A stretch of 64,000 bases of DNA from Thermaerobacter sp. PB12/4term. GTDB lineage: Bacteria; Bacillota; Sulfobacillia; Thermaerobacterales; Thermaerobacteraceae. Of the stretch, positions 1-64,000 are shown one piece after another. A program made the position numbers and the translations under genes. Location: assembly GCF_003403315.2 (NCBI RefSeq), contig NZ_CP048407.1:1302001-1366000 (forward strand), read 5' to 3'. Numbering within the stretch: position 1 is the stretch's first letter; each line of letters begins with the position of its first letter. The notes beneath the pieces were generated by a model, which was not told the DNA's origin, made no database searches, and was given only the letters and a program-made list of their open reading frames with translations.

Positions 1-696
1 GTGGCTCGGCTGGCCGGGTTGCCGGTGGAGATCGTGGAGCGGGCCAAGGCCATCCTGGCGGAACTGGACCGGCGGGCCGGGCCGCGGCAGCTCTCCCTGG
101 CCGACCTGATGGCGAGCCCCGTGGCGGCTTCGCCGTCCCGGGACGAACCCGGCACCGGCCCCGCCGACGTGGCCGGCGGGGCTCCGCCGGCGGGGGTCCC
201 CGGCTCCGGCGGTGGCGGCAGCCTGCCCGCCGGGCCGCGGCCGGGCGCCGCGGCGGGGGAGGCCGGCGGGATGGCAACGACCGGGCGGGCCGGCGGCGAG
301 GCGCCGGGGACCGCGGGCCTCGGGCCGGGCTCGCCGGCGGAGGCACCGAGTGGTGCCGGGGCGCCGCCGGGCTGGTCCCAGGCCGCCGCCGCCCGGGAGC
401 CCGGCACGGGGGAGCCTCCCGGCCCGGCCGGGGTCTCAGGGACCGGGCCCCGGGACCCCGGTGCGGCCCCCGAACCTGTCGCCCCGGCCGCCACCGCCAC
501 CGGGGCGGGGGCCGGGGCGCCGGCCGCCGGGGGGATGGGGGCCCCCGCCGTCCCGCCCGCAGGGGAGCGCCTGGCGCGGGTCTGGCTCGAGCAGCTGGCC
601 CGCCTGGATCTGGTCCGCCTGACGCCGCTGGATGCAATGAACCTGCTCTACGCCTGGCAGCGGCGGCTGAAGCGGCTCGCGGAGGGCGGCGAATAG
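1..696 (+). CDS. mutS: DNA mismatch repair protein MutS, C-terminal part (5' end outside window)
   Basis: This is the 3' end of a reading frame that enters the window from the left. The first residues (ARLAGLPVEIVERAKAIL) match the end of the MutS ATPase domain, and the last 35 (LARLDLVRLTPLDAMNLLY) match the small C-terminal helical domain. Between them, about residues 40-185 form a Gly/Pro/Ala-rich low-complexity linker much longer than is usual in MutS. MutS recognises mismatches and hands on to MutL, encoded 10 bp downstream. The GTG at position 1 is an internal Val codon, not the start. Confidence 0.93.
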   Translation: MARLAGLPVEIVERAKAILAELDRRAGPRQLSLADLMASPVAASPSRDEPGTGPADVAGGAPPAGVPGSGGGGSLPAGPRPGAAAGEAGGMATTGRAGGEAPGTAGLGPGSPAEAPSGAGAPPGWSQAAAAREPGTGEPPGPAGVSGTGPRDPGAAPEPVAPAATATGAGAGAPAAGGMGAPAVPPAGERLARVWLEQLARLDLVRLTPLDAMNLLYAWQRRLKRLAEGGE

Positions 697-706
697 GAGG
701 AGGCCC

Positions 707-2794
707 ATGGGCAGGATCCGGCGCCTGGATCCCCAGGTGATCAACCAGATCGCCGCCGGCGAGGTGGTGGAACGGCCCGCCTCGGTGGTCAAGGAGCTGG
801 TGGAGAACAGCCTGGATGCCGGCGCCCGCCGCATCCGCATCGACGTGGCGGAGGGCGGCCTGCGCTCCATCACCGTGTCCGACGACGGCTGCGGCATGGA
901 CCCCGACGATGCCCTGCTGGCCGTGGAGCGCCACGCCACCAGCAAGATCAGCCGCCTGGACGATCTGGTCCGCGCCGGCACCCTGGGCTTCCGGGGCGAG
1001 GCCCTGGCGGCCATGGCCTCGGTGGCCCGCCTGGAGCTGGTCACCCGGCCGCCGGCGGCGGAGGGCGGCTTCCGGGTGGTGGTCGAAGGTGGCGCCGAGC
1101 GCAGCGCCGGGCCCTGGGCCAGCCCACCCGGCACCCGGGTGACCGTGCGGGACCTGTTCTTCAACACGCCCGCCCGGCGCAAGCACCTCAAGGGGCCCGT
1201 GGCCGAGTTCGGCCGCATCGCCGACGTGGTCACCGCCCACGCCCTGGCCCGGCCCGACGTACGCTTCGAGCTCTGGCACAACGGCCGGGAGGTGCTGCGC
1301 ACCTCCGGCAGCGGCGACCCGGCGGTGGTGGTGCTGGAGTGCTTCGGGCCGGACGTGGCCGCCGGCCTGATCCCGGTGGCGGCCGCCGACGACGCCTGCC
1401 GGATCGAGGGTTACGTGGGGGCTCCGCGCATCGCCCGGGCCAGCCGTGCCTGGCAGTTTATCAGCATCAACCGCCGGCCCGTCGAGGTGTCGAGCCTGCG
1501 TTTCAGCCTGGAGAACGCCTACCGCCACCTGCTGCCCGCCCGCCGCTACCCCGTCGCCGTGCTGGCGGTGACGGTACCGGGTGAGGAGGTCGACGTCAAC
1601 GTCCACCCCGCCAAGCTGGAGGTGCGCCTGGTGCGGGAACGGGCGGTGGCGTCCCTGCTCTACCGGGCGGTGGAAGGTGCCCTGGCCGAGCGGGACCTGC
1701 TGCGACCGGCGGCGCCGGGACCGTTCCCTGAGAACGGCGGCGAGCGGCCCACCCCCCGCGGGGGGCGCCGGGGGGGCCGACAGGGGCCCTGGCGTCCGGG
1801 GGCGCCCCGGTGGGTCCGGGGGGCGTCCTGGGCGGTTCGGCCGGGGAGTGGGCCGGCTCCCGAAGCGGCGGCGGAAGCCGCGGCGGCCTATGGGGGTGCC
1901 ACGGCCGCCTGGCTGGAGGCCTTCCGCCGGGGGGCGGAACCCCAGGGGACCGGGGCGGCACCCGGGCCGCGACCGGAACGGGCCGCCGAACCAGCGGGGA
2001 CGTCCAGGCCAGGGCCCGAGCCGCCCGGCGAGGGGCCGGGGGGTCCGGGGGCCAGGACGGGTGCCACAGCAGGTGGAACGGGCAGCCCGGCGGCAGGGAC
2101 CCGGCCGTTTGCCCGGGAGGCGGAGGTGCCGGCCCTCGCCAGGCCCGAACCGGGGCCCGCGCACCCCGGGCCGCAAGACCGGGATCTGCTGCTGCGCCTG
2201 GAGCCCCTCGGCCAGGTGGCGGGGACCTACCTGGCCTGTGCGGGACCCGACGGCCTGTACCTGGTCGACCAGCATGCCGCCCACGAGCGGATCTACTTCG
2301 AGCGGTTTCTGGCCCAGGGGGCCAGCCAGCCCGGGGTGCCCACCCAGCTGCTGGCCGTTCCGGTGGTGCTGGACCTGCCTGCCACGGAATACGCGCTGTT
2401 GCTGGAGCAGGCCGGCGCCGTGGCCCGCCTGGGCTTTCAGGTTGAGCCCTTCGGGCCCCGCTCCGTTGCCGTGCGGGCGGTGCCGGCCGCCCTGGCCGAC
2501 CGCCCGGCCCCGTCCTTGCTGGCCGACCTCCTGGCGCGGCTGCTGGCCGAGGCGGTCCGGGGCGGCGGGCAGGAGGCCCCCATCCTGGACACCGACCGGG
2601 CAGCCCGGATCCTGGCGGCCTGCAAGGCGGCCATCAAGGCGGGGGACCGGCTCCACCCCCAGGAGATGACCCAGCTCCTGGCCGATCTGGCCCGCTGCCG
2701 GCAACCCTATGCCTGTCCCCACGGCCGGCCCACGGTGATCCGGCTGGGGGTGGAAGAGCTGGAGCGCCGGTTCGGTCGCCGGGGCGGGGGGTGA
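707..2794 (+). CDS. mutL: DNA mismatch repair endonuclease MutL
   Basis: This 695-residue MutL acts after MutS in mismatch repair. The N-terminal GHKL ATPase shows ENSLDAG (about 34-40), DDGCGM (about 58-63) and GFRGEAL (about 94-100). The C-terminal domain carries the endonuclease motif DQHAAHERIYFE (about residue 520) plus ACK (about 638) and CPHGRPT (about 670), the metal-site elements of nicking MutL proteins. This fits a bacterium using the MutL-nick pathway rather than MutH. Residues about 335-480 are a Gly/Pro/Arg-rich linker. The ATG follows an AGGAGG site immediately after mutS, so the two are probably co-transcribed. Confidence 0.96.
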   Translation: MGRIRRLDPQVINQIAAGEVVERPASVVKELVENSLDAGARRIRIDVAEGGLRSITVSDDGCGMDPDDALLAVERHATSKISRLDDLVRAGTLGFRGEALAAMASVARLELVTRPPAAEGGFRVVVEGGAERSAGPWASPPGTRVTVRDLFFNTPARRKHLKGPVAEFGRIADVVTAHALARPDVRFELWHNGREVLRTSGSGDPAVVVLECFGPDVAAGLIPVAAADDACRIEGYVGAPRIARASRAWQFISINRRPVEVSSLRFSLENAYRHLLPARRYPVAVLAVTVPGEEVDVNVHPAKLEVRLVRERAVASLLYRAVEGALAERDLLRPAAPGPFPENGGERPTPRGGRRGGRQGPWRPGAPRWVRGASWAVRPGSGPAPEAAAEAAAAYGGATAAWLEAFRRGAEPQGTGAAPGPRPERAAEPAGTSRPGPEPPGEGPGGPGARTGATAGGTGSPAAGTRPFAREAEVPALARPEPGPAHPGPQDRDLLLRLEPLGQVAGTYLACAGPDGLYLVDQHAAHERIYFERFLAQGASQPGVPTQLLAVPVVLDLPATEYALLLEQAGAVARLGFQVEPFGPRSVAVRAVPAALADRPAPSLLADLLARLLAEAVRGGGQEAPILDTDRAARILAACKAAIKAGDRLHPQEMTQLLADLARCRQPYACPHGRPTVIRLGVEELERRFGRRGGG

Positions 2795-2800
2795 GGCGGC

Positions 2801-3796
2801 GTGCTCATCGTGATCGTGGGACCCACGGCGGTGGGGAAGACGGAACTCTCCCTGCTGCTGGCCGGCCTCTTGCCGGTCGAAGTGGTTTCCGCCGATTCCA
2901 CCCAGGTCTACCGGGGCCTGGACATCGGCACCGACAAGGTCGATCCCGCCACCCGGCGCCGCATCCCCCACCACCTGATCGACATCCGCGATCCCGATGA
3001 GCCCTACAGCGTGGCCGATTTCCGGCGGGACGCCACGGCGGCCATCCAGGCCATCTGCCGGCGGGGGAGGTACCCGGTGCTGGTGGGGGGGACGGGCTAT
3101 TACGTCACCGCCCTGCTGCGGGGCTACGACTTCGAGCCCGTTCCTCCCGACCCGGGCCTGCGGCGGCGGCTGGAAGAAGAGTACGAGAAGCTGGGCCCGG
3201 AGGCCCTCCACCGGCGGCTGGCCGCCGTCGACCCCCAGCGGGCCGCGGCCATCCACCCCCGCGATCGCAAGCGGCTGGTCCGGGCCCTGGAGATCTGGCA
3301 CCAGACCGGCCGGCCGCCCAGCCAGTTCGCGCCGCCGCGCTCGGGGCCCCTCGCCTTCGCGGCCCGCTGCTACGGCCTGACGGCACAGCGGGAGGACGTC
3401 TACCGCGCCATCGCCCGGCGGGTCGACCGCCAGTTGGCCCGGGGCCTGGTGGAGGAGGTGCGCCGGCTGCTGGAAGCGGGGTACGACACCCGGCTGCCGG
3501 CGCTGCAGGCCCTGGGCTATAAGGAGATCGCGGCATACCTGCGAGGCGAGTACGACCTGGCCGAGGCCCGGCGGCGACTGATCCGCAACACGCGGCACTA
3601 TGCCAAGCGGCAGTGGACCTGGTTCCGCCACCAGCTGCCGGAGGTCCGGTGGTTCGACCGCCGGGAGTGGACCCTGCCCCAGGTGGCCCGCTTCATCGCG
3701 GCGGAGGTGGAGGCGCTGGCGCCGTCCGGGAAGGTGCGGGCTCCGGAGGCACCGGCGAGGGACGACCCGGGCCAGGCTCCTGCCCCGGGCCGTTAA
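2801..3796 (+). CDS. miaA: tRNA dimethylallyltransferase MiaA
   Basis: MiaA transfers a dimethylallyl group to A37 of tRNAs that read UNN codons. The 331-residue protein has the P-loop GPTAVGKT at residues 7-14, the DSTQVYRGLDIGTDK substrate motif soon after, and the family pattern LVGGTGYY. DST replaces the commoner DSM. It starts with GTG 6 bp after mutL in a MutS-MutL-MiaA run that is common in Firmicutes. No hfq follows, unlike in Bacillus. The C-terminal 30 residues are Pro/Ala-rich. Confidence 0.95.
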   Translation: MLIVIVGPTAVGKTELSLLLAGLLPVEVVSADSTQVYRGLDIGTDKVDPATRRRIPHHLIDIRDPDEPYSVADFRRDATAAIQAICRRGRYPVLVGGTGYYVTALLRGYDFEPVPPDPGLRRRLEEEYEKLGPEALHRRLAAVDPQRAAAIHPRDRKRLVRALEIWHQTGRPPSQFAPPRSGPLAFAARCYGLTAQREDVYRAIARRVDRQLARGLVEEVRRLLEAGYDTRLPALQALGYKEIAAYLRGEYDLAEARRRLIRNTRHYAKRQWTWFRHQLPEVRWFDRREWTLPQVARFIAAEVEALAPSGKVRAPEAPARDDPGQAPAPGR

Positions 3797-4055
3797 GGCC
3801 GGGCGGGGCCGGGTTGCGGGGGTCGTGGCGGGCCCGGGTCCGGTGGTCGCAGACGGGACAGATGCCCCGCACCAGGGCCTCGGCCCGCAGGGCCAGGGGC
3901 GCTTCGGCGCAGCCCAGCCGGTAGCCTTCTTGCCGGCCCCGCCGCCGGCCGGCGGCATACCCGGCGGCCAGCGCCAGGACGAGCAGAGCGGCCCCGGCCA
4001 GCACCTCCGCCACCCCCGTTTCGGCCAGAGCCGGCACGGCCGCCGCCATGGTCAC
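3693..4055 (-). CDS. Small membrane protein with a CxxC motif, uncharacterised
   Basis: This 120-residue frame has one clear membrane segment (about residues 17-35), then an Arg-rich stretch and a CPVCDHR motif that could bind metal. The last 40 residues are Pro-rich and run about 100 bp antisense into miaA, so the true end or even the reading frame is uncertain. The GTG start overlaps the stop of the UbiA-like gene (GTGA), and an ATG lies 6 nt further in at 4049. This suggests translational coupling as the last gene of the leftward spoVK operon. Function is not recognised. Confidence 0.45.
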   Translation of the reverse strand: MTMAAAVPALAETGVAEVLAGAALLVLALAAGYAAGRRRGRQEGYRLGCAEAPLALRAEALVRGICPVCDHRTRARHDPRNPAPPGLNGPGQEPGPGRPSPVPPEPAPSRTAPAPPPPPR

Positions 4056-4873
4056 GGCGTTCCCTCCTCGCGGGCCGGAGGGCTGCCCCCGGATCCACCG
4101 GGTTCTGGGGGTGCCCCGGAGGCCACGGCGCCGGTACCGGCCTGGGGGTCCCGGGTCGGGTTCGTCCGGCCCCGCCTCCCTGGGACCAGCGGCCCGCGGC
4201 CGGCCAGCCCGGCCCCGGTGGCTGCGGCCCAGGCGGCCACCGCCCGCAGGGGGTCCCAGGCGGCCGCCACCAGAGCCAGCCCTAGCCCGGCCAGCAGCGC
4301 CTCTTCCGGGCCCAGCCGGGCCGCCCAGTTGCGGGCGGGTCCCGCCCCGGTGGCCTGCCCGGGCGCCGGGTTACCCCCTGGGGTCCGGGCCCGCTCCCGC
4401 CGCAGGTCGATCCAGTCGTCCACCAGTTGCACCGAGCCCACCAGGGCCAGGGCGGCCAGGGTGTCGGGAAGGCCCGCGGCGGCCACCGAAAGGGCCACCG
4501 TGGCCGCCGTTTCCTGCCAGGCGCGCAGCCCCAGGGGCAGCCGGGTGCCGCTGCCGTGGGCCATCCCCCAGGCGTAACTGGCCCAGAAGAGAAGCAGCGC
4601 GTCCCGCAGGGAGAGGGCGGCAGCGGCAGCCAGGGCAGCCAGGGCGTAGGCGGTGGCGGCGGGTCCCAGCCGGGCGGCGGCGTTGGGCCGGCCCGTCCAG
4701 GCATCCTCCTCCCGGTCCAGGACGTCGTCCATCAGCTTCACCGCCACCCCCACCAGCAGCACCGCCAGCACCCGCAGGCCCTCGGCGGGGCCCGCGGGCG
4801 GCAGCCATCCGGCCACCAGCCCGTCCTGCCAGCGGGCCAGCAGGGGAAGGAGATCAGACGTGGCGGGCGACAA
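4052..4873 (-). CDS. UbiA-like prenyltransferase family membrane protein
   Basis: This is a 273-residue hydrophobic protein with about seven membrane segments. DDVLDREED at residues 49-57 resembles the first Asp-rich motif of UbiA prenyltransferases (NDxxDxxxD), and VDDWIDLRRE at 151-160 resembles the second. Such enzymes attach prenyl chains to aromatic or other acceptors using Mg-bound diphosphate. The substrate cannot be read from the sequence. The C-terminal 60 residues are low complexity. The TTG start lies within the preceding GTPase gene, just after a strong GGAGGTGA site, indicating coupled translation. The family call rests on the two motifs and the topology only. Confidence 0.6.
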   Translation of the reverse strand: MSPATSDLLPLLARWQDGLVAGWLPPAGPAEGLRVLAVLLVGVAVKLMDDVLDREEDAWTGRPNAAARLGPAATAYALAALAAAAALSLRDALLLFWASYAWGMAHGSGTRLPLGLRAWQETAATVALSVAAAGLPDTLAALALVGSVQLVDDWIDLRRERARTPGGNPAPGQATGAGPARNWAARLGPEEALLAGLGLALVAAAWDPLRAVAAWAAATGAGLAGRGPLVPGRRGRTNPTRDPQAGTGAVASGAPPEPGGSGGSPPAREEGTP

Positions 4874-5459
4874 AGCGCCTCACCTCCCGGAAACCGGTCC
4901 GCTGAAGGGCCGAGACCGGCAGCACCGGCCGGCCGCTGAAAACCCGCCGGATGGTGGCCAGCCCGCCGGGCGCGGCGGGCAGGTCCATCTTGTTGGCCAG
5001 GATGGCGTAGGGCGCCCGCAGGGGCAGGTAGCGGGCGATCTGGACCTCCACCTCGGCGATGGCGCTGCGGCCCTGCCGCCCCACCCGGTCGGCATCGATC
5101 ACGTGCAGCACGGCATCGGCCAGCCGCAGCACCCGCAGGGTCTGGGCCACCGCCAGCCGGACCTGGCGGTCCTCGTCGATGCCGTCCAGAAGGCCGGTGG
5201 AGTCGGTGAGCACCACCACCCGGGCCCGCTTGCGGCCCGGCACCGACACCGTCAGCGACTGCAGGCAGCGGGTGGTGTGGGGTTCGTCCCCCACCAGCAG
5301 CGGGCGGTCCCGTTCCAGGTGGCAGGGGCGGGTGAAGGTGCCGCCCTCGGCCGCCTGGACCGTCATCTCCGCCCGTTCGACCCCCAGATAACGGGCGAAG
5401 TTGAGCAGGAACAGGGTCTTGCCCGCGTTGGCCTGTCCGATGATCAGCGCCGTCCTCAC
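4854..5459 (-). CDS. Small GTP-binding protein next to spoVK-like gene
   Basis: This is a 201-residue P-loop GTPase with G1 GQANAGKT (8-15), G3 DSTG (86-89), G4 NKMD (156-159) and SAL as G5 (183-185). The downstream specificity motifs indicate GTP rather than ATP. I chose the GTG at 5459 because it overlaps the upstream stop (GTGA) and sits 5-6 nt from a GGAGGGG site; a GTG two codons earlier touches the site. The gene is between a SpoVK-like AAA ATPase and a UbiA-like membrane protein. A role in sporulation or membrane physiology is only inferred from context. Confidence 0.8.
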   Translation of the reverse strand: MRTALIIGQANAGKTLFLLNFARYLGVERAEMTVQAAEGGTFTRPCHLERDRPLLVGDEPHTTRCLQSLTVSVPGRKRARVVVLTDSTGLLDGIDEDRQVRLAVAQTLRVLRLADAVLHVIDADRVGRQGRSAIAEVEVQIARYLPLRAPYAILANKMDLPAAPGGLATIRRVFSGRPVLPVSALQRTGFREVRRFVARHV

Positions 5460-6487
5460 GGCCACCCCTCCCCGGGGCCCGGGGCCGGGTCGAAATCGGC
5501 CGCGGTGAGGCGCATGAGCTCCTCCCGGCCGGCCGCGGGCCGGTCCAGCAGCCGGACGGCCTGCCGGCGGATGGCCCGCTCGATCAGGTTGCGGACCGTG
5601 CGGGCGTTGCCGGACCGCTCGCCGTAGCCCGGCGGCAGGGACAGGAGGATCTCCCGCAGCCTTTGCTCGGCGCCGGGATCCAGCCGGTATTGCCGCTGCC
5701 CGGCCAGCTGGTGGGCGATGGCCACCAGTTCGTCCACGGTATAGTCGGGAAAGGTCAGGTGGATGGGGAACCGGGAGCGCAGGCCCGGGTTCACCTGGAG
5801 GAACCAGGCCATCTCCTGCCGGTACCCCGCCAGGATGACCACCAGCCGCTGCCGGTGGTCTTCCATCTGCTTGACCAGGGTGTCGATGGCTTCCTTGCCG
5901 AAGTCCTTCTCGCCGCCCCGAGCCAGGGAGTACGCCTCATCGATGAACAGCACCCCGCCCAGGGCCTGGTGGATGACCTGGCGCGTTTTCTGGGCCGTGT
6001 GGCCGATGTACTCGCCCACCAGGTCGGCCCGCTCGACCTCCACCAGGTGGCCCTTTTCCAGCACGCCCAGGGCCCGGAAGAGCCGGGCCAGGATGCGGGC
6101 CACGGTGGTCTTGCCGGTGCCCGGGTTGCCGGTAAAGACCATATGCAGGGTCAGGGGCTCGTTGATCAGGCCGGCGCGGGCCCGGCGCTCCCGCACGGTG
6201 ACGTACGCCCGGATCTCCCGGATCACCCGCTTGACGTGGTGCAGGCCGATCAGCGCGTCCAGTTCGGCCAGGGCCGCTTCGATTTCCCGCTCTCGCTGTC
6301 GTTGGTCATCCGTGGTGTCCGGAGCCGGTTCCCGCTCCAGCTGGTGCAGGTAGACCACCGCCTGGGGCGGGGTGATGCGGCCGTCCTCAATCCAGCGCAG
6401 CACCTCATCGGGGGAGGACGGCTGGGGCGGTTGGGGGGACGGCGACCGCCCGTTGGCAGGCGGGCGGCTAACGACGACGCGTTCCAT
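5456..6487 (-). CDS. spoVK: SpoVK-like AAA ATPase (stage V sporulation protein K family)
   Basis: This 343-residue protein has one AAA module: Walker A GNPGTGKT (120-127), Walker B FIDEA (181-185), the HTAQKT segment and a sensor region (SGNARTVRN). It belongs to the CbxX/CfxQ-SpoVK group of Mg-dependent ring ATPases. In Bacillus, SpoVK is needed late in spore maturation; its exact substrate is not known. Residues 1-60 are a variable Pro-rich lead. The ATG at 6487 follows GGAGGTGG. It heads a leftward operon and is divergent from hflX, a neighbourhood seen in other spore formers. Confidence 0.87.
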   Translation of the reverse strand: MERVVVSRPPANGRSPSPQPPQPSSPDEVLRWIEDGRITPPQAVVYLHQLEREPAPDTTDDQRQREREIEAALAELDALIGLHHVKRVIREIRAYVTVRERRARAGLINEPLTLHMVFTGNPGTGKTTVARILARLFRALGVLEKGHLVEVERADLVGEYIGHTAQKTRQVIHQALGGVLFIDEAYSLARGGEKDFGKEAIDTLVKQMEDHRQRLVVILAGYRQEMAWFLQVNPGLRSRFPIHLTFPDYTVDELVAIAHQLAGQRQYRLDPGAEQRLREILLSLPPGYGERSGNARTVRNLIERAIRRQAVRLLDRPAAGREELMRLTAADFDPAPGPGEGWP

Positions 6488-6555
6488 GAAACCACCTCCG
6501 GCCCGGCATCGTTCCAGTCTATTCGGGGCGCCGGTCGGCCGTGTTCGTCTGCAGG

Positions 6556-6564
6556 TGCTAGAAT
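6556..6564 (+). promoter_or_regulatory. Extended -10 promoter candidate for hflX
   Basis: TGCTAGAAT fits an extended -10 element (TGnTAnAAT). No good -35 is visible. The same GTGCTAGAAT string forms the -10 region of the tRNA-Pro promoter in this window. It would give a leader of about 150 nt. Confidence 0.45.
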
Positions 6565-6719
6565 GCCGGTAGGCTTGGGCGAACGCCGGTGGGCCTGGCC
6601 GGGATCGCCCCTTCAACGCCCCAGGGGTCCGGTGCCAGGAACAAGGTCGGCTTTGGGCCCCGGCGGCCAGGGCCAGCCTTGGGCCAAATGGGCGCAGGCG
6701 GATGGAGGGAGGAGCCGGA

Positions 6720-8297
6720 TTGACCGCGGACACCACCGTCGCCGGTCCTCGCCGGCAGCCGGAAAGGGCGCTGCTGGTGGGCGTGAGCTGGGAACGCGGC
6801 GGGCGCCTCTCTGCCGAGGAGCGGCTGGCCGAGCTGCGGGAACTGGCCCGCTCCGCGGGAGCGGAGGTGGTGGGGGAGATCCGCCAGCGCCGGGACCGGC
6901 CGGAACCCGCGACCCTGATCGGCCCGGGCAAGGTCCAGGAGGTGGCGGAGGCCCGCCAGCGCCTGAACGCCGACGTGGTGATCTTTGACCGGGACCTGAC
7001 CCCCGCCCAGCAACGGAACCTGGAGCGGGCCATCGGCGGCAAGGTTATTGACCGCACCCAGCTGATCCTCGACATCTTTGCCTCCCGGGCGCGGACTCGG
7101 GAGGGCCAGCTGCAGGTCGAACTGGCCCAGCTCCAGTACCTGCTGCCCCGCCTGGCCGGCATGGGCGAAGCCCTCTCCCGCCTGGGCGGCGGGATCGGCA
7201 CCCGGGGTCCGGGCGAGACCCGCCTGGAGGTCGACCGCCGCCGCATCCGCCGCCGGATCGCCGATCTGCGCCGGCTGCTGGCCGAAGTCCGCCGCCAGCG
7301 CCAGACCCAGCGCAAGGGGCGGCGCCGGGCGGGGCTGCCCGTGGTGGCGCTGGTGGGCTACACCAATGCCGGCAAGACCACCCTGCACGCCGCCCTGGTA
7401 CGGCGGTTCGGGGCCGCCCCGGCGGGTGCAGTGGCGGCGGGTCGCGACCGGCTGTTCGACACCCTGGATCCCACGGTACGGCGGGTGGAGTGGCCCGGGC
7501 TCGGACCTGTGCTGGTGGCCGACACCGTGGGGTTCATCCACGACCTGCCGCCCCACCTCATCGCCGCCTTCCGCGCCACCCTGGAGGAGGTCCTGGAGGC
7601 GGACCTGTTGCTCCACGTGGTCGACGTTTCCCAACCCCGGTGGCCCGTGGATGTGGAGACCGTGGAGGAGATTCTCAAGGACCTGGGCGCCGCCCAGCCT
7701 CGGCTCCTGGTGCTCAACAAGATCGACCGGGTGGTGGCCGGGGGGGAAGGTGCCGGTGCCCCGGATCCGGCGGCAGGTCCCGCTGCTCTGCAGCCAGCGG
7801 TTGAGGGTGGAATGGACACGCAGCGCGATCCGCCGGCCGGGGAGGAGGCCGGGGGAGAGGAGGCCAGAGGAGAGCAGGCCGCCCTGCCTGGGAGTAACCT
7901 GCCCCCGGCTCCCTGGAGCGGGGATAGCCCGGCCCGAAGCGCCATGCGCGGGCTGGCCGTCCGGGTTTCTGCCCTGACCAGCCAGGGACTGGACCAGCTG
8001 GCGGCAGCCGTGGCGGAACTCTTAGGTCAGGATCGCCGCCGGGTCCGGGTGGAGGTGCCCTACCACCGGCCCGACCTGCGGTCCCGGGTTCACGCCAGCG
8101 GCCCCGTCCTGGCGGAAGAACCGGCCCAGGCGGGCTGGAGCCTGGTGGCCCTCCTGCCGGAGGCAGAAATCGGGCGGCTCCGGCGGGCAGGTTGCCAGAT
8201 CGACGGCCCTGCCGGTGGCCAGAGGGAGGACGGCGCAGGTTGCCAGAGAGAGGAGGGTGGCGGGGTGGAGGGGGTGCGGGACTTCCCGGGGCAGTAG
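6720..8297 (+). CDS. hflX: GTPase HflX (ribosome-associated)
   Basis: HflX is a GTPase that binds the 50S subunit and splits stalled ribosomes. The N-terminal domain shows LIGPGKVQE and the diagnostic GGIGTRGPGETRLE segment, followed by a coiled region rich in Arg. The G domain has GYTNAGKT (about 212-219), DTVGFI (G3) and NKID (about 333). Residues about 345-405 form a low-complexity insertion between G4 and the SAL-type G5 (VSALTS). TTG at 6720 is preferred over the ATG at 6702 because GGAGGGAGG lies 6 nt upstream of it. Confidence 0.95.
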   Translation: MTADTTVAGPRRQPERALLVGVSWERGGRLSAEERLAELRELARSAGAEVVGEIRQRRDRPEPATLIGPGKVQEVAEARQRLNADVVIFDRDLTPAQQRNLERAIGGKVIDRTQLILDIFASRARTREGQLQVELAQLQYLLPRLAGMGEALSRLGGGIGTRGPGETRLEVDRRRIRRRIADLRRLLAEVRRQRQTQRKGRRRAGLPVVALVGYTNAGKTTLHAALVRRFGAAPAGAVAAGRDRLFDTLDPTVRRVEWPGLGPVLVADTVGFIHDLPPHLIAAFRATLEEVLEADLLLHVVDVSQPRWPVDVETVEEILKDLGAAQPRLLVLNKIDRVVAGGEGAGAPDPAAGPAALQPAVEGGMDTQRDPPAGEEAGGEEARGEQAALPGSNLPPAPWSGDSPARSAMRGLAVRVSALTSQGLDQLAAAVAELLGQDRRRVRVEVPYHRPDLRSRVHASGPVLAEEPAQAGWSLVALLPEAEIGRLRRAGCQIDGPAGGQREDGAGCQREEGGGVEGVRDFPGQ

Positions 8298-8326
8298 GCC
8301 CCCTGACCTGGCTCGTGACGGCCGTT

Positions 8327-8362
8327 GATGCGGCCCTTCCTTAAGATGCGGCCCTTCCTTAA
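8327..8362 (+). repeat. Exact tandem duplication, 18 bp x 2
   Basis: The unit GATGCGGCCCTTCCTTAA occurs twice with no spacer, between hflX and the DUF456 gene. Each copy ends in TTAA. No function is evident. Confidence 0.9.
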
Positions 8363-8395
8363 CTGGCAGATAGCAGGCGGACGGGAGGGAACACC

Positions 8396-8914
8396 ATGGT
8401 CCTGCTGGGAATGGCGGCTGAGGCTGGAGGTGGCCCGTGGTGGCTCGCCCTGCTGGCGTCCATTGGCATCGCCGCTGGCCTGGTGGGAACCCTCATCCCC
8501 GCTCTCCCCGGAATCCCGCTGATCTTCCTGTCCATCGCCGGCTACGCGGTGGCCACGGGGCTGCGGGAAATCACCGGGACGGCCCTGCTCGTCATGCTGC
8601 TGGCCACCATAACCGGTATGGCCCTTGAGTACGGCCTTGGACCGGCAGCGGCCCGGCGCCGCGGAGCCAGCCGGGCCGCCTTCTGGGGAGCCATGGCGGG
8701 TGGGGTGATCGGCACCGTCATCCTGGGCCCCCTGGGCATCCTGCTGGGTCCGCTGGCCGGAGCCGTGCTGGGTGAACTGGGGAGCGGCCGGACATGGCAA
8801 CAGGCCCTGTCCACCGGCTGGACGACGGCGGTTGGGCTGGTGGCCGGCCTTGCCCTGGAGCTGCTGATCGGCCTCGCCATGGCGATCTATTTCTGGGTGC
8901 GGGTCTTTACGTAA
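8396..8914 (+). CDS. DUF456 family membrane protein
   Basis: This is a 172-residue integral membrane protein. An N-terminal segment with GTLIPALPGIPLIF and a later Gly-rich segment (GGVIGTVILGPLGILLGPLAG) match the DUF456 pattern of alternating small residues packed in glycine-zipper helices. Four to five membrane spans are likely. The biochemical role of the family is unknown. The ATG has GGGAGG upstream. Its stop codon lies at the start of a short tandem duplication (8914-8936). Confidence 0.85.
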   Translation: MVLLGMAAEAGGGPWWLALLASIGIAAGLVGTLIPALPGIPLIFLSIAGYAVATGLREITGTALLVMLLATITGMALEYGLGPAAARRRGASRAAFWGAMAGGVIGTVILGPLGILLGPLAGAVLGELGSGRTWQQALSTGWTTAVGLVAGLALELLIGLAMAIYFWVRVFT

Positions 8915-8994
8915 GGCCGCACCGCAGGCCGCACCGGGGTCCAGTGCGCCCCCCTGGGTGCCCAACGAGTTCGAATGGGGCTCCTTTGATCCGC

Positions 8995-9600
8995 CTAGCC
9001 CATCCGGCGCAGCAGCGCCACCACCTTCCCGAGGATACGGGCCGTCCGGACGCGGATGGGCTCCATCGCCGGATTTTCTGGCTGCAGGCGGATACCGTCC
9101 CGCTCCCGGTAGAACCGCTTCACCGTGGCTTCATCGTCGATCAGGGCGACCACGATGTCCCCGTTTTCGGCCGTTTCCTGTCGCCGGACGATCACGTAGT
9201 CACCGTCCAGGATCCCCGCCCCGATCATGCTATCGCCGCGGATGCGCAGGGCGAAAACCTCCCCCTCGGGCACCAGTTCCGACGGGAGGGGAAGGACGTC
9301 TTCGATGTTCTCGACCGCCAGGATGGGCTGGCCGGCAGTCACCTGGCCCACCAGGGGCACCGGTACCGTGCGGGTCCGAAGGCCGGTTTCCTCCAGGACC
9401 TCGATGGCCCGTGGCTTGGTGGGATCGCGCCGGATGTATCCTTTCCGCTCCAGCCGCGCCAGGTACGTGTGGACGGTTGATGTGCTCTTCAGGCCCACCG
9501 CCTCGCCGATCTCCCGGACCGAAGGAGGGTAGCCTCGCTCACGGATCGACGCCTTGATGTAGTCGAGGATTTGCCGCTGCCTGCGGGTCAGTTCTTCCAA
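8995..9600 (-). CDS. lexA: LexA repressor
   Basis: LexA is the SOS repressor that self-cleaves when RecA filaments form. The 201-residue product has an N-terminal winged helix ([24 protein letters not shown] as helix 2-3), the cleavage bond Ala89-Gly90 in QVTAGQP, catalytic Ser124 in GDSMIGAG and general-base Lys161 in ATVKRFY. I chose TTG at 9600 because GGGAGGT lies 6 nt upstream and the product then starts like other LexA proteins (MEELTRRQ). A GTG at 9615 is possible. A promoter overlapped by an SOS-like box lies upstream, suggesting autoregulation. It is divergent from a yneA-like gene. Confidence 0.97.
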
Positions 9601-9742
9601 GTCGGCACCTCCCACCGCCGCGGGCCCTTTTCCCGCTGCTTCCGCCGCCCCGGTCCCTTGCCTGGTGGATCTGGATTTCCCACCGCCGTGGCGCTGTAAC
9701 CCCGGCGCTGCCGGTCGGGCGCCGGCGGGTCGTTCTGCACCC

Positions 9743-9771
9743 ATTGTACGGATCGAAAGCAGGTTCCACAA
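9743..9771 (-). promoter_or_regulatory. lexA promoter (sigma-A type)
   Basis: On the minus strand TTGTGG (9771-9766) and TACAAT (9748-9743) are separated by 17 bp. The start would be near 9736, giving a leader of about 135 nt before TTG 9600. An SOS-like box overlaps the -35 element. Confidence 0.6.
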
Positions 9772-9781
9772 ACAGTTGTTC
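9770..9781 (-). promoter_or_regulatory. SOS box candidate at lexA promoter
   Basis: The minus strand reads GAAC-AACT-GTTT, one base off the GAAC-N4-GTTC core of Gram-positive LexA sites. It overlaps the -35 element of the lexA promoter, as expected for autorepression. Confidence 0.55.
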
Positions 9782-9840
9782 GCACCCCTCGTGGGAATTC
9801 CTGCATGGATTGGGCGTCACAGTCCACGGGTTTTTGCCCC

Positions 9841-9871
9841 TTGACACGGAACACACGTTCCGTGGTATGAT
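9841..9871 (+). promoter_or_regulatory. SOS-controlled promoter of the yneA-like gene
   Basis: A perfect -35 TTGACA (9841-9846) and a -10 TATGAT (9866-9871) are spaced by 19 bp. The first SOS box fills the spacer and a second lies just past the -10. The leader before the coding region would be about 30-80 nt, depending on the start codon. Confidence 0.75.
9845..9864 (+). promoter_or_regulatory. SOS box 1 (LexA operator)
   Basis: CACGGAAC-ACAC-GTTCCGTG is an inverted repeat with perfect 8-bp arms and contains the GAAC-N4-GTTC core. It sits between the -35 and -10 elements, so bound LexA would block RNA polymerase. Confidence 0.85.
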
Positions 9872-9878
9872 GGCAACC

Positions 9879-9890
9879 GAACAAATGTTC
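9879..9890 (+). promoter_or_regulatory. SOS box 2 (LexA operator)
   Basis: GAAC-AAAT-GTTC has the exact core half sites and lies around the expected transcription start of the yneA-like gene. Its centre is 30 bp from that of box 1, about three helical turns. Confidence 0.8.
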
Positions 9891-9909
9891 CAATGCCGGG
9901 GTGATGGTC

Positions 9910-10431
9910 GTGGCAGTACGGGTTCAGAGCCGGGGTGCCAGGGCTGTTGAGGACGGCATGGGACGAGGCGGCCGGCCGGCGGCGGGCGCTTTCATGCGCC
10001 ACCGGTATCGATGGGGCCGGCCGGGGCGGACCGTGACAGCCCTGGTTCTTATGACAGGAGTGATCCTCGGAGCAGCCTGGGGCGGCGGGCTCTGGCCGGC
10101 GCGAGCTGTGGCCGGTGACGGGGGTGCGGCCAGGCCGCCGGTTCAAGAGGTGGCCCGTCATCCAGGGGGCACGGATCCGGCGGCACCGGCCGGCGGGTTA
10201 CCGGGTACGGCAGCCAGGAATGCCGGTGGTCCTGGGGAGGCTGCCTCATTGAAGGGCAACCAGGTGGTCGTTCGGCGGGGCGATAGCATCTGGGCCATTG
10301 TGGAGCGGTATGGGCGCAGCGACCGGGATCCCCGGGATCTGGTGGCGGCCGTGATGGAGGCCAACGGCCTGACATCCCCGGCGCTACGGCCCGGTATGGT
10401 CCTGGTCCTGCCACCCGAGGTGCTCCGGTAG
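9910..10431 (+). CDS. yneA: LysM-domain membrane protein, probable SOS division inhibitor (YneA-like)
   Basis: The protein has a basic N-terminus, one membrane segment (TVTALVLMTGVILGAAW), a low-complexity stretch, and a C-terminal LysM domain (VVVRRGDSIWAIVERYG to LRPGMVLVLP). This is the layout of Bacillus YneA, which blocks division during DNA damage from outside the membrane. Divergence from lexA and two LexA boxes in its promoter support the same role. The GTG at 9910 has a GGTGAT site; ATG 9958 is also possible. No yneB resolvase follows. Identity rests on architecture, context and regulation. Confidence 0.78.
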   Translation: MAVRVQSRGARAVEDGMGRGGRPAAGAFMRHRYRWGRPGRTVTALVLMTGVILGAAWGGGLWPARAVAGDGGAARPPVQEVARHPGGTDPAAPAGGLPGTAARNAGGPGEAASLKGNQVVVRRGDSIWAIVERYGRSDRDPRDLVAAVMEANGLTSPALRPGMVLVLPPEVLR

Positions 10432-10640
10432 ATGGAGCACCTCGGACCCCAGAAAACAGGTGCAGGGCGGCCCGCTGCCGGCCGCGGTACCTGGTATACG
10501 GCCATCCTCCCGGCGATTTCTCGCGAGCGATTCTTAGCGATTCTTCAGGAAGCATCCTGCCGGCGCAATGGCTCGGTACCGGCGCACCGGGTCAGAAAGC
10601 GACCGGCCGAAGATCGGGGTTTTGCCGGTCCGGTGGCTGG

Positions 10641-10696
10641 CAGGCACGTTGCGACGGACCCGTGCCTGGGCGGAGGAACCGGCATCGGTTCCTCCG
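10641..10696. other. Two adjacent perfect hairpins
   Basis: CAGGCACG (10641-10648) pairs with CGTGCCTG (10661-10668) over a 12-nt loop. Two bases later CGGAGGAACCG pairs with CGGTTCCTCCG around a GCAT tetraloop (10671-10696). No T-run follows on either strand, so these are not classical terminators. They could mark a structured RNA. Confidence 0.55.
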
Positions 10697-10894
10697 CAGC
10701 CGGTGGATGCGATGGGCAGGTATGCCGCAGCTCCGAGTCGCTTCGTGCGGCTTCGCAGCTTTCCCTGGAGAACCCGTTAGCGACCACGTTCCGTGGCCAC
10801 CGGGAAGGCTGGGGGCCGACGGGCAGCGGGACACCGGGGGTCCCGGTTGGGCCGCCTGGGCCCGCCCGGACCTGGTTCCCGGGTGTCGTCCTTA

Positions 10895-10922
10895 ACTTCG
10901 CATAAGTAGCATTATGTTAAGT
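10895..10922. other. dif: Putative chromosomal dif site (XerC/XerD-type recombination site)
   Basis: The site reads ACTTCGCATAA, spacer GTAGCA, TTATGTTAAGT (11+6+11). Against the E. coli dif arms as I recall them, 18 of 22 positions agree, including CGCATAA and 10 of 11 in the right arm. Against B. subtilis dif, 17 of 22 agree, including ACTTC and TTATGT. It is a strongly AT-rich island in a very GC-rich region, it is non-coding, and most genes to its right point toward it. In Bacillus, lexA-yneA also lies close to dif. The sister site and the recombinases are not in this window. Confidence 0.82.
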
Positions 10923-11055
10923 AAAGCTTGGGACCTCGTCAGCCCAGGGCCGCCAGCCCCTCTCGCTCCCCCGACCAGCCCGGCGGCGGGTTCGACCGTG
11001 GACGAGCGGCGAGGAGGCTCCCTGCAGGCGGAGGTCGCCGGGATCCGCCTGCAGG

Positions 11056-11085
11056 GATTCGCCCCAGGCGGATTCGCCCCAGGCG
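11056..11085 (+). repeat. Exact tandem duplication, 15 bp x 2
   Basis: GATTCGCCCCAGGCG is repeated twice without spacer in the non-coding interval beside the dif-like site. Confidence 0.9.
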
Positions 11086-11253
11086 AAGGGTGCCGGGTGA
11101 CGGCGGGAGTAGCCGGGTGACGCGGACCCGGCCGCGTTCCCCTGGAAGCCACGTTCCCCCGAAATCGGGGCCCGCCGCGAAGGGGCACCTGCGGTCCGAC
11201 CGGCGGCACCTGTGGCAACGACGCCCCGGCGCCCGCTCTAGGGCGGCGGCCCC

Positions 11254-11279
11254 GCTGCAGGCGTGGGCTGCAGGCGTGG
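11254..11279 (+). repeat. Exact tandem duplication, 13 bp x 2
   Basis: GCTGCAGGCGTGG is repeated twice without spacer, just downstream of the enoyl-CoA hydratase gene. Confidence 0.9.
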
Positions 11280-11309
11280 CCTGTCCCCTACTGAAGGTGC
11301 GCCCGCGCC

Positions 11310-12125
11310 TCAAAGCGGCGAGCTGGCTTCGAACTGGGGCGGCCGCTTGCCGCGTAGCGCGGCCAGGCCCTCGGCGGCATCCGGCAAGGTGAAACCCAGG
11401 AACTCCAGCGCCGTCGAGGTGTCGAAGATCGGACCCGCGGCCCGCAGCCAGTTGTTGAGGGCGTACTTGGTCCAGCGGATGGCCGTCGGGCTGCCCTGGG
11501 CCAGCCGGCGGGCAATGTTCAGGGCAGCGTCCCGGGCCTCGCCGTCGTTCACGCAGAGGGCGACGAGCCCGATCCGGGCGGCTTCCTCGCCGCTCACGGG
11601 TTCGTTCAGCAGGAGGTGATACTTGGCCCGGGCCATGCCCACCAGTAGAGGCCAGATGATGGCGGCGTGATCGCCGGCGGCCACGCCCAGGCGAACGTGC
11701 CCGTCCAGCAGGCGGGCGTTCCGGGCGGCCACGGCGATATCCGCCAGAAGCGCCACGGCCAGTCCGGCGCCGACGGCGGGGCCTTCGATGGCGGAGACCA
11801 CGGGCTTGGAACAATTGATCAGGTTGTAAACCAGGTCGCGGGCTTCTTTCCAGACCCGCACCCGGACCTGGGGATCCTGCATGATGGCTTCGACCAGGCG
11901 GAAATCGCCGCCGGCCGAAAAGGCCTTCCCTGCGCCCCGCACCAGCACGACCCGAACCCCGGCGTCCCCGTCGATGTCCCTCCAGATGCGGGTGAGCTCG
12001 GTATGGGTCTCGGCGTCCACCGCGTTGAGCGTCTCCGGCTGCTCCAGGACCAGCTCGAGGACCCCGGGTTCCGCCCAGGACAGCTGCAGCCGCCGGTATT
12101 GGTGCCACCAGGACGACACGGGCAT
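11310..12125 (-). CDS. Enoyl-CoA hydratase/isomerase family protein
   Basis: This is a 271-residue crotonase-fold protein. The oxyanion-hole segment [12 protein letters not shown] and the second backbone segment [21 protein letters not shown] are intact. The usual catalytic Glu loop is replaced by [16 protein letters not shown], which occurs in a divergent subgroup, so the exact reaction (hydration, isomerisation or other acyl-CoA chemistry) is open. The ATG at 12125 has GGAGGAAGG upstream; the frame stays open further 5' but that part is not conserved-looking. A leftward MDR-family oxidoreductase gene precedes it at 207 bp. It acts in the cytoplasm. Confidence 0.85.
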
Positions 12126-12217
12126 TCCCTGCCTTCCTCCGGGAGCATTCCAGGTGCAGTGGAGAGACGTCCGGCCCCCAGTGAACCCGAGTGAAATGGA
12201 GTTCGGCCGGGGGGACC

Positions 12218-12239
12218 CCGAACTCCTGCCGAACTCCTG
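12218..12239 (+). repeat. Exact tandem duplication, 11 bp x 2
   Basis: CCGAACTCCTG is repeated twice without spacer between the enoyl-CoA hydratase gene and the MDR oxidoreductase gene. Confidence 0.88.
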
Positions 12240-12332
12240 CACTGGTCTCTCTCCTGCTGTCTCTGCTGCGGTCGCCGTTGGCGGGGCCGGCCCGCACCCG
12301 AGCTCCCGGCTCACGGCGGGTCCGGTCCGGGC

Positions 12333-13328
12333 TCAGAAACCGCCGGGGGAACCGGCGGGCCGAACCCGCAGGGCGATCTTACCGCGCACGCCGCCCTCCT
12401 CCAGGCGGCTGTGGGCTTCGGCCACCTGGTCCAGGGGCAGGATGCCGTCCAGGGCCGGGCGCAGCTTGCCGCCTTCGATCAGGGTCCGGAGGGCGTCCAG
12501 CTTGTACCGGGCCCGCCCCAGGAAGAGCCCGTGCAGTGTCAGGTTCTTCCGCGACAGGGGGCCCAGGTTGACCTGGCCGCCCAGGATGGTCACCACCCGT
12601 CCGTGGGGACGCACCACCTCAAGACTCCGGGCGAGGACCTCCCCTCCCACCGTGTCCAGGACCAGGTCCACGCCCTGGCTGCCGGTCTCTCGCCGGATGA
12701 TCTCCACGAAATCCTGGGTCCGGTACTCGATCACCCGGTCGGCGCCCAGGGACTTGACGAATTCCATGTTGTCGGCCCGGGCGGTGGCGTACACGAAAGC
12801 ACCGGCCGCCTTGGCGATCTGGACGGCGAAGTGCCCGACCCCACCGGCCGCGCCGTGGATCAGCACCGTTTCGCCCACCCTCAGCCCACCACGGGTGATC
12901 AGGCCGTCCCACGCCGTTCCTCCGGCCAGGGGAACCACTGCCGCCTCGGTGTGGGACAGGTTCTCCGGCTTGCGGGCGACGATCTCCTGGCGCGCCACAT
13001 GATACTGCGCGTAGCTGCCCGGCCGGCCACCGAAGATCTCGGGGGTGTAGTAGACCTCATCCCCCGGCTGGAAATCCGTCACTCCCGGCCCCACCGCCAC
13101 CACCACGCCCGACACGTCGTAGCCGATGATGGCGGGAGGCTCGACGCCGGCCCAGGTGCCGTTGCGGCGAATCTTGTAATCCACCGGGTTGACGGAACTG
13201 GCGTGAACTTCGACCAGCACCTCGCCCGGGCCGGGCTCGGGCACCGGTACCTCCCGGGCTTCAAAGACCTCAGGCCCTCCGAAGGACCGGATGACCATGG
13301 CCATCATGGTCTTCGCCGTCTTCGCCAT
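12333..13328 (-). CDS. Zinc-independent MDR oxidoreductase, quinone oxidoreductase-like
   Basis: This 331-residue protein has the GroES-like N-terminal domain of medium-chain dehydrogenases (ASSVNPVDYKIRRNG, GYDVSGVVVAVG) and a Rossmann domain with HGAAGGVGHFAVQIAKA. The Cys and His zinc ligands of alcohol dehydrogenases are absent, which fits NADPH quinone oxidoreductase and enoyl reductase members. The substrate cannot be stated. The start ATG follows GGGGGGAG. An 18-bp near-perfect palindrome lies 34 bp upstream and may bind a regulator. It is divergent from an MFS transporter gene. Confidence 0.88.
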   Translation of the reverse strand: MAKTAKTMMAMVIRSFGGPEVFEAREVPVPEPGPGEVLVEVHASSVNPVDYKIRRNGTWAGVEPPAIIGYDVSGVVVAVGPGVTDFQPGDEVYYTPEIFGGRPGSYAQYHVARQEIVARKPENLSHTEAAVVPLAGGTAWDGLITRGGLRVGETVLIHGAAGGVGHFAVQIAKAAGAFVYATARADNMEFVKSLGADRVIEYRTQDFVEIIRRETGSQGVDLVLDTVGGEVLARSLEVVRPHGRVVTILGGQVNLGPLSRKNLTLHGLFLGRARYKLDALRTLIEGGKLRPALDGILPLDQVAEAHSRLEEGGVRGKIALRVRPAGSPGGF

Positions 13329-13362
13329 GGGACTCCCCCCACCCGTGGGATCTGGACCCAGT

Positions 13363-13380
13363 TAACGGGTAAACCCATTA
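13363..13380. promoter_or_regulatory. 18-bp palindromic operator candidate
   Basis: TAACGGGTAAACCCATTA is a near-perfect palindrome of form TAAnGGGTwwACCCnTTA, in the divergent gap between the MDR oxidoreductase and the MFS transporter. It is locally AT-rich. No regulator gene is adjacent, so the binding protein is unknown. Confidence 0.55.
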
Positions 13381-13621
13381 CCGGGATAAGCCAATGCTTA
13401 CAGCCTCGTCAAGGCGGCCTGCGCCCCGGCGCTGCCGGGGAGGAAGGCGCCGCCGCCCGGCACGGGCGGCTTGCCGGCCTGCGGCGGCACCGGCGGGGGC
13501 TCCGGGTGAGCCGGGTGACGGTCCGCGCCCCCCGGCTGCCCGGCAGGAGCTGCCGCCGATGCTGCCCAAACCTCATCAGGGATGGCCAGGACCCCGGCGT
13601 CCCGGCCCGGCAGGAGGGACG

Positions 13622-15325
13622 ATGCCTACGCGTACCGACAACCATCCAGCGGCGGGTTCCGCTCCCGATCCCGGGACACCCGCCCCGGTCCCCGGCTCGC
13701 CTCCCCGTTCCCACGGGCAGGAGCAGGCGACGAAGATGCCGGCCGGCCTGCCGCCGCAAGGCCCGCCAGAGGACCCGCCGCGGCCTGGCCTCCCGGGCAG
13801 CTCTCCTGCGGCCACGGCGGCCGGCGCCGCCGCAGCGGACGGGCCGCCGGGCCCGGCGGCAGGGGCCAGGCAGACCGCCCGGGCCGGCGTGGCCGGGCAG
13901 GCCGGAGCGGCCGGACAGGCTCCCCCCCAGCGCTGGTTTCTCCTGGCGCTGGCCACCCTGCAACAGGCGGGGCTCACCGGCATCCGCTTCGGGATTCCCG
14001 TACTGGCCCCTTTCATCCGGGCGGATCTGGACCTGTCCCTGACAGCCACCGGGCTCGTCCTGGGTGCCTTCGACCTGGGGGCGCTGGCGACCTTTTACCT
14101 GACCGGGCGCCTGACGGACCGCTACGGCGACCGCCGGATCATGGCGGCCGGTGCCGTCCTGGCGGGCCTGCTATCCCTGGCCGCGGCCCTGGACGGGGCG
14201 GGGCTGGGCATGCTGCTGGGGCTGCTGGTGATGGCGGGGACGGGTTTCCCGTCCAGCCAGGTGGCCGGCAGCCACGCCGTCATCGGCTGGTTTCCCCCCA
14301 GGGAGCGCGGCCTCGCCATGGGGATCCGCCAGGCGGGCTTGCCGGCGGGCGGGTTTGCGGCCGCATGGCTCCTCCCCGGCCTGGCCAGCGCCTGGGGCTG
14401 GCGGGCGGCCCTGGCAGGGGCGGCGGTGGCCTGCATCGCCAGCGGGGTGCTGGTGGGACTGGTCCTCCCCCGGGACGAACCCGGATCGGTCCCACGGCCC
14501 CGGGAGACGGGAACTGGAACCGGGTCCGGACAACGCGGCGGGGTTGCCGGGGCGCATTCCGCGGCATGCAGGCCGGCCGGGGTCCACGGGGGGCGGTCGG
14601 GGCGGGTCCAGGACCCGCGGGCGGCCCGGGCGGCGCGGGGGCGGGATGCCGGCGCCCTGGCGGTGGCGGGCTGGTTCTTCCGCCAGCCCACCCTGGTTCT
14701 GGTCACCGCCGTAGCGTGCGTGCTGGCGGCGGTCCAGTTCAGCCTGACGGGGTACTTGCCCCTGTTCATGGAAGACGTGTTTGGCTGGTCCCCGGACGCG
14801 GCCGGGCGCCTTCTGCTGGTGGTCCATCTGGGCGGTATGCTGGGGCGGCTGGCGTGGGGCTGGGCCTCGGACCGGCTGTTTGGCGGCCAGCGGGCGCAAC
14901 CCATGGCCGGTGCGGCCTTCGGGGGGATGCTGGCGGCGGCTGCCCTGGTGGCCGCTGCCCTGCTGGGCAGGCCCGGCGGGCACAGCCCGGTGGTCTCCGC
15001 CGCCATGGTGCCGCTGGCGGCCCTGGCAGGGTTCAATTGTCTTGGGTGGAACGGGCTCTACACCACGGTGGTGGCGGAAAACGCGGGATCCCGGTCGGCG
15101 CCGGCTTTGGGCCTGAGCATGACGGTGCTGTACGTCTTCACCATGCTGGCGCCGCCCCTCTTCGGGCGGGTGGTGGACGCGGCGGGCCACTACGCTGCAG
15201 CCTGGGGCCTGGCGGTGCTTTTGCAACTGGCGGGCCTGGTTCTCATCGGCCGGCTCCACCGCCGGCTGGCGGGCGGCGCTGAAGGGCTGGCCCGGGGGAT
15301 CCGGCCGCTGGCGGGTTCGTCCTGA
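13622..15325 (+). CDS. MFS transporter
   Basis: This 567-residue protein has about twelve membrane segments. The loop GRLTDRYGDRRIM after helix 2 matches MFS motif A (GxLxDRxGRR). A long N-terminal extension (about 95 residues, Pro/Ala/Gly-rich) precedes the first helix, and a long charged loop separates the two six-helix halves. The second half shows FNCLGWNGLY. The cargo is not identifiable. I placed the start at ATG 13622, with GGAGGGA just upstream; the frame extends further 5' without a ribosome site. It is divergent from the MDR oxidoreductase across a palindrome. Confidence 0.85.
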   Translation: MPTRTDNHPAAGSAPDPGTPAPVPGSPPRSHGQEQATKMPAGLPPQGPPEDPPRPGLPGSSPAATAAGAAAADGPPGPAAGARQTARAGVAGQAGAAGQAPPQRWFLLALATLQQAGLTGIRFGIPVLAPFIRADLDLSLTATGLVLGAFDLGALATFYLTGRLTDRYGDRRIMAAGAVLAGLLSLAAALDGAGLGMLLGLLVMAGTGFPSSQVAGSHAVIGWFPPRERGLAMGIRQAGLPAGGFAAAWLLPGLASAWGWRAALAGAAVACIASGVLVGLVLPRDEPGSVPRPRETGTGTGSGQRGGVAGAHSAACRPAGVHGGRSGRVQDPRAARAARGRDAGALAVAGWFFRQPTLVLVTAVACVLAAVQFSLTGYLPLFMEDVFGWSPDAAGRLLLVVHLGGMLGRLAWGWASDRLFGGQRAQPMAGAAFGGMLAAAALVAAALLGRPGGHSPVVSAAMVPLAALAGFNCLGWNGLYTTVVAENAGSRSAPALGLSMTVLYVFTMLAPPLFGRVVDAAGHYAAAWGLAVLLQLAGLVLIGRLHRRLAGGAEGLARGIRPLAGSS

Positions 15326-15386
15326 AGGGGCGGACCAGGCACGAGCAGGGTCGGGGGCGGGGCCGCACGAGCAAGGAGGTGGCGCG

Positions 15387-16211
15387 GTGAGGGTAGCAGT
15401 GATCAGCGACATCCACGGCAACGGGCCTGCCCTGGATGCCGTCCTGGCCGACATCGCAGCCCGGGCTGTGGATGCCGTCTACTGCCTGGGCGACGTGGCG
15501 TTTCAGGGACCCCACGCGGCCTACTGCGTGGACGTCTTGCGGGAGCGGCACATCCCCACGGTGCGGGGGAACACCGACCGGTACCTGGCGGGCGGCGGCC
15601 GGCCGCCAGGGATGCCGTCCGGGCGGGCGGACGCCTTGCTGCGCCCCTGGCGGGAAGCCCTGGGGCCGGAGCGGCTGGCCTGGCTGGGGGTTCTACCCGA
15701 GCGGCTCGAGGTCACGTGGGGTGGCGCCGCGGCGCTTCTGGTGCATGGTTCGCCCCGCTCGGACGAAGAGCCCCTGCTCCCCAGGCTGCCGGGCACCGGC
15801 CCGGGCGGCGCTCCCGGCACGGGACCCCGCACTGGGAGCCCGCCCGGCGCCGACAGCCCGGGGGATGGCGGTCCCCTGGCGGGTGTGGACGCCCAGCTGG
15901 TGCTCTTCGGTCACCACCACCTGCAACTGGCCTGGCGCCAGGGTGGGACCGGCCCCTGGATGGTGGGGCCGGGCAGCGTGGGCATGCCTTTTGACGGAGA
16001 TCCGCGGGCTGCTTACGCCCTGATCACCGTGGAGGAGGACAGGGGCGCGTCCCGCTTCGGGGCGCCGCGGATGGCGGTGACCCTGGTGCGGGTCCCTTAT
16101 GACGTGGAGGCCGTTATCGCTGCCCACCGGCAGGCAGGGCTCATGGACTACAATCCCCTGTTCCCCGCCCAGCTGCGCCAGGCGCGCATGCATCCGGCCC
16201 CCCAGGGATGA
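15387..16211 (+). CDS. Calcineurin-like metallophosphoesterase
   Basis: This 274-residue protein is a small dinuclear-metal phosphoesterase of the YfcE/MJ0936 type. Metal-site motifs appear in order: SDIHGN (D-x-H), CLGDV (GD), RGNTD (GN), LVHGSP (H) and FGHHHLQ (GHxH). GPGSVGMPFDGDPRAAY near the end is typical of this group. Residues about 135-170 are a Gly/Pro insertion before the last His motif. The substrate is not predictable. GTG start with AAGGAGGTGG upstream; the gene follows the MFS gene by 61 bp on the same strand. Confidence 0.9.
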   Translation: MRVAVISDIHGNGPALDAVLADIAARAVDAVYCLGDVAFQGPHAAYCVDVLRERHIPTVRGNTDRYLAGGGRPPGMPSGRADALLRPWREALGPERLAWLGVLPERLEVTWGGAAALLVHGSPRSDEEPLLPRLPGTGPGGAPGTGPRTGSPPGADSPGDGGPLAGVDAQLVLFGHHHLQLAWRQGGTGPWMVGPGSVGMPFDGDPRAAYALITVEEDRGASRFGAPRMAVTLVRVPYDVEAVIAAHRQAGLMDYNPLFPAQLRQARMHPAPQG

Positions 16212-16236
16212 ACCCCGAACCCGGGGTGGAACGGCA

Positions 16237-16268
16237 CCGGGGGAGGGCTCTCCCCTGCCCTCCCCCGG
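16237..16268. terminator. Convergent hairpin between phosphoesterase and aldehyde dehydrogenase genes
   Basis: CCGGGGGAGGGC pairs perfectly with GCCCTCCCCCGG around an 8-nt loop, in the gap between two convergent genes. No T-run follows, so it may be a T-less terminator or a transcript-end stabiliser. Confidence 0.6.
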
Positions 16269-16315
16269 CCTTCCCTGGGATCGTGCGGTCCGGACCCGTC
16301 ACGCGTAACGGGGCC

Positions 16316-17806
16316 CTAGTCGATCTTCACCTCGTCGATCTGGGCCCGCTGCAGCCGGCCGCTGAAGTCCACGTAGATCGCCTTCCACTCGGTGTAGACC
16401 TCCAGCGCCGCCTGGCCGGCCTCCCGGTGGCCGTTGCCCGTCGCCCGCATGCCGCCGAAGGGCAGGTGGATCTCGGCCCCGATGGTGCCGTGGTTGACGT
16501 AGCAGATGCCCGTCGCCAGATCCCGCATGGCGACGAAGGCATTGCGCACGTTCTGGGTGAAGATCGAGCTGGAGAGGCCGTACTGGACCGAGTTGTTGAT
16601 CTCGATGGCCTCCTCCAGGCTGCGGATCTTGATGATGGACAGCACCGGGCCGAAGATCTCCTCGTTGGCGATGCGCATGTCCGGGGTGACGTCGGCGAAG
16701 ATGGTCGGCTGGAAGAAGAAGCCCCGGGCCAGGTCGCCCTCGGTGGCCGGCTGGCCGCCCACCACCAGGCGGGCGCCCTCCTCGCGGCCCACGTTGACGT
16801 AGTACGCCACCTTCTCCACGGCGCGGCCGTTGATGAGGGGGCCCACGTCCGTCTGGGGATCCAGGCCGTTGCCCAGACGCAACCGAGCCGCCCGGGCGGC
16901 CAGCCGCTCCACCACCTCGTCGTAGACGGCCTCGTGCACCAGCAGGCGGCTGGTCGCGGTGCAGCGCTGGCCGGTGGTGCCGAAGGCGCTCCAGATCACC
17001 GCCTGTTCCACCAGATCCAGGTCGGCGTCGTCCATGACGATGACGGCATTCTTGCCCCCCAGCTCCAGGTGCACCCGCTTGAGCTGGGCGCCCGCCACCT
17101 GGTTGACGTGCTTGCCCGACTCCACCGACCCCGTGAAGGAGATCAGGTGGACGTCGGGATGGTGGAGCAGCGCCTCACCCACGGAGCCACCCGGGCCGTA
17201 GACCAGGTTGAGCACGCCCGGCGGCAGCCCGGCCTCCTCGAAGATCCGTACCAGCTCGTAGGCCAGCCAGGGCGTGTCGGTGGCGGGCTTGAAGACCACC
17301 GTGTTGCCGGCCACCAGGGCGGGCATGATCTTCCACGTGGGGATGGCCAGCGGGAAGTTCCACGGGGTGATGGCCGCCACCACGCCGATGGGCTCCCGTA
17401 CCGCCATGGCGAACTTGTCCGGCATTTCCGCCGGGGTGGTGTGGCCCAGCAGGCGCCGCCCTTCGCCCGCCATGTAGTAGGCCATGTCGATGCCTTCCTG
17501 GACGTCGCCCCGGGCCTCGGGCAAGACCTTGCCCATCTCCTGGGTCATCTTGCGGGCCAGGTCTTCCTTCCGCTGCCGGAGCAGCTCGCCCGCTCGATAT
17601 AGGATCTCGGCCCGGCGTGGCGCCGGCACCTTCCGCCACTTGGCGAAGGCCGCCTTGGCCGCGGCCACCGCTTCGGCCACGTCCTCCTCGGTGCCCAAGG
17701 CCGCCCGGCCCAGGACCTCCCCCGTGGCAGGGTTGATGTTGTCGACGTATTTCCCCGAACGGGGTTCGGTCCAGCGGCCGTTGATGTAGTTCAGGTAGAC
17801 GGTCAC
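16316..17806 (-). CDS. NAD(P)-dependent aldehyde dehydrogenase
   Basis: This is a 496-residue ALDH-fold enzyme that oxidises an aldehyde to an acid. The nucleotide-binding segment [16 protein letters not shown], catalytic Glu in HLELGGKNA (near residue 245) and catalytic Cys in [12 protein letters not shown] (near 282) are all present, with EEIFGPVL and LPFGG downstream. The context around the Cys resembles alpha-ketoglutarate-semialdehyde and aminoadipate-semialdehyde dehydrogenases, but the substrate is unproved. GTG 17806 was chosen because GGGGGGA lies upstream and the product then begins at the conserved domain (YINGRW). Confidence 0.92.
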
Positions 17807-17918
17807 GCCGCTCCCCCCTTCCCCCCTTGGTTCGCGAGGGGCCCGGACCAATCCTGCGGGCGGGACGGTCTCCTCCACCGGTGGCCGCAACCGGGCCGGG
17901 TGCATCCCCTCCCTCCTG

Positions 17919-19679
17919 TCACCCTGACCCGCCGGTGGAAGGCGGCGTGGAGACGGGTCCGGCGGCGTGTCCGGCGGCGCCCGGACCGGTGGCGGGCGCG
18001 GCCTCGCCCTGAGGGGTGGCGGCCTGCAAGGCGTCCAGCAGCTGGTCGACCGTCACGGGGCGCAGGGCCCTGGCCTCAAGGCGCTGCAGAAGCAGGGGCA
18101 GGGCCTCGATGGTGGCCCGTTGGGTGGCGTGGAGCATCAGGACAGCCCCGTTGTAGGCGCTGGCGGCGACCCGGGCCGCCAGCTGGTCCGGTGGCAGGGG
18201 CGGCACGTCCTGGGCGCCGATGTTGGTCCACAGCAGGACGCGGTGGCCTTCTTCCCGCGCCCAGCGGAAGACGGCCGGGTCGCGCAGGTCGCCGGCCGGC
18301 CGGTAATACAGGGGGGGCCGACCGGCCAGCCGTGCCAGTAAGGCCGCGGTCCTGCGGATCTCGGCCCGCGTGGCCGCCTCCCCCAGCTCGTGGGGACTGC
18401 GGTGGCTCCAGCCGTGGTTTTCCACCTGGTGGCCCCGCCGCGCCAGTTCCTGTACCAGCTGGGGGTGTTGCTGCGACCGGGCACCTTCCAGGAAGAAGGT
18501 CGCCTTGACGTCGTGCTCCTCCAGCACCGCCAGCAGGGCGGGCCAGGTGGCGGGATCGGGGCCGTCGTTGAAGGTCAGGGCCACCAGGCCGCCTTCCGCG
18601 GCGTTGCCGCCACCCCCCAACCTGGTTTCCTTCGTCGAACCCGAGGGGTCCTCACCCCCCGCCCGCGCCCCGCCCTCTCCGGTTCCCGGACCGGAGGCCC
18701 CGCCGGGGCCCGTTCCCGGCCGGCCGTCGCCGGGTGAACCGCTTCTGGGCGCGGCGCCCGGATCCCGGTCTGCAACCGTTCCCGGGCCGGATGCTGCGCC
18801 GGGACCCGCGTCCGGGGCTTGCCCTGCCGCCGCGACGCCGGCCGCGCCGGGGATGCGCAGGCGCTGGCCCGCCTCGATGCGGGCCGGGTCCGTGAGCCCG
18901 TTGTACCGGGCCAGCTCCTCCACCGGTACACCGTAGCGGCGAGCAATGCGGTACAGGGTCTCCCCCTTCTGCACCACGTGCACGCGCGGTTCGGCGGCCA
19001 GGACGGTTTGGGCCTGCAACCCCAGCGGGCCTGTCCCTGCCGCGGCGTCGCCCGGCCGGAGGCCCGGCGTCTCCTCCGGGGCGCCGGCGCCTGCGGGGTT
19101 TGAAATGGCAACCCCCTCGGTCCAGACCTTGCCAGCGCCCCAGCCGGCCAGGGCCGCGACCAGGCAGGCCACCAGCAGCGGCAGCCAATGCCAGGGCGGA
19201 GGGGTTGCGGTCCTTTGCCCAGCCTGGGCGCGGGACGAGCCTGCCCGGGCGGAGCATGGGGCACCCGCTACCTCACCGGCCGGCTCGGCCGGACGGGCGC
19301 GGCCCGAGGACCCCGGGTTCCCGCTGCCGCCTTCCCCCGGGGCGGAACCGTGGCGGCACTGCGAGGACGGACCTGCGGCGGGGAGCACGGAGGAGGCCGG
19401 GGACATCCTGGCTAAGATTCCCCGGGGCGGGCGCCGGGCCGCGCCCGCCCCGGGGCTCCGCCGGCCGGGGTGGACCACCCCGACGGCCGCCAGCGGTGGC
19501 GGGGCGGGCGGCACCAGCGCGGCCGCGCGTCCGGCGGTACGCAGCTGCCGGCCTCCCGCCCCGGGCCAGGGCCGGCGAACCTCCGGTTCCGCGGCGGGAC
19601 CCGGCTCGGTCCCGCGGCTCGAGGGCATGTCCGGGTCAGGGGCAGGGATTCCCTGCCTGGAACGTTCCTTCACCACCAT
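17919..19679 (-). CDS. Membrane-anchored LysM-NodB polysaccharide deacetylase
   Basis: This 586-residue protein has a long basic/low-complexity N-terminus, one membrane helix (WLPLLVACLVAALAGWGAG), a LysM domain (VHVVQKGETLYRIARRYG), a Gly/Pro linker, and a NodB domain facing outside. NodB motifs: TFNDGP (369-374), HGWSH (metal His pair), YYRPAG and LMLHAT. The family removes acetyl groups from peptidoglycan or other glycans. The first Asp of motif 1, normally the catalytic base, is Asn371, while metal-binding Asp372 remains. ATG 19679 follows GGAGGCCAG. Activity is therefore uncertain. Confidence 0.87.
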   Translation of the reverse strand: MVVKERSRQGIPAPDPDMPSSRGTEPGPAAEPEVRRPWPGAGGRQLRTAGRAAALVPPAPPPLAAVGVVHPGRRSPGAGAARRPPRGILARMSPASSVLPAAGPSSQCRHGSAPGEGGSGNPGSSGRARPAEPAGEVAGAPCSARAGSSRAQAGQRTATPPPWHWLPLLVACLVAALAGWGAGKVWTEGVAISNPAGAGAPEETPGLRPGDAAAGTGPLGLQAQTVLAAEPRVHVVQKGETLYRIARRYGVPVEELARYNGLTDPARIEAGQRLRIPGAAGVAAAGQAPDAGPGAASGPGTVADRDPGAAPRSGSPGDGRPGTGPGGASGPGTGEGGARAGGEDPSGSTKETRLGGGGNAAEGGLVALTFNDGPDPATWPALLAVLEEHDVKATFFLEGARSQQHPQLVQELARRGHQVENHGWSHRSPHELGEAATRAEIRRTAALLARLAGRPPLYYRPAGDLRDPAVFRWAREEGHRVLLWTNIGAQDVPPLPPDQLAARVAASAYNGAVLMLHATQRATIEALPLLLQRLEARALRPVTVDQLLDALQAATPQGEAAPATGPGAAGHAAGPVSTPPSTGGSG

Positions 19680-19827
19680 CTGGCCTCCAGTGTCTCGTGC
19701 TGGGTACCCGCCAGGTGGAAGGGCGCGGGCCGGAAGGGGGCCATGGCCCGGTGCGGCCAGGGGCCGGCGCCGGGGTGCCGCCGCGGGCTGCCGCACGCGG
19801 TCTGATGGCGCCTGGGGAGGCCGCCGG

Positions 19828-20232
19828 CTAGAGCAGCATCCCCACGGCCCCGCCGATGGCACCGAGGATGAACCCCAGTAACATGCGGGGACCCAGTTGG
19901 GCCAGCGGCGTGGCTTCCGCGGGAAAGAGCCAGTGGCCCAGGGCGCTGCCGACCAGCACGTAAAGCAGGCCGGCGGCTCCGCCGTGCAGCCAACCCTTGT
20001 GGTCGGCGGCGCGGGCCGCCACCAGCCCGCCGGCAGCGGTAGCCAGCATGCCGAGATAGTAAAGAAAGGCGTTGAGCTGGTACTCGTTGAGCGCCGTGAA
20101 GTACACCGCCAGGGCCAGCACCCCCGACGCCAGGACCACAAGCACCAGGGACACGGCCGCGCCCACCAGCACGGCGCGGGCGTGGAACGGCGACGGGGTG
20201 CGGAAACGCTCCCGGGCGTCGGCTCCCTGCAC
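19828..20232 (-). CDS. Small membrane protein, TIGR04086/YrzE-like family
   Basis: The 134-residue product has four predicted membrane helices (ARAVLVGAAVSLVLVVLASG; LNAFLYYLGMLATAAGGLVA; a third around GLLYVLVGSALG; a fourth ending VGMLL). The spacing and the conserved Gly-rich third helix resemble TIGR04086/YrzE membrane proteins of Firmicutes, whose role is unknown. GTG at 20232 follows GGAAGGGGGGA. The long hairpin-rich gap upstream separates it from surE. Confidence 0.65.
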   Translation of the reverse strand: MQGADARERFRTPSPFHARAVLVGAAVSLVLVVLASGVLALAVYFTALNEYQLNAFLYYLGMLATAAGGLVAARAADHKGWLHGGAAGLLYVLVGSALGHWLFPAEATPLAQLGPRMLLGFILGAIGGAVGMLL

Positions 20233-20736
20233 GGTCCGATCCCCCCTTCCGGGCTCCCCGCGCGACGCGCGCGGGCCCGTACGGGAGATCCCTATGTTGG
20301 GGGCAGGAGGGTTAGAACGCTGCCGGAGGGGACTCCTGGGCATCTTCGGGGGCCAGTGCCGCGGCTCCGGGCCACTGGCGTACACCGTCGCGGAGACCCC
20401 GGACCAAGCCGCGGGCCGGTGCGCGCGTCGCGCACCGGCCCGGTAGGCCGTGGCCCGGGGATCGGAGGCATGGGGCGATCGGCGTACGACCGCGACGACG
20501 GGGTCCGCGGCCGCGGGCCGGTCGAACCGGCCGGGGTGCTGGATCCGGCCGGTTCGTTCCGGGAACCGCGGCGCGTTCCTATCGTGGCCGCCAGGGCGGG
20601 ATCGTACCCTAGCAAAAACCGGCCCCGCCTTCCGCGAGCCGGTGGCTTCAGGCCCCGCGCGGGCGCCCCGGGACAGGGGACGCCCGCGCGGGCAGCGGGT
20701 TCAACCGGCAGGGAAAAGGCGCTCCTGCTTCGGGGT
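20233..20736. other. Non-coding, inverted-repeat-rich gap
   Basis: There is no credible gene. Perfect inverted repeats: CCCGCGCG/CGCGCGGG (20257-20275), GGGCCGGTGCGCG/CGCGCACCGGCCC (20413-20441), GGCCGGT/ACCGGCC (20516-20532), CGGTTC/GAACCG (20550-20568), a terminator hairpin (20614-20643), and CCCGCGCGGGCG/CGCCCGCGCGGG (20654-20692). Confidence 0.7.
20614..20643 (-). terminator. Rho-independent terminator of surE
   Basis: On the minus strand ACCGGC pairs with GCCGGT across a 14-nt loop, followed by TTTTT. It lies about 95 bp past the surE stop. Confidence 0.6.
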
Positions 20737-21570
20737 TCAGGCTTCGGGCCGGACCTGGGCCCGGCCTGCGGCACCCAGACCCCCCGCGGTACCCAGGCCG
20801 GCCTCCAGTTGCGGCCGCCAGGCCTCCAGCCGCGCCATGGTCTGACGGTCCGACAGCTGCAGGTGGAGGGCGGTGACGGAGATGTAACCCGCCCGGACGG
20901 CCCCCACGTCCGTTTCCACCGAAGGCGGTTCCTGCACCGGCTCCCCGGCCAGCCAGTAATACGGGCGGCCGCGGGGATCCAGGCGCTTTTCGAAACGGTC
21001 CCGGTACATCCGCCGGCTGAGCACCGTCAGGGCCACGCCCGCCATCCGCTCCGCCGGCAGGGGCGGGACGTTGACGTTCAGCAGGACACCCGGCGGGAGT
21101 CCTTCCCGTGCCACCAGCTCGGCCAGGCGGGCCGTGAACTCGGCCGCAGGCCCGTAGTCGGGGTCTTCCCAGGCCGCAAGGCTGACGGCAATGGCCGGGA
21201 CGCCCATGATGACGCCTTCGATGGCCGCCGACACGGTGCCCGAGTACAGCACGTCGAAGCCCAGGTTCCCTCCGCGGTTGATGCCGGAGATCACCAGGTC
21301 GCACGGGCCCGGCAGAACCGCCAGCAGCCCGATCTTGGTGCAGTCGGCCGGCGTGCCGCTCACCGCGTAGACCGGCGAGCGGGCGCCGGGGATCTCCACG
21401 GGGTCCAGGTACAGGGGCTTGTGCAGGGTGATGGCATGGCCGGAGGCGCTGCGCTGGCGATCGGGGGCCACCACGTAGACCTCCCAGCCCGTCCGCTCCT
21501 CCAGCGTGGCCCGCAGCGTCTGGATCCCCTGGCTGTACACCCCGTCGTCGTTGACCAGTAGAACGCGCAA
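20737..21570 (-). CDS. surE: 5'/3'-nucleotidase SurE
   Basis: SurE is a metal-dependent phosphatase acting on nucleoside monophosphates, linked in bacteria to stress survival. Metal-site motif NDDG is at residues 7-10, followed by VAPDRQRSASGHAITL, SGTPADC and the ISGINRGGNLG / YSGTVSAAIEG signature. The 277-residue length matches the family (about 250) plus a short low-complexity tail. The TTG start at 21570 has AGGAGG 8 nt upstream and starts the protein exactly at the conserved LRVLLVNDDG. It is probably transcribed alone. Confidence 0.95.
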   Translation of the reverse strand: MRVLLVNDDGVYSQGIQTLRATLEERTGWEVYVVAPDRQRSASGHAITLHKPLYLDPVEIPGARSPVYAVSGTPADCTKIGLLAVLPGPCDLVISGINRGGNLGFDVLYSGTVSAAIEGVIMGVPAIAVSLAAWEDPDYGPAAEFTARLAELVAREGLPPGVLLNVNVPPLPAERMAGVALTVLSRRMYRDRFEKRLDPRGRPYYWLAGEPVQEPPSVETDVGAVRAGYISVTALHLQLSDRQTMARLEAWRPQLEAGLGTAGGLGAAGRAQVRPEA

Positions 21571-21877
21571 CGCTCGTGCCTCCTGGCATAGGGTCCGTCG
21601 GGACGGTGCCGGGCGGCCCGGATCTACCCTGCGAGCAGCGCCCGGCACCGGGATTATTGGGATGGTACCACGAACCAGCTGTGGCGGCCAGCCCGCCCCG
21701 GTGCGGCCGGGCCGCCCGGATGTCCGGCCAGGGCGCCGGAGGGGACCGGTAGCTGGCCTACCAGGGGCCGCCGCGGCGGGGGCCGAGGGCCGTTCCGATA
21801 CGCAAGGCGGGGTACACAGGTGCCGTGCCATGGCGCCGGTTCCGCCGGCGCCGGGACAGGCCTTCCCGCCAGGCTGT
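21571..21877. other. Intergenic gap upstream of surE
   Basis: There is no gene and no clear terminator for the upstream helicase. An AATAAT sequence on the minus strand near 21653-21658 could be a -10 element, but no matching -35 is visible. Confidence 0.5.
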
Positions 21878-24469
21878 TCAACCCGTGCCGTGGTCGCCGT
21901 CACCCGCCCGCCCCGCCCGGGTGAACCAGCGGCCCACCACCTGGACGGCCTCGGACGCCGGCCCGACCCAGCGAGCGGCCGGAGGCAGGCTGTCCAGCAG
22001 CAGGGTCGCGTACCGGGAGGAACCCGGCGCCAGGCGCGGGTCCAGGACCACCACCACGCCCCGGTCCGCCGGGCCGCGGATCAAGCGTCCAAAGCCCTGC
22101 TTTAATCTGACGGCCGCGCGCGGCAGCTGATACTGGAAGAAGGCCGAGCCCCCGGCGGCGGCGATGGCGTCGCAGCGGGCTGCCGTCAGGGGGTCTCCCG
22201 GTGGGTCGAAAGGCAGGCGGGTGAGGATCACCCCCTCCAGCCGCCGGCCGGGGACGTCGATTCCCTCCCAGAGGCTGTCGACCCCCATCAGCACGTCCAC
22301 CCGGCCGCCGGCCAGGGCCGCCACCAGCCGGCTCCGGGGCCCGTCGCGGTCTTGCAGCGCGGGCCGCCGGCCCAGGGCGCGGAGGGCCGGCCGCAGCTGC
22401 TCCCCTACGGCTTCGAGAGCCCAGCGGGCCGTGAACAGCACCAGCACGCCGCCGGGGATGGCGGCAATCAGGGGCAGCAGCTGGCGGGCCAGCTCCCCGG
22501 CGTAGACTTCGTCGCGATGGCTGGGCGGGCGCGGCGCGTCGGTCACCACCGCCAGCAGCGCCTGCCGGGGGAAGTCGAAGGGCGATGGGATGAACCGGCG
22601 GCGGGCCCCCGCGATGCCCAGGCGCCGGAGCCAGTGGTCGTCCCGGGGCAGGGTGGCCGAGGCCAGCACCGCCGGGACGCTGGCAAACAGGGGCTCCAGA
22701 TCCGCGGCAGCCACCACAGGGGCTGCGCTCAACTGGGGGCCGGCGGGATGGGCTTCCACCCAGGCGCACAGCCCGTCCGCCGCCTGCAGCCGCGCCACGG
22801 CCGCCACGGCCTCCTGAACCCGCTGCCGCAGGCGCCGGAAGGCCAGATAGGCCCGCTCTTCCACGGGCGGGGGCTGGCGGTCCAGGGCTTCGGCCAGGGC
22901 GGGCAGGGTCTCCGCCGCCTCCGCCAGGGCCCGGGCCAGCTGCCGGTGAAGGGGCGAGCCCTGCCCCTCCGTCCAACCCTGCGGCAGCCGGGCCGCACCG
23001 CCACCGGCGGTGGCTGTCGCCGCCTCCAGCGCCGTGGCCAGCCCCTCCAGCGCGGCACGGGCGCGGGCAACCTGTGCGGGAAGGTCGTGGCCGCCGCTGG
23101 TGGAGGGCGGGACGCCCTGGCCACCCGCGGCCGGACCGGCCTGGTCCGCGGAGAACGGGCCGCCGGCCGCCTCCGGCCGCGGCCTCCCGGCCCCGGTGCC
23201 CGCTGGAGCGAAGCCCGCCGGAGGACGCCGGGACGGGGCCGCGGCCCCCAGAGCGCGGAGCAGCTCGGCGGGATTCAGCCGGCAGCCCAGCTGCTGGGCG
23301 GCCACGTCCTCCAGGTGGTGGGCTTCATCCAGGATCAGGGCGTCGCAAGCCGGGAGGAGCCGGCCCCCGGCCGCCCAGTCGGCCAGGAGCAGGGCATGGT
23401 TGGTGACGATGAGGGAGGCCTTCTGCGCGTTCTCCCGGGCCAGCAGGGGAAAGCAGCTTCGGGCCGCCGGGCAGGCTGCACCCAGGCAGGAGCCGGCGTC
23501 CACGCCGAGGCGCGGGGCCAGGCGGCTCAGGGCGGGATGGGCCAGTTCGGACAGCTCGCCGTTGGCGGTGGACTCAAGCCAGTGGGCCAGGGCGCGGGCG
23601 GGTTCGTCCGCGGGGGCGGTCGCCGCGAGGGGCTCGGGAGCGGTGCCCGGGTCGGGGACCTCGGGGTCCGGCGCCGCGCCGCCAGCCGCCGTTCCTGGCC
23701 CGGCGCTGCCCACCTCCCTCTCGTCCGGGGTACCGCGTCCCCCGGCCGCGGCCCACAGCGCCGGGCGGCCGGCGGCCAGTTCGTCCAGAACCGCCGCGGC
23801 CTGCAGGCGGCAGGCATACTGGCCAAAGCCCTTGAGCACGGCCGCCGGAACGGGCACCAGCCGCTCCACCACCGGCAGGTCGCGCGCCCGCAGCTGGTCC
23901 TGAAGGGCCACGGTATGGGTGGCGATCACCACCCGGGTGCGGTGGCGGTGGGCCCAGAGGGCGGCGGGGATCAGGTAGGCCAGGCTCTTGCCGATGCCCG
24001 TCGCCGCCTCCACCGCCAGGTGGCGTCCCTCCTCCAGGGCGGCGGCCACCTCCAGCGCCATCTCGACCTGGCCAGGGCGGTACTGGTACCCCGGTACCAG
24101 CCGCTCCAGCAGGCCACCGGGGCGGAAGGCCGCCTCCACCAGGGCGGCCAGGGACGGGGACCCGCCGGACGGGGGTGAACCCGGCGCGGACGGAGAAGCG
24201 TCCGGACCTGCGGGTCCCTCCGGTTCCTCCTCCGGCGGAGGGGTGCCCGGGGGCTGATCGACCCGGGTTCCGGGCCCTGCTGCCGCCTCCGGGCCCGGGC
24301 CAGCTTCCGGCCCACCCGCCGGCGCTCCCGCCGCGCGGGTGACGGGGAGGGCCTCGGCGATCCCCACCTGGTGTGTGCCGCTGACTGGTTGCGCGCTCTC
24401 CGCCGCGCAGGTGTCACCCGCCGGGCAGGATTCCTCCTCAAGGCCCGGAGCCGGGCTGGTGCCGTCCAA
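21878..24469 (-). CDS. dinG: DinG/XPD-family ATP-dependent DNA helicase
   Basis: This 863-residue superfamily 2 helicase has Walker A EAATGIGKSL, the DEAH box ILDEAHHLED, ATHTVALQDQL (motif Ia) and the C-terminal motifs VLFTARWALE, LWEGIDVPG and QGFGRLIRG. Four Cys between motifs I and II (FGQYAC, SCLGAAC, SCF) fit the Fe-S cluster of XPD/DinG helicases, which unwind 5'-to-3' in repair. It lacks the exonuclease domain found in some Firmicute DinG proteins. Residues 1-95 and several loops are low complexity. The TTG start follows GGAGGGGGC. The exact subfamily (DinG or YoaA) is open. Confidence 0.9.
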   Translation of the reverse strand: MDGTSPAPGLEEESCPAGDTCAAESAQPVSGTHQVGIAEALPVTRAAGAPAGGPEAGPGPEAAAGPGTRVDQPPGTPPPEEEPEGPAGPDASPSAPGSPPSGGSPSLAALVEAAFRPGGLLERLVPGYQYRPGQVEMALEVAAALEEGRHLAVEAATGIGKSLAYLIPAALWAHRHRTRVVIATHTVALQDQLRARDLPVVERLVPVPAAVLKGFGQYACRLQAAAVLDELAAGRPALWAAAGGRGTPDEREVGSAGPGTAAGGAAPDPEVPDPGTAPEPLAATAPADEPARALAHWLESTANGELSELAHPALSRLAPRLGVDAGSCLGAACPAARSCFPLLARENAQKASLIVTNHALLLADWAAGGRLLPACDALILDEAHHLEDVAAQQLGCRLNPAELLRALGAAAPSRRPPAGFAPAGTGAGRPRPEAAGGPFSADQAGPAAGGQGVPPSTSGGHDLPAQVARARAALEGLATALEAATATAGGGAARLPQGWTEGQGSPLHRQLARALAEAAETLPALAEALDRQPPPVEERAYLAFRRLRQRVQEAVAAVARLQAADGLCAWVEAHPAGPQLSAAPVVAAADLEPLFASVPAVLASATLPRDDHWLRRLGIAGARRRFIPSPFDFPRQALLAVVTDAPRPPSHRDEVYAGELARQLLPLIAAIPGGVLVLFTARWALEAVGEQLRPALRALGRRPALQDRDGPRSRLVAALAGGRVDVLMGVDSLWEGIDVPGRRLEGVILTRLPFDPPGDPLTAARCDAIAAAGGSAFFQYQLPRAAVRLKQGFGRLIRGPADRGVVVVLDPRLAPGSSRYATLLLDSLPPAARWVGPASEAVQVVGRWFTRAGRAGDGDHGTG

Positions 24470-24517
24470 GGCGCCCCCTCCCCTTCCGCCCCGATGCGGC
24501 GCGACCCGCCTCCCGTC

Positions 24518-25165
24518 CTAGGCTTCTTCCGGCCGCAAGGAGCCGGGGCGGCGCAGGTGACAGGTATCGTTGAGATACCGCAGCAGGGGGGGCCGTCCCT
24601 CCCGCAGCTCGACCGCCGTCACGCCGGTGTTGTCGATCAGCATCCGCGTCCGCATGGCCGGTGGCAGCTCCAGCAGGCGGCAGAGCAGCGCCTTGACGGT
24701 ACCCCCGTGGGCTACCACGGCCAGCCGCCGGAGGCCAGGGCGCCGGAGACGCTCGTCCACGGCGGCCCAGGCCCGCTCGCCCAGCTCCCGGAAGGTTTCG
24801 CCACCGGTGGGACGCCCTTCGAAGGGATCGGCCTGATACGCGGCATAGTCGTCGGCGTAACGGGCGCGGATCTCGGCCGCCGCCAGCCCTTCCCAGGCGC
24901 CGAAGTTCATCTCCCGCAGCCGCGGGTCCGTCTCCAGAGGAACGGGCGGCCGGCGGCTGCCGGCCACGGCCCGGGCGGTTTCGACCGCCCGTTTCAGGTC
25001 GCTGGCCAGCACCAGGTCCAGGGGGTGGTGGGCGAAGCGCCGCCCCAGGGCGCGGGCCTGCTGGCGCCCCCGCGGGGAGAGGGCGGTGTCCTTCTGGCCC
25101 TGGTAGACGCCGGCCCGGTTCCAGTCCGTTTCACCATGGCGGATCAGGTAGAGGGTGATGCCCAT
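24518..25165 (-). CDS. Histidine phosphatase family protein (phosphoglycerate mutase-like)
   Basis: This 215-residue protein has the catalytic motif LIRHGETDWN at the N-terminus, the second Arg/Glu segment LREMNFGAWEG, and the C-terminal His in VVAHGGTVKALL. These define the histidine phosphatase superfamily: cofactor-dependent mutases, alpha-ribazole phosphatase (CobC) and broad phosphatases. The sequence resembles the broad phosphatase/CobC group more than glycolytic mutase, but the substrate is not clear. ATG with GGAGGCCGGGA upstream. It precedes the DinG-like helicase on the same strand. Confidence 0.9.
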   Translation of the reverse strand: MGITLYLIRHGETDWNRAGVYQGQKDTALSPRGRQQARALGRRFAHHPLDLVLASDLKRAVETARAVAGSRRPPVPLETDPRLREMNFGAWEGLAAAEIRARYADDYAAYQADPFEGRPTGGETFRELGERAWAAVDERLRRPGLRRLAVVAHGGTVKALLCRLLELPPAMRTRMLIDNTGVTAVELREGRPPLLRYLNDTCHLRRPGSLRPEEA

Positions 25166-25184
25166 TCCCGGCCTCCTTCGTCAC

Positions 25185-25221
25185 CCCTGGGCCACGGGCC
25201 TCCATCCCTGGGCCACGGGCC
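25185..25221 (+). repeat. 16-bp direct repeat, period 21
   Basis: CCCTGGGCCACGGGCC occurs at 25185-25200 and 25206-25221, upstream of the hydroxyacid dehydrogenase gene. No function is evident. Confidence 0.85.
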
Positions 25222-25409
25222 GCAGCCTGCCGGCCTGGGGCCGCGGCGGATGCCGCCCGCCGCCGCGGTGGGGTCGCGGGGGACGCCGGCCTTCCCCGCC
25301 TGGCCGGCCGCAGGATCCCGAGACCCTGGTGCGGCCGGCAACGAGGAACCGGCCGGGCCGTGGGGAATCACCAGGGCGGAACCCCGTGGCTGTGGGAGGT
25401 CGATCTGCC

Positions 25410-26375
25410 GTGACCCTGGAAATTCTATGTACCGTGCCCCTGACCCCCGCCCAGGCCCAGCGGCTGGCCGCAGAGGTCCCCGATGCCCGGCTCCGCCTCC
25501 TCGCCGGCCGGGTTCCTCCGGAAGAGCTCGACCGGGCTTTTGCCGTAGCCAGCGTTGCGTTCCTCTTCGGGCGGGAGCTGACGCCGGGACGGCTGGCAGC
25601 GGCGCGCAACCTGCGCTGGATCCAGTGTGCCTACGCGGGGGTCGACGCCATGCTGGCGGCCGTGCCCCAGCTGCGGGACCACCCGGTGATCCTGACCAAC
25701 GCCCGGGGGATGCATGCCGCCACCATCGCCGACCACGTCTTCATGTTCATGCTGGCGTGGGCCCGGAACCTGCCCGGCTACCTGGACCAGCAGCGCCGGA
25801 CCCAGTGGCGCCGCCTGCCTACCCGGGAGCTGGCGGGCGAGACCCTGGCCGTGGTCGGCCTGGGAGCCATCGGCCGGGAGGTGGCCCGCCGCGCCAGGGC
25901 CTTTGGCATGCGCGTGCTGGCCTGCCGCCGCAACCCCGAGCCCGAGGAAGGCATCGAGCTGGTGGTGGGACCGGGCGAGATCCGGCGCATCCTGGAGCCG
26001 GCCCAGTGGGTGGTCGTCAGCGCGGCGCTGACGGCCGAGACCCGCCACCTGATCGGCCGGGACGAACTGGCCGCCATGCGGCCCGATGCGTTCCTCATCA
26101 ACATCGCCCGGGGCGCCGTGGTAGACGAGGAGGCCCTGGTGGAGGCGCTGCGGGAGCGGCGGATCGGAGGGGCCGGCCTGGACGTCTTCGCCGAGGAGCC
26201 GCTGCCGCCCCATCACCCGCTCTGGGGGCTGGACAACGTCCTCATCACCCCCCACAACGCCGGCGCCATGCGGGATTACACCGGGGCGGCGCTGGAGCTC
26301 TTCCTCGACAACCTGCGGCGGTTTCGCCAGGGCCGGCCCCTGCGCAACGTGGTCGACAAGGCCCGCGGCTACTGA
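25410..26375 (+). CDS. D-isomer-specific 2-hydroxyacid dehydrogenase
   Basis: This 321-residue NAD(P)-dependent dehydrogenase interconverts a 2-keto acid and a D-2-hydroxy acid. The Rossmann motif is VVGLGAIGREVARRA. The catalytic Arg lies in NIARGAVVDEEAL, Glu in FAEEPLP and His in TPHNAGAM. Substrate identity (glyoxylate, hydroxypyruvate, phosphoglycerate) is not clear, though the length excludes SerA-type C-terminal domains. The GTG at 25410 with GGGAGGT upstream is preferred over an earlier open frame. It is the only rightward gene between 16.2 and 36.4 kb and converges on mtaD. Confidence 0.9.
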   Translation: MTLEILCTVPLTPAQAQRLAAEVPDARLRLLAGRVPPEELDRAFAVASVAFLFGRELTPGRLAAARNLRWIQCAYAGVDAMLAAVPQLRDHPVILTNARGMHAATIADHVFMFMLAWARNLPGYLDQQRRTQWRRLPTRELAGETLAVVGLGAIGREVARRARAFGMRVLACRRNPEPEEGIELVVGPGEIRRILEPAQWVVVSAALTAETRHLIGRDELAAMRPDAFLINIARGAVVDEEALVEALRERRIGGAGLDVFAEEPLPPHHPLWGLDNVLITPHNAGAMRDYTGAALELFLDNLRRFRQGRPLRNVVDKARGY

Positions 26376-27769
26376 GCCGATCTGCCCCGGGGGGACGGGC
26401 CGGCGGACTCCCCGGCTGGCGTGGACGGGTTCCGGCCGGCAGGACCTGTCCGGGCGGCCCGACCGAGGCGGGCCAGCCGCTCGGCCCGCTGCTGGGTCTC
26501 GTGTTCCACCCGTTCCAGGTCGATGGTGAGCAGCTCGCCGCCGTCCACCAGCACCTTGCCGTGGACCAGCACCGTGTCCACGTCGGCAGCCTTGGCCGAG
26601 TACACCACCAGGCTGGTCAGATCGTGCCGCGGCCACAGGTGGGGCGCCCGCAGGTCGAGAATCACGATGTCGGCCAGGTAACCCGGCGCCAGGCAGCCCA
26701 GGCGATCGAAGCCCAGCGCCCGGGCGCCGCCCACGGTGGCCATGCGCAGTACCTGCCAGGCCGGCAGGGCCGTGGCGTCGTAGCGGCTCACCTTTTGCAG
26801 GTTGGCGGCCAGGCGCATCTCTTCGAACAGGTCCAGGTGGTTGGTGCTGGCTGCTCCGTCGGAGGCCAGGCCCACCGTCACCCCCGCCGCCAGCAGCTCC
26901 GGCACCGGGGCGATGCCGCTGGCCAGCTTGCAGTTGGAGATGGGGTTGTGGGCGACGCCCACCCGGTGTTCCGCCAGCAGGGCGATGTCGGCGGCGTCCA
27001 GGTGGACGCAGTGGGCCGCCAGGGTCTCGTGCTGGAACACGCCCAGCTCGGCGAAGTGCCGGATCGGGCTCTTGCCGTACTGGGCGCGGATCTGCTCGAT
27101 CTCCGCCCGGGTCTCGGCCAGGTGGGTGTGGATCGGGCAGCCCAGGGCAGCCGCTGCCTCCAGCACCCGCGCCACGTAGGGCGGTGGGCAGGTGTAGGGC
27201 GCATGGGGCGCCAGGGCGCAGCGGATGCGGCCGTCCCCCGCGCCATGGAAGCCGCTGACCAGCGCCTTGCCTTCCTCCAGTGCCCGGTCCGCCCCCGGCG
27301 CGACGCCGATCAGGCCACGGGAGAGGTGGGCCCGCACCCCCGTCTCCAGCACGGCCTGGGCCACCCGGTCCATGAAAAAATACATGTCGGCAAAGGTGGT
27401 GACACCGGCCAGCAGGGATTCGGCGATGGCCAGCAGGGTGCCCCAGTAGACGTCGTCACCAGTCAGGTGCGCTTCGGCCGGCCAGATGTGTTCCTCTAGC
27501 CAGGGCATCAGGGGCACGTCGTCGGCGTACCCCCTCAACAGGGACATGGCGTGGTGGGTGTGGGCGTTGACCAGGCCCGGCAGGATGATCTTCCCCCGCG
27601 CGTCGATGCGCCGGGTCGGCTGCCAGCTGGGATCCAGGCCCGAGGCCGGTCCCACGTAGACGATGCGCTCGCCCTCCACGGCCACGACCCCGTCACCGAT
27701 AATGTCGAAGGGCCCGCTACCCTCGCCCGCGAACACCCAGCCGCCCTCGATCAGCACCCGTGACGGCAT
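26369..27769 (-). CDS. mtaD: 5-methylthioadenosine/S-adenosylhomocysteine deaminase
   Basis: This 466-residue amidohydrolase would convert MTA or SAH to the inosine analogue. Metal ligands appear in VNAHTHHAMSLLRG, HTHLAET and ASDGAASTNHLDLFEEM, with AHCVHLD and HNPISNCKLASG between; this set is characteristic of the MtaD/SsnA-TrzN group. The C-terminus adds about 35 low-complexity residues. ATG has GGAGGACGGGCG upstream. It is last in the run MarR-MTAP, ahcY, mtaD, 36 bp after ahcY, so three enzymes acting on the same thio-nucleosides are probably co-expressed. Guanine or other deaminase activity cannot be excluded by sequence alone. Confidence 0.88.
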   Translation of the reverse strand: MPSRVLIEGGWVFAGEGSGPFDIIGDGVVAVEGERIVYVGPASGLDPSWQPTRRIDARGKIILPGLVNAHTHHAMSLLRGYADDVPLMPWLEEHIWPAEAHLTGDDVYWGTLLAIAESLLAGVTTFADMYFFMDRVAQAVLETGVRAHLSRGLIGVAPGADRALEEGKALVSGFHGAGDGRIRCALAPHAPYTCPPPYVARVLEAAAALGCPIHTHLAETRAEIEQIRAQYGKSPIRHFAELGVFQHETLAAHCVHLDAADIALLAEHRVGVAHNPISNCKLASGIAPVPELLAAGVTVGLASDGAASTNHLDLFEEMRLAANLQKVSRYDATALPAWQVLRMATVGGARALGFDRLGCLAPGYLADIVILDLRAPHLWPRHDLTSLVVYSAKAADVDTVLVHGKVLVDGGELLTIDLERVEHETQQRAERLARLGRAARTGPAGRNPSTPAGESAGPSPRGRSAQ

Positions 27770-27805
27770 CGCCCGTCCTCCTTTCGCCGCTCGGTTGTCC
27801 CCGGC

Positions 27806-29077
27806 CTAGGCCGTGCCCTCCCGCCAGCCGGCCAGGTAGGCCGCCTGTTCCGGCCGCAGGGTGTCGATGGCGATCCCCAGGGCCTGCAGGCGCAGGGCGG
27901 CCACTTCCCGGTCCAGTTCGTCCGGCAGGGCAAAGACCCCTGGCCCCAGCCGCTCCGCCTCCCGGTCGACCCAGGCCAGGGCGAGGAGCTGCAGGCCGAA
28001 GGACAGGTCCATGATCTCGGCCGGGTGGCCGTCCCCACCCGCCAGGTTGACCAGGCGCCCGTCGGCCAGCAGGTGGAGGCGGCGACCGTCGGGCAGCACG
28101 TAGGTCCGGACTCCGGGCCGCGCCTCCTCCACCCGCTGGGCCAGGGCCGCCAGATCGGCCTTGGCGATCTCCACATCGAAGTGGCCCGCATTGGCCAGGA
28201 GCGCCCCGTCCTTCATGCGCCGGAAGTGGCGCTCCACCAGCACGTCGCGGCAGCCGGTGACGGTGACGAAGACGTCCCCCAGCGCCGCTGCCTCTTCCGA
28301 CGGCATCACCTGGTGGCCGTCCATCAGGGCCTCGTTGGCCCGGATGGGGTCCACCTCGCAGACCACCACCCGGGCGCCCAGTCCCCGGGCGCGCTCGGCC
28401 ACGCCCTTGCCGCACCACCCGTAACCGCAGACCACCACGGTCTTGCCCGCCACCACCAGGTTGGTCAGGCGCATGATGCCGTCCCAGACCGATTGCCCGG
28501 TTCCATACCGGTTGTCGAACCGGTGCTTCATGGCGGCGTGGTTGGTGGCGACCATGGGAAAGCGCAGCACGCCGTCCCGGGCCATGGCGCGCAGGCGCAG
28601 GACGCCGGTGGTGGTCTCCTCGGCGCCGCCGCGCACGCCCTCCAGCCACTCCCGGCGGCGGGTGTGCAGGTGGGCCACCAGATCCCCGCCGTCGTCCAGC
28701 ACCAGGTGGGGACGGAAGGCCAGGGTCTGGTCGATGAATTCGATGTACTCCTCCGGCGTGGCCCCGTGCCAGGCGTACACCGCCACCCCGGCCCCGGCCA
28801 GGGCGGCGGCCACGTCGTCCTGGGTAGAGAGGGGGTTGGAACCGCAGATGGCCACCCGGGCGCCGGCCCGCTGCAGCGCCAGGGCCATGCGCGCCGTCTT
28901 GGCCTCCAGGTGCAGGCAGATGGCCACGCGCCGGCCCGCCAGGGTCGCCTCCTCGGCCAGGCGGCGTTCCAGCGCCGCCACCACGGGCATGCGGGGCTCG
29001 ACCCAGCGGATCTTCTGCCAGCCGGATGCCGCCAGCCCGGGATCCCGGATCCGGCTCGGTGGGACGGGCGGCGTCAC
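27806..29077 (-). CDS. ahcY: Adenosylhomocysteinase (SAH hydrolase)
   Basis: AhcY splits S-adenosylhomocysteine reversibly to homocysteine and adenosine, using bound NAD. The protein has 423 residues, with DDGGDLVAHLH, TTTGVLRL, TNHAAMKHRFDNRYGTGQS and the NAD fold VVVCGYGWCGKGVAERARG, all hallmark segments. C-terminal residues LAGGDGHPAEIMDLSFGLQ are conserved. The start GTG overlaps the MTAP stop (GTGA), so translation is coupled. Having both SAH hydrolase and an MTA/SAH deaminase in one operon implies two alternative SAH exits. Confidence 0.95.
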   Translation of the reverse strand: MTPPVPPSRIRDPGLAASGWQKIRWVEPRMPVVAALERRLAEEATLAGRRVAICLHLEAKTARMALALQRAGARVAICGSNPLSTQDDVAAALAGAGVAVYAWHGATPEEYIEFIDQTLAFRPHLVLDDGGDLVAHLHTRRREWLEGVRGGAEETTTGVLRLRAMARDGVLRFPMVATNHAAMKHRFDNRYGTGQSVWDGIMRLTNLVVAGKTVVVCGYGWCGKGVAERARGLGARVVVCEVDPIRANEALMDGHQVMPSEEAAALGDVFVTVTGCRDVLVERHFRRMKDGALLANAGHFDVEIAKADLAALAQRVEEARPGVRTYVLPDGRRLHLLADGRLVNLAGGDGHPAEIMDLSFGLQLLALAWVDREAERLGPGVFALPDELDREVAALRLQALGIAIDTLRPEQAAYLAGWREGTA

Positions 29078-30522
29078 GGCCGGGGTTCCTCCTCCCCGCC
29101 GGTGGCCGCCGCCACCTTGAGGGGGGCAGGGCGCGCCGCGCACGGGCAGGTCGGTTCGGCCGCCAGGCGGGGCAGGGCCTCCAGGATCAGCCGCCGCAGG
29201 TTGGTCCCGTTGGCCGCCATGATCTCCAGCACCTCTTCGTGGGTCAGGGGCTGGCCCGAGATGCCGGCGGCGTAGTTGGTCACCATGGCGATGGTGGCGT
29301 AGCAGAGGCCCGCCTCCCGGGCCAGCACCACCTCCGGCACGCTGGTCATGCCCACCAGGTCGCCGCCCAGGCGCTCGAACATGCGGATCTCGGCGGGCGT
29401 CTCAAAGCGCGGCCCCTCGGTGCAGACGTACACGCCACCGTTGGTCACGGGCAGGCCCAGGGCCTTGCCGGCCGCCTCCAGGTGGCTGCGGATCTCCGGG
29501 CAGTAGGGCTCGGTGACGTCGATGTGGACGACCCCGGCCTCCCCGCCCTCGAAGAAGGTGGAGACGCGGTTCCTGGTAAAATCGAGGAACTGGTCGACCA
29601 GGACGAAGTGGCCCGGCCCGAAGGCCTGGCGCAGGGAGCCCACGGCGGCGGTGGCGATGACCCGGCGGACCCCCAACGCAGCCAGGGCATAGATGTTGGC
29701 CCGGTAGTTGATCTTGTGGGGTGGCACCGTGTGCCCGGCGCCGTGCCGGGCCAGGAAGACCACCTCCAGGCCGCGGAACTTGCCGATGCGCACGGTGGCC
29801 CGCCCGTAGGGCGTGACCACCGTCTCCTCGCGCACGTCGTCCAGGATCTCCGGATCGTAGACGCCCGTTCCTCCGATGATGGCCAGTCGCACGGGCCCGC
29901 TCCTCCCTTCCCTGCCCCCGCGGCCCTTGCCGCCGGGGGCGGGATCCTGCTCCGGGGCCTCGGGTGCGGCCTCGCCCTCCCCGGCCGGATCGGCCGCCCC
30001 GCTCCACCCGTCCGGCCGGGGGCCCGGGGAGCCGGGGCTGCCGGCCAGGGCGGGAAGCTGGCCGTTGCTCTCCCTCTGGATCGCGTCCACCAGGCGCTCC
30101 AGGGAACGCAGCAACGCCCGCCGGTCCACGGGATCCAGGTGGGCCAGCACCCGGGCCAGGTAGGCGCGCCGCGCCTCCAGCACCGCGTCCAGCAGTTCCC
30201 GGGCGCGGGGAAGGAGCCGCAACCGGATCACCCGGCGGTCGCCCGGATCGCGGACCCGCTGCACCAGCTGCTGGCGTTCCAGCCGGTCGACCAGGTCGGT
30301 GACGGTGCTGGACGCCAGGTAGAGGTGCTGGCAGAGCTCCCCCATGGTGAGGTCGGGATGCCGCATGAGCACGAGCAGGGCATCGAATTGGGGCGGCGTG
30401 ATGTCAAACTGCCCCAGGATGGCCCGCCCGTGATGGCGGATCAGGGTGGCCACCGCCCGCAGGTGCTGCTCGGCGGTCGCCACCACCAGCCGATCGCCTT
30501 GTGGTTCCAGACCCCGGGTCAT
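29074..30522 (-). CDS. mtnP: MarR-family regulator fused in frame to S-methyl-5'-thioadenosine phosphorylase
   Basis: One uninterrupted 482-codon frame encodes two domains. Residues 1-155 are a MarR winged helix (FDITPPQFDALLVLMRH; TMGELCQHLYLASSTVTDLV; RDPGDRRVIRL). A Pro/Gly/Glu linker follows to about 210. Residues 211-482 are MTA phosphorylase (IIGGTGVYDPE; ARHGAGHTVPPHKINYRAN; TEGPRFETPAEIRMF; GMTSVPEVVLAREA; TNYAAGIS), which cleaves MTA with phosphate. No stop separates them. A GGAGGAG site 7 nt before GTG 29892 could also give free enzyme of 272 residues. ATG 30522 follows GGAGG. The regulator half may sense MTA-related metabolites; this is inference. Confidence 0.85.
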   Translation of the reverse strand: MTRGLEPQGDRLVVATAEQHLRAVATLIRHHGRAILGQFDITPPQFDALLVLMRHPDLTMGELCQHLYLASSTVTDLVDRLERQQLVQRVRDPGDRRVIRLRLLPRARELLDAVLEARRAYLARVLAHLDPVDRRALLRSLERLVDAIQRESNGQLPALAGSPGSPGPRPDGWSGAADPAGEGEAAPEAPEQDPAPGGKGRGGREGRSGPVRLAIIGGTGVYDPEILDDVREETVVTPYGRATVRIGKFRGLEVVFLARHGAGHTVPPHKINYRANIYALAALGVRRVIATAAVGSLRQAFGPGHFVLVDQFLDFTRNRVSTFFEGGEAGVVHIDVTEPYCPEIRSHLEAAGKALGLPVTNGGVYVCTEGPRFETPAEIRMFERLGGDLVGMTSVPEVVLAREAGLCYATIAMVTNYAAGISGQPLTHEEVLEIMAANGTNLRRLILEALPRLAAEPTCPCAARPAPLKVAAATGGEEEPRP

Positions 30523-30621
30523 GAACGGCCTCCGTAGCACCCGGCAGCTCAGGCCCGGCCGGGCCGGCTCGACCCCAGGACGAACCGGTCCGGCCGCCGG
30601 CGCCCTGCCGCCGGGGATGGC

Positions 30622-31077
30622 TCAGCTGCGGTCGTACAGCCAGGCCTCCCTATGATTTTCCCAGTCGATGAGTTCATCCTGCCGGAACCAGAGCTCGATC
30701 TCCTGCCGGGCGCTCTCGAGGGAATCGCTGCCGTGCACCAGGTTGAAGCCGATGTCGTTGGCCAGGTCGCCGCGGATGGTGCCCGGCGCGGCCTTGGCCC
30801 CGTCGGTGGGACCCATGAGATTGCGCACCACGTTGACGGCCTCCCGGCCCTCCCAGACCATGGCCACCACCGGTGCCGAGGTGATGAAGCGGATCAGCCC
30901 CGGGAAGAAGGGCTTGCCCTCATGGGCCGCGTAGTGGCGGCGGGCCAGTTCCTCACTGACCTGGACCATCTTGAGCCCAACCAGCTTGAGGCCCTTGCGC
31001 TCCAGCCGCGCGATGATCTCGCCCACCAGGCCGCGCTGGACGCCGTCGGGCTTGACCATGACGAAGGTGCGTTCCAC
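30622..31077 (-). CDS. ndk: Nucleoside diphosphate kinase
   Basis: Ndk equilibrates nucleoside di- and triphosphates through a phospho-His intermediate. The 151-residue protein begins [19 protein letters not shown], has the conserved [19 protein letters not shown] and carries the catalytic His in NLVHGSDS (about 116). The GTG at 31077 is 6-7 nt from AAGGAGG, whereas the GTG two codons upstream abuts the site, so the shorter start is preferred. It lies between speD and the MTA module on the same strand. Confidence 0.96.
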
Positions 31078-31251
31078 GGCCACTCCTCCTTACAGGCTGT
31101 GTGCTTGCAGGCTTGGCGGCCCACCGGGCCCGCCCCAGGCGCGGCCCGGCCGGCCCTTGGATGCGGACCGGCACCGGCCGGCGGCACAGCCGCCGCCCGG
31201 CCCTGGCAAGCCCGGCTGAAGGGGTACCAGTTTCAGGATGCCCTGGAGGGC

Positions 31252-31282
31252 AAAAAAAGAAGTGCGGGGAACCCGCACTTCT
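31252..31282 (-). terminator. Rho-independent terminator of speD
   Basis: On the minus strand AGAAGTGCGGG pairs perfectly with CCCGCACTTCT around a 3-nt loop, followed by a 7-T run. It is a strong intrinsic terminator 30 bp after the speD stop. Confidence 0.92.
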
Positions 31283-31313
31283 GCCGCCCCGCCCGGGGTG
31301 TGGCGGTCACCAG

Positions 31314-31718
31314 TCAACCCGCCGCGTCCCGGCGCAGGGCCACCGGCTGCAGCCTCGGGCTGTCCTGTTCGTCCAGAATGCCCCGCTGGGTTTCCGATGC
31401 CGCGACGCGCCCCGCCCGCAGGTGCTCGAAGATGTAGTGGCACGCGTCCCACGGATCGACGTGGTCCCCGCAGGTGAAGACGTCGATGGCGGCGTAACCC
31501 AACTCCGGCCACGTGTGGATCGTCAGGTGGGACTCCGAGATCACCACGACCCCACTGACGCCCTGGGGGGCGAACTTGTGGAAGGCGACCTGACGAATCT
31601 CGGCCCCGGCGGCGAGTGCCGCCTCTACCATGATCGACTCCACCAGATTCACGTCATCCAGCACCGCCGGGTCGCAATCGTATGCCTCGGCCAAGATGTG
31701 CCGCCCGAGCGCCCGCAT
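31314..31718 (-). CDS. speD: S-adenosylmethionine decarboxylase proenzyme
   Basis: This is the short bacterial SpeD/SpeH type, 134 residues. It self-cleaves between Glu62 and Ser63 in [12 protein letters not shown], Ser63 becoming the pyruvoyl group; His68 and Cys83 ([11 protein letters not shown]) are the usual processing and catalytic residues. It makes decarboxylated SAM for polyamine synthesis, whose by-product MTA is the substrate of the phosphorylase encoded about 1.5 kb further along. ATG 31718 was chosen from protein family length and AAGGGGGCGAGG upstream. The gene has its own strong promoter and terminator. Confidence 0.95.
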
Positions 31719-31765
31719 GCGCCTCGCCCCCTTTTCGTGACCGAATTTCACAACCTTTCCGCCGC

Positions 31766-31778
31766 CTGACGGCGTCAG
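31766..31778. other. 13-bp palindrome in the speD leader
   Basis: CTGACGGCGTCAG lies in the roughly 113-nt leader between the speD promoter and its start codon. It could be an operator or a small RNA hairpin. Confidence 0.45.
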
Positions 31779-31837
31779 TTTCGGGAACCCGCCTGAAAAA
31801 GCGGATTCCCCGGCCAGGTCCATGAGAACCAGGATTC

Positions 31838-31865
31838 ATTGTAGCAACCTGCCCCGCCGTGTCAA
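31838..31865 (-). promoter_or_regulatory. speD promoter (sigma-A type)
   Basis: On the minus strand a perfect -35 TTGACA (31865-31860) and -10 TACAAT (31843-31838) are separated by 16 bp. This is one of the closest matches to consensus in the window. The start would be near 31831. Confidence 0.85.
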
Positions 31866-32033
31866 CAACATGGCGGCACCGATCTTCACCGGTGGAGCCG
31901 GATCCGGGGCGTCAACGGCGGGGGTGGCGGTTGCCGGTCGTTGTCCTTGTCGGCGGGCGGCGACGGGCTGGCGCCGTTGAGAGATTGCTGGTGGGACTGC
32001 CGTCCTGGGGTGCGGGTGGACGGTGGGCCGGGA

Positions 32034-35024
32034 TTACCGCCCGGGGTCGGGGGCGACGCTGCGGCTGCCCGGCGCCTGGCCCCGGCCGGACGCCACCGGC
32101 CCCCGGGATCCTGCGGGAACGGCCGGCCGCGGGGCCGGGCCGGGTTCGGGCGGGCCGCCGGGCAAGGGCGCCGCCCCGGGGCTCTCCAGCCCGGCGGCGA
32201 GGGCCAGCAGCAGGGTGGCCCCGTAGACCAGGGTGGTGGCGGCCGCCACGATGCCGCTGTCGTTCAGGAGCAGGGCCGCCAGGCTGCCTGCCGCCACGGC
32301 CGCCAGCCCCCGCACGGCTTCCGGTGCGCTCCGCTCCAGCCGGCGCACCACCGCCGCGCGCCGGTAGATGACGAAGGCATAGGCGAAGACCAGCATGACA
32401 AATAGGTAGCTCCAGTTGGTGTAGCGCATCAGCCGCAGGTTCATGCCGATCTTGCGCACCACCACGTCCGCCAGGGCGCCGGGTCCCACGCTCTCCACCT
32501 GCTCCCAGGTGGCCAAGACGTGGGTCGCTCCGGCACCCAGCTGGCGGTCCCACAGGGCCATCAGCAGCCCGGCTGCCACCGGCGCCCCCAGGAGGAGGAA
32601 CCCGGCAGCCGCCCGCCGGCGCAGGCGCTGCCGGCGGGCGGCCAGGGCCGACGCCAGGGCGGGCCCGCAGGCCGCCACGGCGGCCGACAGGGCGCCGCCG
32701 AAGTTGCTGCCCAGCCGAGGGCTGGCGAGGACGGCGGCGACGGCCCCCAGGGTCAGCGGAACCCCCAGCGCCGCGGGCAGCCGCCACCAGGTGGCGAATT
32801 TCTTCGGGGCCGCCTGCCACGCCGCCGCGGCGCCTGCCGGCGGGCGGCCTGCCCTGCCGGCGGGCGGTTGGCCGGGCATGGGCGGCCGGGCCGGTTGCCA
32901 CCCGGACCGTCGGCGGTGACGGGGTGCCGCCGCGGCCGCCCGCCGGCGCATCTCCGCCCAGGCGGCAGCGGCCACCGCCGCCGAGCCGATCAGCACCCCC
33001 ATGTACTCGTTGCCGATGCCGTAGAAGCGCGCGCCCCCGATGGGCGAATAGCCGAAGGGCGTCAGCTGGGCCAGCCAGGCCCCGGCCAGGGCGTCGGCCA
33101 CCGTCACCACCGCCGTCCAGAACCCTACGGCGCCGAAGGCCCCCAGGGTCGACCCCGCCAGGCGCCGGGCCAGGGCCGCCAGGGCGACGGCCAGGAGCGC
33201 CGCCAGCAACACCGACGGCGTCCCGGACCACCAGTTCCACCCCGGTCCGGCAGGCCAGGCCGGCAACAGGAGGTTGGCCAGGGGGAAGGCGGCCAGGGCC
33301 AGCAGGGGCTGCCCCCAGCGGCCCAGCCGGCGGCTGCGGCGCCACAGGCCGAACAGCGGACCGGCCGTCAACACCAGGCCCGCTCCCACGAAGAGGCGGA
33401 TGAAGGCAGCTCGCCGCTGGTAGTTGGCCACCAGGCCGGCATCGAGCCGGTGGAGGCCGGCCAGCACCTCGGCCCCCGGCGGCCCTTCGCCGGGCACCAC
33501 CAGCCAGGGCCGCCCCACCCAGGCGGGGTGGGGCGGCGCCCCCAGGTGGGCCGCGATCATGGGCGCCAGGTCGGTGTTGGCCACCACGCCGGCCCGGCGC
33601 GTGGACGGGCTGGCCAGCAGGCCGGAGCCCGCTCCCCAGGTGACGACGGGCATCAGGGTCTTGCCCGTGGCCCGGGCCTCGCTGCTGGGGGCCGGGTTCA
33701 GCAGGATCAGCCGGTCTTCGGGGCCCAGGCCCGCTCGCATGACCGCCAGGACCTGTCCCAGCCGGCGGGCCGCCTCCCACCGGGCCGTTTCCAGGGTGCC
33801 GGCGGGCAGGAGCGGCGCCAGATCCTCAAGCCGGGCCAGGTCCCCTTCCTCCACCACCACCAGGGCGGCCTGCCGGCGCGCCAGCGCCCAGGCGTCCAGA
33901 ACCGTGTCCCACCGGGTCCGCCAGCCGCCAGGGAAGGAAGGATCGGGTTCGAGGGCGCGGCCGTCGACCAGGCCGAGGTCGACCCAGCCGCGGCCGTCGG
34001 CGGCCAGCAGCGCGGCGCCGGGGCGGGCCGAGGCCCAGGGACCCGAGGGCAGGTCGGCGTTGCCCAGGGCGGCCACCTTCAGGCCCGCTGCGTGCAGGGC
34101 GGCGGCCAGGGACCCCAGGGGCACGGGATGATTCAGATCCTGGTTGGCGCGCTGCAAAGCGTGCCAGCCCCAGTGCACCACAGGCGGCAGCCCGGGAAGG
34201 CCCGTGCTCGCCGCCGCCCCGCCCGCGGCCCCGTCGCCTGCGGCCTCCATCCCGGTCTCCGGCCCACCGGCCGCCTGCGCTCCGGCGTTCCTTTCCGGCG
34301 AGCCACGAACCCCCTTCGCCCCGGCGGCAGGGGCCGGGCTGCCGGCCAGGGCGGGTTCCGCCCCGAGCGGCGCGCCCCCGGGCCATGACGCCGGTGCCAC
34401 AGGCGGCGTGCCGGAGGGGCCGGGCCACCAGCGGTCGAACAGGCTGGCGGCCGTCCCCGGCGCCAGCACCTGGTCGCCAGGGAGCACCCAGCCGGCCGTG
34501 GGGCCGCTGACGGCCCGCGCTCCGGCCCCCAGCGTCAGGTACGCCGCCTCGCGCCCGTAATAACCTCCGGTGTGGGCTGTCATGAGGCCTGCGGCGGCCC
34601 CCTGGAGCAGGCTCTGCCACGTGGGGTCGGTGGCCGCCAGGCGGTGGAGCAGGGCCAGGTCGAGGCCGGGGGCCGTCACCAGGGTCACCATGCGGTGCTG
34701 CGTACCCTGGCCGGGCGGCGCGGCGGGCGCGACCCACGGACGGCCTTCATCCAGGACCAGCCTCCCGGCTCCCCCCAGGGTGCCGTCCAGCTGGCGGGCG
34801 GTCAGCCCCGTTCCCACAGCCAGCAGCCCCGCCACCAGGAGAACGGCCGCCACCCGCCGGGCGGCCGGCGGGGTGCGCGGGTCGCCGGCCCCCGTCCACG
34901 ACCGGGGCCCGGCGGTCGCGCGGCCGGGGGCACCCGCGGGGGACGGGCCGGGGCCGGAGGGGGAACCCGGCGCGGCTCCTTGCCAGGAACCGGCACCTGA
35001 ACCTGTGCGGGCGGAAGGAGCCAC
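32034..35024 (-). CDS. Large membrane protein with an extracytoplasmic phosphatase-like region, uncharacterised
   Basis: The 996-residue product has a cytoplasmic Pro/Gly-rich N-terminus, one membrane helix (RVAAVLLVAGLLAVGTG), a large outside region of about 450 residues, and about ten further helices in the C-terminal half. The outside region includes MVTLVTAPGLDL, AYLTLGAGARA and VVANTDLAPMIAAHLG, reminiscent of the alkaline-phosphatase superfamily, but metal ligands cannot all be assigned. It follows a GT4 glycosyltransferase by 2 nt, so a cell-envelope glycan role is plausible but unproved. GTG start with GGAGGAGAGG upstream. Confidence 0.72.
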   Translation of the reverse strand: MAPSARTGSGAGSWQGAAPGSPSGPGPSPAGAPGRATAGPRSWTGAGDPRTPPAARRVAAVLLVAGLLAVGTGLTARQLDGTLGGAGRLVLDEGRPWVAPAAPPGQGTQHRMVTLVTAPGLDLALLHRLAATDPTWQSLLQGAAAGLMTAHTGGYYGREAAYLTLGAGARAVSGPTAGWVLPGDQVLAPGTAASLFDRWWPGPSGTPPVAPASWPGGAPLGAEPALAGSPAPAAGAKGVRGSPERNAGAQAAGGPETGMEAAGDGAAGGAAASTGLPGLPPVVHWGWHALQRANQDLNHPVPLGSLAAALHAAGLKVAALGNADLPSGPWASARPGAALLAADGRGWVDLGLVDGRALEPDPSFPGGWRTRWDTVLDAWALARRQAALVVVEEGDLARLEDLAPLLPAGTLETARWEAARRLGQVLAVMRAGLGPEDRLILLNPAPSSEARATGKTLMPVVTWGAGSGLLASPSTRRAGVVANTDLAPMIAAHLGAPPHPAWVGRPWLVVPGEGPPGAEVLAGLHRLDAGLVANYQRRAAFIRLFVGAGLVLTAGPLFGLWRRSRRLGRWGQPLLALAAFPLANLLLPAWPAGPGWNWWSGTPSVLLAALLAVALAALARRLAGSTLGAFGAVGFWTAVVTVADALAGAWLAQLTPFGYSPIGGARFYGIGNEYMGVLIGSAAVAAAAWAEMRRRAAAAAPRHRRRSGWQPARPPMPGQPPAGRAGRPPAGAAAAWQAAPKKFATWWRLPAALGVPLTLGAVAAVLASPRLGSNFGGALSAAVAACGPALASALAARRQRLRRRAAAGFLLLGAPVAAGLLMALWDRQLGAGATHVLATWEQVESVGPGALADVVVRKIGMNLRLMRYTNWSYLFVMLVFAYAFVIYRRAAVVRRLERSAPEAVRGLAAVAAGSLAALLLNDSGIVAAATTLVYGATLLLALAAGLESPGAAPLPGGPPEPGPAPRPAVPAGSRGPVASGRGQAPGSRSVAPDPGR

Positions 35025-35026
35025 GG

Positions 35027-36169
35027 TTACCGCCTCTCCTCCGCCGGATGGAGCCGGCCGGTGCGGCGGGCCGCGGCCGGCGGGGTTGCCAGCTGCCCGT
35101 ACAGCTGCAGGTGCTGCCGGGCAACCTGCGCTGCGTCAGGCCAGCGGCTCGCCCTGGCGGCCGCCGCCCGCGCCAGGCGCTGCCGCGCCGACTCGTCGCG
35201 CAGGAGGCCGAACAGGGCCCGGGCCAGGACCACGGGATCGCCGGCGGGTACCAGGCGGCCGTCGATGCCGTCGCGGACGAGATCCTCCAGGCCGCCGGTC
35301 CGGCTGGCGACCACCGGGCACGCCGCCGCCATGGCTTCCGCCACCGCCAGGCCGTACGCCTCCTGGCGGGACGGCTGGACGTAGACGTCCACGGCCCGCA
35401 GCCAGCGGGCCGCCTCCTGGCGGTAGCCGGCCCAGCGCACCCAGGCGCCGATGCCCAGGCGCCCGGCCAGCCGGCGCAGGGCCGGTTCATCAGGCCCCGC
35501 ACCGATGACCACGCAGGTCACGGGCAACCCGTGGCGGTGGACCAGGGCCACGGCGCGCAGCAGCACGTCGACGCCCTTTTCCCGGCTGAGGCGCGCGATG
35601 GTGCCCACCACCGGGCCCACGTCGGGCAAGGCCAGCTCCCGGCGGGCCCGCTGGCGCGGCAGGAGCGCCGCCCCACCGCGCGGCAGGGGCGGGACCAGGA
35701 CGTGAACCTGGGCCGGCTGGCCGGGGGCCGCGGCCGGAACGATCCCCGCCACGGCGGCCCAGGTGGCCAGCGCCCGGGAGACGGCCACCACGGCCCGGCA
35801 GCGGCGCGCCACCCAGCGGGCCACCTGCCGCTGCCACCAGCCGGTGGGAAAGGTATGGAGGGTCATGACCAGCGGAACCCGGGGGCAAGCCAGGGAGGCG
35901 GCCAGGGCCGCCTTCAGGCCGTGGGCATGAATCAGGCGGGGCGAGCCGGCCTGGTGGCGCAGCTGGGCACCCAGGGCGCGCAGGGCGCCCCAGGCGGTGG
36001 ACCCGCCGGCCGGCACGGTGATCAGGCGGCAGCTAGCACCGGCCGCGACCAGCTGGCGGCCCACCGCCTCCACGTAGGTCCCGACCCCGCCGGCCGCGGG
36101 GCCGGCCAGCCACCAGATGGTGCCGCCCGAGGGCGGGGACGGTTCATCCGGGAAAGGGGGCTGGTGCAT
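35027..36169 (-). CDS. GT4-family glycosyltransferase
   Basis: This is a 380-residue GT-B enzyme. The N-terminal acceptor domain includes AGPAAGGVGTYVEAVG and LIHAHGLKAAL; the C-terminal donor domain has VVGTIARLSREKGVDVLLRA and the GT4 signature SRQEAYGLAVAEAMAAACPVV with its E-x7-E pair. It uses a nucleotide sugar to extend a glycan or lipid acceptor on the cytoplasmic face; the acceptor is unknown. ATG 36169 follows GGGAGG. Its stop is 2 nt before the next start, so the two genes are surely an operon. Confidence 0.9.
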   Translation of the reverse strand: MHQPPFPDEPSPPSGGTIWWLAGPAAGGVGTYVEAVGRQLVAAGASCRLITVPAGGSTAWGALRALGAQLRHQAGSPRLIHAHGLKAALAASLACPRVPLVMTLHTFPTGWWQRQVARWVARRCRAVVAVSRALATWAAVAGIVPAAAPGQPAQVHVLVPPLPRGGAALLPRQRARRELALPDVGPVVGTIARLSREKGVDVLLRAVALVHRHGLPVTCVVIGAGPDEPALRRLAGRLGIGAWVRWAGYRQEAARWLRAVDVYVQPSRQEAYGLAVAEAMAAACPVVASRTGGLEDLVRDGIDGRLVPAGDPVVLARALFGLLRDESARQRLARAAAARASRWPDAAQVARQHLQLYGQLATPPAAARRTGRLHPAEERR

Positions 36170-36431
36170 GCGCTGGACCTCCCTGCCAGAAGATGCCCCC
36201 GGCCGGGCGGCTCTATGCAGCGCCCGGGCGCCGCCACTTGCACGGGGCCTGGCCTGCCAGGGGACGGGCCCGTCAGCTCCACCGGCCGGCTCCCGCGAGG
36301 TTCCACCCAGCGCGCCGTGGCGGCCGGGGCCGGGCCGGCACCGGACAGCCGCCCCGGCGCGGCGGCGACCCGGGCAGCCCGGCACCTGCCGGCGCCGGCC
36401 GTCGGCGGGTGGCGGGGTGGCAGGGACCGTG
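36170..36431. other. Gap between glycosyltransferase and tRNA promoter
   Basis: I see no gene or clear promoter for the leftward glycosyltransferase operon here; the region is GC-rich with no extended repeat. Confidence 0.5.
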
Positions 36432-36460
36432 TTGCGGGATCGGGAAGCCCGTGCTAGAAT
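36432..36460 (+). promoter_or_regulatory. tRNA-Pro promoter
   Basis: TTGCGG (36432-36437) and TAGAAT (36455-36460) are separated by 17 bp, and a GTGC precedes the -10 (extended -10). The start would be about 10 nt before the mature tRNA. Confidence 0.75.
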
Positions 36461-36476
36461 GGCCTCGAGTTCGTGG

Positions 36477-36551
36477 CGGGCTGTGGCGCAGCTTGGTTAG
36501 CGCGCTACCTTGGGGTGGTAGAGGTCCCCGGTTCAAATCCGGGCAGCCCGA
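36477..36551 (+). tRNA. tRNA-Pro (anticodon GGG)
   Basis: The 75-nt cloverleaf folds fully: acceptor CGGGCTG/CAGCCCG, D stem GCGC/GCGC, anticodon stem CTACC/GGTAG with loop TTGGGGT (anticodon GGG, reading CCC/CCU), T stem CCCGG/CCGGG with loop TTCAAAT, discriminator A. The CCA end is not encoded (CCG follows). A promoter and an intrinsic terminator flank it, so it is a single-gene unit. Confidence 0.97.
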
Positions 36552-36553
36552 CC

Positions 36554-36588
36554 GCAAAACCCCGCGGGTTCATCCCGCGGGGTTTTGC
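36554..36588 (+). terminator. Terminator after tRNA-Pro
   Basis: GCAAAACCCCGCGGG pairs perfectly with CCCGCGGGGTTTTGC around a 5-nt loop. The TTTT sits in the 3' arm, and the symmetry allows function on both strands. Confidence 0.85.
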
Positions 36589-36618
36589 TATACGTTCCTC
36601 ATCGCCGCGAATTCCATG

Positions 36619-36624
36619 TATAGT
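36619..36624 (+). promoter_or_regulatory. -10 candidate for the CysO-MoeZ fusion gene
   Basis: TATAGT lies in a short AT-rich stretch about 68 bp before the start codon. No good -35 is seen. Confidence 0.35.
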
Positions 36625-36691
36625 AGTCAGTGAGATTGCATTTTGGGTGGCTTCGGGCGGCGCCGCCGCCGTCGACCCCCAGGAGGGCGAG

Positions 36692-38350
36692 GTGTTGCGC
36701 GTGGTCGAGGTGTACATTCCCACGCCGTACCGGTCCATTACCGGGGAGGCGCGCTTGCAGGTCGAGGCGACCACCGTCCGGGAGCTCCTCGAGCAGCTGG
36801 CCCAGCGGTATCCCGACCTGCGCCCGCGGCTCTTCGAAGGCGAGGCCATTGCCCACCATCTCAACGTCTACGTCAACAAGCGGGAGATCCGGACCCTGCA
36901 GGGTGCCGACACCCCGTTGCAGGACGGCGACGAGGTGGCCCTGATCCCGGCCATGGCGGGCGGCGCCGGCGAGCCGGCCGCGGGGCCCCTCCTCAGCGAG
37001 CAGCAGATGGAGCGCTACTCCCGCCACGTCCGCCTGCCCGAGGTGGGCGTAGAGGGCCAGCGCAAGCTGCTGGACAGCAAGGTGGCCATCGTGGGGGCCG
37101 GGGCCCTGGGCTCGCCGGCGGCCATCTACCTGGCCGCAGCCGGCGTGGGCACCATCGGCATCATCGATGGCGACCGGGTGGAGGTCTCCAACCTCCACCG
37201 GCAGATCCTCTACTTCGACCATGACCAGGGGCGGCCCAAGACCCAGGCGGCCCGGCGCCACCTGGAGGACATCAACCCCGACGTGCGCGTGGTCGAGCAC
37301 GGCACCTTCCTCAACTCCCAGAATGCGCTGGAGATCCTGAAGGATTACGATGTGGTGATCAACGGCAGCGACAACTTCGCCACCCGCTACCTGGTGAACG
37401 ACGCCTGCGTGCTGCTGGGCAAGCCCCTGGTGGATGCCAGCATCCTGCGCTTCGAGGCGCAGGCCACGGTCTTCATGCCCGGGCGGGGCTGCTACCGCTG
37501 CCTCTTCCCCGCCCCGCCGCCGCCCGGTATGGTGCCCAGCTGCGCGGAGGCGGGGGTGCTGGGCGCCCTGGCCGGTCACATGGGGACGCTCCAGGCGCTG
37601 GAGGCCATCAAGATCCTGCTGGGCATCGGCGAGACCCTGGCAGAGAGGCTTCTCATCTACGACGCCCTCAGCGCCAGCTACCAGATCCTGCACTGGCAGC
37701 GCAACCCCAACTGCCCGGTGTGCGGGGATCACCCCACCATCACCCAGCTGATCGACTACGAGGCCTTCTGCGGCGTGCCCCTGCCGGGCAGCACGGCCCA
37801 GCGGGCCAACGGGCGCCTGGCCGCCCCGGCCGCGCCGGCGGCGGCGAACGGCTCCGGTAGCCGGCGGGCCGCAACGGGTGCGAGCCGGCCGGAGGACGAA
37901 CCGGTCCCCGCTGCCGCCCAGGCGGAGGCCCGGGCGCAGCCGGCGGCAGCGGGCGCGCCCCCGGCGGGCGCGGCGCAGGTGGAATCCGCCGCGGACGGGG
38001 TGGCCGTCCTTCCCGACACCAGCCAGGGACCGGCGGAGCTCTCGCCGGTGGAGGCGCGGCGCCTGGTGGACGCGGGCCGGGTGCAGATCATCGACGTGCG
38101 GGACCCGTGGGAGTACGAGCGCGATCACATTCCGGGCGCCCAGCTCCTGCCCCTGTCCCAGCTGGGGGCACGGCTGGAAGAGATCGATCCGGAGCGACCG
38201 CTGCTCATGGTCTGCGAGGTGGGGGAGCGCAGCCGCCTGGCGGCCGAGTTCCTCCACGAAGCGGGGTTCCCGGCGGTATACAACCTCAAGGGCGGCATGA
38301 TCGCCTGGCGCAATTACCGGCTGCCCGTGGAGGCGGGATCGGGGCGGTGA
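36692..38350 (+). CDS. Fusion of CysO/MoaD-like sulfur carrier, MoeZ/ThiF-like E1 and rhodanese
   Basis: The 552-residue product combines three domains. Residues 1-91 are a beta-grasp carrier closest to CysO (VYIPTPYRSITG; NVYVNKREIRTL; ALIPAMAGG) with Gly90-Gly91. Residues about 100-365 are an adenylating E1: VGAGALGS, Asp in IIDGDRVEVSNLHRQ, Cys284 in PSCAEAG, zinc Cys at 267, 270, 341 and 344. After a linker, about 455-552 is a rhodanese with Cys508 in CEVGERS. MoeZ adenylates and thiocarboxylates carriers such as CysO and MoaD; here substrate and enzyme are fused, so Gly91 is not C-terminal. GTG 36692 follows AGGAGG. Confidence 0.9.
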   Translation: MLRVVEVYIPTPYRSITGEARLQVEATTVRELLEQLAQRYPDLRPRLFEGEAIAHHLNVYVNKREIRTLQGADTPLQDGDEVALIPAMAGGAGEPAAGPLLSEQQMERYSRHVRLPEVGVEGQRKLLDSKVAIVGAGALGSPAAIYLAAAGVGTIGIIDGDRVEVSNLHRQILYFDHDQGRPKTQAARRHLEDINPDVRVVEHGTFLNSQNALEILKDYDVVINGSDNFATRYLVNDACVLLGKPLVDASILRFEAQATVFMPGRGCYRCLFPAPPPPGMVPSCAEAGVLGALAGHMGTLQALEAIKILLGIGETLAERLLIYDALSASYQILHWQRNPNCPVCGDHPTITQLIDYEAFCGVPLPGSTAQRANGRLAAPAAPAAANGSGSRRAATGASRPEDEPVPAAAQAEARAQPAAAGAPPAGAAQVESAADGVAVLPDTSQGPAELSPVEARRLVDAGRVQIIDVRDPWEYERDHIPGAQLLPLSQLGARLEEIDPERPLLMVCEVGERSRLAAEFLHEAGFPAVYNLKGGMIAWRNYRLPVEAGSGR

Positions 38351-38829
38351 GCGCGAAACCCGGGCGGCCCGGGCGCGGCGGGCTGGAGCCGGGGGCGGGG
38401 GACCCTCCCCCGCTGGTCCTTCCCCCTGCGCTGGTGGCGGCCATGCTGGACCATGCTCGGGCTGAGGCGCCGCTGGAAGCTTGCGGCATCGTGGGCGGGC
38501 GCCAGGGGCAGCCCGTGGCCTTCTACCCGGCGCGGAACGCCGACCGCTCCCCCGTCCGCTACACGGTGGATCCGGAGGACCAGCTGCGGATCTTCACCAC
38601 CATGGAGGAGCGCGGCGAGGAGCTGTGGGCCATCTTCCACAGCCACCCCCGCTCGCCCGCTTACCCCTCGGCCACCGACGTGCGCTACGCCTATTACCCC
38701 GAGGCATACTACCTGATCGCTTCTCTGGCCTCGGAGCCGCCGGTGCTGCGGGCCTTCCGCATCCTCGAGGGCACCATCACCGAGCACCCGCTGGTGGTCC
38801 ATGGCGGCCAGGCGTCGCCGCGGGGGTGA
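38347..38829 (+). CDS. JAMM/MPN+ metallopeptidase, Mec-like
   Basis: This 160-residue Mov34/JAB-fold zinc peptidase has Glu44 (APLEACGIVGG) and the full JAMM motif H98-S-H100-x7-S108-xx-D111 in HSHPRSPAYPSATD. Bacterial relatives include Mec, which frees cysteine from CysO-Cys, and peptidases that trim residues after a carrier's Gly-Gly. Its GTG overlaps the stop of the carrier-E1-rhodanese gene (GTGA), so they are translationally coupled. The likely roles are cleaving the fusion after Gly91, releasing cysteine from a charged carrier, or both. No cysM is nearby. Confidence 0.92.
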   Translation: MSAKPGRPGRGGLEPGAGDPPPLVLPPALVAAMLDHARAEAPLEACGIVGGRQGQPVAFYPARNADRSPVRYTVDPEDQLRIFTTMEERGEELWAIFHSHPRSPAYPSATDVRYAYYPEAYYLIASLASEPPVLRAFRILEGTITEHPLVVHGGQASPRG

Positions 38830-38924
38830 GGACCCGGCAGGCCGCACGCCGCCGGGTTCCTCCCGACCCGGCCCGGGCCGGGGTTGGGGCTCGGGGCGGG
38901 GAGCTGGTACCGGGGTCCGGAGGG

Positions 38925-38948
38925 AAAAGGAGACCGAAAAGGAGACCG
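38925..38948 (+). repeat. Exact tandem duplication, 12 bp x 2
   Basis: AAAAGGAGACCG is repeated twice without spacer between the JAMM gene and the convergent small membrane protein gene. Confidence 0.88.
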
Positions 38949-38974
38949 CCGGCCCTCATTCGCGGGGCCGGCGG
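38946..38974. terminator. Hairpin at the convergent gene junction
   Basis: CCGCCGGCCC pairs perfectly with GGGCCGGCGG over a 9-nt loop. The stop codon of the leftward membrane protein lies in the loop. On the minus strand two CTCCTTTTC blocks follow, giving weak T-runs. Confidence 0.6.
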
Positions 38975-39234
38975 TAGTACTTGACGCCGCTGTAGAGGCC
39001 CATGCTGCCCAGCCCCAGGGCCAGCCCCTGGATCAGCGCCTCGAACCATAGGGTCTGGCCGGCCACGGCGTAGCCCAGGGACAGCGCCGTGCCCAAAAGC
39101 AGCGCCACGGGCGGCGCCCACCGGGTGGGCATGCCCTGGCGCTTGAGCAGTTCCACCAGCCCGGCGATGAGGGGCACGGCGACCGCAATGCCGGTGGAAT
39201 GGGGGTCCACCTGCCCCACCCCCTCTGGCGGCAT
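38956..39234 (-). CDS. Small holin-like membrane protein downstream of spoIVA
   Basis: This 92-residue protein has two to three membrane helices (TGIAVAVPLIAGLVELLK; VALLLGTALSLGYAVAG; a third near LIQGLALGLGSMGLYSG) and a basic tail. The arrangement resembles small phage holins and related chromosomal membrane proteins, but no phage genes are near. The ATG at 39234 overlaps the spoIVA stop (TGATG); a GTG at 39210 has a better ribosome site. Shared transcription with spoIVA suggests expression in the mother cell during sporulation. Function unknown. Confidence 0.68.
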   Translation of the reverse strand: MPPEGVGQVDPHSTGIAVAVPLIAGLVELLKRQGMPTRWAPPVALLLGTALSLGYAVAGQTLWFEALIQGLALGLGSMGLYSGVKYYRRPRE

Positions 39235-40712
39235 CAGATGATGATGCAGATCAGGTTACCGCTGCCCTCGTTGGCGATGCGCTCGAGGGCTTCGCGGATC
39301 TTGCCCTGGGCGTTTTCGGGCATAGAGCGGATCTTGTCCTCGATGCCTTCCTTGAGCAGTTCGTCCAGGGACTTGCCGAAGATGTCGGATTCCCAGATCT
39401 TGCGCGGGTCGTCCTCGAACTTCTCCATCAGGTAGTTGACCAGCTGCTGGGACTGCTTCTCGGAGCCGATCATGGGCGCCACCTCGGTGCTGACCACGGT
39501 GCGGAACAGGTGCAGGGTGGGCGCGCTGGCCCGCAGCCGGACGCCGAACTGGCCGCCCTTGCGCACCAGCTCCGGCTCCTCGAAGACCAGGTCGTCCAGG
39601 GAGGGCATCACCACGGCGTAGCCGCGTTCGTCGGCCTCTTCCAGGCTGCGGCCGATGCGGTCGTAGACGGCCTTGGCCTGGCTGAGCTCGCGGGTCAGGC
39701 GGACCAGGGTCTCCTTGCCGCGGATCTCCATGCCGCTGATCTCGCCCAGAACCTGCCAGAAGAGATCCTCCGGCACCGTCACGTCCACCGTGGCCACCCC
39801 GGTGCCCAGATCCAGCTCCTGCAGCTCCACCTTCTCGATGTGCTGGTACTCGCCCAGCTGGTCAATGGCCCGCTCCACGTCCCGCAGGCGCTCCACATTC
39901 TGGACCGTGGCCTGGATGGCCTCGGCGTAGTGACGGCGCAGCCAGAAGTCCGGATCCAGCTCCTCCACCCAGGCCGGCAGCCGCACCACCAGCTCCCGCA
40001 CGGGGAACTCCAGCAGCAGCTGCTCCAGCACCACCAGCAGGTCCCGCTCCCCCACCCGGTTGAGGGCGATGGGGATGACCTGCACGTCGTAGTCGAAGGC
40101 CAGGGTCTCGGCCAGCTGGGCCGTCTCCGGCGACAGGGGGTCCGCCGTGTTGAGCAGCACCACAAAGGGCTTCCCCAGCTCCTTCAGCTCGCGGATGACC
40201 TGTTGCTCCGCCTCGACGAAATTCTCCCGCGGGATCTCGCCGAAGCTGCCGTCGGTGGTCACCACGATGCCCAGGGTGGAGTGCTCGTTGATGATCTTGC
40301 GCGTGCCGACCACGGCGGCCTCTTCGAAGGGGATGTCCTGCTCGAACCAGGGGGTGGTCACCATGCGCGGACCGTCGGCCTCGGTGTAGCCGATGGCCCC
40401 GGGGACGGGGAAGCCGACGGAATCCACCAGCCGCACCCGCACCGTCAGGCCCTCTTTGACCTGGATCTCCACCGCCTCGTCGGGGATGAACTTGGGCTCC
40501 GCCGTCATGATGGTGCGGCCGGCCCCGCTCTGGGGAATGGCATCCTGGGTGCGCTGCCGGTCGTGCTCGTTGGCGATGTTGGGCAGGACCAGCAGCTCCA
40601 CAAACTTCTTCACGAAGGTGGACTTCCCCGCCCGCACCGGACCGACCACGCCAATGTAGAGGTCGCCGCCGGTGCGCTCGGCAATGTCCTGAAAGATGTC
40701 GTAACGCTCCAC
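39234..40712 (-). CDS. spoIVA: Stage IV sporulation protein A
   Basis: SpoIVA is the ATPase that polymerises on the forespore surface to build the spore coat base layer. The 492-residue length equals the Bacillus protein. N-terminus MERYDIFQDIAERTGGD, P-loop GPVRAGKS (24-31), DSVGFPVPGA and the C-terminal hydrophobic end (SGNLICIII) are all present. GTG start with GGGAGGGAAGG upstream. A sigma-E-type promoter lies about 90 bp upstream, fitting mother-cell expression. A small membrane protein gene overlaps its stop. Confidence 0.97.
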   Translation of the reverse strand: MERYDIFQDIAERTGGDLYIGVVGPVRAGKSTFVKKFVELLVLPNIANEHDRQRTQDAIPQSGAGRTIMTAEPKFIPDEAVEIQVKEGLTVRVRLVDSVGFPVPGAIGYTEADGPRMVTTPWFEQDIPFEEAAVVGTRKIINEHSTLGIVVTTDGSFGEIPRENFVEAEQQVIRELKELGKPFVVLLNTADPLSPETAQLAETLAFDYDVQVIPIALNRVGERDLLVVLEQLLLEFPVRELVVRLPAWVEELDPDFWLRRHYAEAIQATVQNVERLRDVERAIDQLGEYQHIEKVELQELDLGTGVATVDVTVPEDLFWQVLGEISGMEIRGKETLVRLTRELSQAKAVYDRIGRSLEEADERGYAVVMPSLDDLVFEEPELVRKGGQFGVRLRASAPTLHLFRTVVSTEVAPMIGSEKQSQQLVNYLMEKFEDDPRKIWESDIFGKSLDELLKEGIEDKIRSMPENAQGKIREALERIANEGSGNLICIII

Positions 40713-40799
40713 GCGCCTTCCCTCCCGATGCTGCCGCCGTGCCCGCGGCTCCGGCTGGTCGGTCAGACAGCGGCCAGCCCCTGTCCGAGGCCAGTACCA

Positions 40800-40827
40800 T
40801 GTATATGAGGGGTGGGAGGGGATATGT
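40800..40827 (-). promoter_or_regulatory. Sigma-E-type promoter of spoIVA
   Basis: On the minus strand ACATATC (40827-40821) and CATATACA (40807-40800) are 13 bp apart, close to the sigma-E pattern (KMATATT, 13-15 bp, CATACAMT). It is a rare AT-rich patch, correctly placed for spoIVA. Confidence 0.7.
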
Positions 40828-40982
40828 CGCGGGGTGGGACGAACCGGCCGGCCCGTCCGGGCCGCATGGGCGTCCGGTCCGGGGCCCCCGGGAAGCCCCT
40901 GCCGCCGGATACGGGTTACGGTCCGGGACGGTGGCCGCCGCCGTCCTCGGCGTTCCTTGGTCCGGCCCGGCGGTTCCGGGGG

Positions 40983-41023
40983 CCGGCCGGGCCGGGTGCC
41001 CGGCAGGCGGTCGGCCCGGCCGG
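40983..41023 (-). terminator. Hairpin downstream of panE-like gene
   Basis: CCGGCCGGGCCG pairs perfectly with CGGCCCGGCCGG over 17 nt, 15 bp past the gene's stop. There is no T-run, so a terminator function is only likely. Confidence 0.45.
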
Positions 41024-41038
41024 CTCCTTCGGCCGCCC

Positions 41039-42238
41039 TCAGGCAGGCCAGGCCCCTTCCTGGCGCAGGGCGGCCAGCAGGTGATCGGGGCGGTCGCGGA
41101 AACGGGCCCGCTCGGCCGGGTCGGCAGCCGCCCGGTCCACCAGCCGGGCCAGGGCTGCGCAGAGGGGCGCCTCGCCTCCCCAGGAGGCCGCCGTCCGGGC
41201 CACCGCCCCGTGCAGCGCCTGGGTTTCCGTGGGATGCCGGCCGGCGGCCACATCCAGGGCCACGGAGGGCAGCTTGCCGCCCCGCCCGCCGGCGGCCCGG
41301 GGCCCGACCACCGTGCGGAACAGGGTTGGGGGCAGCCACTGGACGCAACGGGCAAACAAGCGCACCGGGTAACCCGGCAGGTCGACCAGCCGGGGGGCGG
41401 CCCGGCGGGCCACGGCCACCGCCTCCCGCAGGCTCCGCAGCTCGACGGCCGCCGCCAGCGGGTGGCGGAAGACCCGGTCCACGTCCCACTGCAGCAGCGC
41501 ACCGACGGCGTTGCCCACCAAGTTGAGCAGCAGCTTGGACCACTTCAGGGTTGCGGCGTCGCGGGCCGTGATCACGGGCACGGGCAGGGTGGCCTGCCAC
41601 CGCGCGGCCAGGGCGCGGCAGGCCAGGATCGCCTCCCGGTCCGGCCCCCCAGCGGCCGGGCCCGCCGGCCGCCGGGCCGCGGGGGCGGGCACGGGAGCCA
41701 GGCCGATGCCGCCCCGGCGGGCATTGTAGATGTGGACACGGTGGCCTTCCAGGGCGGCGCTCAGGGTGACGGTGCCCGCGATGACGCGGCCGGCGCCCAG
41801 AAGGCGTGCGGCCTGTTCTTCCGCGCCGATGCCGTTCTGGAAGGTGACCACCAGAGGAGGGCGGGAGGAGGCCGCGGGCGGCCAGGCAGCGGCCACCTGG
41901 GCCAGGACCTGGGTCAGGGCAGGCATCTTCACCGTGACCAGCACGGCGTCCGGAGCGGGGCCGCGGGCGGCCTCCCACACCGACGGGACCACGGCCACCG
42001 CCCAGGGGCCCGCCCCGGGGGCCGCGCCGGCCATCCCCGTACCGTCCCGGCCCGCTGCCGCCCCCGGTCCCGGTGGGTTGCCGGGGGCGCCGGGTAGCGG
42101 GTCCAGCACCAGCCCGTGGCGGGCCACCGGCTCCAGGCGGTCGGGCCGGCCCACCAGGATCACCTCGTGCCCCCCGGCCGCCAGGAGGCCACCCAGGAGG
42201 CAGCCGATGGCCCCGGCGCCGGCCACCACCACCCGCAT
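41039..42238 (-). CDS. 2-dehydropantoate 2-reductase family protein (PanE/ApbA)
   Basis: The 399-residue protein has the N-terminal NADPH fold VVVAGAGAIGCLLGGLLA, the VTFQNGIGAEE segment and the catalytic Lys region AATLKWSKLLLNLVGNAVGAL. The family reduces ketopantoate to pantoate for coenzyme A. It is longer than usual (about 300) because of Gly/Pro-rich inserts near residues 50-75 and 185-200. ATG follows GGAGGGAATAGC. It starts 1 nt after plsY's stop, where gpsA would be in many Firmicutes, so functional identity should be treated with some care. Confidence 0.82.
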   Translation of the reverse strand: MRVVVAGAGAIGCLLGGLLAAGGHEVILVGRPDRLEPVARHGLVLDPLPGAPGNPPGPGAAAGRDGTGMAGAAPGAGPWAVAVVPSVWEAARGPAPDAVLVTVKMPALTQVLAQVAAAWPPAASSRPPLVVTFQNGIGAEEQAARLLGAGRVIAGTVTLSAALEGHRVHIYNARRGGIGLAPVPAPAARRPAGPAAGGPDREAILACRALAARWQATLPVPVITARDAATLKWSKLLLNLVGNAVGALLQWDVDRVFRHPLAAAVELRSLREAVAVARRAAPRLVDLPGYPVRLFARCVQWLPPTLFRTVVGPRAAGGRGGKLPSVALDVAAGRHPTETQALHGAVARTAASWGGEAPLCAALARLVDRAAADPAERARFRDRPDHLLAALRQEGAWPA

Positions 42239-42239
42239 G

Positions 42240-42863
42240 CTATTCCCTCCGCGGGTCGATCTTCAGCGTGATGGGCAGCTCTTCGCCCCGGAGCAGGCGG
42301 CGGATGTTGGCCCGGTGCCGCACCAGCACCACCAGGGCGGCGGCGACCCCGAAGACCAGGTGGGCCGCGGGGGCATGCCAGAGGGTCATCCAGAGGGGCA
42401 CGCTGGCGGCGGCGCTCATGGAGCCCAGGGACGAGTACCGGCTCAGCGCCACCACCCCGATCCAGACGCCGAAGGCGGCCAGGGCCACCCGCGGGTCCAG
42501 TCCCAGCAGCACGCCCAGCCCCGTGGCGACCCCCTTGCCGCCCTTGCCGCCCAGCCAGATGGACCAGCTGTGCCCGGCCATGGCGGCCACGCCGGCCAGC
42601 ACCGCCGCCGGTTCGCCGAGGCCCGCCGCCCGGGCCAGGACCACGGGCAACCAGCCCTTGGCGGCATCGGCCAGCAGGACCAGGGCGGCCACCCGCGGTC
42701 CGGCCACCCGCAGCACGTTGGTGGTGCCGATGTTGCCGCTGCCGTAGCGGCGGATGTCAACCCCCCGCGTGGCCCGCACGAGCCAGAGGCCGAAGGGCAG
42801 GGAGCCCAGCAAATAGCCCAGGACGGCCATCCCCCACCATCCCATACCCACCAAAAAACCCAT
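42240..42863 (-). CDS. plsY: Glycerol-3-phosphate acyltransferase PlsY
   Basis: PlsY transfers acyl groups from acyl-phosphate to glycerol-3-phosphate at the membrane. The 207-residue protein has the three family motifs: LGSLPFGLW, YGSGNIGTTNVLR, and GHSWSIWLGGKGGKGVATGLG. Five to seven helices are expected. ATG 42863 lies downstream of an AGGGGAGAG site. It follows der by 67 bp and precedes the PanE-like gene. Confidence 0.95.
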   Translation of the reverse strand: MGFLVGMGWWGMAVLGYLLGSLPFGLWLVRATRGVDIRRYGSGNIGTTNVLRVAGPRVAALVLLADAAKGWLPVVLARAAGLGEPAAVLAGVAAMAGHSWSIWLGGKGGKGVATGLGVLLGLDPRVALAAFGVWIGVVALSRYSSLGSMSAAASVPLWMTLWHAPAAHLVFGVAAALVVLVRHRANIRRLLRGEELPITLKIDPRRE

Positions 42864-42930
42864 GGATGGAGCGCTCTCCCCTCTTCCACCCCTGACGCCG
42901 GCTCCTGCCCCTCTCGCCGGCCGCCCGGGG

Positions 42931-44295
42931 TCAGTCGTCGGCGGCTGCTCCCTTGCCCCTCGCAGGCGCCCGGAAGATCAGCCGCACCGGCGTTCCCGTG
43001 AAGTCGAAGGCCTGGCGCAGGACGTTCTCGAGGAACCGTTCGAAGGAAAAGTGGACGATCTCGGGGTCGTTGACCAGGAACAGGAAGGTCGGCGGCCGAT
43101 CCGCCACCTGGCGCACCCGGTGGATGCGCAGGCGCCGGCCCTTGCGGGAGGGAGGCTCGTGGACCAGCAGGGCGTCATCCAGCACCTTGCGCAACACAGG
43201 TTCGGGCACGCGGCGCCGGTGGTTCTCCGCGGCGCCGGCCAGCACCTCGACCAGGCGGTCCACCCGCTGCCCCGTCAGCGCCGAGAGGAACACGACGGGA
43301 GCAAACTGCAGGAAGTCGTACTCCCGGTACAGGGCTTCCCGGTACTGGTCGGCGGTATCGGGCCCCTTGACCACCAGGTCCCACTTGTTCACCGCCAGCA
43401 CGCAGGCCTTGCCTTCTTCCAGGATCATGCCGGCGATGCGCTTGTCCTGTTCGGTGGCCGGGTCCCGGGCGTCCAGCACCAGGCAGGCCACGTCGGCACG
43501 CGCCAGGGCGCGCTGGGTCCGGAGGGTGCTGTAGAACTCCACGTCGTCCTTGACCCGGCTCTTGCGCCTCAGGCCGGCGGTGTCGATGAACCGGAACACC
43601 CGCTCGCCGCGGCGCCAGAGCACGTCCACCGCGTCCCGGGTGGTCCCGGGGATGTCGCTGACCACCACCCGCTCCTCGCCCAGCAGCCGGTTGACCAGCG
43701 ACGACTTACCCACGTTGGGCCGCCCCACGATGGCTACGGCGATCTCTCCCGTCTCGCCCCAGGGGCCGCGGCCCCCGGCGTCGCCGGGTTCGTCCGCCGG
43801 AGGAGCGGGCAGCCCGCGCACCACGGCATCCAGCAGGTCGCCCACGTTGCGCCCCGGGCCCGCAGCCACCGGGATCGGCTCGCCCAGGCCGAGGCGGAAG
43901 AAGTCATACTGGACGCCGTCCCAGCGGGCGTCGTCCACCTTGTTCACGGCCAGGATGGTGGGCTTGCGGGACTGGCGGAGAAGGCGGGCGACCTCTTCGT
44001 CGGCGGGGGTGACGCCGGCCTGGCCGTCCACCACCATGATCAGCAGGTCGGCCTCCCGCACGGCCGCTTCCACCTGCCGCCGAACCTGCACGGTCAGCGG
44101 GTCGTCCCCTTCGGCCAGGCCGCCGGTGTCCACCAGGGTGAACTCCCGGCCCGCCCAGTCCGTGTCGGCGTAGAGGCGGTCGCGGGTGACGCCGGGCACG
44201 TCGTCCTCGATGGCCAGGCGACGCTCGATGATGCGGTTGAACAGGGTCGACTTGCCCACGTTGGGCCGCCCGACGATGGCCACCACGGGTTTCAC
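42931..44295 (-). CDS. der: Ribosome assembly GTPase Der (EngA)
   Basis: Der has two tandem G domains and is essential for 50S subunit maturation. Domain 1: GRPNVGKST (residues 9-17), VDTGGL and NKVD. Domain 2: GRPNVGKSSL, DTAGLRRK and NKWDL. The KH-like C-terminal domain ends with FRAPARGKG. The 454-residue length is normal. GTG start with GGGGAGGA upstream. A good promoter lies 33 bp before the start. Confidence 0.97.
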   Translation of the reverse strand: MKPVVAIVGRPNVGKSTLFNRIIERRLAIEDDVPGVTRDRLYADTDWAGREFTLVDTGGLAEGDDPLTVQVRRQVEAAVREADLLIMVVDGQAGVTPADEEVARLLRQSRKPTILAVNKVDDARWDGVQYDFFRLGLGEPIPVAAGPGRNVGDLLDAVVRGLPAPPADEPGDAGGRGPWGETGEIAVAIVGRPNVGKSSLVNRLLGEERVVVSDIPGTTRDAVDVLWRRGERVFRFIDTAGLRRKSRVKDDVEFYSTLRTQRALARADVACLVLDARDPATEQDKRIAGMILEEGKACVLAVNKWDLVVKGPDTADQYREALYREYDFLQFAPVVFLSALTGQRVDRLVEVLAGAAENHRRRVPEPVLRKVLDDALLVHEPPSRKGRRLRIHRVRQVADRPPTFLFLVNDPEIVHFSFERFLENVLRQAFDFTGTPVRLIFRAPARGKGAAADD

Positions 44296-44327
44296 GCCTG
44301 TCCTCCCCTCCCCGCCCTGCCCGTATC

Positions 44328-44357
44328 ATCATGCCAGGGGCCGCGCGACAGCGTCAA
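44328..44357 (-). promoter_or_regulatory. der promoter
   Basis: On the minus strand TTGACG (44357-44352) and CATGAT (44333-44328) are 18 bp apart, with TGG before the -10 (extended -10). Start near 44321, leader about 25 nt. Confidence 0.65.
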
Positions 44358-44423
44358 CGCGAAGCATGGCGATGCCGGGGGCGCCCTGGGGCAGGGTACG
44401 GGCCGCGCCGGCTGCGAGCCGCG

Positions 44424-44445
44424 CCCCCGGGCCGGCGGCCGGGGG
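44424..44445 (-). terminator. Hairpin downstream of the DUF3189 gene
   Basis: CCCCCGG pairs with CCGGGGG across 8 nt, 20 bp past the stop. Without a T-run this is a weak candidate. Confidence 0.35.
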
Positions 44446-44466
44446 TCCTGGGGCCCTGCCGCCCGG

Positions 44467-45729
44467 TCAGGGCGCCTGGCGTACCGATTCCACCAGTTCG
44501 GCCAGCCGGTGCCAGCGGCGGGTCCATGCCCGCACCTGCCAGCGCCACCGCCAGCCGCCACCGGCATTCCCTGGCGGCTCCGGCCGGGGTTTGCTGCCGC
44601 GAACGGGCGGGGTGCCGCCGTCGAACCCGGCCTCGGCGGGTCTGGCCAGCCACGGCTTCTCCCACCAAGCCAGGCTGTCTCCCACGGGGACGAACCGCCA
44701 GGCCGGCAGGGGCCCCTGGTCCAGCACGCCAGGAAGCTGCGGCGCCCCGCGGCCTCCCAGGTAACCCAGGGCGCGGAGCGAGCCGGCAGCACGTACGGCC
44801 AGGTAGTCCGGCCCGCCGGCCCCCGCCGCCAGAACCTGGCGCCCGCGAGAATCGGTTCCTACCCGGAAGATGCGCCCTGCTTCCGCCGCTTCGGGTATGG
44901 CCAGCAGGGGCAGGCCGGCCACCTCCCCGGGGCGCGGCGCCCGCCGCGGGTCGAGCCGGCCCAGGTGCAGGTAGGCTGCCAGGAGGGCCCGGTGGGCCGT
45001 TCCTCCCGCCACGTAGAACACCGCCCGGTCGCCCGGGCCGGCCGGTGCCGGGTCCACCGCGCGGCCGGGTCCGGCCGGCGGTCCGGGGGAGCGGCACGCC
45101 GGCCCGGCAACCCCGTCGTGCCGCCGGCCGGGTGCCCCGGCGGGGCGATGCTCCGGGTACAGGATACCGGCCTGGCCCTGGGCCGCCGCCCGCCGCGCCC
45201 CCTCCACCCGCTGGACCAGGTGGGGAAAGGCCGCCCGCACGCCCTGGATCAGCAGGGGCCGCGCCAGCCGGCGCCAGCCCAGCCGCCGGGAGACGAACCC
45301 GGCGATCTTCATGGCCAGGTTGACCTCCGGCAGCACGTTGACAAACAGCCAGCGGTGGGGATCGCCGGCCAGGGCCAGAAGGCCAAGACACCAGCGGGCC
45401 AGGGCATCGCCGGCCCCCTCGGCGCCCAGCACGAACACACCGTCGGTACCGCTGCCGTGGCCCATGGGCAGCAGGCGCCCGTGTTCCTCCCGCTCGTTGC
45501 GGTCGAAGAAGTCGAGCCGCAGGAGCTCGGCCGTCTCGGGGGGACGGCGCGGATCAAGCAGGTCCAGGTGCAGGGCCGCCGACACCACCGATGTGTGGGT
45601 GCCCCCGTAACAGTAGTAGACCACCAGCGGCGGGCCGCCGGCAGGCTGCCCGCTCCCCGGCCCCTTCCATGCCCCTTCCTCCGCCGCGGCCGGGAGGCGG
45701 CTGCCGGCACCACCCGGGCCTCCGGTCAC
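44467..45729 (-). CDS. Protein with two DUF3189 domains
   Basis: The 420-residue protein carries two related halves. The first (about 33-150) shows VVYYCYGGTHTSVVSAALHL, LDFFDRNEREEHGRLLPMG and VFVLGAEGAGDALARW. The second (about 240-335) repeats the plan with AVFYVAGGTAHRALLAAYLH, LDPRRAP and LLAIPEAAEAGRIFRVG. DUF3189 proteins are usually single-domain and occur mainly in spore-forming Firmicutes; function is unknown. The second copy has lost the CYGG and HGR residues, so it may be a non-catalytic partner. GTG overlaps the upstream stop (GTGA). Confidence 0.75.
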   Translation of the reverse strand: MTGGPGGAGSRLPAAAEEGAWKGPGSGQPAGGPPLVVYYCYGGTHTSVVSAALHLDLLDPRRPPETAELLRLDFFDRNEREEHGRLLPMGHGSGTDGVFVLGAEGAGDALARWCLGLLALAGDPHRWLFVNVLPEVNLAMKIAGFVSRRLGWRRLARPLLIQGVRAAFPHLVQRVEGARRAAAQGQAGILYPEHRPAGAPGRRHDGVAGPACRSPGPPAGPGRAVDPAPAGPGDRAVFYVAGGTAHRALLAAYLHLGRLDPRRAPRPGEVAGLPLLAIPEAAEAGRIFRVGTDSRGRQVLAAGAGGPDYLAVRAAGSLRALGYLGGRGAPQLPGVLDQGPLPAWRFVPVGDSLAWWEKPWLARPAEAGFDGGTPPVRGSKPRPEPPGNAGGGWRWRWQVRAWTRRWHRLAELVESVRQAP

Positions 45730-46385
45730 GGGCGACCGGCCCCCTGGTCTCCCGCCTCTCCTGGCGGCGGGAGGTCACCGCCCAGGATGGTCATGGCTCC
45801 GGCGGTGACGGCCGCCGCGGCCAGGGCGTCATAGGCTTCGCCGCCCGCGACGGTGAAGTGCACGGGAACGGCCGCGGCGGCGGGCAGGCCACCGCCGGCC
45901 AGGGAAACGGCCAGGACGGCGGCCAGACCGCCCTGGCCCAGCACCATGCCGGCCGTGGCCAGGATCAGGCTGCCCGGGGCCGGCACGGGGATCAGGGAGG
46001 CTACCACGCCGGTGATGACGCCTGCGGCCCAGGCCGGGGAGACCCATCCCGGCAGGCTGGTGGGAAGAACCCGCAGCAGCGCGTACCCAAGACCGGCCAC
46101 CAGCGCCAGGCCGGCCACGCCCCGGCGACGTTCCCGGGCGGGCAGGCGGGCCAGCCACCAGGCCGCGGCCGCCAGGGGCAAGGCAGCACCGCCAGGGCTG
46201 ATCCCCAGCCAGCCGGGTCCCGCCGCCACCGGCCACGTGGCGGCCCAGGCGGCCGCGATCCAGGCCAGCCCCCAGGCGGCCAACCGCACCGGCGACACGC
46301 CCAGGCGGTGGGTGCCGGGAACGACCTCGAGGGCCAGCAACACCGCGGCCAGCGCCAGCATCCCCGTTCCGGTCAAGGCCACCAC
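45726..46385 (-). CDS. Polytopic membrane protein, uncharacterised
   Basis: This 219-residue protein has about six membrane helices and few polar loops (VALTGTGMLALAAVLLALEV; RLAAWGLAWIAAAWAATW; WAAGVITGVVASLIPVPAPG). No recognised catalytic motif is present. Its position between rpsA and the DUF3189/der genes recalls YphA-like membrane proteins of Bacillus, but sequence similarity cannot be claimed. The GTG start has AGGGCGAGG upstream. It overlaps the DUF3189 gene, so the two are coupled. Confidence 0.7.
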   Translation of the reverse strand: MVALTGTGMLALAAVLLALEVVPGTHRLGVSPVRLAAWGLAWIAAAWAATWPVAAGPGWLGISPGGAALPLAAAAWWLARLPARERRRGVAGLALVAGLGYALLRVLPTSLPGWVSPAWAAGVITGVVASLIPVPAPGSLILATAGMVLGQGGLAAVLAVSLAGGGLPAAAAVPVHFTVAGGEAYDALAAAAVTAGAMTILGGDLPPPGEAGDQGAGRP

Positions 46386-46454
46386 CTCGCCCTAAGCATT
46401 CCCCACGCTGCACCGCGGGGTCCCTGGCCTGGTCCCGGGCCTGCCCGGACCGCG

Positions 46455-46500
46455 AAAAAGCCGGGAGGGGGCGCGCCCACGGGGACACGCCCCCTCCCGG
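46455..46500 (-). terminator. Rho-independent terminator of the cmk-plsC-rpsA operon
   Basis: On the minus strand CCGGGAGGGGGCG pairs perfectly with CGCCCCCTCCCGG over a 14-nt loop and is followed by CTTTTT, 71 bp past the rpsA stop. Confidence 0.88.
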
Positions 46501-46571
46501 TCGACACGTACGGTTTTTGCGACCGCCTCAAAGGGCCGGGCGGCAGCCGCACCGGCCCCGTACTGGGCTCC

Positions 46572-48257
46572 TCATTCCCCTTCGCCTGCCAGCCGGTCGC
46601 GGGTCTCCTCCAGCAGATCGCCGAACATCTCGCCGATGGTGATCCCGCCCGCGTCACCAGCCGGGGTCGATTCCTGCGCCTGGGACTGGGGACGTTCGGG
46701 TGACCGCCGCGGCCGCTCGGTCCGGGGCCGCCGCGGCTCGGCCGGCGAGCGCATGCTCAGGCTGATGCGCCGCTCCTCCGGCTGGACCCGCAGCACCCGC
46801 ACCTCCACTTCCTGACCCTCGTGGACCACCTCGTCGGGCGACTCCACCCGGTGGTCGGCCAGCTGGGAGATGTGGACCAGGCCTTCCACCCCGGGCTCCA
46901 GCCGCACGAAGGCGCCGAAGGGGACCAGGCGGACCACAGTGCCCTTGACCGTCGCCCCCACGGGGTAGCGCCGCTCCACGTCGCTCCAGGGGTCGGGCAT
47001 GAGTTCCTTCAGGCTGAGGGAGATGCGGCCCCGCTCCCGGTCGACCTTGAGCACCTTGACCTGGATGGTGTCGCCTTCCTTCAGCAGGTCCCGGGGATGG
47101 TCGATGCGGCCCCAGTGCATCTCCGAGACGTGGAGCAGCCCATCCACCCCGCCCAGGTCGATGAAGGCGCCGAAGTCGGTGAGGCCCTTGACCACGCCGG
47201 TGCGCACCTGGCCTTCCTCCAGGCTGGCCAGGGTTTCCTCCGCCCGGCGCCGGGCTTCCTCCTCCAGCAGCTCCTTGCGGGAGAGGATCACCCGCCGCTT
47301 GTTGCGGTCGAATTCGATGATCTTGGCCCGCACCGTGGTGCCCACGTAATGGCTGAGGTCGGCCACGTAGCCTCGCTCCACGTGGGAGGCGGGCATGAAG
47401 GCGCGGACCCCGGCGTCGCAGACCAGGCCGCCCTTCACCTGTTCGACCACCGGCACCTCGATGGGCTCGCCGGCCTCGTAAGCCCGCCGCAGGGCGTCCC
47501 AGGCCTCCCGCTCCACCGCCCGCCGGTGGGAGAGCAGCAGGCCCCCTTCACCCTTGTCGGTGAAGCCCAGGACGACCACGGGGATCTCCTGGCCCACCTG
47601 GTAGACCTCTTCGGGTTGCTTGCCGCCCAGCAGCCGCAGCTCGTTCCGGGGGATCGTGCCGTCGGACTTGTGACCCACGTCCACCAGGACGTGATCGTCG
47701 GCCACCTGCACTACCGTGCCCGTCACCACCTGCCCGCGGCTCAGGCGGGTTGGCGCCAGCTGCTCATCCATGGTTCCGCGGGCCGCTCCAGCCGTTTCCG
47801 CAGCCGGACCCCCGGCGGGTGAGGTCGCCGCCTCCCGGTCTCCGTCGCCGGCTGCGGCCGGCCCTTCCCCTGCCGCGGCGGCTGGCGTTCCACCAGCGCC
47901 GTCGCCCTGGGGACCCGGGGTTTCGGGGACGGCACCGCCCGGCTCGCCGGCTGCAGCGGCGGGCGCCTCCCCCGGCGACCGGGCGTCGCCGGGCTCGCCC
48001 TCGGGCTGGCCCGCCGGCCGGTCGGCGCCTTCGGTCTCGGCCACGCCGGCCTCCCGCTCAGCGGCGGCCTCGGCGGATTCCTCGGCCTCCTGCTTCAGCT
48101 GCGCCAGGGCTTCCGTCGCCCCCGCGGCGGCCTCTACCGCCGCCGGGCTCAGGTGCGGCTCCGGGCTGGCGGGCGTCACCTCCTGTTCCGGCGCGGCGCC
48201 GGGAGTCCCTTCCCGGTCCGCCGCCTGTGGATCGCGGATCTGGTCCATCCTCGACAC
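46572..48257 (-). CDS. rpsA: Ribosomal protein S1 homologue with four S1 domains and a long N-terminal extension
   Basis: Residues about 174-500 contain four S1 RNA-binding repeats, the clearest being VVKGLTDFGAFIDLGGVDGL and VVRLVPFGAFVRLEPGVEGL. They match the YpfD/RpsA proteins of Firmicutes (about 380 residues). The first 165 residues are an Ala/Glu/Gly/Pro-rich acidic extension without a recognisable domain. An internal ATG at 47771 would give a conventional 399-residue protein but has a weak ribosome site; the GTG at 48257 sits 17 bp after plsC, fitting an operon start. The C-terminus is Arg/Pro-rich. Confidence 0.9.
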   Translation of the reverse strand: MSRMDQIRDPQAADREGTPGAAPEQEVTPASPEPHLSPAAVEAAAGATEALAQLKQEAEESAEAAAEREAGVAETEGADRPAGQPEGEPGDARSPGEAPAAAAGEPGGAVPETPGPQGDGAGGTPAAAAGEGPAAAGDGDREAATSPAGGPAAETAGAARGTMDEQLAPTRLSRGQVVTGTVVQVADDHVLVDVGHKSDGTIPRNELRLLGGKQPEEVYQVGQEIPVVVLGFTDKGEGGLLLSHRRAVEREAWDALRRAYEAGEPIEVPVVEQVKGGLVCDAGVRAFMPASHVERGYVADLSHYVGTTVRAKIIEFDRNKRRVILSRKELLEEEARRRAEETLASLEEGQVRTGVVKGLTDFGAFIDLGGVDGLLHVSEMHWGRIDHPRDLLKEGDTIQVKVLKVDRERGRISLSLKELMPDPWSDVERRYPVGATVKGTVVRLVPFGAFVRLEPGVEGLVHISQLADHRVESPDEVVHEGQEVEVRVLRVQPEERRISLSMRSPAEPRRPRTERPRRSPERPQSQAQESTPAGDAGGITIGEMFGDLLEETRDRLAGEGE

Positions 48258-48274
48258 GACCCCCTTCGAACGGC

Positions 48275-48883
48275 TTAACCTACAGGGATGCGGCGTCGTG
48301 GCGACCCCGCCGGAGCGGGTTCATCCAGCAGCGCCGCAATGGCCTCGCGCATCCTTTCTGCCACCGCCTCGATGGTCCCCTCCCCTCCGGCCCGATCCAC
48401 CCGGAAGGGGCGCCCGATGCGGACCCGGACCCGGCGGCCCAGCCGGTAGGGGCCGGTGATGGCCACCGGCAGCACCGGCGCACCGGACTTCACCGCCAGC
48501 AGGGCGGCACCCGGTTCAAAGGGCCGCAGCGGGCCCCGGCTGCGGGTCCCTTCCGGGAAGAGGCCGACCACCTTGCCCTGGTCGAGCAGGGTCAGGGCGT
48601 GGCGCAGGGCCCAGCGGTCGGGCTGGCCCCGGCGTACCGGGAACGCCCCCAGGCGCCGCAGGACCCAGGCCGCCACCGGGCTGTGGAACAGTTCTTGCTT
48701 GGCCATAAAATGCACCTTTCGCGGCAACACCGTACCCACCAGCGGCGGGTCGAGCCAGCTGAAATGGTTGGCGATCACCAGCAGCGGTCCCCGGGCCGGT
48801 ACGTTCTCCAGCCCGCGCACATCCCAGCGGTACCCCAGGGCGAAGACCAGCCAGAACAGCCCTTTGGCAAACCGGTACAGCAC
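48275..48883 (-). CDS. plsC: 1-acyl-sn-glycerol-3-phosphate acyltransferase
   Basis: PlsC adds the second acyl chain, giving phosphatidic acid. The 202-residue protein has the HX4D motif NHFSWLD, the glycerophosphate-binding FPEGTRSRGP, and an N-terminal hydrophobic anchor (FAKGLFWLVFALGY). The GTG start is next to the cmk stop, so the order cmk-plsC-rpsA is preserved as in many Firmicutes. Confidence 0.95.
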   Translation of the reverse strand: MLYRFAKGLFWLVFALGYRWDVRGLENVPARGPLLVIANHFSWLDPPLVGTVLPRKVHFMAKQELFHSPVAAWVLRRLGAFPVRRGQPDRWALRHALTLLDQGKVVGLFPEGTRSRGPLRPFEPGAALLAVKSGAPVLPVAITGPYRLGRRVRVRIGRPFRVDRAGGEGTIEAVAERMREAIAALLDEPAPAGSPRRRIPVG

Positions 48884-49552
48884 CTACTCGCCCTCCCGGC
48901 AGTACCGCAGGATCTCTTCGACCACGGCGTCGATGGTGCGCCCCGTGGTGTCGATCTCGATGGCGTCCGAAGCCCGCTGCAGCGGCGCGGCCGGACGGGT
49001 CATGTCCTGCCGGTCCCGCTGCTGCAGCGCCTCTTCGACCTGCTCCAGGGTCACCGCGTGGCCTGCCGCCACCAGCTCCCGATACCGGCGCCGGGCCCGT
49101 TCGTCCGGCGATGCCGTGAGGAAGATCTTGAGGTCGGCCTCCGGTGCCACATGGGTCCCTGTGTCCCGGCCTTCCAGGACGACCCGGCCCCGGCGGGCCA
49201 GCTCCCGCTGGACCTCCAGCAGCCGCTGCCGCACCTCGGGGATGGCGGCCACCACGGACACCGCCTGGTCGACCCCCGGCTCCCGCAGGTAGGCCGTGAC
49301 ATCGACCCCGTCGAGAACAACCTGCGGGGCCCCCTCGGGCCCCGTTGCCAGCGCAATGTCCGTTTCGCGGGCCAGCTGGGCCACCCGCTGGCGGTCTGCT
49401 GGATCGATGCCATGCCGGAGCACCTTGAGCGTCATGGCTCGGTACATGGCACCGGTATCGACGTACAAGTAACCCAGGGCCGTGGCAACCCGCCGGGCGA
49501 CGGTGCTCTTGCCGGCTCCCGCCGGGCCGTCAATGGCGATCACGCGTTTCAA
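48884..49552 (-). CDS. cmk: Cytidylate kinase
   Basis: Cmk phosphorylates CMP and dCMP with ATP. The 222-residue protein has the P-loop GPAGAGKST (9-17), LYVDTGAMYRAMTLKVL, EGRDTGTHVAPEADLKIFL and the Arg-rich lid RARRRYREL. TTG 49552 is chosen because GGAGGG lies 9-10 nt upstream and the product then begins at the family start (LKRVIAIDGPA). It heads the operon and has its own extended -10 promoter. Confidence 0.96.
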   Translation of the reverse strand: MKRVIAIDGPAGAGKSTVARRVATALGYLYVDTGAMYRAMTLKVLRHGIDPADRQRVAQLARETDIALATGPEGAPQVVLDGVDVTAYLREPGVDQAVSVVAAIPEVRQRLLEVQRELARRGRVVLEGRDTGTHVAPEADLKIFLTASPDERARRRYRELVAAGHAVTLEQVEEALQQRDRQDMTRPAAPLQRASDAIEIDTTGRTIDAVVEEILRYCREGE

Positions 49553-49680
49553 CGACGCCGGTTCCCTCCGCTTCTTCGACACCGCCCGCCGGATTCCTTG
49601 TTTCTGGATTGCTGCCTTGGGATTGCCAAGGCCGCCGCCTCCGGGTTCCGCGGCGGGTAGCGCCATTCCAATCGCCCGCA

Positions 49681-49689
49681 ATTATACCA
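49681..49689 (-). promoter_or_regulatory. cmk operon promoter (extended -10)
   Basis: On the minus strand TGGTATAAT combines a perfect -10 with the TGn extension. No -35 is obvious. The start would be near 49674, about 120 nt before cmk. Confidence 0.7.
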
Positions 49690-49746
49690 CGGAAAGGCGC
49701 GGGCCGGCGGTCCGGTCCCGCCGGCCGTGACCCCGCCGGGCCCTGC

Positions 49747-50298
49747 TCACTGCCAGGCCACCGGCAGGGGCGTGCCCTGGGGGAGGGCCTGCCAGCGCGT
49801 ATGCGGCCGGGGCCGGTGCAGGGGGCCTGCCACGTGGACCACCTCCACCAGGGCTGCCGCAGGACCTGCGGAGCGGAGGACCAGCCGGTCGCGGGGCCGG
49901 ACCACCACCGGGCGGGTCTGGCCCGGCTCCAGCTGGGCCACCGGCACCCCGTTGAGCAGGACCAGGACCGTTCCCGGCCCGTGCCCCGTCAGGGTGAGGA
50001 CCGCCTGCCCATGGCCGGGCCCGCCGTCCCGGGTTGCGGGCTCGAGGCCCGCAGCGGCCGGGAGGTATCCCCAGTCCTCCAGCACCCGGCCGTAGGTGTC
50101 CAGCGCCAGGTGACCCTGGCCTGCCATCAGGGACTGGACGACCACCAGCACCACCAGTCCGGCCACCGCAGCTCGCACCAGCCCATCCTCCACCGCCGCC
50201 AGCCAGCGCGGCCAGCCCGGAGGAAGGGGGCTGCGCCCGGCCCGCGACGGTTCCGCCTCCGCATGATGGGACGGGTCGTGCAGCGTGCTGCCCGCCAT
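49747..50298 (-). CDS. Single-pass membrane protein, uncharacterised
   Basis: This 183-residue protein has a short polar N-terminus, one membrane helix (AAVAGLVVLVVVQSLMAG, about 45-62) and an outside domain rich in Val/Leu/Pro with GHGPGTVLVLLNGVPVAQL. No known motif was recognised. ATG follows GGAGGTGGGGAC. It may be specific to this lineage. Confidence 0.6.
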   Translation of the reverse strand: MAGSTLHDPSHHAEAEPSRAGRSPLPPGWPRWLAAVEDGLVRAAVAGLVVLVVVQSLMAGQGHLALDTYGRVLEDWGYLPAAAGLEPATRDGGPGHGQAVLTLTGHGPGTVLVLLNGVPVAQLEPGQTRPVVVRPRDRLVLRSAGPAAALVEVVHVAGPLHRPRPHTRWQALPQGTPLPVAWQ

Positions 50299-50516
50299 GT
50301 CCCCACCTCCCTGCCGGTCCGGCCCGGCGGACCGGCTCCGGGGCAGTGTATGCGGGATGCCGGCCGGCCTTGTGCGCGGGTGCACGGCGGGAAGCGGCCG
50401 CCCGGGGACATGGGCTCCGGCGGAGGCGGCGGCCGCCGGCAGGGAGGCCGGGGCCCGGGACTGGGGGGTTGGGCCCCTGAGCGGGGGAGCCGGACCCCAG
50501 CGGGGTCCATAAGCGC

Positions 50517-50544
50517 AAAAACCCCGGCGGCCGTTGCCGCCGGG
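50517..50544 (-). terminator. Rho-independent terminator of the cyclotransferase gene
   Basis: On the minus strand CCCGGCGGC pairs perfectly with GCCGCCGGG around a 4-nt loop, then GTTTTT. It lies about 29 bp past the stop. Confidence 0.88.
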
Positions 50545-50572
50545 CTTGCCAGCTTCTTTCAGTGCGCCCCTT

Positions 50573-50926
50573 TCAGTACGCCTCCAGGGGAACCAGGCGG
50601 TCAAAGACCTCCGGGTTGCCGACGTAAACCACCGCCTCCACCGGCCGTCCCGCCACCTGCACCTGGACCATGCGCCGGTAGTAGTAAGGTGGGTCCTCGT
50701 CGGCCCCCTCGTAGTGGTCGAGGTAGCCCAGGTCGGCCTCGTCGATGGTCCACACCACGCCTTGCACCCGGTGGCCCGGTTCGGGCAGGATCACCGGATA
50801 GCCGCGGCCGGTATCGTAGAGGCGGTACCCCTCCAGCACCGCCGGTACCGGCTCGTCCAGCCGGCGGCCGACCAGGGCTTCGATCCGCCCGCGGCGCCGC
50901 AGGGTCCCATAGGCGAAGAGCTTCAC
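50573..50926 (-). CDS. Gamma-glutamylcyclotransferase (AIG2-like) family protein
   Basis: This 117-residue protein has the family start LFAYGTLRRRG (the YGSL-type loop), GYRLYDTGRGYPVILPE, GVVWTID and the catalytic-Glu region LDHYEGADEDPPYYYRR. The family forms 5-oxoproline from gamma-glutamyl substrates, but many bacterial members are of unproved activity. The GTG overlaps the stop of the preceding gene (GTGA) with AGGGAGGAG upstream, and a strong terminator follows. Confidence 0.88.
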   Translation of the reverse strand: MKLFAYGTLRRRGRIEALVGRRLDEPVPAVLEGYRLYDTGRGYPVILPEPGHRVQGVVWTIDEADLGYLDHYEGADEDPPYYYRRMVQVQVAGRPVEAVVYVGNPEVFDRLVPLEAY

Positions 50927-51801
50927 GGGGTCTCCTCCCTGGTGTCGTCCCTCGGTTCGTCCCGCTCGTCCAGCAGCCCCCGCTGGCGCAGGGCGGCGGC
51001 CAGCTGGCCGTGGAGCCGGGCGATGGTCCCGTAAAGCCGGTTCTCCTTCGGATCGTAGCTTCCTCCCAGGGTGGCGATCTCGCCGAGGCCCGAGAAGAGG
51101 GCGTAGAGATCGGCCCGGCACTGGCGCCCCAGGGAGGTGCGCATGGCCGCCTGCAGCAGCCACTTGCGGTCGACGGGGGGCTCGCCGTCGGCGTAGCGGC
51201 ACAGCAACAGGAAATGCTCGAGCCACTGGACGAACCCGGCCAGGAAGGCGAAGGCCTGGCCCCGGCGCAGGTTCCAGGCCATGGAGGCGGTGCGCCGCCG
51301 CAGGGCGCGGTAACGCCGGGCCGCCTGCTGCCGGTACCAGTCCGGTGGCAACTGCCGCAACGGGGCCAGGCGGGCTGCCAGCCGGCCACCGGGGTCCAGC
51401 AGGGGCTCGGCGGCGCCCAGCAGGATCACCGTGGCCTCATCGGGCCGGCGGGCCGCGGCGGCCAGCTCGTCCCAGGTCAGAAGGGCCAGGTGGCCACCGC
51501 CGGCCCAGGCGGGCAGCCGGTGGAGGGAGCCGGGTCCTCCGGGCTCCCCGTGGGGCGCCAGGCGGCTGCGCAGCCGTTGCACTGCTTCCGCCGGGCCGGC
51601 GGCCACCAGGTCGAGGCGCGAGACCGTGTCCCGGAAGCCCGTGGCGCCGGAGCCGGCCAGAGCCAGGGCCCAGCCGGAATCCCCTCCGGGCCGCCTCTCG
51701 CCCCCGGCGCCGCTCCCCGCCTCCCTTTCCAGCCATTCCTCCTGCACCCGCCGGGCCAGCTCCCGAGCCCGGCGGGCCAGTTCTGCCCGCGCGATGGCCA
51801 T
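50923..51801 (-). CDS. Nucleotidyltransferase-fold protein with degenerate active site
   Basis: This 292-residue protein has a segment ALAGSGATGFRDTVSRLDLV (about 47-66) that resembles the GS-x(9)-DxD motif of minimal nucleotidyltransferases, but the first Asp is replaced. The C-terminal half is helical (SMAWNLRRGQAFAFLAGFVQ; FLLLCRYADGEPP), like DUF4037-type proteins. I infer a nucleotidyltransferase fold, possibly inactive. ATG with AGGAGG upstream. It overlaps a gamma-glutamylcyclotransferase-like gene by 4 nt. Confidence 0.6.
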   Translation of the reverse strand: MAIARAELARRARELARRVQEEWLEREAGSGAGGERRPGGDSGWALALAGSGATGFRDTVSRLDLVAAGPAEAVQRLRSRLAPHGEPGGPGSLHRLPAWAGGGHLALLTWDELAAAARRPDEATVILLGAAEPLLDPGGRLAARLAPLRQLPPDWYRQQAARRYRALRRRTASMAWNLRRGQAFAFLAGFVQWLEHFLLLCRYADGEPPVDRKWLLQAAMRTSLGRQCRADLYALFSGLGEIATLGGSYDPKENRLYGTIARLHGQLAAALRQRGLLDERDEPRDDTREETP

Positions 51802-51982
51802 GGTGAACCTCCTGTGGGACGTGCTGGGTCGGGGCGGGCGGCCCGTTCTTCCCCACCGGCCGGTCCCCTCCCCGCTGGCGCCCCCGCCGCGATCAACCGG
51901 GCGGCGAGCCCGGCTGCCGGCCTGGGGGAACCCGCCGGCGCGGCCTATCCCCGCGGCCTGTCCCCGCGGACCGGCCTGGCCT

Positions 51983-52357
51983 TCAGCCCTGGCGATACTG
52001 GACCCCGTAGCCGCCCCGCGGGTTGAGCCACTTGATGTTGCGGAAGGGGCAGCCGATGCGGCAGGTGCCGCACTCCACGCACCCCTCGTAACCGACCAGG
52101 ATCTTCTGCGCCTCGTCGTCCCACTCGTAGACGTGGGCCGGGCAGAACTTGGTGCAGTACTGCTCCGGGCACTTGTTGAGGCACACGTCCGGGTCGATGA
52201 TGAACAGGTGCGACTGCTTGTCGGCGTTGAACCGGTCCAGGTACAGCTTATCCTGAATCGTCATCGGCCGTACGCCGGCCGGCGCCTGCCCACCGGCGGT
52301 CTCGGGGGCTTCCGTGTCCATGGGGGCCGCCGCAGCGGCCGCAGCCCGCGCGCTCAT
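51983..52357 (-). CDS. fixX: Ferredoxin-like protein FixX
   Basis: This is the small Fe-S partner of FixC. The 124-residue product has MTIQDKLYLDRFNADKQSHL as the family start, but the gene begins about 31 residues earlier (Ala-rich extension) at an ATG overlapping the fixC stop (ATGA). Cys clusters appear at CLNKCPEQYC/CP and GCVECGTCRIGCP, the latter typical of a [4Fe-4S] centre. It carries electrons between ETF/FixC and the quinone pool. It is the last gene of a four-gene operon. Confidence 0.93.
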   Translation of the reverse strand: MSARAAAAAAAPMDTEAPETAGGQAPAGVRPMTIQDKLYLDRFNADKQSHLFIIDPDVCLNKCPEQYCTKFCPAHVYEWDDEAQKILVGYEGCVECGTCRIGCPFRNIKWLNPRGGYGVQYRQG

Positions 52358-53652
52358 CCGATCGCCCTCCACATGGAATAGAGGTCATAGGCGATGCGCC
52401 ACAGCGGGCGCTGGCGGCGCACCATGCGCAGGATCTTGGCCTGCTTATCCCACTTGGGCGTGCTGTCGACGGTGAAGAATTCCCGCATCACCTGGCTCAG
52501 CAGCTCGGGGTAATCCCGCAGGAACTGCGGGTTCTCGTCGAAGAACTCGTTGGCGTAGTTGTACTTCCGCAGGTCCTTGAGGACGTAGGTCTCTTCCAGC
52601 CGCTGCTGGTACCGGCAGAGGACCCGGGTGGAACTGTCACCCTCCGCCAGGGCCTCCAGGGCCACCTCGCCGGCGATGCGGCCGGAGGTCATGGCCAGGT
52701 TGGAGCCCTCGCGGTGGATGGCGTTGGTCAGGCCGGCCGCGTCCCCGACCACCATCAGGCCGTCCTTGAACAGGCGGGGGATGGCCTTGTAGCCGCCCTC
52801 GGGGATCAGCTTGGCCGAGTACTCGATCACCTTGCCGCCTTCGATCAGCTTGCGCACCTTGGGGTGCTGCTTGAGCCGCTCCAGCAGCTGGTTGGGGTTC
52901 ATCTGGCTGTAGACCAGGTGCTTGACCAACACGCCGACGCCGAAGGACACCGACTCCTTGTTTGTATAAAGGAAGCCCATGCCCAGCATGCCGGCCGTGG
53001 CGTCGCCCAGCATCTCCACGGTGGCGCCCTGCCCCGGTTCCAGGCCGAAGCGGTCCTCGATCTTCTCCCGGGGCAGCTCGATGACTTCCTTGACCGCCAG
53101 CGCGGCCTCGTTCATCGCCCAGTCGTCGTGGAGGCCGGCCTTCTGGGTCAGCAGGTTGTTGACGCCTTCCGCCAGGATCACCACGTCGGCGTACACTTCA
53201 CCCTCCGGGCGGCCGGCCACCACGCCCACCACCCGGCCGCGGTCATCGTGGATCAGGTCGACCACGGTGGTGCGGGTGATGATGGTGGCACCCGCTTCCT
53301 CCACCTTCTTCGCAAACCAGGGGTCGAACTTGGCCCTCAGCACGGTGAAATTGTTGGGCGGGTCGCCGGCCCAGCGGGGCGTGCGGTAGCCGAAGGTGAC
53401 CGCCGAATCCGGCGTGAGCAGCCAGTAGTTCTGCTCGACGATGGTGCGCTCGACGGGCGCCTCCCGCCAGGCTCCGGGCAAGAGCTCGTCCAGCTGGTGC
53501 CGGTAGAGCACGCCGCCCATGACGTTCTTGGAGCCGGGGTACTCGCCCCGTTCCAGGATCAGCACCCGGGCGCCGCCCCGGGCCAGCACCAGGCCCGCCG
53601 ACAGCCCGGCGGGTCCGGCGCCCACGATCACGACGTCAAAGCGCTCTGCCAC
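52354..53652 (-). CDS. fixC: FixC, ETF-quinone oxidoreductase family flavoprotein
   Basis: This 432-residue FAD enzyme passes electrons from electron transfer flavoprotein to quinone. It begins with the dinucleotide fold VVIVGAGPAGLSAGLVLARG, contains KNVMGGVLYRHQLDEL, and ends the FAD site with LMVVGDAAGLTNAIHREGSN. The C-terminus partners with FixX rather than carrying its own Fe-S domain. GTG 53652 is 6 nt from GGAGGG; the ATG at 53658 touches that site. It lies between fixB and fixX. Confidence 0.95.
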   Translation of the reverse strand: MAERFDVVIVGAGPAGLSAGLVLARGGARVLILERGEYPGSKNVMGGVLYRHQLDELLPGAWREAPVERTIVEQNYWLLTPDSAVTFGYRTPRWAGDPPNNFTVLRAKFDPWFAKKVEEAGATIITRTTVVDLIHDDRGRVVGVVAGRPEGEVYADVVILAEGVNNLLTQKAGLHDDWAMNEAALAVKEVIELPREKIEDRFGLEPGQGATVEMLGDATAGMLGMGFLYTNKESVSFGVGVLVKHLVYSQMNPNQLLERLKQHPKVRKLIEGGKVIEYSAKLIPEGGYKAIPRLFKDGLMVVGDAAGLTNAIHREGSNLAMTSGRIAGEVALEALAEGDSSTRVLCRYQQRLEETYVLKDLRKYNYANEFFDENPQFLRDYPELLSQVMREFFTVDSTPKWDKQAKILRMVRRQRPLWRIAYDLYSMWRAIG

Positions 53653-53665
53653 AGCCATCCCTCCG

Positions 53666-54973
53666 TCAGGCGCCGGCCCGGGCTGCCGCCGCCGCGCCCT
53701 GGCTTTCCCCGTCTTCCTGGCCGCCGGCGGCGCCGCCGGCCTCGGGTTCCTCCGCCAGAAGGGCATCCAGGCGGCGGGCCAGCTCGGCCTGGAGGGCAGG
53801 GACGATGGCGAAGAGGTCTCCCACCACGCCCAGGTCGGCCACCTTGAAGATCGGCGCGTCCGGATCCTTGTTCACGGCGATGATGAGTTCGGAGTTCTCC
53901 ATGCCGACGGTATGCTGGATGGCGCCCGAGATGCCGAAGGCAAAGTAGACCTTGGGCCGGACGGTCAGGCCCGTCTGGCCCACCTGGTGCTCGCGACCGA
54001 TCCAGCCCGCATCCACGATGGCCCGGGAGGCGCCCACCACGCCGCCCACTACCTGGGCGAAGTCGAAGAGCAGCTTGAGGTTCTTGGGGTCCTGCAGGCC
54101 GCGGCCCCCGGCCACCACCACATCAGCCCGCTCCAGCTGGGCCTGCGGGTCGGGCTCGTCGATGACGCCCAGCACGCGGGTGCGCAGGGTGCTCTCGTCC
54201 AGGTCGACCGGCACCCTGATGATCTCCCCCTGGCGGCCGGGCTGGCGCGGTGCCGGCTCCATCATCTTGGGCCGCACGGTGGCCATCTGGGGCCGGTGCT
54301 TCTTGCAGAGGATCACCGCGAGCTGCTTCTCCAGGAAGGCCGGCCGGATGGCATCCAGCAGGCGCGTCTCGGGGTCCACGTCCAGCTGGGTGCAGTCCGC
54401 CGTCAGCCCCGTCTGCAGGGTGGTGGCGATGGTACCGGCCAGGTCGCGGCCGGTGGTGGTGGCGCCCAGCAGGAAGATCTCGGGCTTCACCTCCCGGATC
54501 ACCGGCGTGAGCACCCGGGCGTAGGCCTCGTTACGGTAGACCCCCAGGGCGGGGTGGTCCATGACGAGAACCCGGTCGCAGCCCCGTTCCACCGCCTCCT
54601 GGGCCACCGCCTCCACCTGGTGGCCGGCCACGAAGCCGATGAGCTCCACACCCAGCTTATCCGCCAGCTTTCGCCCGATCCCGGCCAGTTCCCAGGCTAC
54701 CGGCGCGGCCTGGCTGCCGTGCTGCTCGATGAAGATGCCCACACCGCGGTAGGACTCCAGGTCGGGTGTCTCGCCGGCACCCCGGACCACGGCGGCCTTC
54801 TTCCGGCCGGCCGCGGCAGGGCCGCCGTCCCGCCCCGCCGCCGCCTCGGCGGCAGCGGCGTCACCGGTGCCCTCCAGGACGGCCCCGCCCGGCCGGGCTC
54901 CGGCTTGCTCGCCGCCCGCGGCGACCCCCTGGCCGCTGGTCCCTTCCTGCTTCACCACGGCTTCCTCGCTCAC
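53666..54973 (-). CDS. fixB: Electron transfer flavoprotein alpha subunit (FixB)
   Basis: This is the FAD-binding large subunit of ETF, 435 residues. The C-terminal signature is intact: VVAGGRGLQDPKNLKLLFDF, VGASRAIVDAGW, QVGQTGLTVRPKVYFAFG, SGAIQHTVGM and AVNKDPDAPIFKVADLG. An N-terminal low-complexity extension of about 70 residues precedes the domain (GVGIFIEQHG). GTG 54973 was chosen with GGAGGACG upstream. It overlaps fixA's end by 29 nt in... the other direction no gene intervenes; expression is coupled to fixA and fixC. Confidence 0.94.
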   Translation of the reverse strand: MSEEAVVKQEGTSGQGVAAGGEQAGARPGGAVLEGTGDAAAAEAAAGRDGGPAAAGRKKAAVVRGAGETPDLESYRGVGIFIEQHGSQAAPVAWELAGIGRKLADKLGVELIGFVAGHQVEAVAQEAVERGCDRVLVMDHPALGVYRNEAYARVLTPVIREVKPEIFLLGATTTGRDLAGTIATTLQTGLTADCTQLDVDPETRLLDAIRPAFLEKQLAVILCKKHRPQMATVRPKMMEPAPRQPGRQGEIIRVPVDLDESTLRTRVLGVIDEPDPQAQLERADVVVAGGRGLQDPKNLKLLFDFAQVVGGVVGASRAIVDAGWIGREHQVGQTGLTVRPKVYFAFGISGAIQHTVGMENSELIIAVNKDPDAPIFKVADLGVVGDLFAIVPALQAELARRLDALLAEEPEAGGAAGGQEDGESQGAAAAARAGA

Positions 54974-55001
54974 GGTCGTCCTCCCCTCCCTGGCGCGGCC
55001 G
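54945..55001. other. fixA-fixB junction
   Basis: The fixA stop (55002-55004) lies 28 bp before the fixB start at 54973. This short gap holds the fixB ribosome site (GGAGGACG) and no promoter or terminator, supporting one transcript. There is no overlap between the two genes when fixB starts at 54973. Confidence 0.6.
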
Positions 55002-55904
55002 TCACTGTCCCCGGGACGAACCGGCACCGGTACCCGTCCCGGCCGCCATGGCCTCCGCCATCCTGGCGCTGCGCCGCGCGTCGACCACCGCCTTGCGGAA
55101 GGTGGGGTGGGCCAGCAGCCGATCGGCCAGCTCCCGGGCGGCCCGCTCCGGGTCGCTGCCGTCGATCAGCACCGTCTCGCGCTTCCGTTCCGGCGGCGTG
55201 AAGGACCGGGCCACGATGGTGGGGGAGCCCAGCAGGCCGACCTCGGTCCGCTCCAGCCCCAGGGTCTCCCGGTTCCACACGATGGGCTTGTGCCGGGCGG
55301 CGCGGAGCATGCCCGGCAGCGAGGCGTAGCGCAGCTCGTTGAGCTCCTTCTCGACCGTCAGCAGGGCGGGCAGGGCGGAACGGACCACCTGCCGGCCGCC
55401 CTCCACCTTGCGCTCCACCACGATGTACCGGCCCTCGGGGTTCACCTCGCGGATCCGGATGACGTAGGTGAGCACGGGGATGTCCAGGCGGGCAGCGATA
55501 CCCGGCCCCACCTGGCCCGTGTCGCCGTCGATGGTCTGCCGCCCGCAGAAGATCAGGTCGACCGGGCCGAACTCCTGCTCGATGCGCCGGATCGCTTCGG
55601 CCAGCACCCGGCTGGTGGCGAAGGTGTCCGCGCCGGCCATGGCGCGGTCGCTGACCAGCACCGTCCGGTCCGCCCCGACGGCGACGGCCTCCTTGAGGGA
55701 CTGCTCGAAGAAGGGCGGTCCCATGCTGACCACCGTGACCTGGCCGCCCCACTGGTCCTTGATCTGCAACGCCGCCTCCAGGGCGTGGACGTCATACGGG
55801 TTGATGATCGAGGTCACGCCCTGGCGCACCAGCGTGCCCGTCTTCGGGTTGATGCGCATCTCCGAACTATCGGGCACCTGCTTGAGGCAGACCACCATGT
55901 GCAT
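55002..55904 (-). CDS. fixA: Electron transfer flavoprotein beta subunit (FixA)
   Basis: This 300-residue ETF beta subunit starts MHMVVCLKQVPDSSEMRI and includes INPYDVHALEAAL, SMGPPFFEQSLKEAVAVGAD and FCGRQTIDGDTGQVGPGIAA. The DGDT-x-QVGP segment is the form seen in FixA-type, often bifurcating, ETFs rather than in mitochondrial-type ETFs; this is inference. With FixBCX it forms a complex linking NADH or acyl-CoA oxidation to quinone. The C-terminus is low complexity. A perfect TGTGA-N6-TCACA site lies about 106 bp upstream. Confidence 0.95.
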   Translation of the reverse strand: MHMVVCLKQVPDSSEMRINPKTGTLVRQGVTSIINPYDVHALEAALQIKDQWGGQVTVVSMGPPFFEQSLKEAVAVGADRTVLVSDRAMAGADTFATSRVLAEAIRRIEQEFGPVDLIFCGRQTIDGDTGQVGPGIAARLDIPVLTYVIRIREVNPEGRYIVVERKVEGGRQVVRSALPALLTVEKELNELRYASLPGMLRAARHKPIVWNRETLGLERTEVGLLGSPTIVARSFTPPERKRETVLIDGSDPERAARELADRLLAHPTFRKAVVDARRSARMAEAMAAGTGTGAGSSRGQ

Positions 55905-56009
55905 GCTTCCACCATCCTTCCCGCGCCGGCTGGCCTCGGGGCGGCACGGCGCGAGGGGCTTCGTTTCCGGCCGGCCGCTGCAGGAGCGGCCCAGGGCGGG
56001 CCGCTACTT

Positions 56010-56025
56010 TGTGACACCGTTCACA
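56010..56025. promoter_or_regulatory. CRP/FNR-family operator candidate upstream of fixABCX
   Basis: TGTGACACCGTTCACA contains the exact half sites TGTGA and TCACA with a 6-bp spacer, the binding pattern of CRP-like regulators. It is about 106 bp before the fixA start, in a patch less GC-rich than its surroundings. Redox or energy control of the operon is inferred. Confidence 0.6.
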
Positions 56026-56350
56026 TACGGGCTCATGACAAACCGCTTGACACCCGGCAACCTCGGCACCGCGGATCGCTCCGCCGAAGCGTCCCGGCCG
56101 GGAGGAAGGTTCCTCATGAACCCGGCCAATGCCTGCTTCTCGCCGGCCCGCACCCGGGCCATTTTGTGCCCCGGCTGCCAGGGCCTGGCGTCAGCATCCA
56201 CCTGCGGGAGAACAGCCGCCCTGCGCGAGATCCGGCTTCGCGAGGGGGTTCGCATTCTGCTTCAGACTGGGCTTCCCCGTCGCCGGGCATCACCGCCTGG
56301 GGCCGGGACCGGTCTGCGGTCAGGGCCGGTTCCACCCGGTGGTCACCTGC

Positions 56351-56385
56351 TGGATCCTGTAAACGTGCGCTGCGTACAGGATCCA
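56351..56385. other. Perfect 11-bp inverted repeat
   Basis: TGGATCCTGTA (56351-56361) and TACAGGATCCA (56375-56385) flank a 13-nt loop, about 65 bp past the stop of the leftward phosphoribosyltransferase gene. No T-run follows on either strand. It may be a terminator without a T-tract or an operator. Confidence 0.6.
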
Positions 56386-56449
56386 ACTTCACTGTATGCC
56401 TCTTGGGCCAGGGTTTCAATGCGGCCGCGGGACCAGAATCGGCCGCGGG

Positions 56450-57667
56450 TCAGAGGCGCCGGCGCAGCCGCGGATCGGGGGCGGCGCCGGGGATGCGGCC
56501 CCGCTTGGCCACGGGCCGGCCCGCCACCTCTTTGATGTCCATGGTCATGTCCACCGGAGGGGCCGCGGACACATAACTTCCCACGCCGAAGGCATCGGCC
56601 CCGGCCTCCCGCAGGGGCGGGATGCGCTCGGGGGTGATGCCTCCGGATGCGATGACCTGGACGTGGCCGAACCCCGCCTGGGCCAGGCGGGCTTTGACCT
56701 CGCGCACCAGACCTGGCGTCACACCGCCGCGTTCCGAGGGCGTGTCCAGCCGGACCGCCGCCAGGCGCCGGCCCAGGGCCGCGGCCACCCGCACCGCTTC
56801 CAGCGCCTCGTCCTGGAAGGTGTCCACCAGCACCACTCGCCGCTCCTCGGGCGGGAAGACCCGGTCGGCGGCCTGGGCCACCACCAGGGTGTCGCCTGCG
56901 ATCAGCATGACGGCGTGGGGCAAGGTCCCGGCCGGGTCCCTGCCGGCCAGGCGGGCACCCAGGATGCAGCTGGCGCCGTCCATGCCGCCCACCAGGGCCG
57001 CTCGTTCCATCACCGGAGCAACGGCGGGATGCACGTGGCGCGCACCAAAGCAGATCACGGGGGTGTCGCCGGCCACGTCTTTGATGCGGCGGGCGGCGGT
57101 GGCCCAGCCGGTGGCCGACGCCAGCATGCCGAGCAGCGCCGTCTCATAGAGGCCGAAGGCGCCGTATGGCCCCTGGATCCGCATCACCACCTGGCCGGCC
57201 TCCACGGGCAGCCCCTCGTCCACGGCCCAGACCGCCACCGGCAGCCCCTGCAACAGCTGCAGCGCCTCCTCCACCCCGCAGAGGATGCCGGGCCGGTTCG
57301 CGAAGATGTCCGCCGTGACGGGGGTGTCGAGCGCGCCCAGGTGCCGCAGGACCTCGTAGGTCTTGACGAAGTACACGTCGGTGGTGGCGCCGCTGCGAAT
57401 CTCCTCGTGGGTCGCCGAGTGCAGCCGGCCCGGTCCGGGCCGCACCGCCTGAAGGGCCCGGAAGGAATCCACCAGGAAGGCCCCCTGGGTCGCCGGGTCG
57501 CCACCGCCCGCCGGCCGGCCGGCCGCCGGTCCAGGCGCGGCCCCGGGCCGTCCCCCGTCGCCGGCGGCCGGCCAGGGGGCCGCGGCGCCCGGTCCCCGGC
57601 CGTGGTGGCCGTCCTGCCCGGGATGGGCCCCCTCCGGCCCCCCGGGCAGCCGCTCGCTATCCCTCAT
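56450..57667 (-). CDS. Nicotinate phosphoribosyltransferase
   Basis: This enzyme makes nicotinate mononucleotide in NAD salvage. The core (residues about 60-405) shows ATHEEIRSGATTDVYFVKTYE, EVLRHLGALDTPVTADIF, CFGARHVHPAVAPVMERAAL, VVLVDTFQDEALEAVRVA, RLDTPSERGG and VIASGGITPERI, matching the short NAPRTase type. The first 60 residues are Gly/Pro-rich and dispensable-looking. ATG follows AGGAGGAAGG and overlaps the end of the pseudouridine synthase gene by 11 nt. Confidence 0.9.
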   Translation of the reverse strand: MRDSERLPGGPEGAHPGQDGHHGRGPGAAAPWPAAGDGGRPGAAPGPAAGRPAGGGDPATQGAFLVDSFRALQAVRPGPGRLHSATHEEIRSGATTDVYFVKTYEVLRHLGALDTPVTADIFANRPGILCGVEEALQLLQGLPVAVWAVDEGLPVEAGQVVMRIQGPYGAFGLYETALLGMLASATGWATAARRIKDVAGDTPVICFGARHVHPAVAPVMERAALVGGMDGASCILGARLAGRDPAGTLPHAVMLIAGDTLVVAQAADRVFPPEERRVVLVDTFQDEALEAVRVAAALGRRLAAVRLDTPSERGGVTPGLVREVKARLAQAGFGHVQVIASGGITPERIPPLREAGADAFGVGSYVSAAPPVDMTMDIKEVAGRPVAKRGRIPGAAPDPRLRRRL

Positions 57668-58640
57668 GGTTCGCCTTCCTCCTCCTGTTGCGCCCTGACG
57701 GGGGCCGCGACACCCCGCCCTGCGGCCCCTGTCCCCGCAGGGCAGGTCCTGCCGGAGCGCGGCGGGCAGTGGCCCCGGGCCGGGCGGGCCCAGGGGGCCG
57801 CCCCACCAGGCCGGCGGGAACCCTTCGCCCCCAGGCTGGCCCGCGGGCCGGCCGCCCTTCCCCTGCTTGCCGGTGGTGGGGAGCCGCCTCGCCCGGCCGG
57901 GGCGGCAGCCCCGCCGCCACCCGCAGGGACTCCACCTCCTGCCGCGACAGGGGACGCCACGCCCCCGCCGCCAGGCGGCCCAGCCGCAGGGGGCCCACGG
58001 CCACCCGCACCAGCCGCACCACCTGCCAGCCCACCGCCTGGCACATGCGCCGCACCTGCCGCTTGCGCCCCTCCCGCAGGACCACCTCGACCCAGCCGCC
58101 GCCGGGGCGGGGGCGCAGCACGCGGGCGATACGGGCGCGGGCGGGGCCGTCCTCCAGCAGCACCCCGTCGCGCAGCCGGCGCAGGCGGGCAGGGTCCAGG
58201 TCGCCGCGCACCAGTACGTGGTAGACCTTGTCCACCTCGTGGCGCGGGTGGGTCAAGGCGAAGGTGAGCTCGCCGTCGTCGGTGAGCAGCAGCAGGCCCT
58301 CGCTGTCGAAATCCAGCCGGCCCACGGGGTGCAGGCCCAGGAGCCCGTGCCGCCGGCAGAAGTCGCCCACGCTGGGCCGGCCCTGGGGATCCCGCAGGGT
58401 GGTCACCATACCCCGCGGCTTGTGAAAGAGGACGTAGCGCTTGCGGGACAGGCGCCCTGCCAGGTCGGCCAGCGGGCGGCCGTCCAGGGCGACGACGTCC
58501 CGGGCCGGGTCGGCCCGGGTACCCAGGACGGCCGGCCGGCCGTTGACGGTGAGGCGACCGGCGGCAATCCACGCCTCCACCTGCCGCCGCGAGGCGATGC
58601 CCGCCCGGGACAGGAGCTTTTGCAACCGCTCGGCGGGCAC
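57657..58640 (-). CDS. Pseudouridine synthase, RluB/RsuA family
   Basis: This 327-residue protein begins with an S4 RNA-binding domain (RLQKLLSRAGIASRRQVEAWI) and has the catalytic Asp110 in GRLDFDSEGLLLLT, plus KVYHVLVRG and EGRKRQVRRMCQAVGW. It converts a uridine in 16S or 23S rRNA to pseudouridine. In Firmicutes this gene (RluB) usually modifies 23S rRNA. The C-terminal 90 residues are a Pro/Arg/Gly-rich tail. The GTG start is 3 nt after the ridA stop. Confidence 0.92.
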   Translation of the reverse strand: MPAERLQKLLSRAGIASRRQVEAWIAAGRLTVNGRPAVLGTRADPARDVVALDGRPLADLAGRLSRKRYVLFHKPRGMVTTLRDPQGRPSVGDFCRRHGLLGLHPVGRLDFDSEGLLLLTDDGELTFALTHPRHEVDKVYHVLVRGDLDPARLRRLRDGVLLEDGPARARIARVLRPRPGGGWVEVVLREGRKRQVRRMCQAVGWQVVRLVRVAVGPLRLGRLAAGAWRPLSRQEVESLRVAAGLPPRPGEAAPHHRQAGEGRPARGPAWGRRVPAGLVGRPPGPARPGATARRAPAGPALRGQGPQGGVSRPPSGRNRRRKANHEG

Positions 58641-58643
58641 GGG

Positions 58644-59105
58644 TCAGCCCTCCACGCGGAAGATCGCTTCGACTTCCACGGCGGCATCCAGGGGGAGTTC
58701 CGCCACGCCGACGGCGGAGCGGGCATGGCGCCCCTGCTCTCCGAAGACCTGGCCCAACAGCTCGGAGGCGCCGTTCACCACCTGGGGCTGGCCCGCGAAC
58801 CCGGGCGCGCTGTTGACGAAGCCGACCACCTTCACCACCTGGCGGACCCGGTCCAGGGAACCCGTGACCGACCGGACCACCGCCAGGATGTTAAGGGCAC
58901 ACAGGCGGGCCGCCTGGTAGCCGTCTTCCGGGCTGACGTCGCGCCCCACCTTGCCGCGATACACCACCTGCCCCTCCTTCAGGGGCAGTTGTCCGGAGAC
59001 GTAGAGCCAGCCGTCCTGCAGAACCCCCGGGACGTAGGCGGCCACCGGCGGGGCCACCGGGGGGAGCTGGAGGCCCAGTTCTTCCAGCCGCCGTTCGAAG
59101 GACAC
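58644..59105 (-). CDS. RidA family protein (YjgF/YER057c/UK114)
   Basis: RidA-type enzymes deaminate reactive enamine/imine intermediates. The 153-residue protein has [44 protein letters not shown] and [21 protein letters not shown]. It is longer than typical RidA (about 125), like the RidA subfamily with an N-terminal extension ([16 protein letters not shown]). The Arg that contacts substrate is present in HARSAVG. GTG with GGAAGGAGGG upstream. It begins a three-gene leftward run. Confidence 0.9.
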
Positions 59106-59130
59106 GACGGACCCTCCTTCCGCTCTCCCC

Positions 59131-59136
59131 TTTATA
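59131..59136 (-). promoter_or_regulatory. -10 candidate for ridA
   Basis: On the minus strand TATAAA lies 26 bp before the ridA start in a short AT-rich stretch. No clear -35 is visible. Confidence 0.3.
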
Positions 59137-59176
59137 TTGGCCCGGTTTGCCAGGGTCGTCCACGGTGGCGAGGCGC

Positions 59177-59215
59177 CCGGCCGGGGCCCGGGCGGAGGAA
59201 CCCGGCCCCGGCCGG
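59177..59215 (-). terminator. Long GC hairpin downstream of spmB
   Basis: CCGGCCGGGGCCCGGG pairs with CCCGGCCCCGGCCGG with one bulged C, 15 bp past the spmB stop. There is no T-run. Confidence 0.5.
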
Positions 59216-59230
59216 AGGCCGGGCCGAAGC

Positions 59231-59767
59231 CTAGGCGAACAGGGCGCGGACCAGCAGGACGGAGGCGAGGATCCCCGCGGCGTCGGCGATCAGGCCGACG
59301 GGCAGGGCGTGGCGGGAGGCGCGGATGCCCACGGAACCGAAGTACACCGTGAGGATGTAGAAGGTGGTGTCGGTGCTGCCCTGCATCACCGTCGCCATGC
59401 GGCCGACGAGGGAATCGGGGCCGTGCTGGCGCACCAGGTCGGCCATCACCCCGAAGGCCCCGCCGCCGGAAAGGGGCCGGATCAGCGCCAGGGGCAGCAC
59501 CTCGCCGGGCATTCCCAGAGGGCGCAGCACGGGCTCCGCCAGCCCCACCAGCAGGTCCATGGCCCCCGATTCGCGGAAGGCGGTGATGGCCGCCAGGATC
59601 GCCACCAGGTAGGGGATGATCTGCACGCCGATCCAGAACCCGTCCTTGGCGCCTTCCACGAAGGCCTCGTAGACCCGCACCCCGCGCAGGTAGCCATAGG
59701 CGGGGATGCCCACCAGCATGGCGGGAATCGACCAGGTGGAGATGAACTGCAGGGCGTCCCAGAACAT
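59231..59767 (-). CDS. spmB: Spore maturation protein B
   Basis: SpmB is a membrane protein needed, with SpmA, for spore core dehydration. The 178-residue product has the nucleoside-recognition (Gate) type segments [34 protein letters not shown] and [20 protein letters not shown], with five or so helices. ATG 59767 follows GGAGGGAAGG. It is 25 bp after spmA and is the last gene of that pair. Confidence 0.95.
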
Positions 59768-59792
59768 GCCCTTCCCTCCGGCGTCCCCGGGC

Positions 59793-60617
59793 TCAGCCGG
59801 CCTGCCGGCCGGGCGGATTGGCGCCGGGCCGCGCAGGCCGGGCCCCCCGCCGCCGGGGCGGCTCGGATACCGGCCCTCGTTCCCGGGCGCCCGGTGCCGC
59901 GGTGCCCGGTGACCGGTGGCCTGCCGGGGCGGCGCCGGTACCCGAGGGGATAACCGCGGCCTCCGGGCCGTGACCTGCTGCACCGGGCGGCTCCTGGGGC
60001 GGCCCGGCCGGTTCCTCCCGCCCGGGCGGCGGGGGCGGCACGGGCGCCAGGGGGCGCAGCAGGCGGTCGGCCAGCAGCGCCACGCAGGTGGCCACGGTGC
60101 TGGCCACCAGGGTCGGCCCGACGATCTCCGCGGGGTGGGCCGAGCCGGCGGCGGCCCGCACGGCGATGACCGTGGCCGGGATCAGGGTGATGCCTGAGGT
60201 GGTCATGGCCAGGAAGGTCACCATGGCGTCGGAGGCGGCGTGCTTGTGGGGGTTGATCCGCTGCAGCTCCTGCATCGCCTTCAGGCCCAGGGGGGTGGCC
60301 GCCGGGCCCACGCCCAGGATGTTGGCGCTGATGCTCATCACCACGGCGCCCAGGGCCGGGTCGCCGGCGGGGATGCTGGGGAAGAGCCGGCGCAGCAGGG
60401 GCTCCAGCCACCGGGCCAGGGCGGCCACCAGCCCGGCCTCTTCGGCGATCTTCATGACGCCGAGCCAGAGGGAGGTGATGCCGAGGAATCCGATCACCGT
60501 CTCCACGGCCACCTGGGAGGAGGACATCACGGCTTCGGTCACCTGGTCGACCCGGCCGGTGGCCGCCGCCACGGCCAGACCCACCACCAGCAGGCCGAGC
60601 CAGATCAGGTCGATCAC
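59793..60617 (-). CDS. spmA: Spore maturation protein A with C-terminal extension
   Basis: The first 195 residues match SpmA: WLGVMKIAEEAGLV, SISANILGVGPAATPLGLKAM and FLAMTTSGITLIPATVIAVR. SpmA and SpmB together are required for normal spore core dehydration. The extra 80 residues at the C-terminus are Pro/Gly/Ala-rich and absent from Bacillus SpmA (about 196 residues). GTG 60617 lies 4-5 nt after GGGGGAGCGGC. spmB follows. Confidence 0.94.
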   Translation of the reverse strand: MIDLIWLGLLVVGLAVAAATGRVDQVTEAVMSSSQVAVETVIGFLGITSLWLGVMKIAEEAGLVAALARWLEPLLRRLFPSIPAGDPALGAVVMSISANILGVGPAATPLGLKAMQELQRINPHKHAASDAMVTFLAMTTSGITLIPATVIAVRAAAGSAHPAEIVGPTLVASTVATCVALLADRLLRPLAPVPPPPPGREEPAGPPQEPPGAAGHGPEAAVIPSGTGAAPAGHRSPGTAAPGARERGPVSEPPRRRGARPARPGANPPGRQAG

Positions 60618-60746
60618 GCCGCTCCCCCCTCGCCCGTGCCGCCCGTGCCGGGGGCCTGCCGCTCGCGCCCGGAAGCGCGCCGGGGCCGTACCAGCACCAT
60701 CACGCCAATCCATATGCGGGCCGGGGGGACCTCATCCCAGCGGAGC

Positions 60747-62321
60747 TCAGCCCGAACCCATCCAGGCCAGGGTGCGGTGCCGCACCCGCTCCATGAAGGC
60801 GGCCAGCTCGTTGCCGAAGCGCTCGAAGCGCTCGGCCATCTCGGCATCGTCACGGGAGGTGAGGGCGATCTCGGCGATGCGGGCCTCGATGGACTTCTCG
60901 CGGTCCAGGCTGCGCAGGATCAGGTCGATCTCGCCGATGACCTGGCGGAAGAGGTTGATCTTCTCGTCCAGCAGGCGCAGGATGTATTCCTCGATGGTGC
61001 GGCGGGCGTAGAGGTTGAAGACCCGCACCGTCTCCGCCTCCTGGCCCAGACGGTGGACCCGGCCGATGCGCTGCTCGACCCGCATGGGGTTCCAGGGCAG
61101 GTCGTAGTTCACCACGTTGCGGCAGAACTGCAGGTTCAGGCCCTGCCCGCCGCACTCGGTGCTGATCAGGACGCGGGCTCCCTTGCGAAAGCGGGCCTTG
61201 GCCGCATCCCGCTCGAAGGCGCCCATGGCGCCGTGGTAGACCACCGTCTCGACGCCCGCCCGGCGCAGGCGGCGGGCCAGGTAGTCCTGGGTCGCCCGGA
61301 ACTCGGTGAACACCACCACCGGCTCGTCCAGCTTCTCGACCAGGCGCTCCAGCATCAGCGCCTTGTGGTTTTCCTCCACCTGGCGGGCCAGCTCCCGGAC
61401 CCGCGCCCAGGCCAGCGACTGCCACCCCTCGCTGCCGGCCAGCCGGTCCAGGGTGGCCCGCAGGGCGTGGGAGCTGGAGCACACCTCCCGCTGGAGCATC
61501 AGGAGGGGCAGCACGGTACCGTTGTAAAGCCGCCGTTCCGCATACTCCTCCCGCACGGCCCGCAGCACCGCCTGGTAGAGCTCGCGTTCCTCGGGGAAGG
61601 GCTCCAGGCCCACCAGCTCCACTTCCCGGGCCGGGAAGGGCAGGTCCAGCTCGGCCCGGCGGTTCCGGATCATCACCTGCCCCAGCACCTGCTTGAGCTG
61701 GCGGGGATCCTTGGGCGTCCGCTTGTCGAGAAGAAAGTTCCGCCAGAACTCGCTGTAGGAACCAAACAGGTCCGGCCGGACCAGGCTGACCAGGCTGTAG
61801 AGCTCCGTGAGGTCGTTCTGGAGGGGTGTGGCCGACAGCAGGAGCAGGTACTTCGCCTCCAGCCCCCTGACGAAGGCGTGGACCTGGGTGTTCCGGTTCT
61901 TCAGCTTGTGGGCCTCGTCGACGATGACCAGGTCCCAGGACCGGGCCTGCAGCACCCGGCGCTGCTCGTCGCGCTTGGCGAGGTCGATGGAGATCACCAG
62001 GCGCTCCGCCTGGCGCAGGGCGGCTCCCCTCGGGTTGGCGGCCAGTTTGAGGTCGAACTTGTCCCGGAACTCGGCGGCCCACTGGCTGACCAGCGGGGTC
62101 GGGACCAGCACCAGCACGGTCCGGACGCCATCGCGGGCCATCAGCTCCCGGGTCACCAGACCGGCCTCGACGGTCTTGCCCAGGCCGACCTCGTCGGCCA
62201 GGATGGCGCGCCCCTGGAGGTCTTCCACCACGCGCCGGGCGGCTTCCACCTGGTAACCCAGGTAGTGGACACCCTTCCGCTCCCACAACTGGCGGAGCTC
62301 GGGCCAGCATCGCAGGGCCAA
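60747..62321 (-). CDS. SNF2-family DNA-dependent ATPase/helicase
   Basis: This 524-residue SWI2/SNF2 enzyme has Walker A LADEVGLGKTVEAG, the DEAH box VIVDEAHKLKN, LLLSATPLQNDLTELY, and C-terminal motifs VVFTEFRATQDYL, STECGGQGLNLQFC and QRIGRVHRLGQ. It is a compact helicase core without further domains. It remodels protein-DNA complexes rather than unwinding. TTG 62321 is 6-8 nt from AAGGAGG; the GTG at 62330 abuts the site. It is 40 bp downstream of the polymerase gene, suggesting a link to end joining. Confidence 0.92.
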   Translation of the reverse strand: MALRCWPELRQLWERKGVHYLGYQVEAARRVVEDLQGRAILADEVGLGKTVEAGLVTRELMARDGVRTVLVLVPTPLVSQWAAEFRDKFDLKLAANPRGAALRQAERLVISIDLAKRDEQRRVLQARSWDLVIVDEAHKLKNRNTQVHAFVRGLEAKYLLLLSATPLQNDLTELYSLVSLVRPDLFGSYSEFWRNFLLDKRTPKDPRQLKQVLGQVMIRNRRAELDLPFPAREVELVGLEPFPEERELYQAVLRAVREEYAERRLYNGTVLPLLMLQREVCSSSHALRATLDRLAGSEGWQSLAWARVRELARQVEENHKALMLERLVEKLDEPVVVFTEFRATQDYLARRLRRAGVETVVYHGAMGAFERDAAKARFRKGARVLISTECGGQGLNLQFCRNVVNYDLPWNPMRVEQRIGRVHRLGQEAETVRVFNLYARRTIEEYILRLLDEKINLFRQVIGEIDLILRSLDREKSIEARIAEIALTSRDDAEMAERFERFGNELAAFMERVRHRTLAWMGSG

Positions 62322-62361
62322 GGCCGTCACCTCCTTCCGGGGGCTTCACCGGGCCGGGGCT

Positions 62362-63375
62362 TCACCTGGACCTTGTGCCCACGGGACCCACGGGATCCGG
62401 TACGGGGCGGCATCCCGCCTCGCCCATGCCCAGCCGCCGGCAGGCGGCGGTCAGCGACCGCCGGCGGGCCACCGCGGCCGCCCACAGGTCGCCCACCCGG
62501 GCCAGGCGGGCGGGGGTCGTGCGGACGCTCCACGCCGCCGGATCGACCCCCCGCTCCAGCTCCGCCCAGGTCACCGGCACGGACACCGGGGCCCCCGGCC
62601 GCGGCCGGGGTCCGTAGACCGTCACCAGGGTCTTGCCCAGGCCGTTCTGCAGGAAGTCCAGATACACCGCCGCCGGCGGCCGGCGCGCCACGGCGCGGAC
62701 GGTGGTGACCCGGTCGGGCCGCATCCGTTCCACCAGGACCGCCACCCGCCGGGCGAACTCCGTTACCACGGGATAAGGATGCTCCGGGAGGATGGGGACG
62801 AACACGTGCAGCCCGGTGGCACCCGAGGTTTTGGGAAATCCCTCCAGGTCCAGCGCCTCCAGCACCCGGCGCACCCAGAAGGCCACCTCCACCGCCAAGT
62901 CGAAGGAGGCTTGCGGCCCGGGATCCAGGTCGAACACCACCCAGTCGGGGCGGTCCGGATGGCGGATGGTGGACAGCCAGGGGTGGATCTCGATGGCCGC
63001 CTGCTGGCCGAGCCAGGCCAGGGTCGCCGGTTCGTCCGCCAGGAGAAACCGGATGACCCGGCCTTCCCGCGTCCGGTAGGGCCAGGTGCGCACCCAGGAC
63101 GGTGTACCGGGCGGGGCGTCCTTCTGATAGAACCCCTCCCCCGCCGCGCCGTCCGGGTAGCGGGTGCAGACCAGCGGGCGGTCCCGCAGGTGGGGCAGCA
63201 GGTGCGGCGCCATCTGCACCAGGTAGGCAATTAGGTCCGCCTTGGTCAGCCCGTCCTCGGGCCAGAGCAGCCGGTCCAGATGGGACAGTTCCAGCTCCCG
63301 GCCCGCCACCCGGACCCGGAGCCGCTCCTCAGCCCGCGGGCGCTCGCCGGGCAACCCCATCCCTCCTCCGATCAA
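62362..63375 (-). CDS. LigD-type polymerase/primase domain protein (NHEJ)
   Basis: This 337-residue protein is the stand-alone polymerase domain of LigD, which fills gaps during non-homologous end joining. Conserved segments: HLDRLLWPEDGLTKADLIAYL, PHLRDRPLVCTRYPDG, FYQKDAP, DWVVFDLDPGP (catalytic Asp pair), FPKTSGATGLHVFVP, and DFLQNGLGKTLVTVY. The TTG start at 63375 overlaps the ligase gene's stop; an ATG lies at 63360 after GGAGGAGGG and may be the real start. The ligase and polymerase are split genes here. Confidence 0.94.
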   Translation of the reverse strand: MIGGGMGLPGERPRAEERLRVRVAGRELELSHLDRLLWPEDGLTKADLIAYLVQMAPHLLPHLRDRPLVCTRYPDGAAGEGFYQKDAPPGTPSWVRTWPYRTREGRVIRFLLADEPATLAWLGQQAAIEIHPWLSTIRHPDRPDWVVFDLDPGPQASFDLAVEVAFWVRRVLEALDLEGFPKTSGATGLHVFVPILPEHPYPVVTEFARRVAVLVERMRPDRVTTVRAVARRPPAAVYLDFLQNGLGKTLVTVYGPRPRPGAPVSVPVTWAELERGVDPAAWSVRTTPARLARVGDLWAAAVARRRSLTAACRRLGMGEAGCRPVPDPVGPVGTRSR

Positions 63376-64000
63376 CCCGGCCGGGGCCCCTCGCCCCCGC
63401 GGGGGGCGCCGGCCGCACCGGCCGCGGCGGATGGCCCGACCGCCTGGCGATCCGCGCCCTGGCCCGGCGAGTCCGCAGCCCGTGGCCTGTTCCCGTACCC
63501 GGGCCGGTCCCCATCCCGTGGCCGGGAACCCGGCGCGGGGGAACCGCCGCCATCTCCATCTCCCCGGCCGCCGGCTTCGCCCTGACCGTCCCCGCCGGCA
63601 GGGCCGTGGCCTGCCGCCGCCGCTGGCGGGTGCTCAAGCCCGGCGGCCGCGCGGGCGGGATGGCTGCCGGGGAGGCGGCACCGGGAGGCGGGCACGTCGT
63701 CCCGCCAGCGCCGGAAGACGGGGTGCCGCAGGTGGCCCTGGGGGGTCCACTCCAGGTAGCCCACCTGGCAGACCAGGGCCGGTTCGGCCCAGACCACCGG
63801 CTGGCCCCGGGCCCGCTCGGGGATGCGGGCGAAGGGGCAGGTCGCCCGGGGTCGGAGGCGAGCCAGAAGCCACCGGGCCTCCCCGCTGCCGAGACCCGTG
63901 CTGACATGGCCCACGTAATGCAGCGCGTCGCCGGGGCCGAACAGGCCCAGCAGCAGCGTGCCGACCCCGGCGGCGCGGCCGCCGGGGACGACTCCCCCCA
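63372..64000 (-). CDS. ATP-dependent DNA ligase (NHEJ type), C-terminal part (5' end outside window)
   Basis: The frame enters from the right edge. The first visible residues (GGVVPGGRAAGVGTLLLGLF) and ALHYVGHVSTGLG match the OB-fold domain of ATP-dependent ligases, as do PFARIPERARG, VWAEPALVCQVGYLEWT and LRHPVFRRWRDD near the domain end. About 95 low-complexity residues follow. The catalytic Lys domain lies outside the window. The stop overlaps the polymerase gene, so the two halves of a LigD activity are encoded in tandem. A ku gene is not visible here. Confidence 0.9.
   Translation of the reverse strand, partial: GGVVPGGRAAGVGTLLLGLFGPGDALHYVGHVSTGLGSGEARWLLARLRPRATCPFARIPERARGQPVVWAEPALVCQVGYLEWTPQGHLRHPVFRRWRDDVPASRCRLPGSHPARAAAGLEHPPAAAAGHGPAGGDGQGEAGGRGDGDGGGSPAPGSRPRDGDRPGYGNRPRAADSPGQGADRQAVGPSAAAGAAGAPRGGEGPRPG

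Follow-up and report, generated by a model that had tools for sequence, protein, structure and literature searches.

Chromosome dimers are resolved at dif by strand exchange, for which XerC and XerD bind the arms of the site while FtsK aligns and activates (review, PMC5357621). Comprehensive dif predictions have been available since 2011, when a profile placed dif near the skew shift-point for 97 out of 100 Firmicutes with a single chromosome (Kono et al. 2011, PMC3025954); the text of that paper makes no mention of Thermaerobacter. The genome studied here, that of a Thermaerobacter strain, is one contig of 2,820,915 bp, of which we analyzed the 64,000-bp stretch at bases 1,302,001–1,366,000 (the window). 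A 28-bp sequence in this window, put forward in the original prediction as a putative chromosomal dif and as a sign that the replication terminus lies within the window, is almost certainly the single chromosomal dif site of this genome, and by analogy with the known systems it would function in XerCD dimer resolution. That prediction is supported by the uniqueness of the sequence, a skew switch close by, its conservation, and the xerC, xerD, and ftsK genes of the genome. The result is the same kind of prediction as those of Kono et al. (PMC3025954). It is correct but ordinary, one such site being expected in every bacterium with XerCD, and it leaves the understanding of Xer/dif unchanged. The site nonetheless locates the terminus in a Thermaerobacter chromosome, offering a reference point for replichore maps and for the search for FtsK guide sequences in a deep-branching, very GC-rich Firmicute lineage.

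Layout and sequence of the candidate site

A check of the window sequence placed the 28-mer ACTTCGCATAAGTAGCATTATGTTAAGT exactly at positions 10895–10922. It reads ACTTCGCATAA-GTAGCA-TTATGTTAAGT, with partial dyad symmetry and an exact 11-6-11 layout, and lies in an intergenic gap, with the following features:

10895..10905, + strand: dif left arm ACTTCGCATAA, putative XerC (CodV-type) half-site, from alignment with B. subtilis and E. coli dif and the sites of 11 relatives
10906..10911, + strand: 6-bp central region GTAGCA, between the predicted cleavage points, with correct spacing
10912..10922, + strand: dif right arm TTATGTTAAGT, putative XerD (RipX-type) half-site, from the alignment
10432..11309, no strand: intergenic gap containing dif; the ORFs listed there are unsupported as genes

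Comparison with the B. subtilis site (Bsdif, CodV/RipX) shows the same length of 28 bp, the same 11-6-11 arrangement, a terminus position, and the use of two recombinases, with agreement at 17 of 22 arm positions. In contrast to Bsdif, in which the right arm is TTATGTAAACT, the right arm here is TTATGTTAAGT; the left arm is GCATAA-like, resembling that of E. coli, and the FtsK protein harbors a gamma domain. E. coli dif (XerC/XerD/FtsK) has the same architecture and agrees at 18 of 22 arm positions, including CGCATAA...TTATGTTAA, but differs in three of the outer four left-arm bases and in one right-arm base. Both scores had been given in the original prediction and are correct against the sequences of the two sites. 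Homology with E. coli dif suggests that the left arm, ACTTCGCATAA, is the XerC half-site. A site in T. marianensis (G002, 1,313,550) shares 26 of 28 bases, the identical GTAGCA center, the same neighbors, and a position at the skew maximum, and differs by one substitution in each arm.

In the alignment of the 11 relatives' sites with those of B. subtilis and E. coli, the TTATGT of the right arm is invariant in all 13 sequences. The last-but-one base of this arm is G here and in 2 of the 11 relatives and C in the other 9, and the central 6 bp differ among relatives, as they do among known dif sites. Only 9 of the 28 bases are G or C, compared with 69–76% GC in the flanking gap, and just 17 of the 63,973 28-mers in the window are equally AT-rich; the description of the site as an AT-rich island in a GC-rich, noncoding gap therefore holds. 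The gap is bordered by the end of a LysM-domain gene at 10431 and, on the opposite strand, by the stop codon of an enoyl-CoA hydratase gene at 11310. The ORFs that overlap the site were rejected as genes: their only matches are at a locus of the same genus (G001) and fall in more than one frame, and thus they look like DNA similarity rather than coding sequence.

Uniqueness and conservation

Allowing up to three mismatches over the 22 arm positions, the arm pattern matched the whole 2.82-Mb genome once, while a reversed control pattern at the same threshold gave no match in the whole genome and the arm pattern itself gave none in 100 shuffles of the window. When the inner 14 positions were used alone, the runner-up places had three mismatches (the reverse strand of the site itself being set aside). 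A sequence-only dif profile, constructed from the sites of 11 relatives together with those of B. subtilis and E. coli, the window's own site being left out, recovered the site over positions 1–28 at E 7.9e-6 and gave no second match in the genome up to E 10; because the relatives' sites had been fetched using the window's own arms as pattern, the profile retains some dependence on the window site. The site is present as one copy per chromosome in this single-contig genome, and neither a better copy nor several equally good ones were found elsewhere in it by arm pattern, inner 14 positions, or profile.

The arm pattern, again at up to three mismatches, was found in 11 of 60 relatives, in single copy in each, and the control pattern had zero matches in the 60. 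The profile detected sites at E 1 or better in 92 of 121 class genomes (our own included), mostly one per genome, and orthologous sites are present in all members of the genus, in the family member, and in members of the order. Within the genus, 26 of the 28 core bases are kept, and neighboring 28-bp blocks, compared without gaps, mostly keep 6–15 of 28, with 19 of 28 in one block that adjoins the site in G001. Such a conserved core amid diverging flanks is the footprint expected of a protein-binding site. In some members of the class, dif candidates, which are more symmetrical, matched the profile on the reverse strand as well (G083:C1:1136219-1136240, G114:C16:9220-9247, and G011:C12:2000-2027).

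The intergenic place and partial dyad symmetry of the sequence would also suit an AT-rich palindrome that arose by chance, or an element (transcription-factor or terminator) that serves the neighboring genes. We regard this as highly improbable, as the 2.82-Mb genome has no second site within three mismatches across the 22 arm positions, the profile that had been built without the window site matches at the E value given above, and the 28-bp core is kept in relatives with different neighboring genes. A chance or regulatory element would also fail to explain why the site falls at the skew switch in two species (see next section). A further candidate explanation arises from integrative mobile elements exploiting Xer (IMEX), which bear dif-like sites and insert themselves at dif (PMC5357621). 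The sequence could thus be the dif-like attachment site of such an element, or of a plasmid, rather than the resident chromosomal dif. However, there is only one copy of the site, and neither the arm pattern nor the profile revealed a second dif-like site in the genome that would bound an integrated element. Moreover, the flanks are syntenic in all members of the genus (hflX-DUF456-lexA-LysM on the left, enoyl-CoA hydratase and oxidoreductase on the right), and a phage collection yielded no match to the 1 kb around the site. Attachment sites of elements usually have one degenerate arm, whereas both arms are canonical here, and there is next to no chance that the site is of element or plasmid origin. 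Collectively, the single copy, synteny, profile match, conserved core, and skew position led us to reject both explanations in favor of a resident chromosomal dif.

Replication terminus, Xer recombinases, and FtsK

The dnaA start is base 1 of the genome. A search for TTATCCACA for placing oriC returned four scattered matches, of which one lies 32 bp short of the end of the contig, and dnaA at base 1 was used as the origin reference in place of these matches. GC skew, calculated as (G-C)/(G+C) on sampled stretches of the genome, is mostly positive from dnaA to the window and mostly negative beyond it, with the exception of a 10-kb sample at 2.55 Mb. In a contiguous stretch of 220 kb, cumulative skew is highest at 1,326 kb, within a plateau at ∼1,314–1,330 kb. 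The dif site, at 1,312.9 kb, is therefore roughly 1–17 kb from the skew switch, a distance of at most ∼0.6% of the genome. For T. marianensis, cumulative skew in 2-kb bins reaches its maximum at 1,313,550, the first base of the orthologous dif site, so that a dif candidate lies at the terminus, as marked by the skew switch, in both species. The exact antipode of dnaA is at 1,410 kb, 97 kb from the dif site (3.5% of the genome), which indicates that the replichores are slightly unequal, dif site and skew switch being shifted together. The expectation had been a site near the GC-skew minimum opposite oriC. The closeness to the skew switch is borne out, but under the convention used here the switch is a maximum (“minimum” would apply under the opposite sign), and the exact antipode lies 97 kb away. 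No better dif match was found elsewhere near the skew switch, which itself falls near 10895–10922.

The genome encodes exactly two tyrosine recombinases. One is XerD, with a TIGR02225 score of 354.6 bits, above the equivalog cut-off of 329.6. The best match of the other, XerC-like, protein is TIGR02224 at 314.8 bits, just under the XerC equivalog cut-off of 335.15. The XerC-like gene lies after a gene whose product reads like TrmFO, and codV follows trmFO in Firmicutes. The cognate pair is accompanied by one FtsK protein with a gamma domain (PF09397, 101 bits), encoded at 1,257,338. In the E. coli system, this domain activates XerD.

If the E. coli and B. subtilis systems are taken as the guide for how XerCD binds, in what order strands are exchanged, and what FtsK does, then an odd number of crossovers would leave the sister chromosomes fused as a dimer, the terminus regions of which would be pumped together by FtsK at the septum. 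XerC and XerD, bound to both 11-bp arms in each of two dif copies, would form the synapse, and strand exchange across the 6-bp GTAGCA would yield two monomers. No clear guide sequence emerged from the known KOPS/SRS octamers. The B. subtilis guide octamer, GAGAAGGG, showed little polarity (11 versus 7 in a sampled 411 kb). In the same sample, the counts for GGGNAGGG were 163 versus 97, which mixes coding and skew bias, and strong leading-strand bias, coding bias included, was observed for TGCTGGAG (107 versus 16) and GGAGCTGG (133 versus 27). Many octamers are leading-strand biased in the 411 kb, coding and skew bias included.

The lexA and YneA-like genes beside dif

Two genes lie to the left of the site:

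8995..9771, − strand: lexA, SOS repressor (TIGR00498, 258.6 bits; cut-off, 111), transcribed away from dif
9901..10431, + strand: LysM protein, YneA-like, candidate SOS division inhibitor (NF010723, 35 bits, E 9.7e-9, below the curated cut-off of 60)

The original prediction had pointed to lexA and a yneA-like gene close to dif. Both are indeed adjacent, the first identified by TIGR00498 and the second by a weak match below its cut-off. In B. subtilis, too, lexA-yneA lies within a few tens of kb of dif. The YneA-like LysM gene is syntenic in the genus, family, and order and in a few members of the class, and it directly adjoins dif in the genus as well as in several further families. Among 51 class loci, some of which are shortened by contig ends, lexA is 10 kb or less away from the dif candidate in 32, from at least 16 families. 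It is on the left-arm side in 29 of these and on the right-arm side in 3 (all of family f6); in all 32 it is transcribed away from dif, often with hflX beyond it. A random gene would be so close to dif in <1% of genomes (20 kb in ∼2.5 Mb), although genomes that are related do not count as independent observations. Among the matches listed for a loose dif pattern, mostly from other phyla, no LexA was found near dif-like sites outside the class within loci of up to 8 kb, and a search of the available literature found no paper on lexA–dif linkage.

It is conceivable, though rather unlikely, that selection has acted on the hflX-(DUF456)-lexA-(yneA-like)-dif linkage as a whole in this class of deep Firmicutes. 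Were this so, placement of the SOS repressor, and in some lineages of a division inhibitor, beside dif would have a function in terminus biology, for example in gene-dosage timing or in holding back division during dimer resolution. The closeness of lexA and dif may instead reflect nothing more than an ancestral gene order retained where rearrangement is slow, and it raises a synteny question that is small and testable. Two GAACN4GTTC palindromes, CGGAACACACGTTCCG and CCGAACAAATGTTCCA, are found at 9847–9893, in the interval that separates lexA from the divergently transcribed LysM gene. GAACN4GTTC is the Gram-positive form of the LexA box; both genes are likely SOS-controlled.
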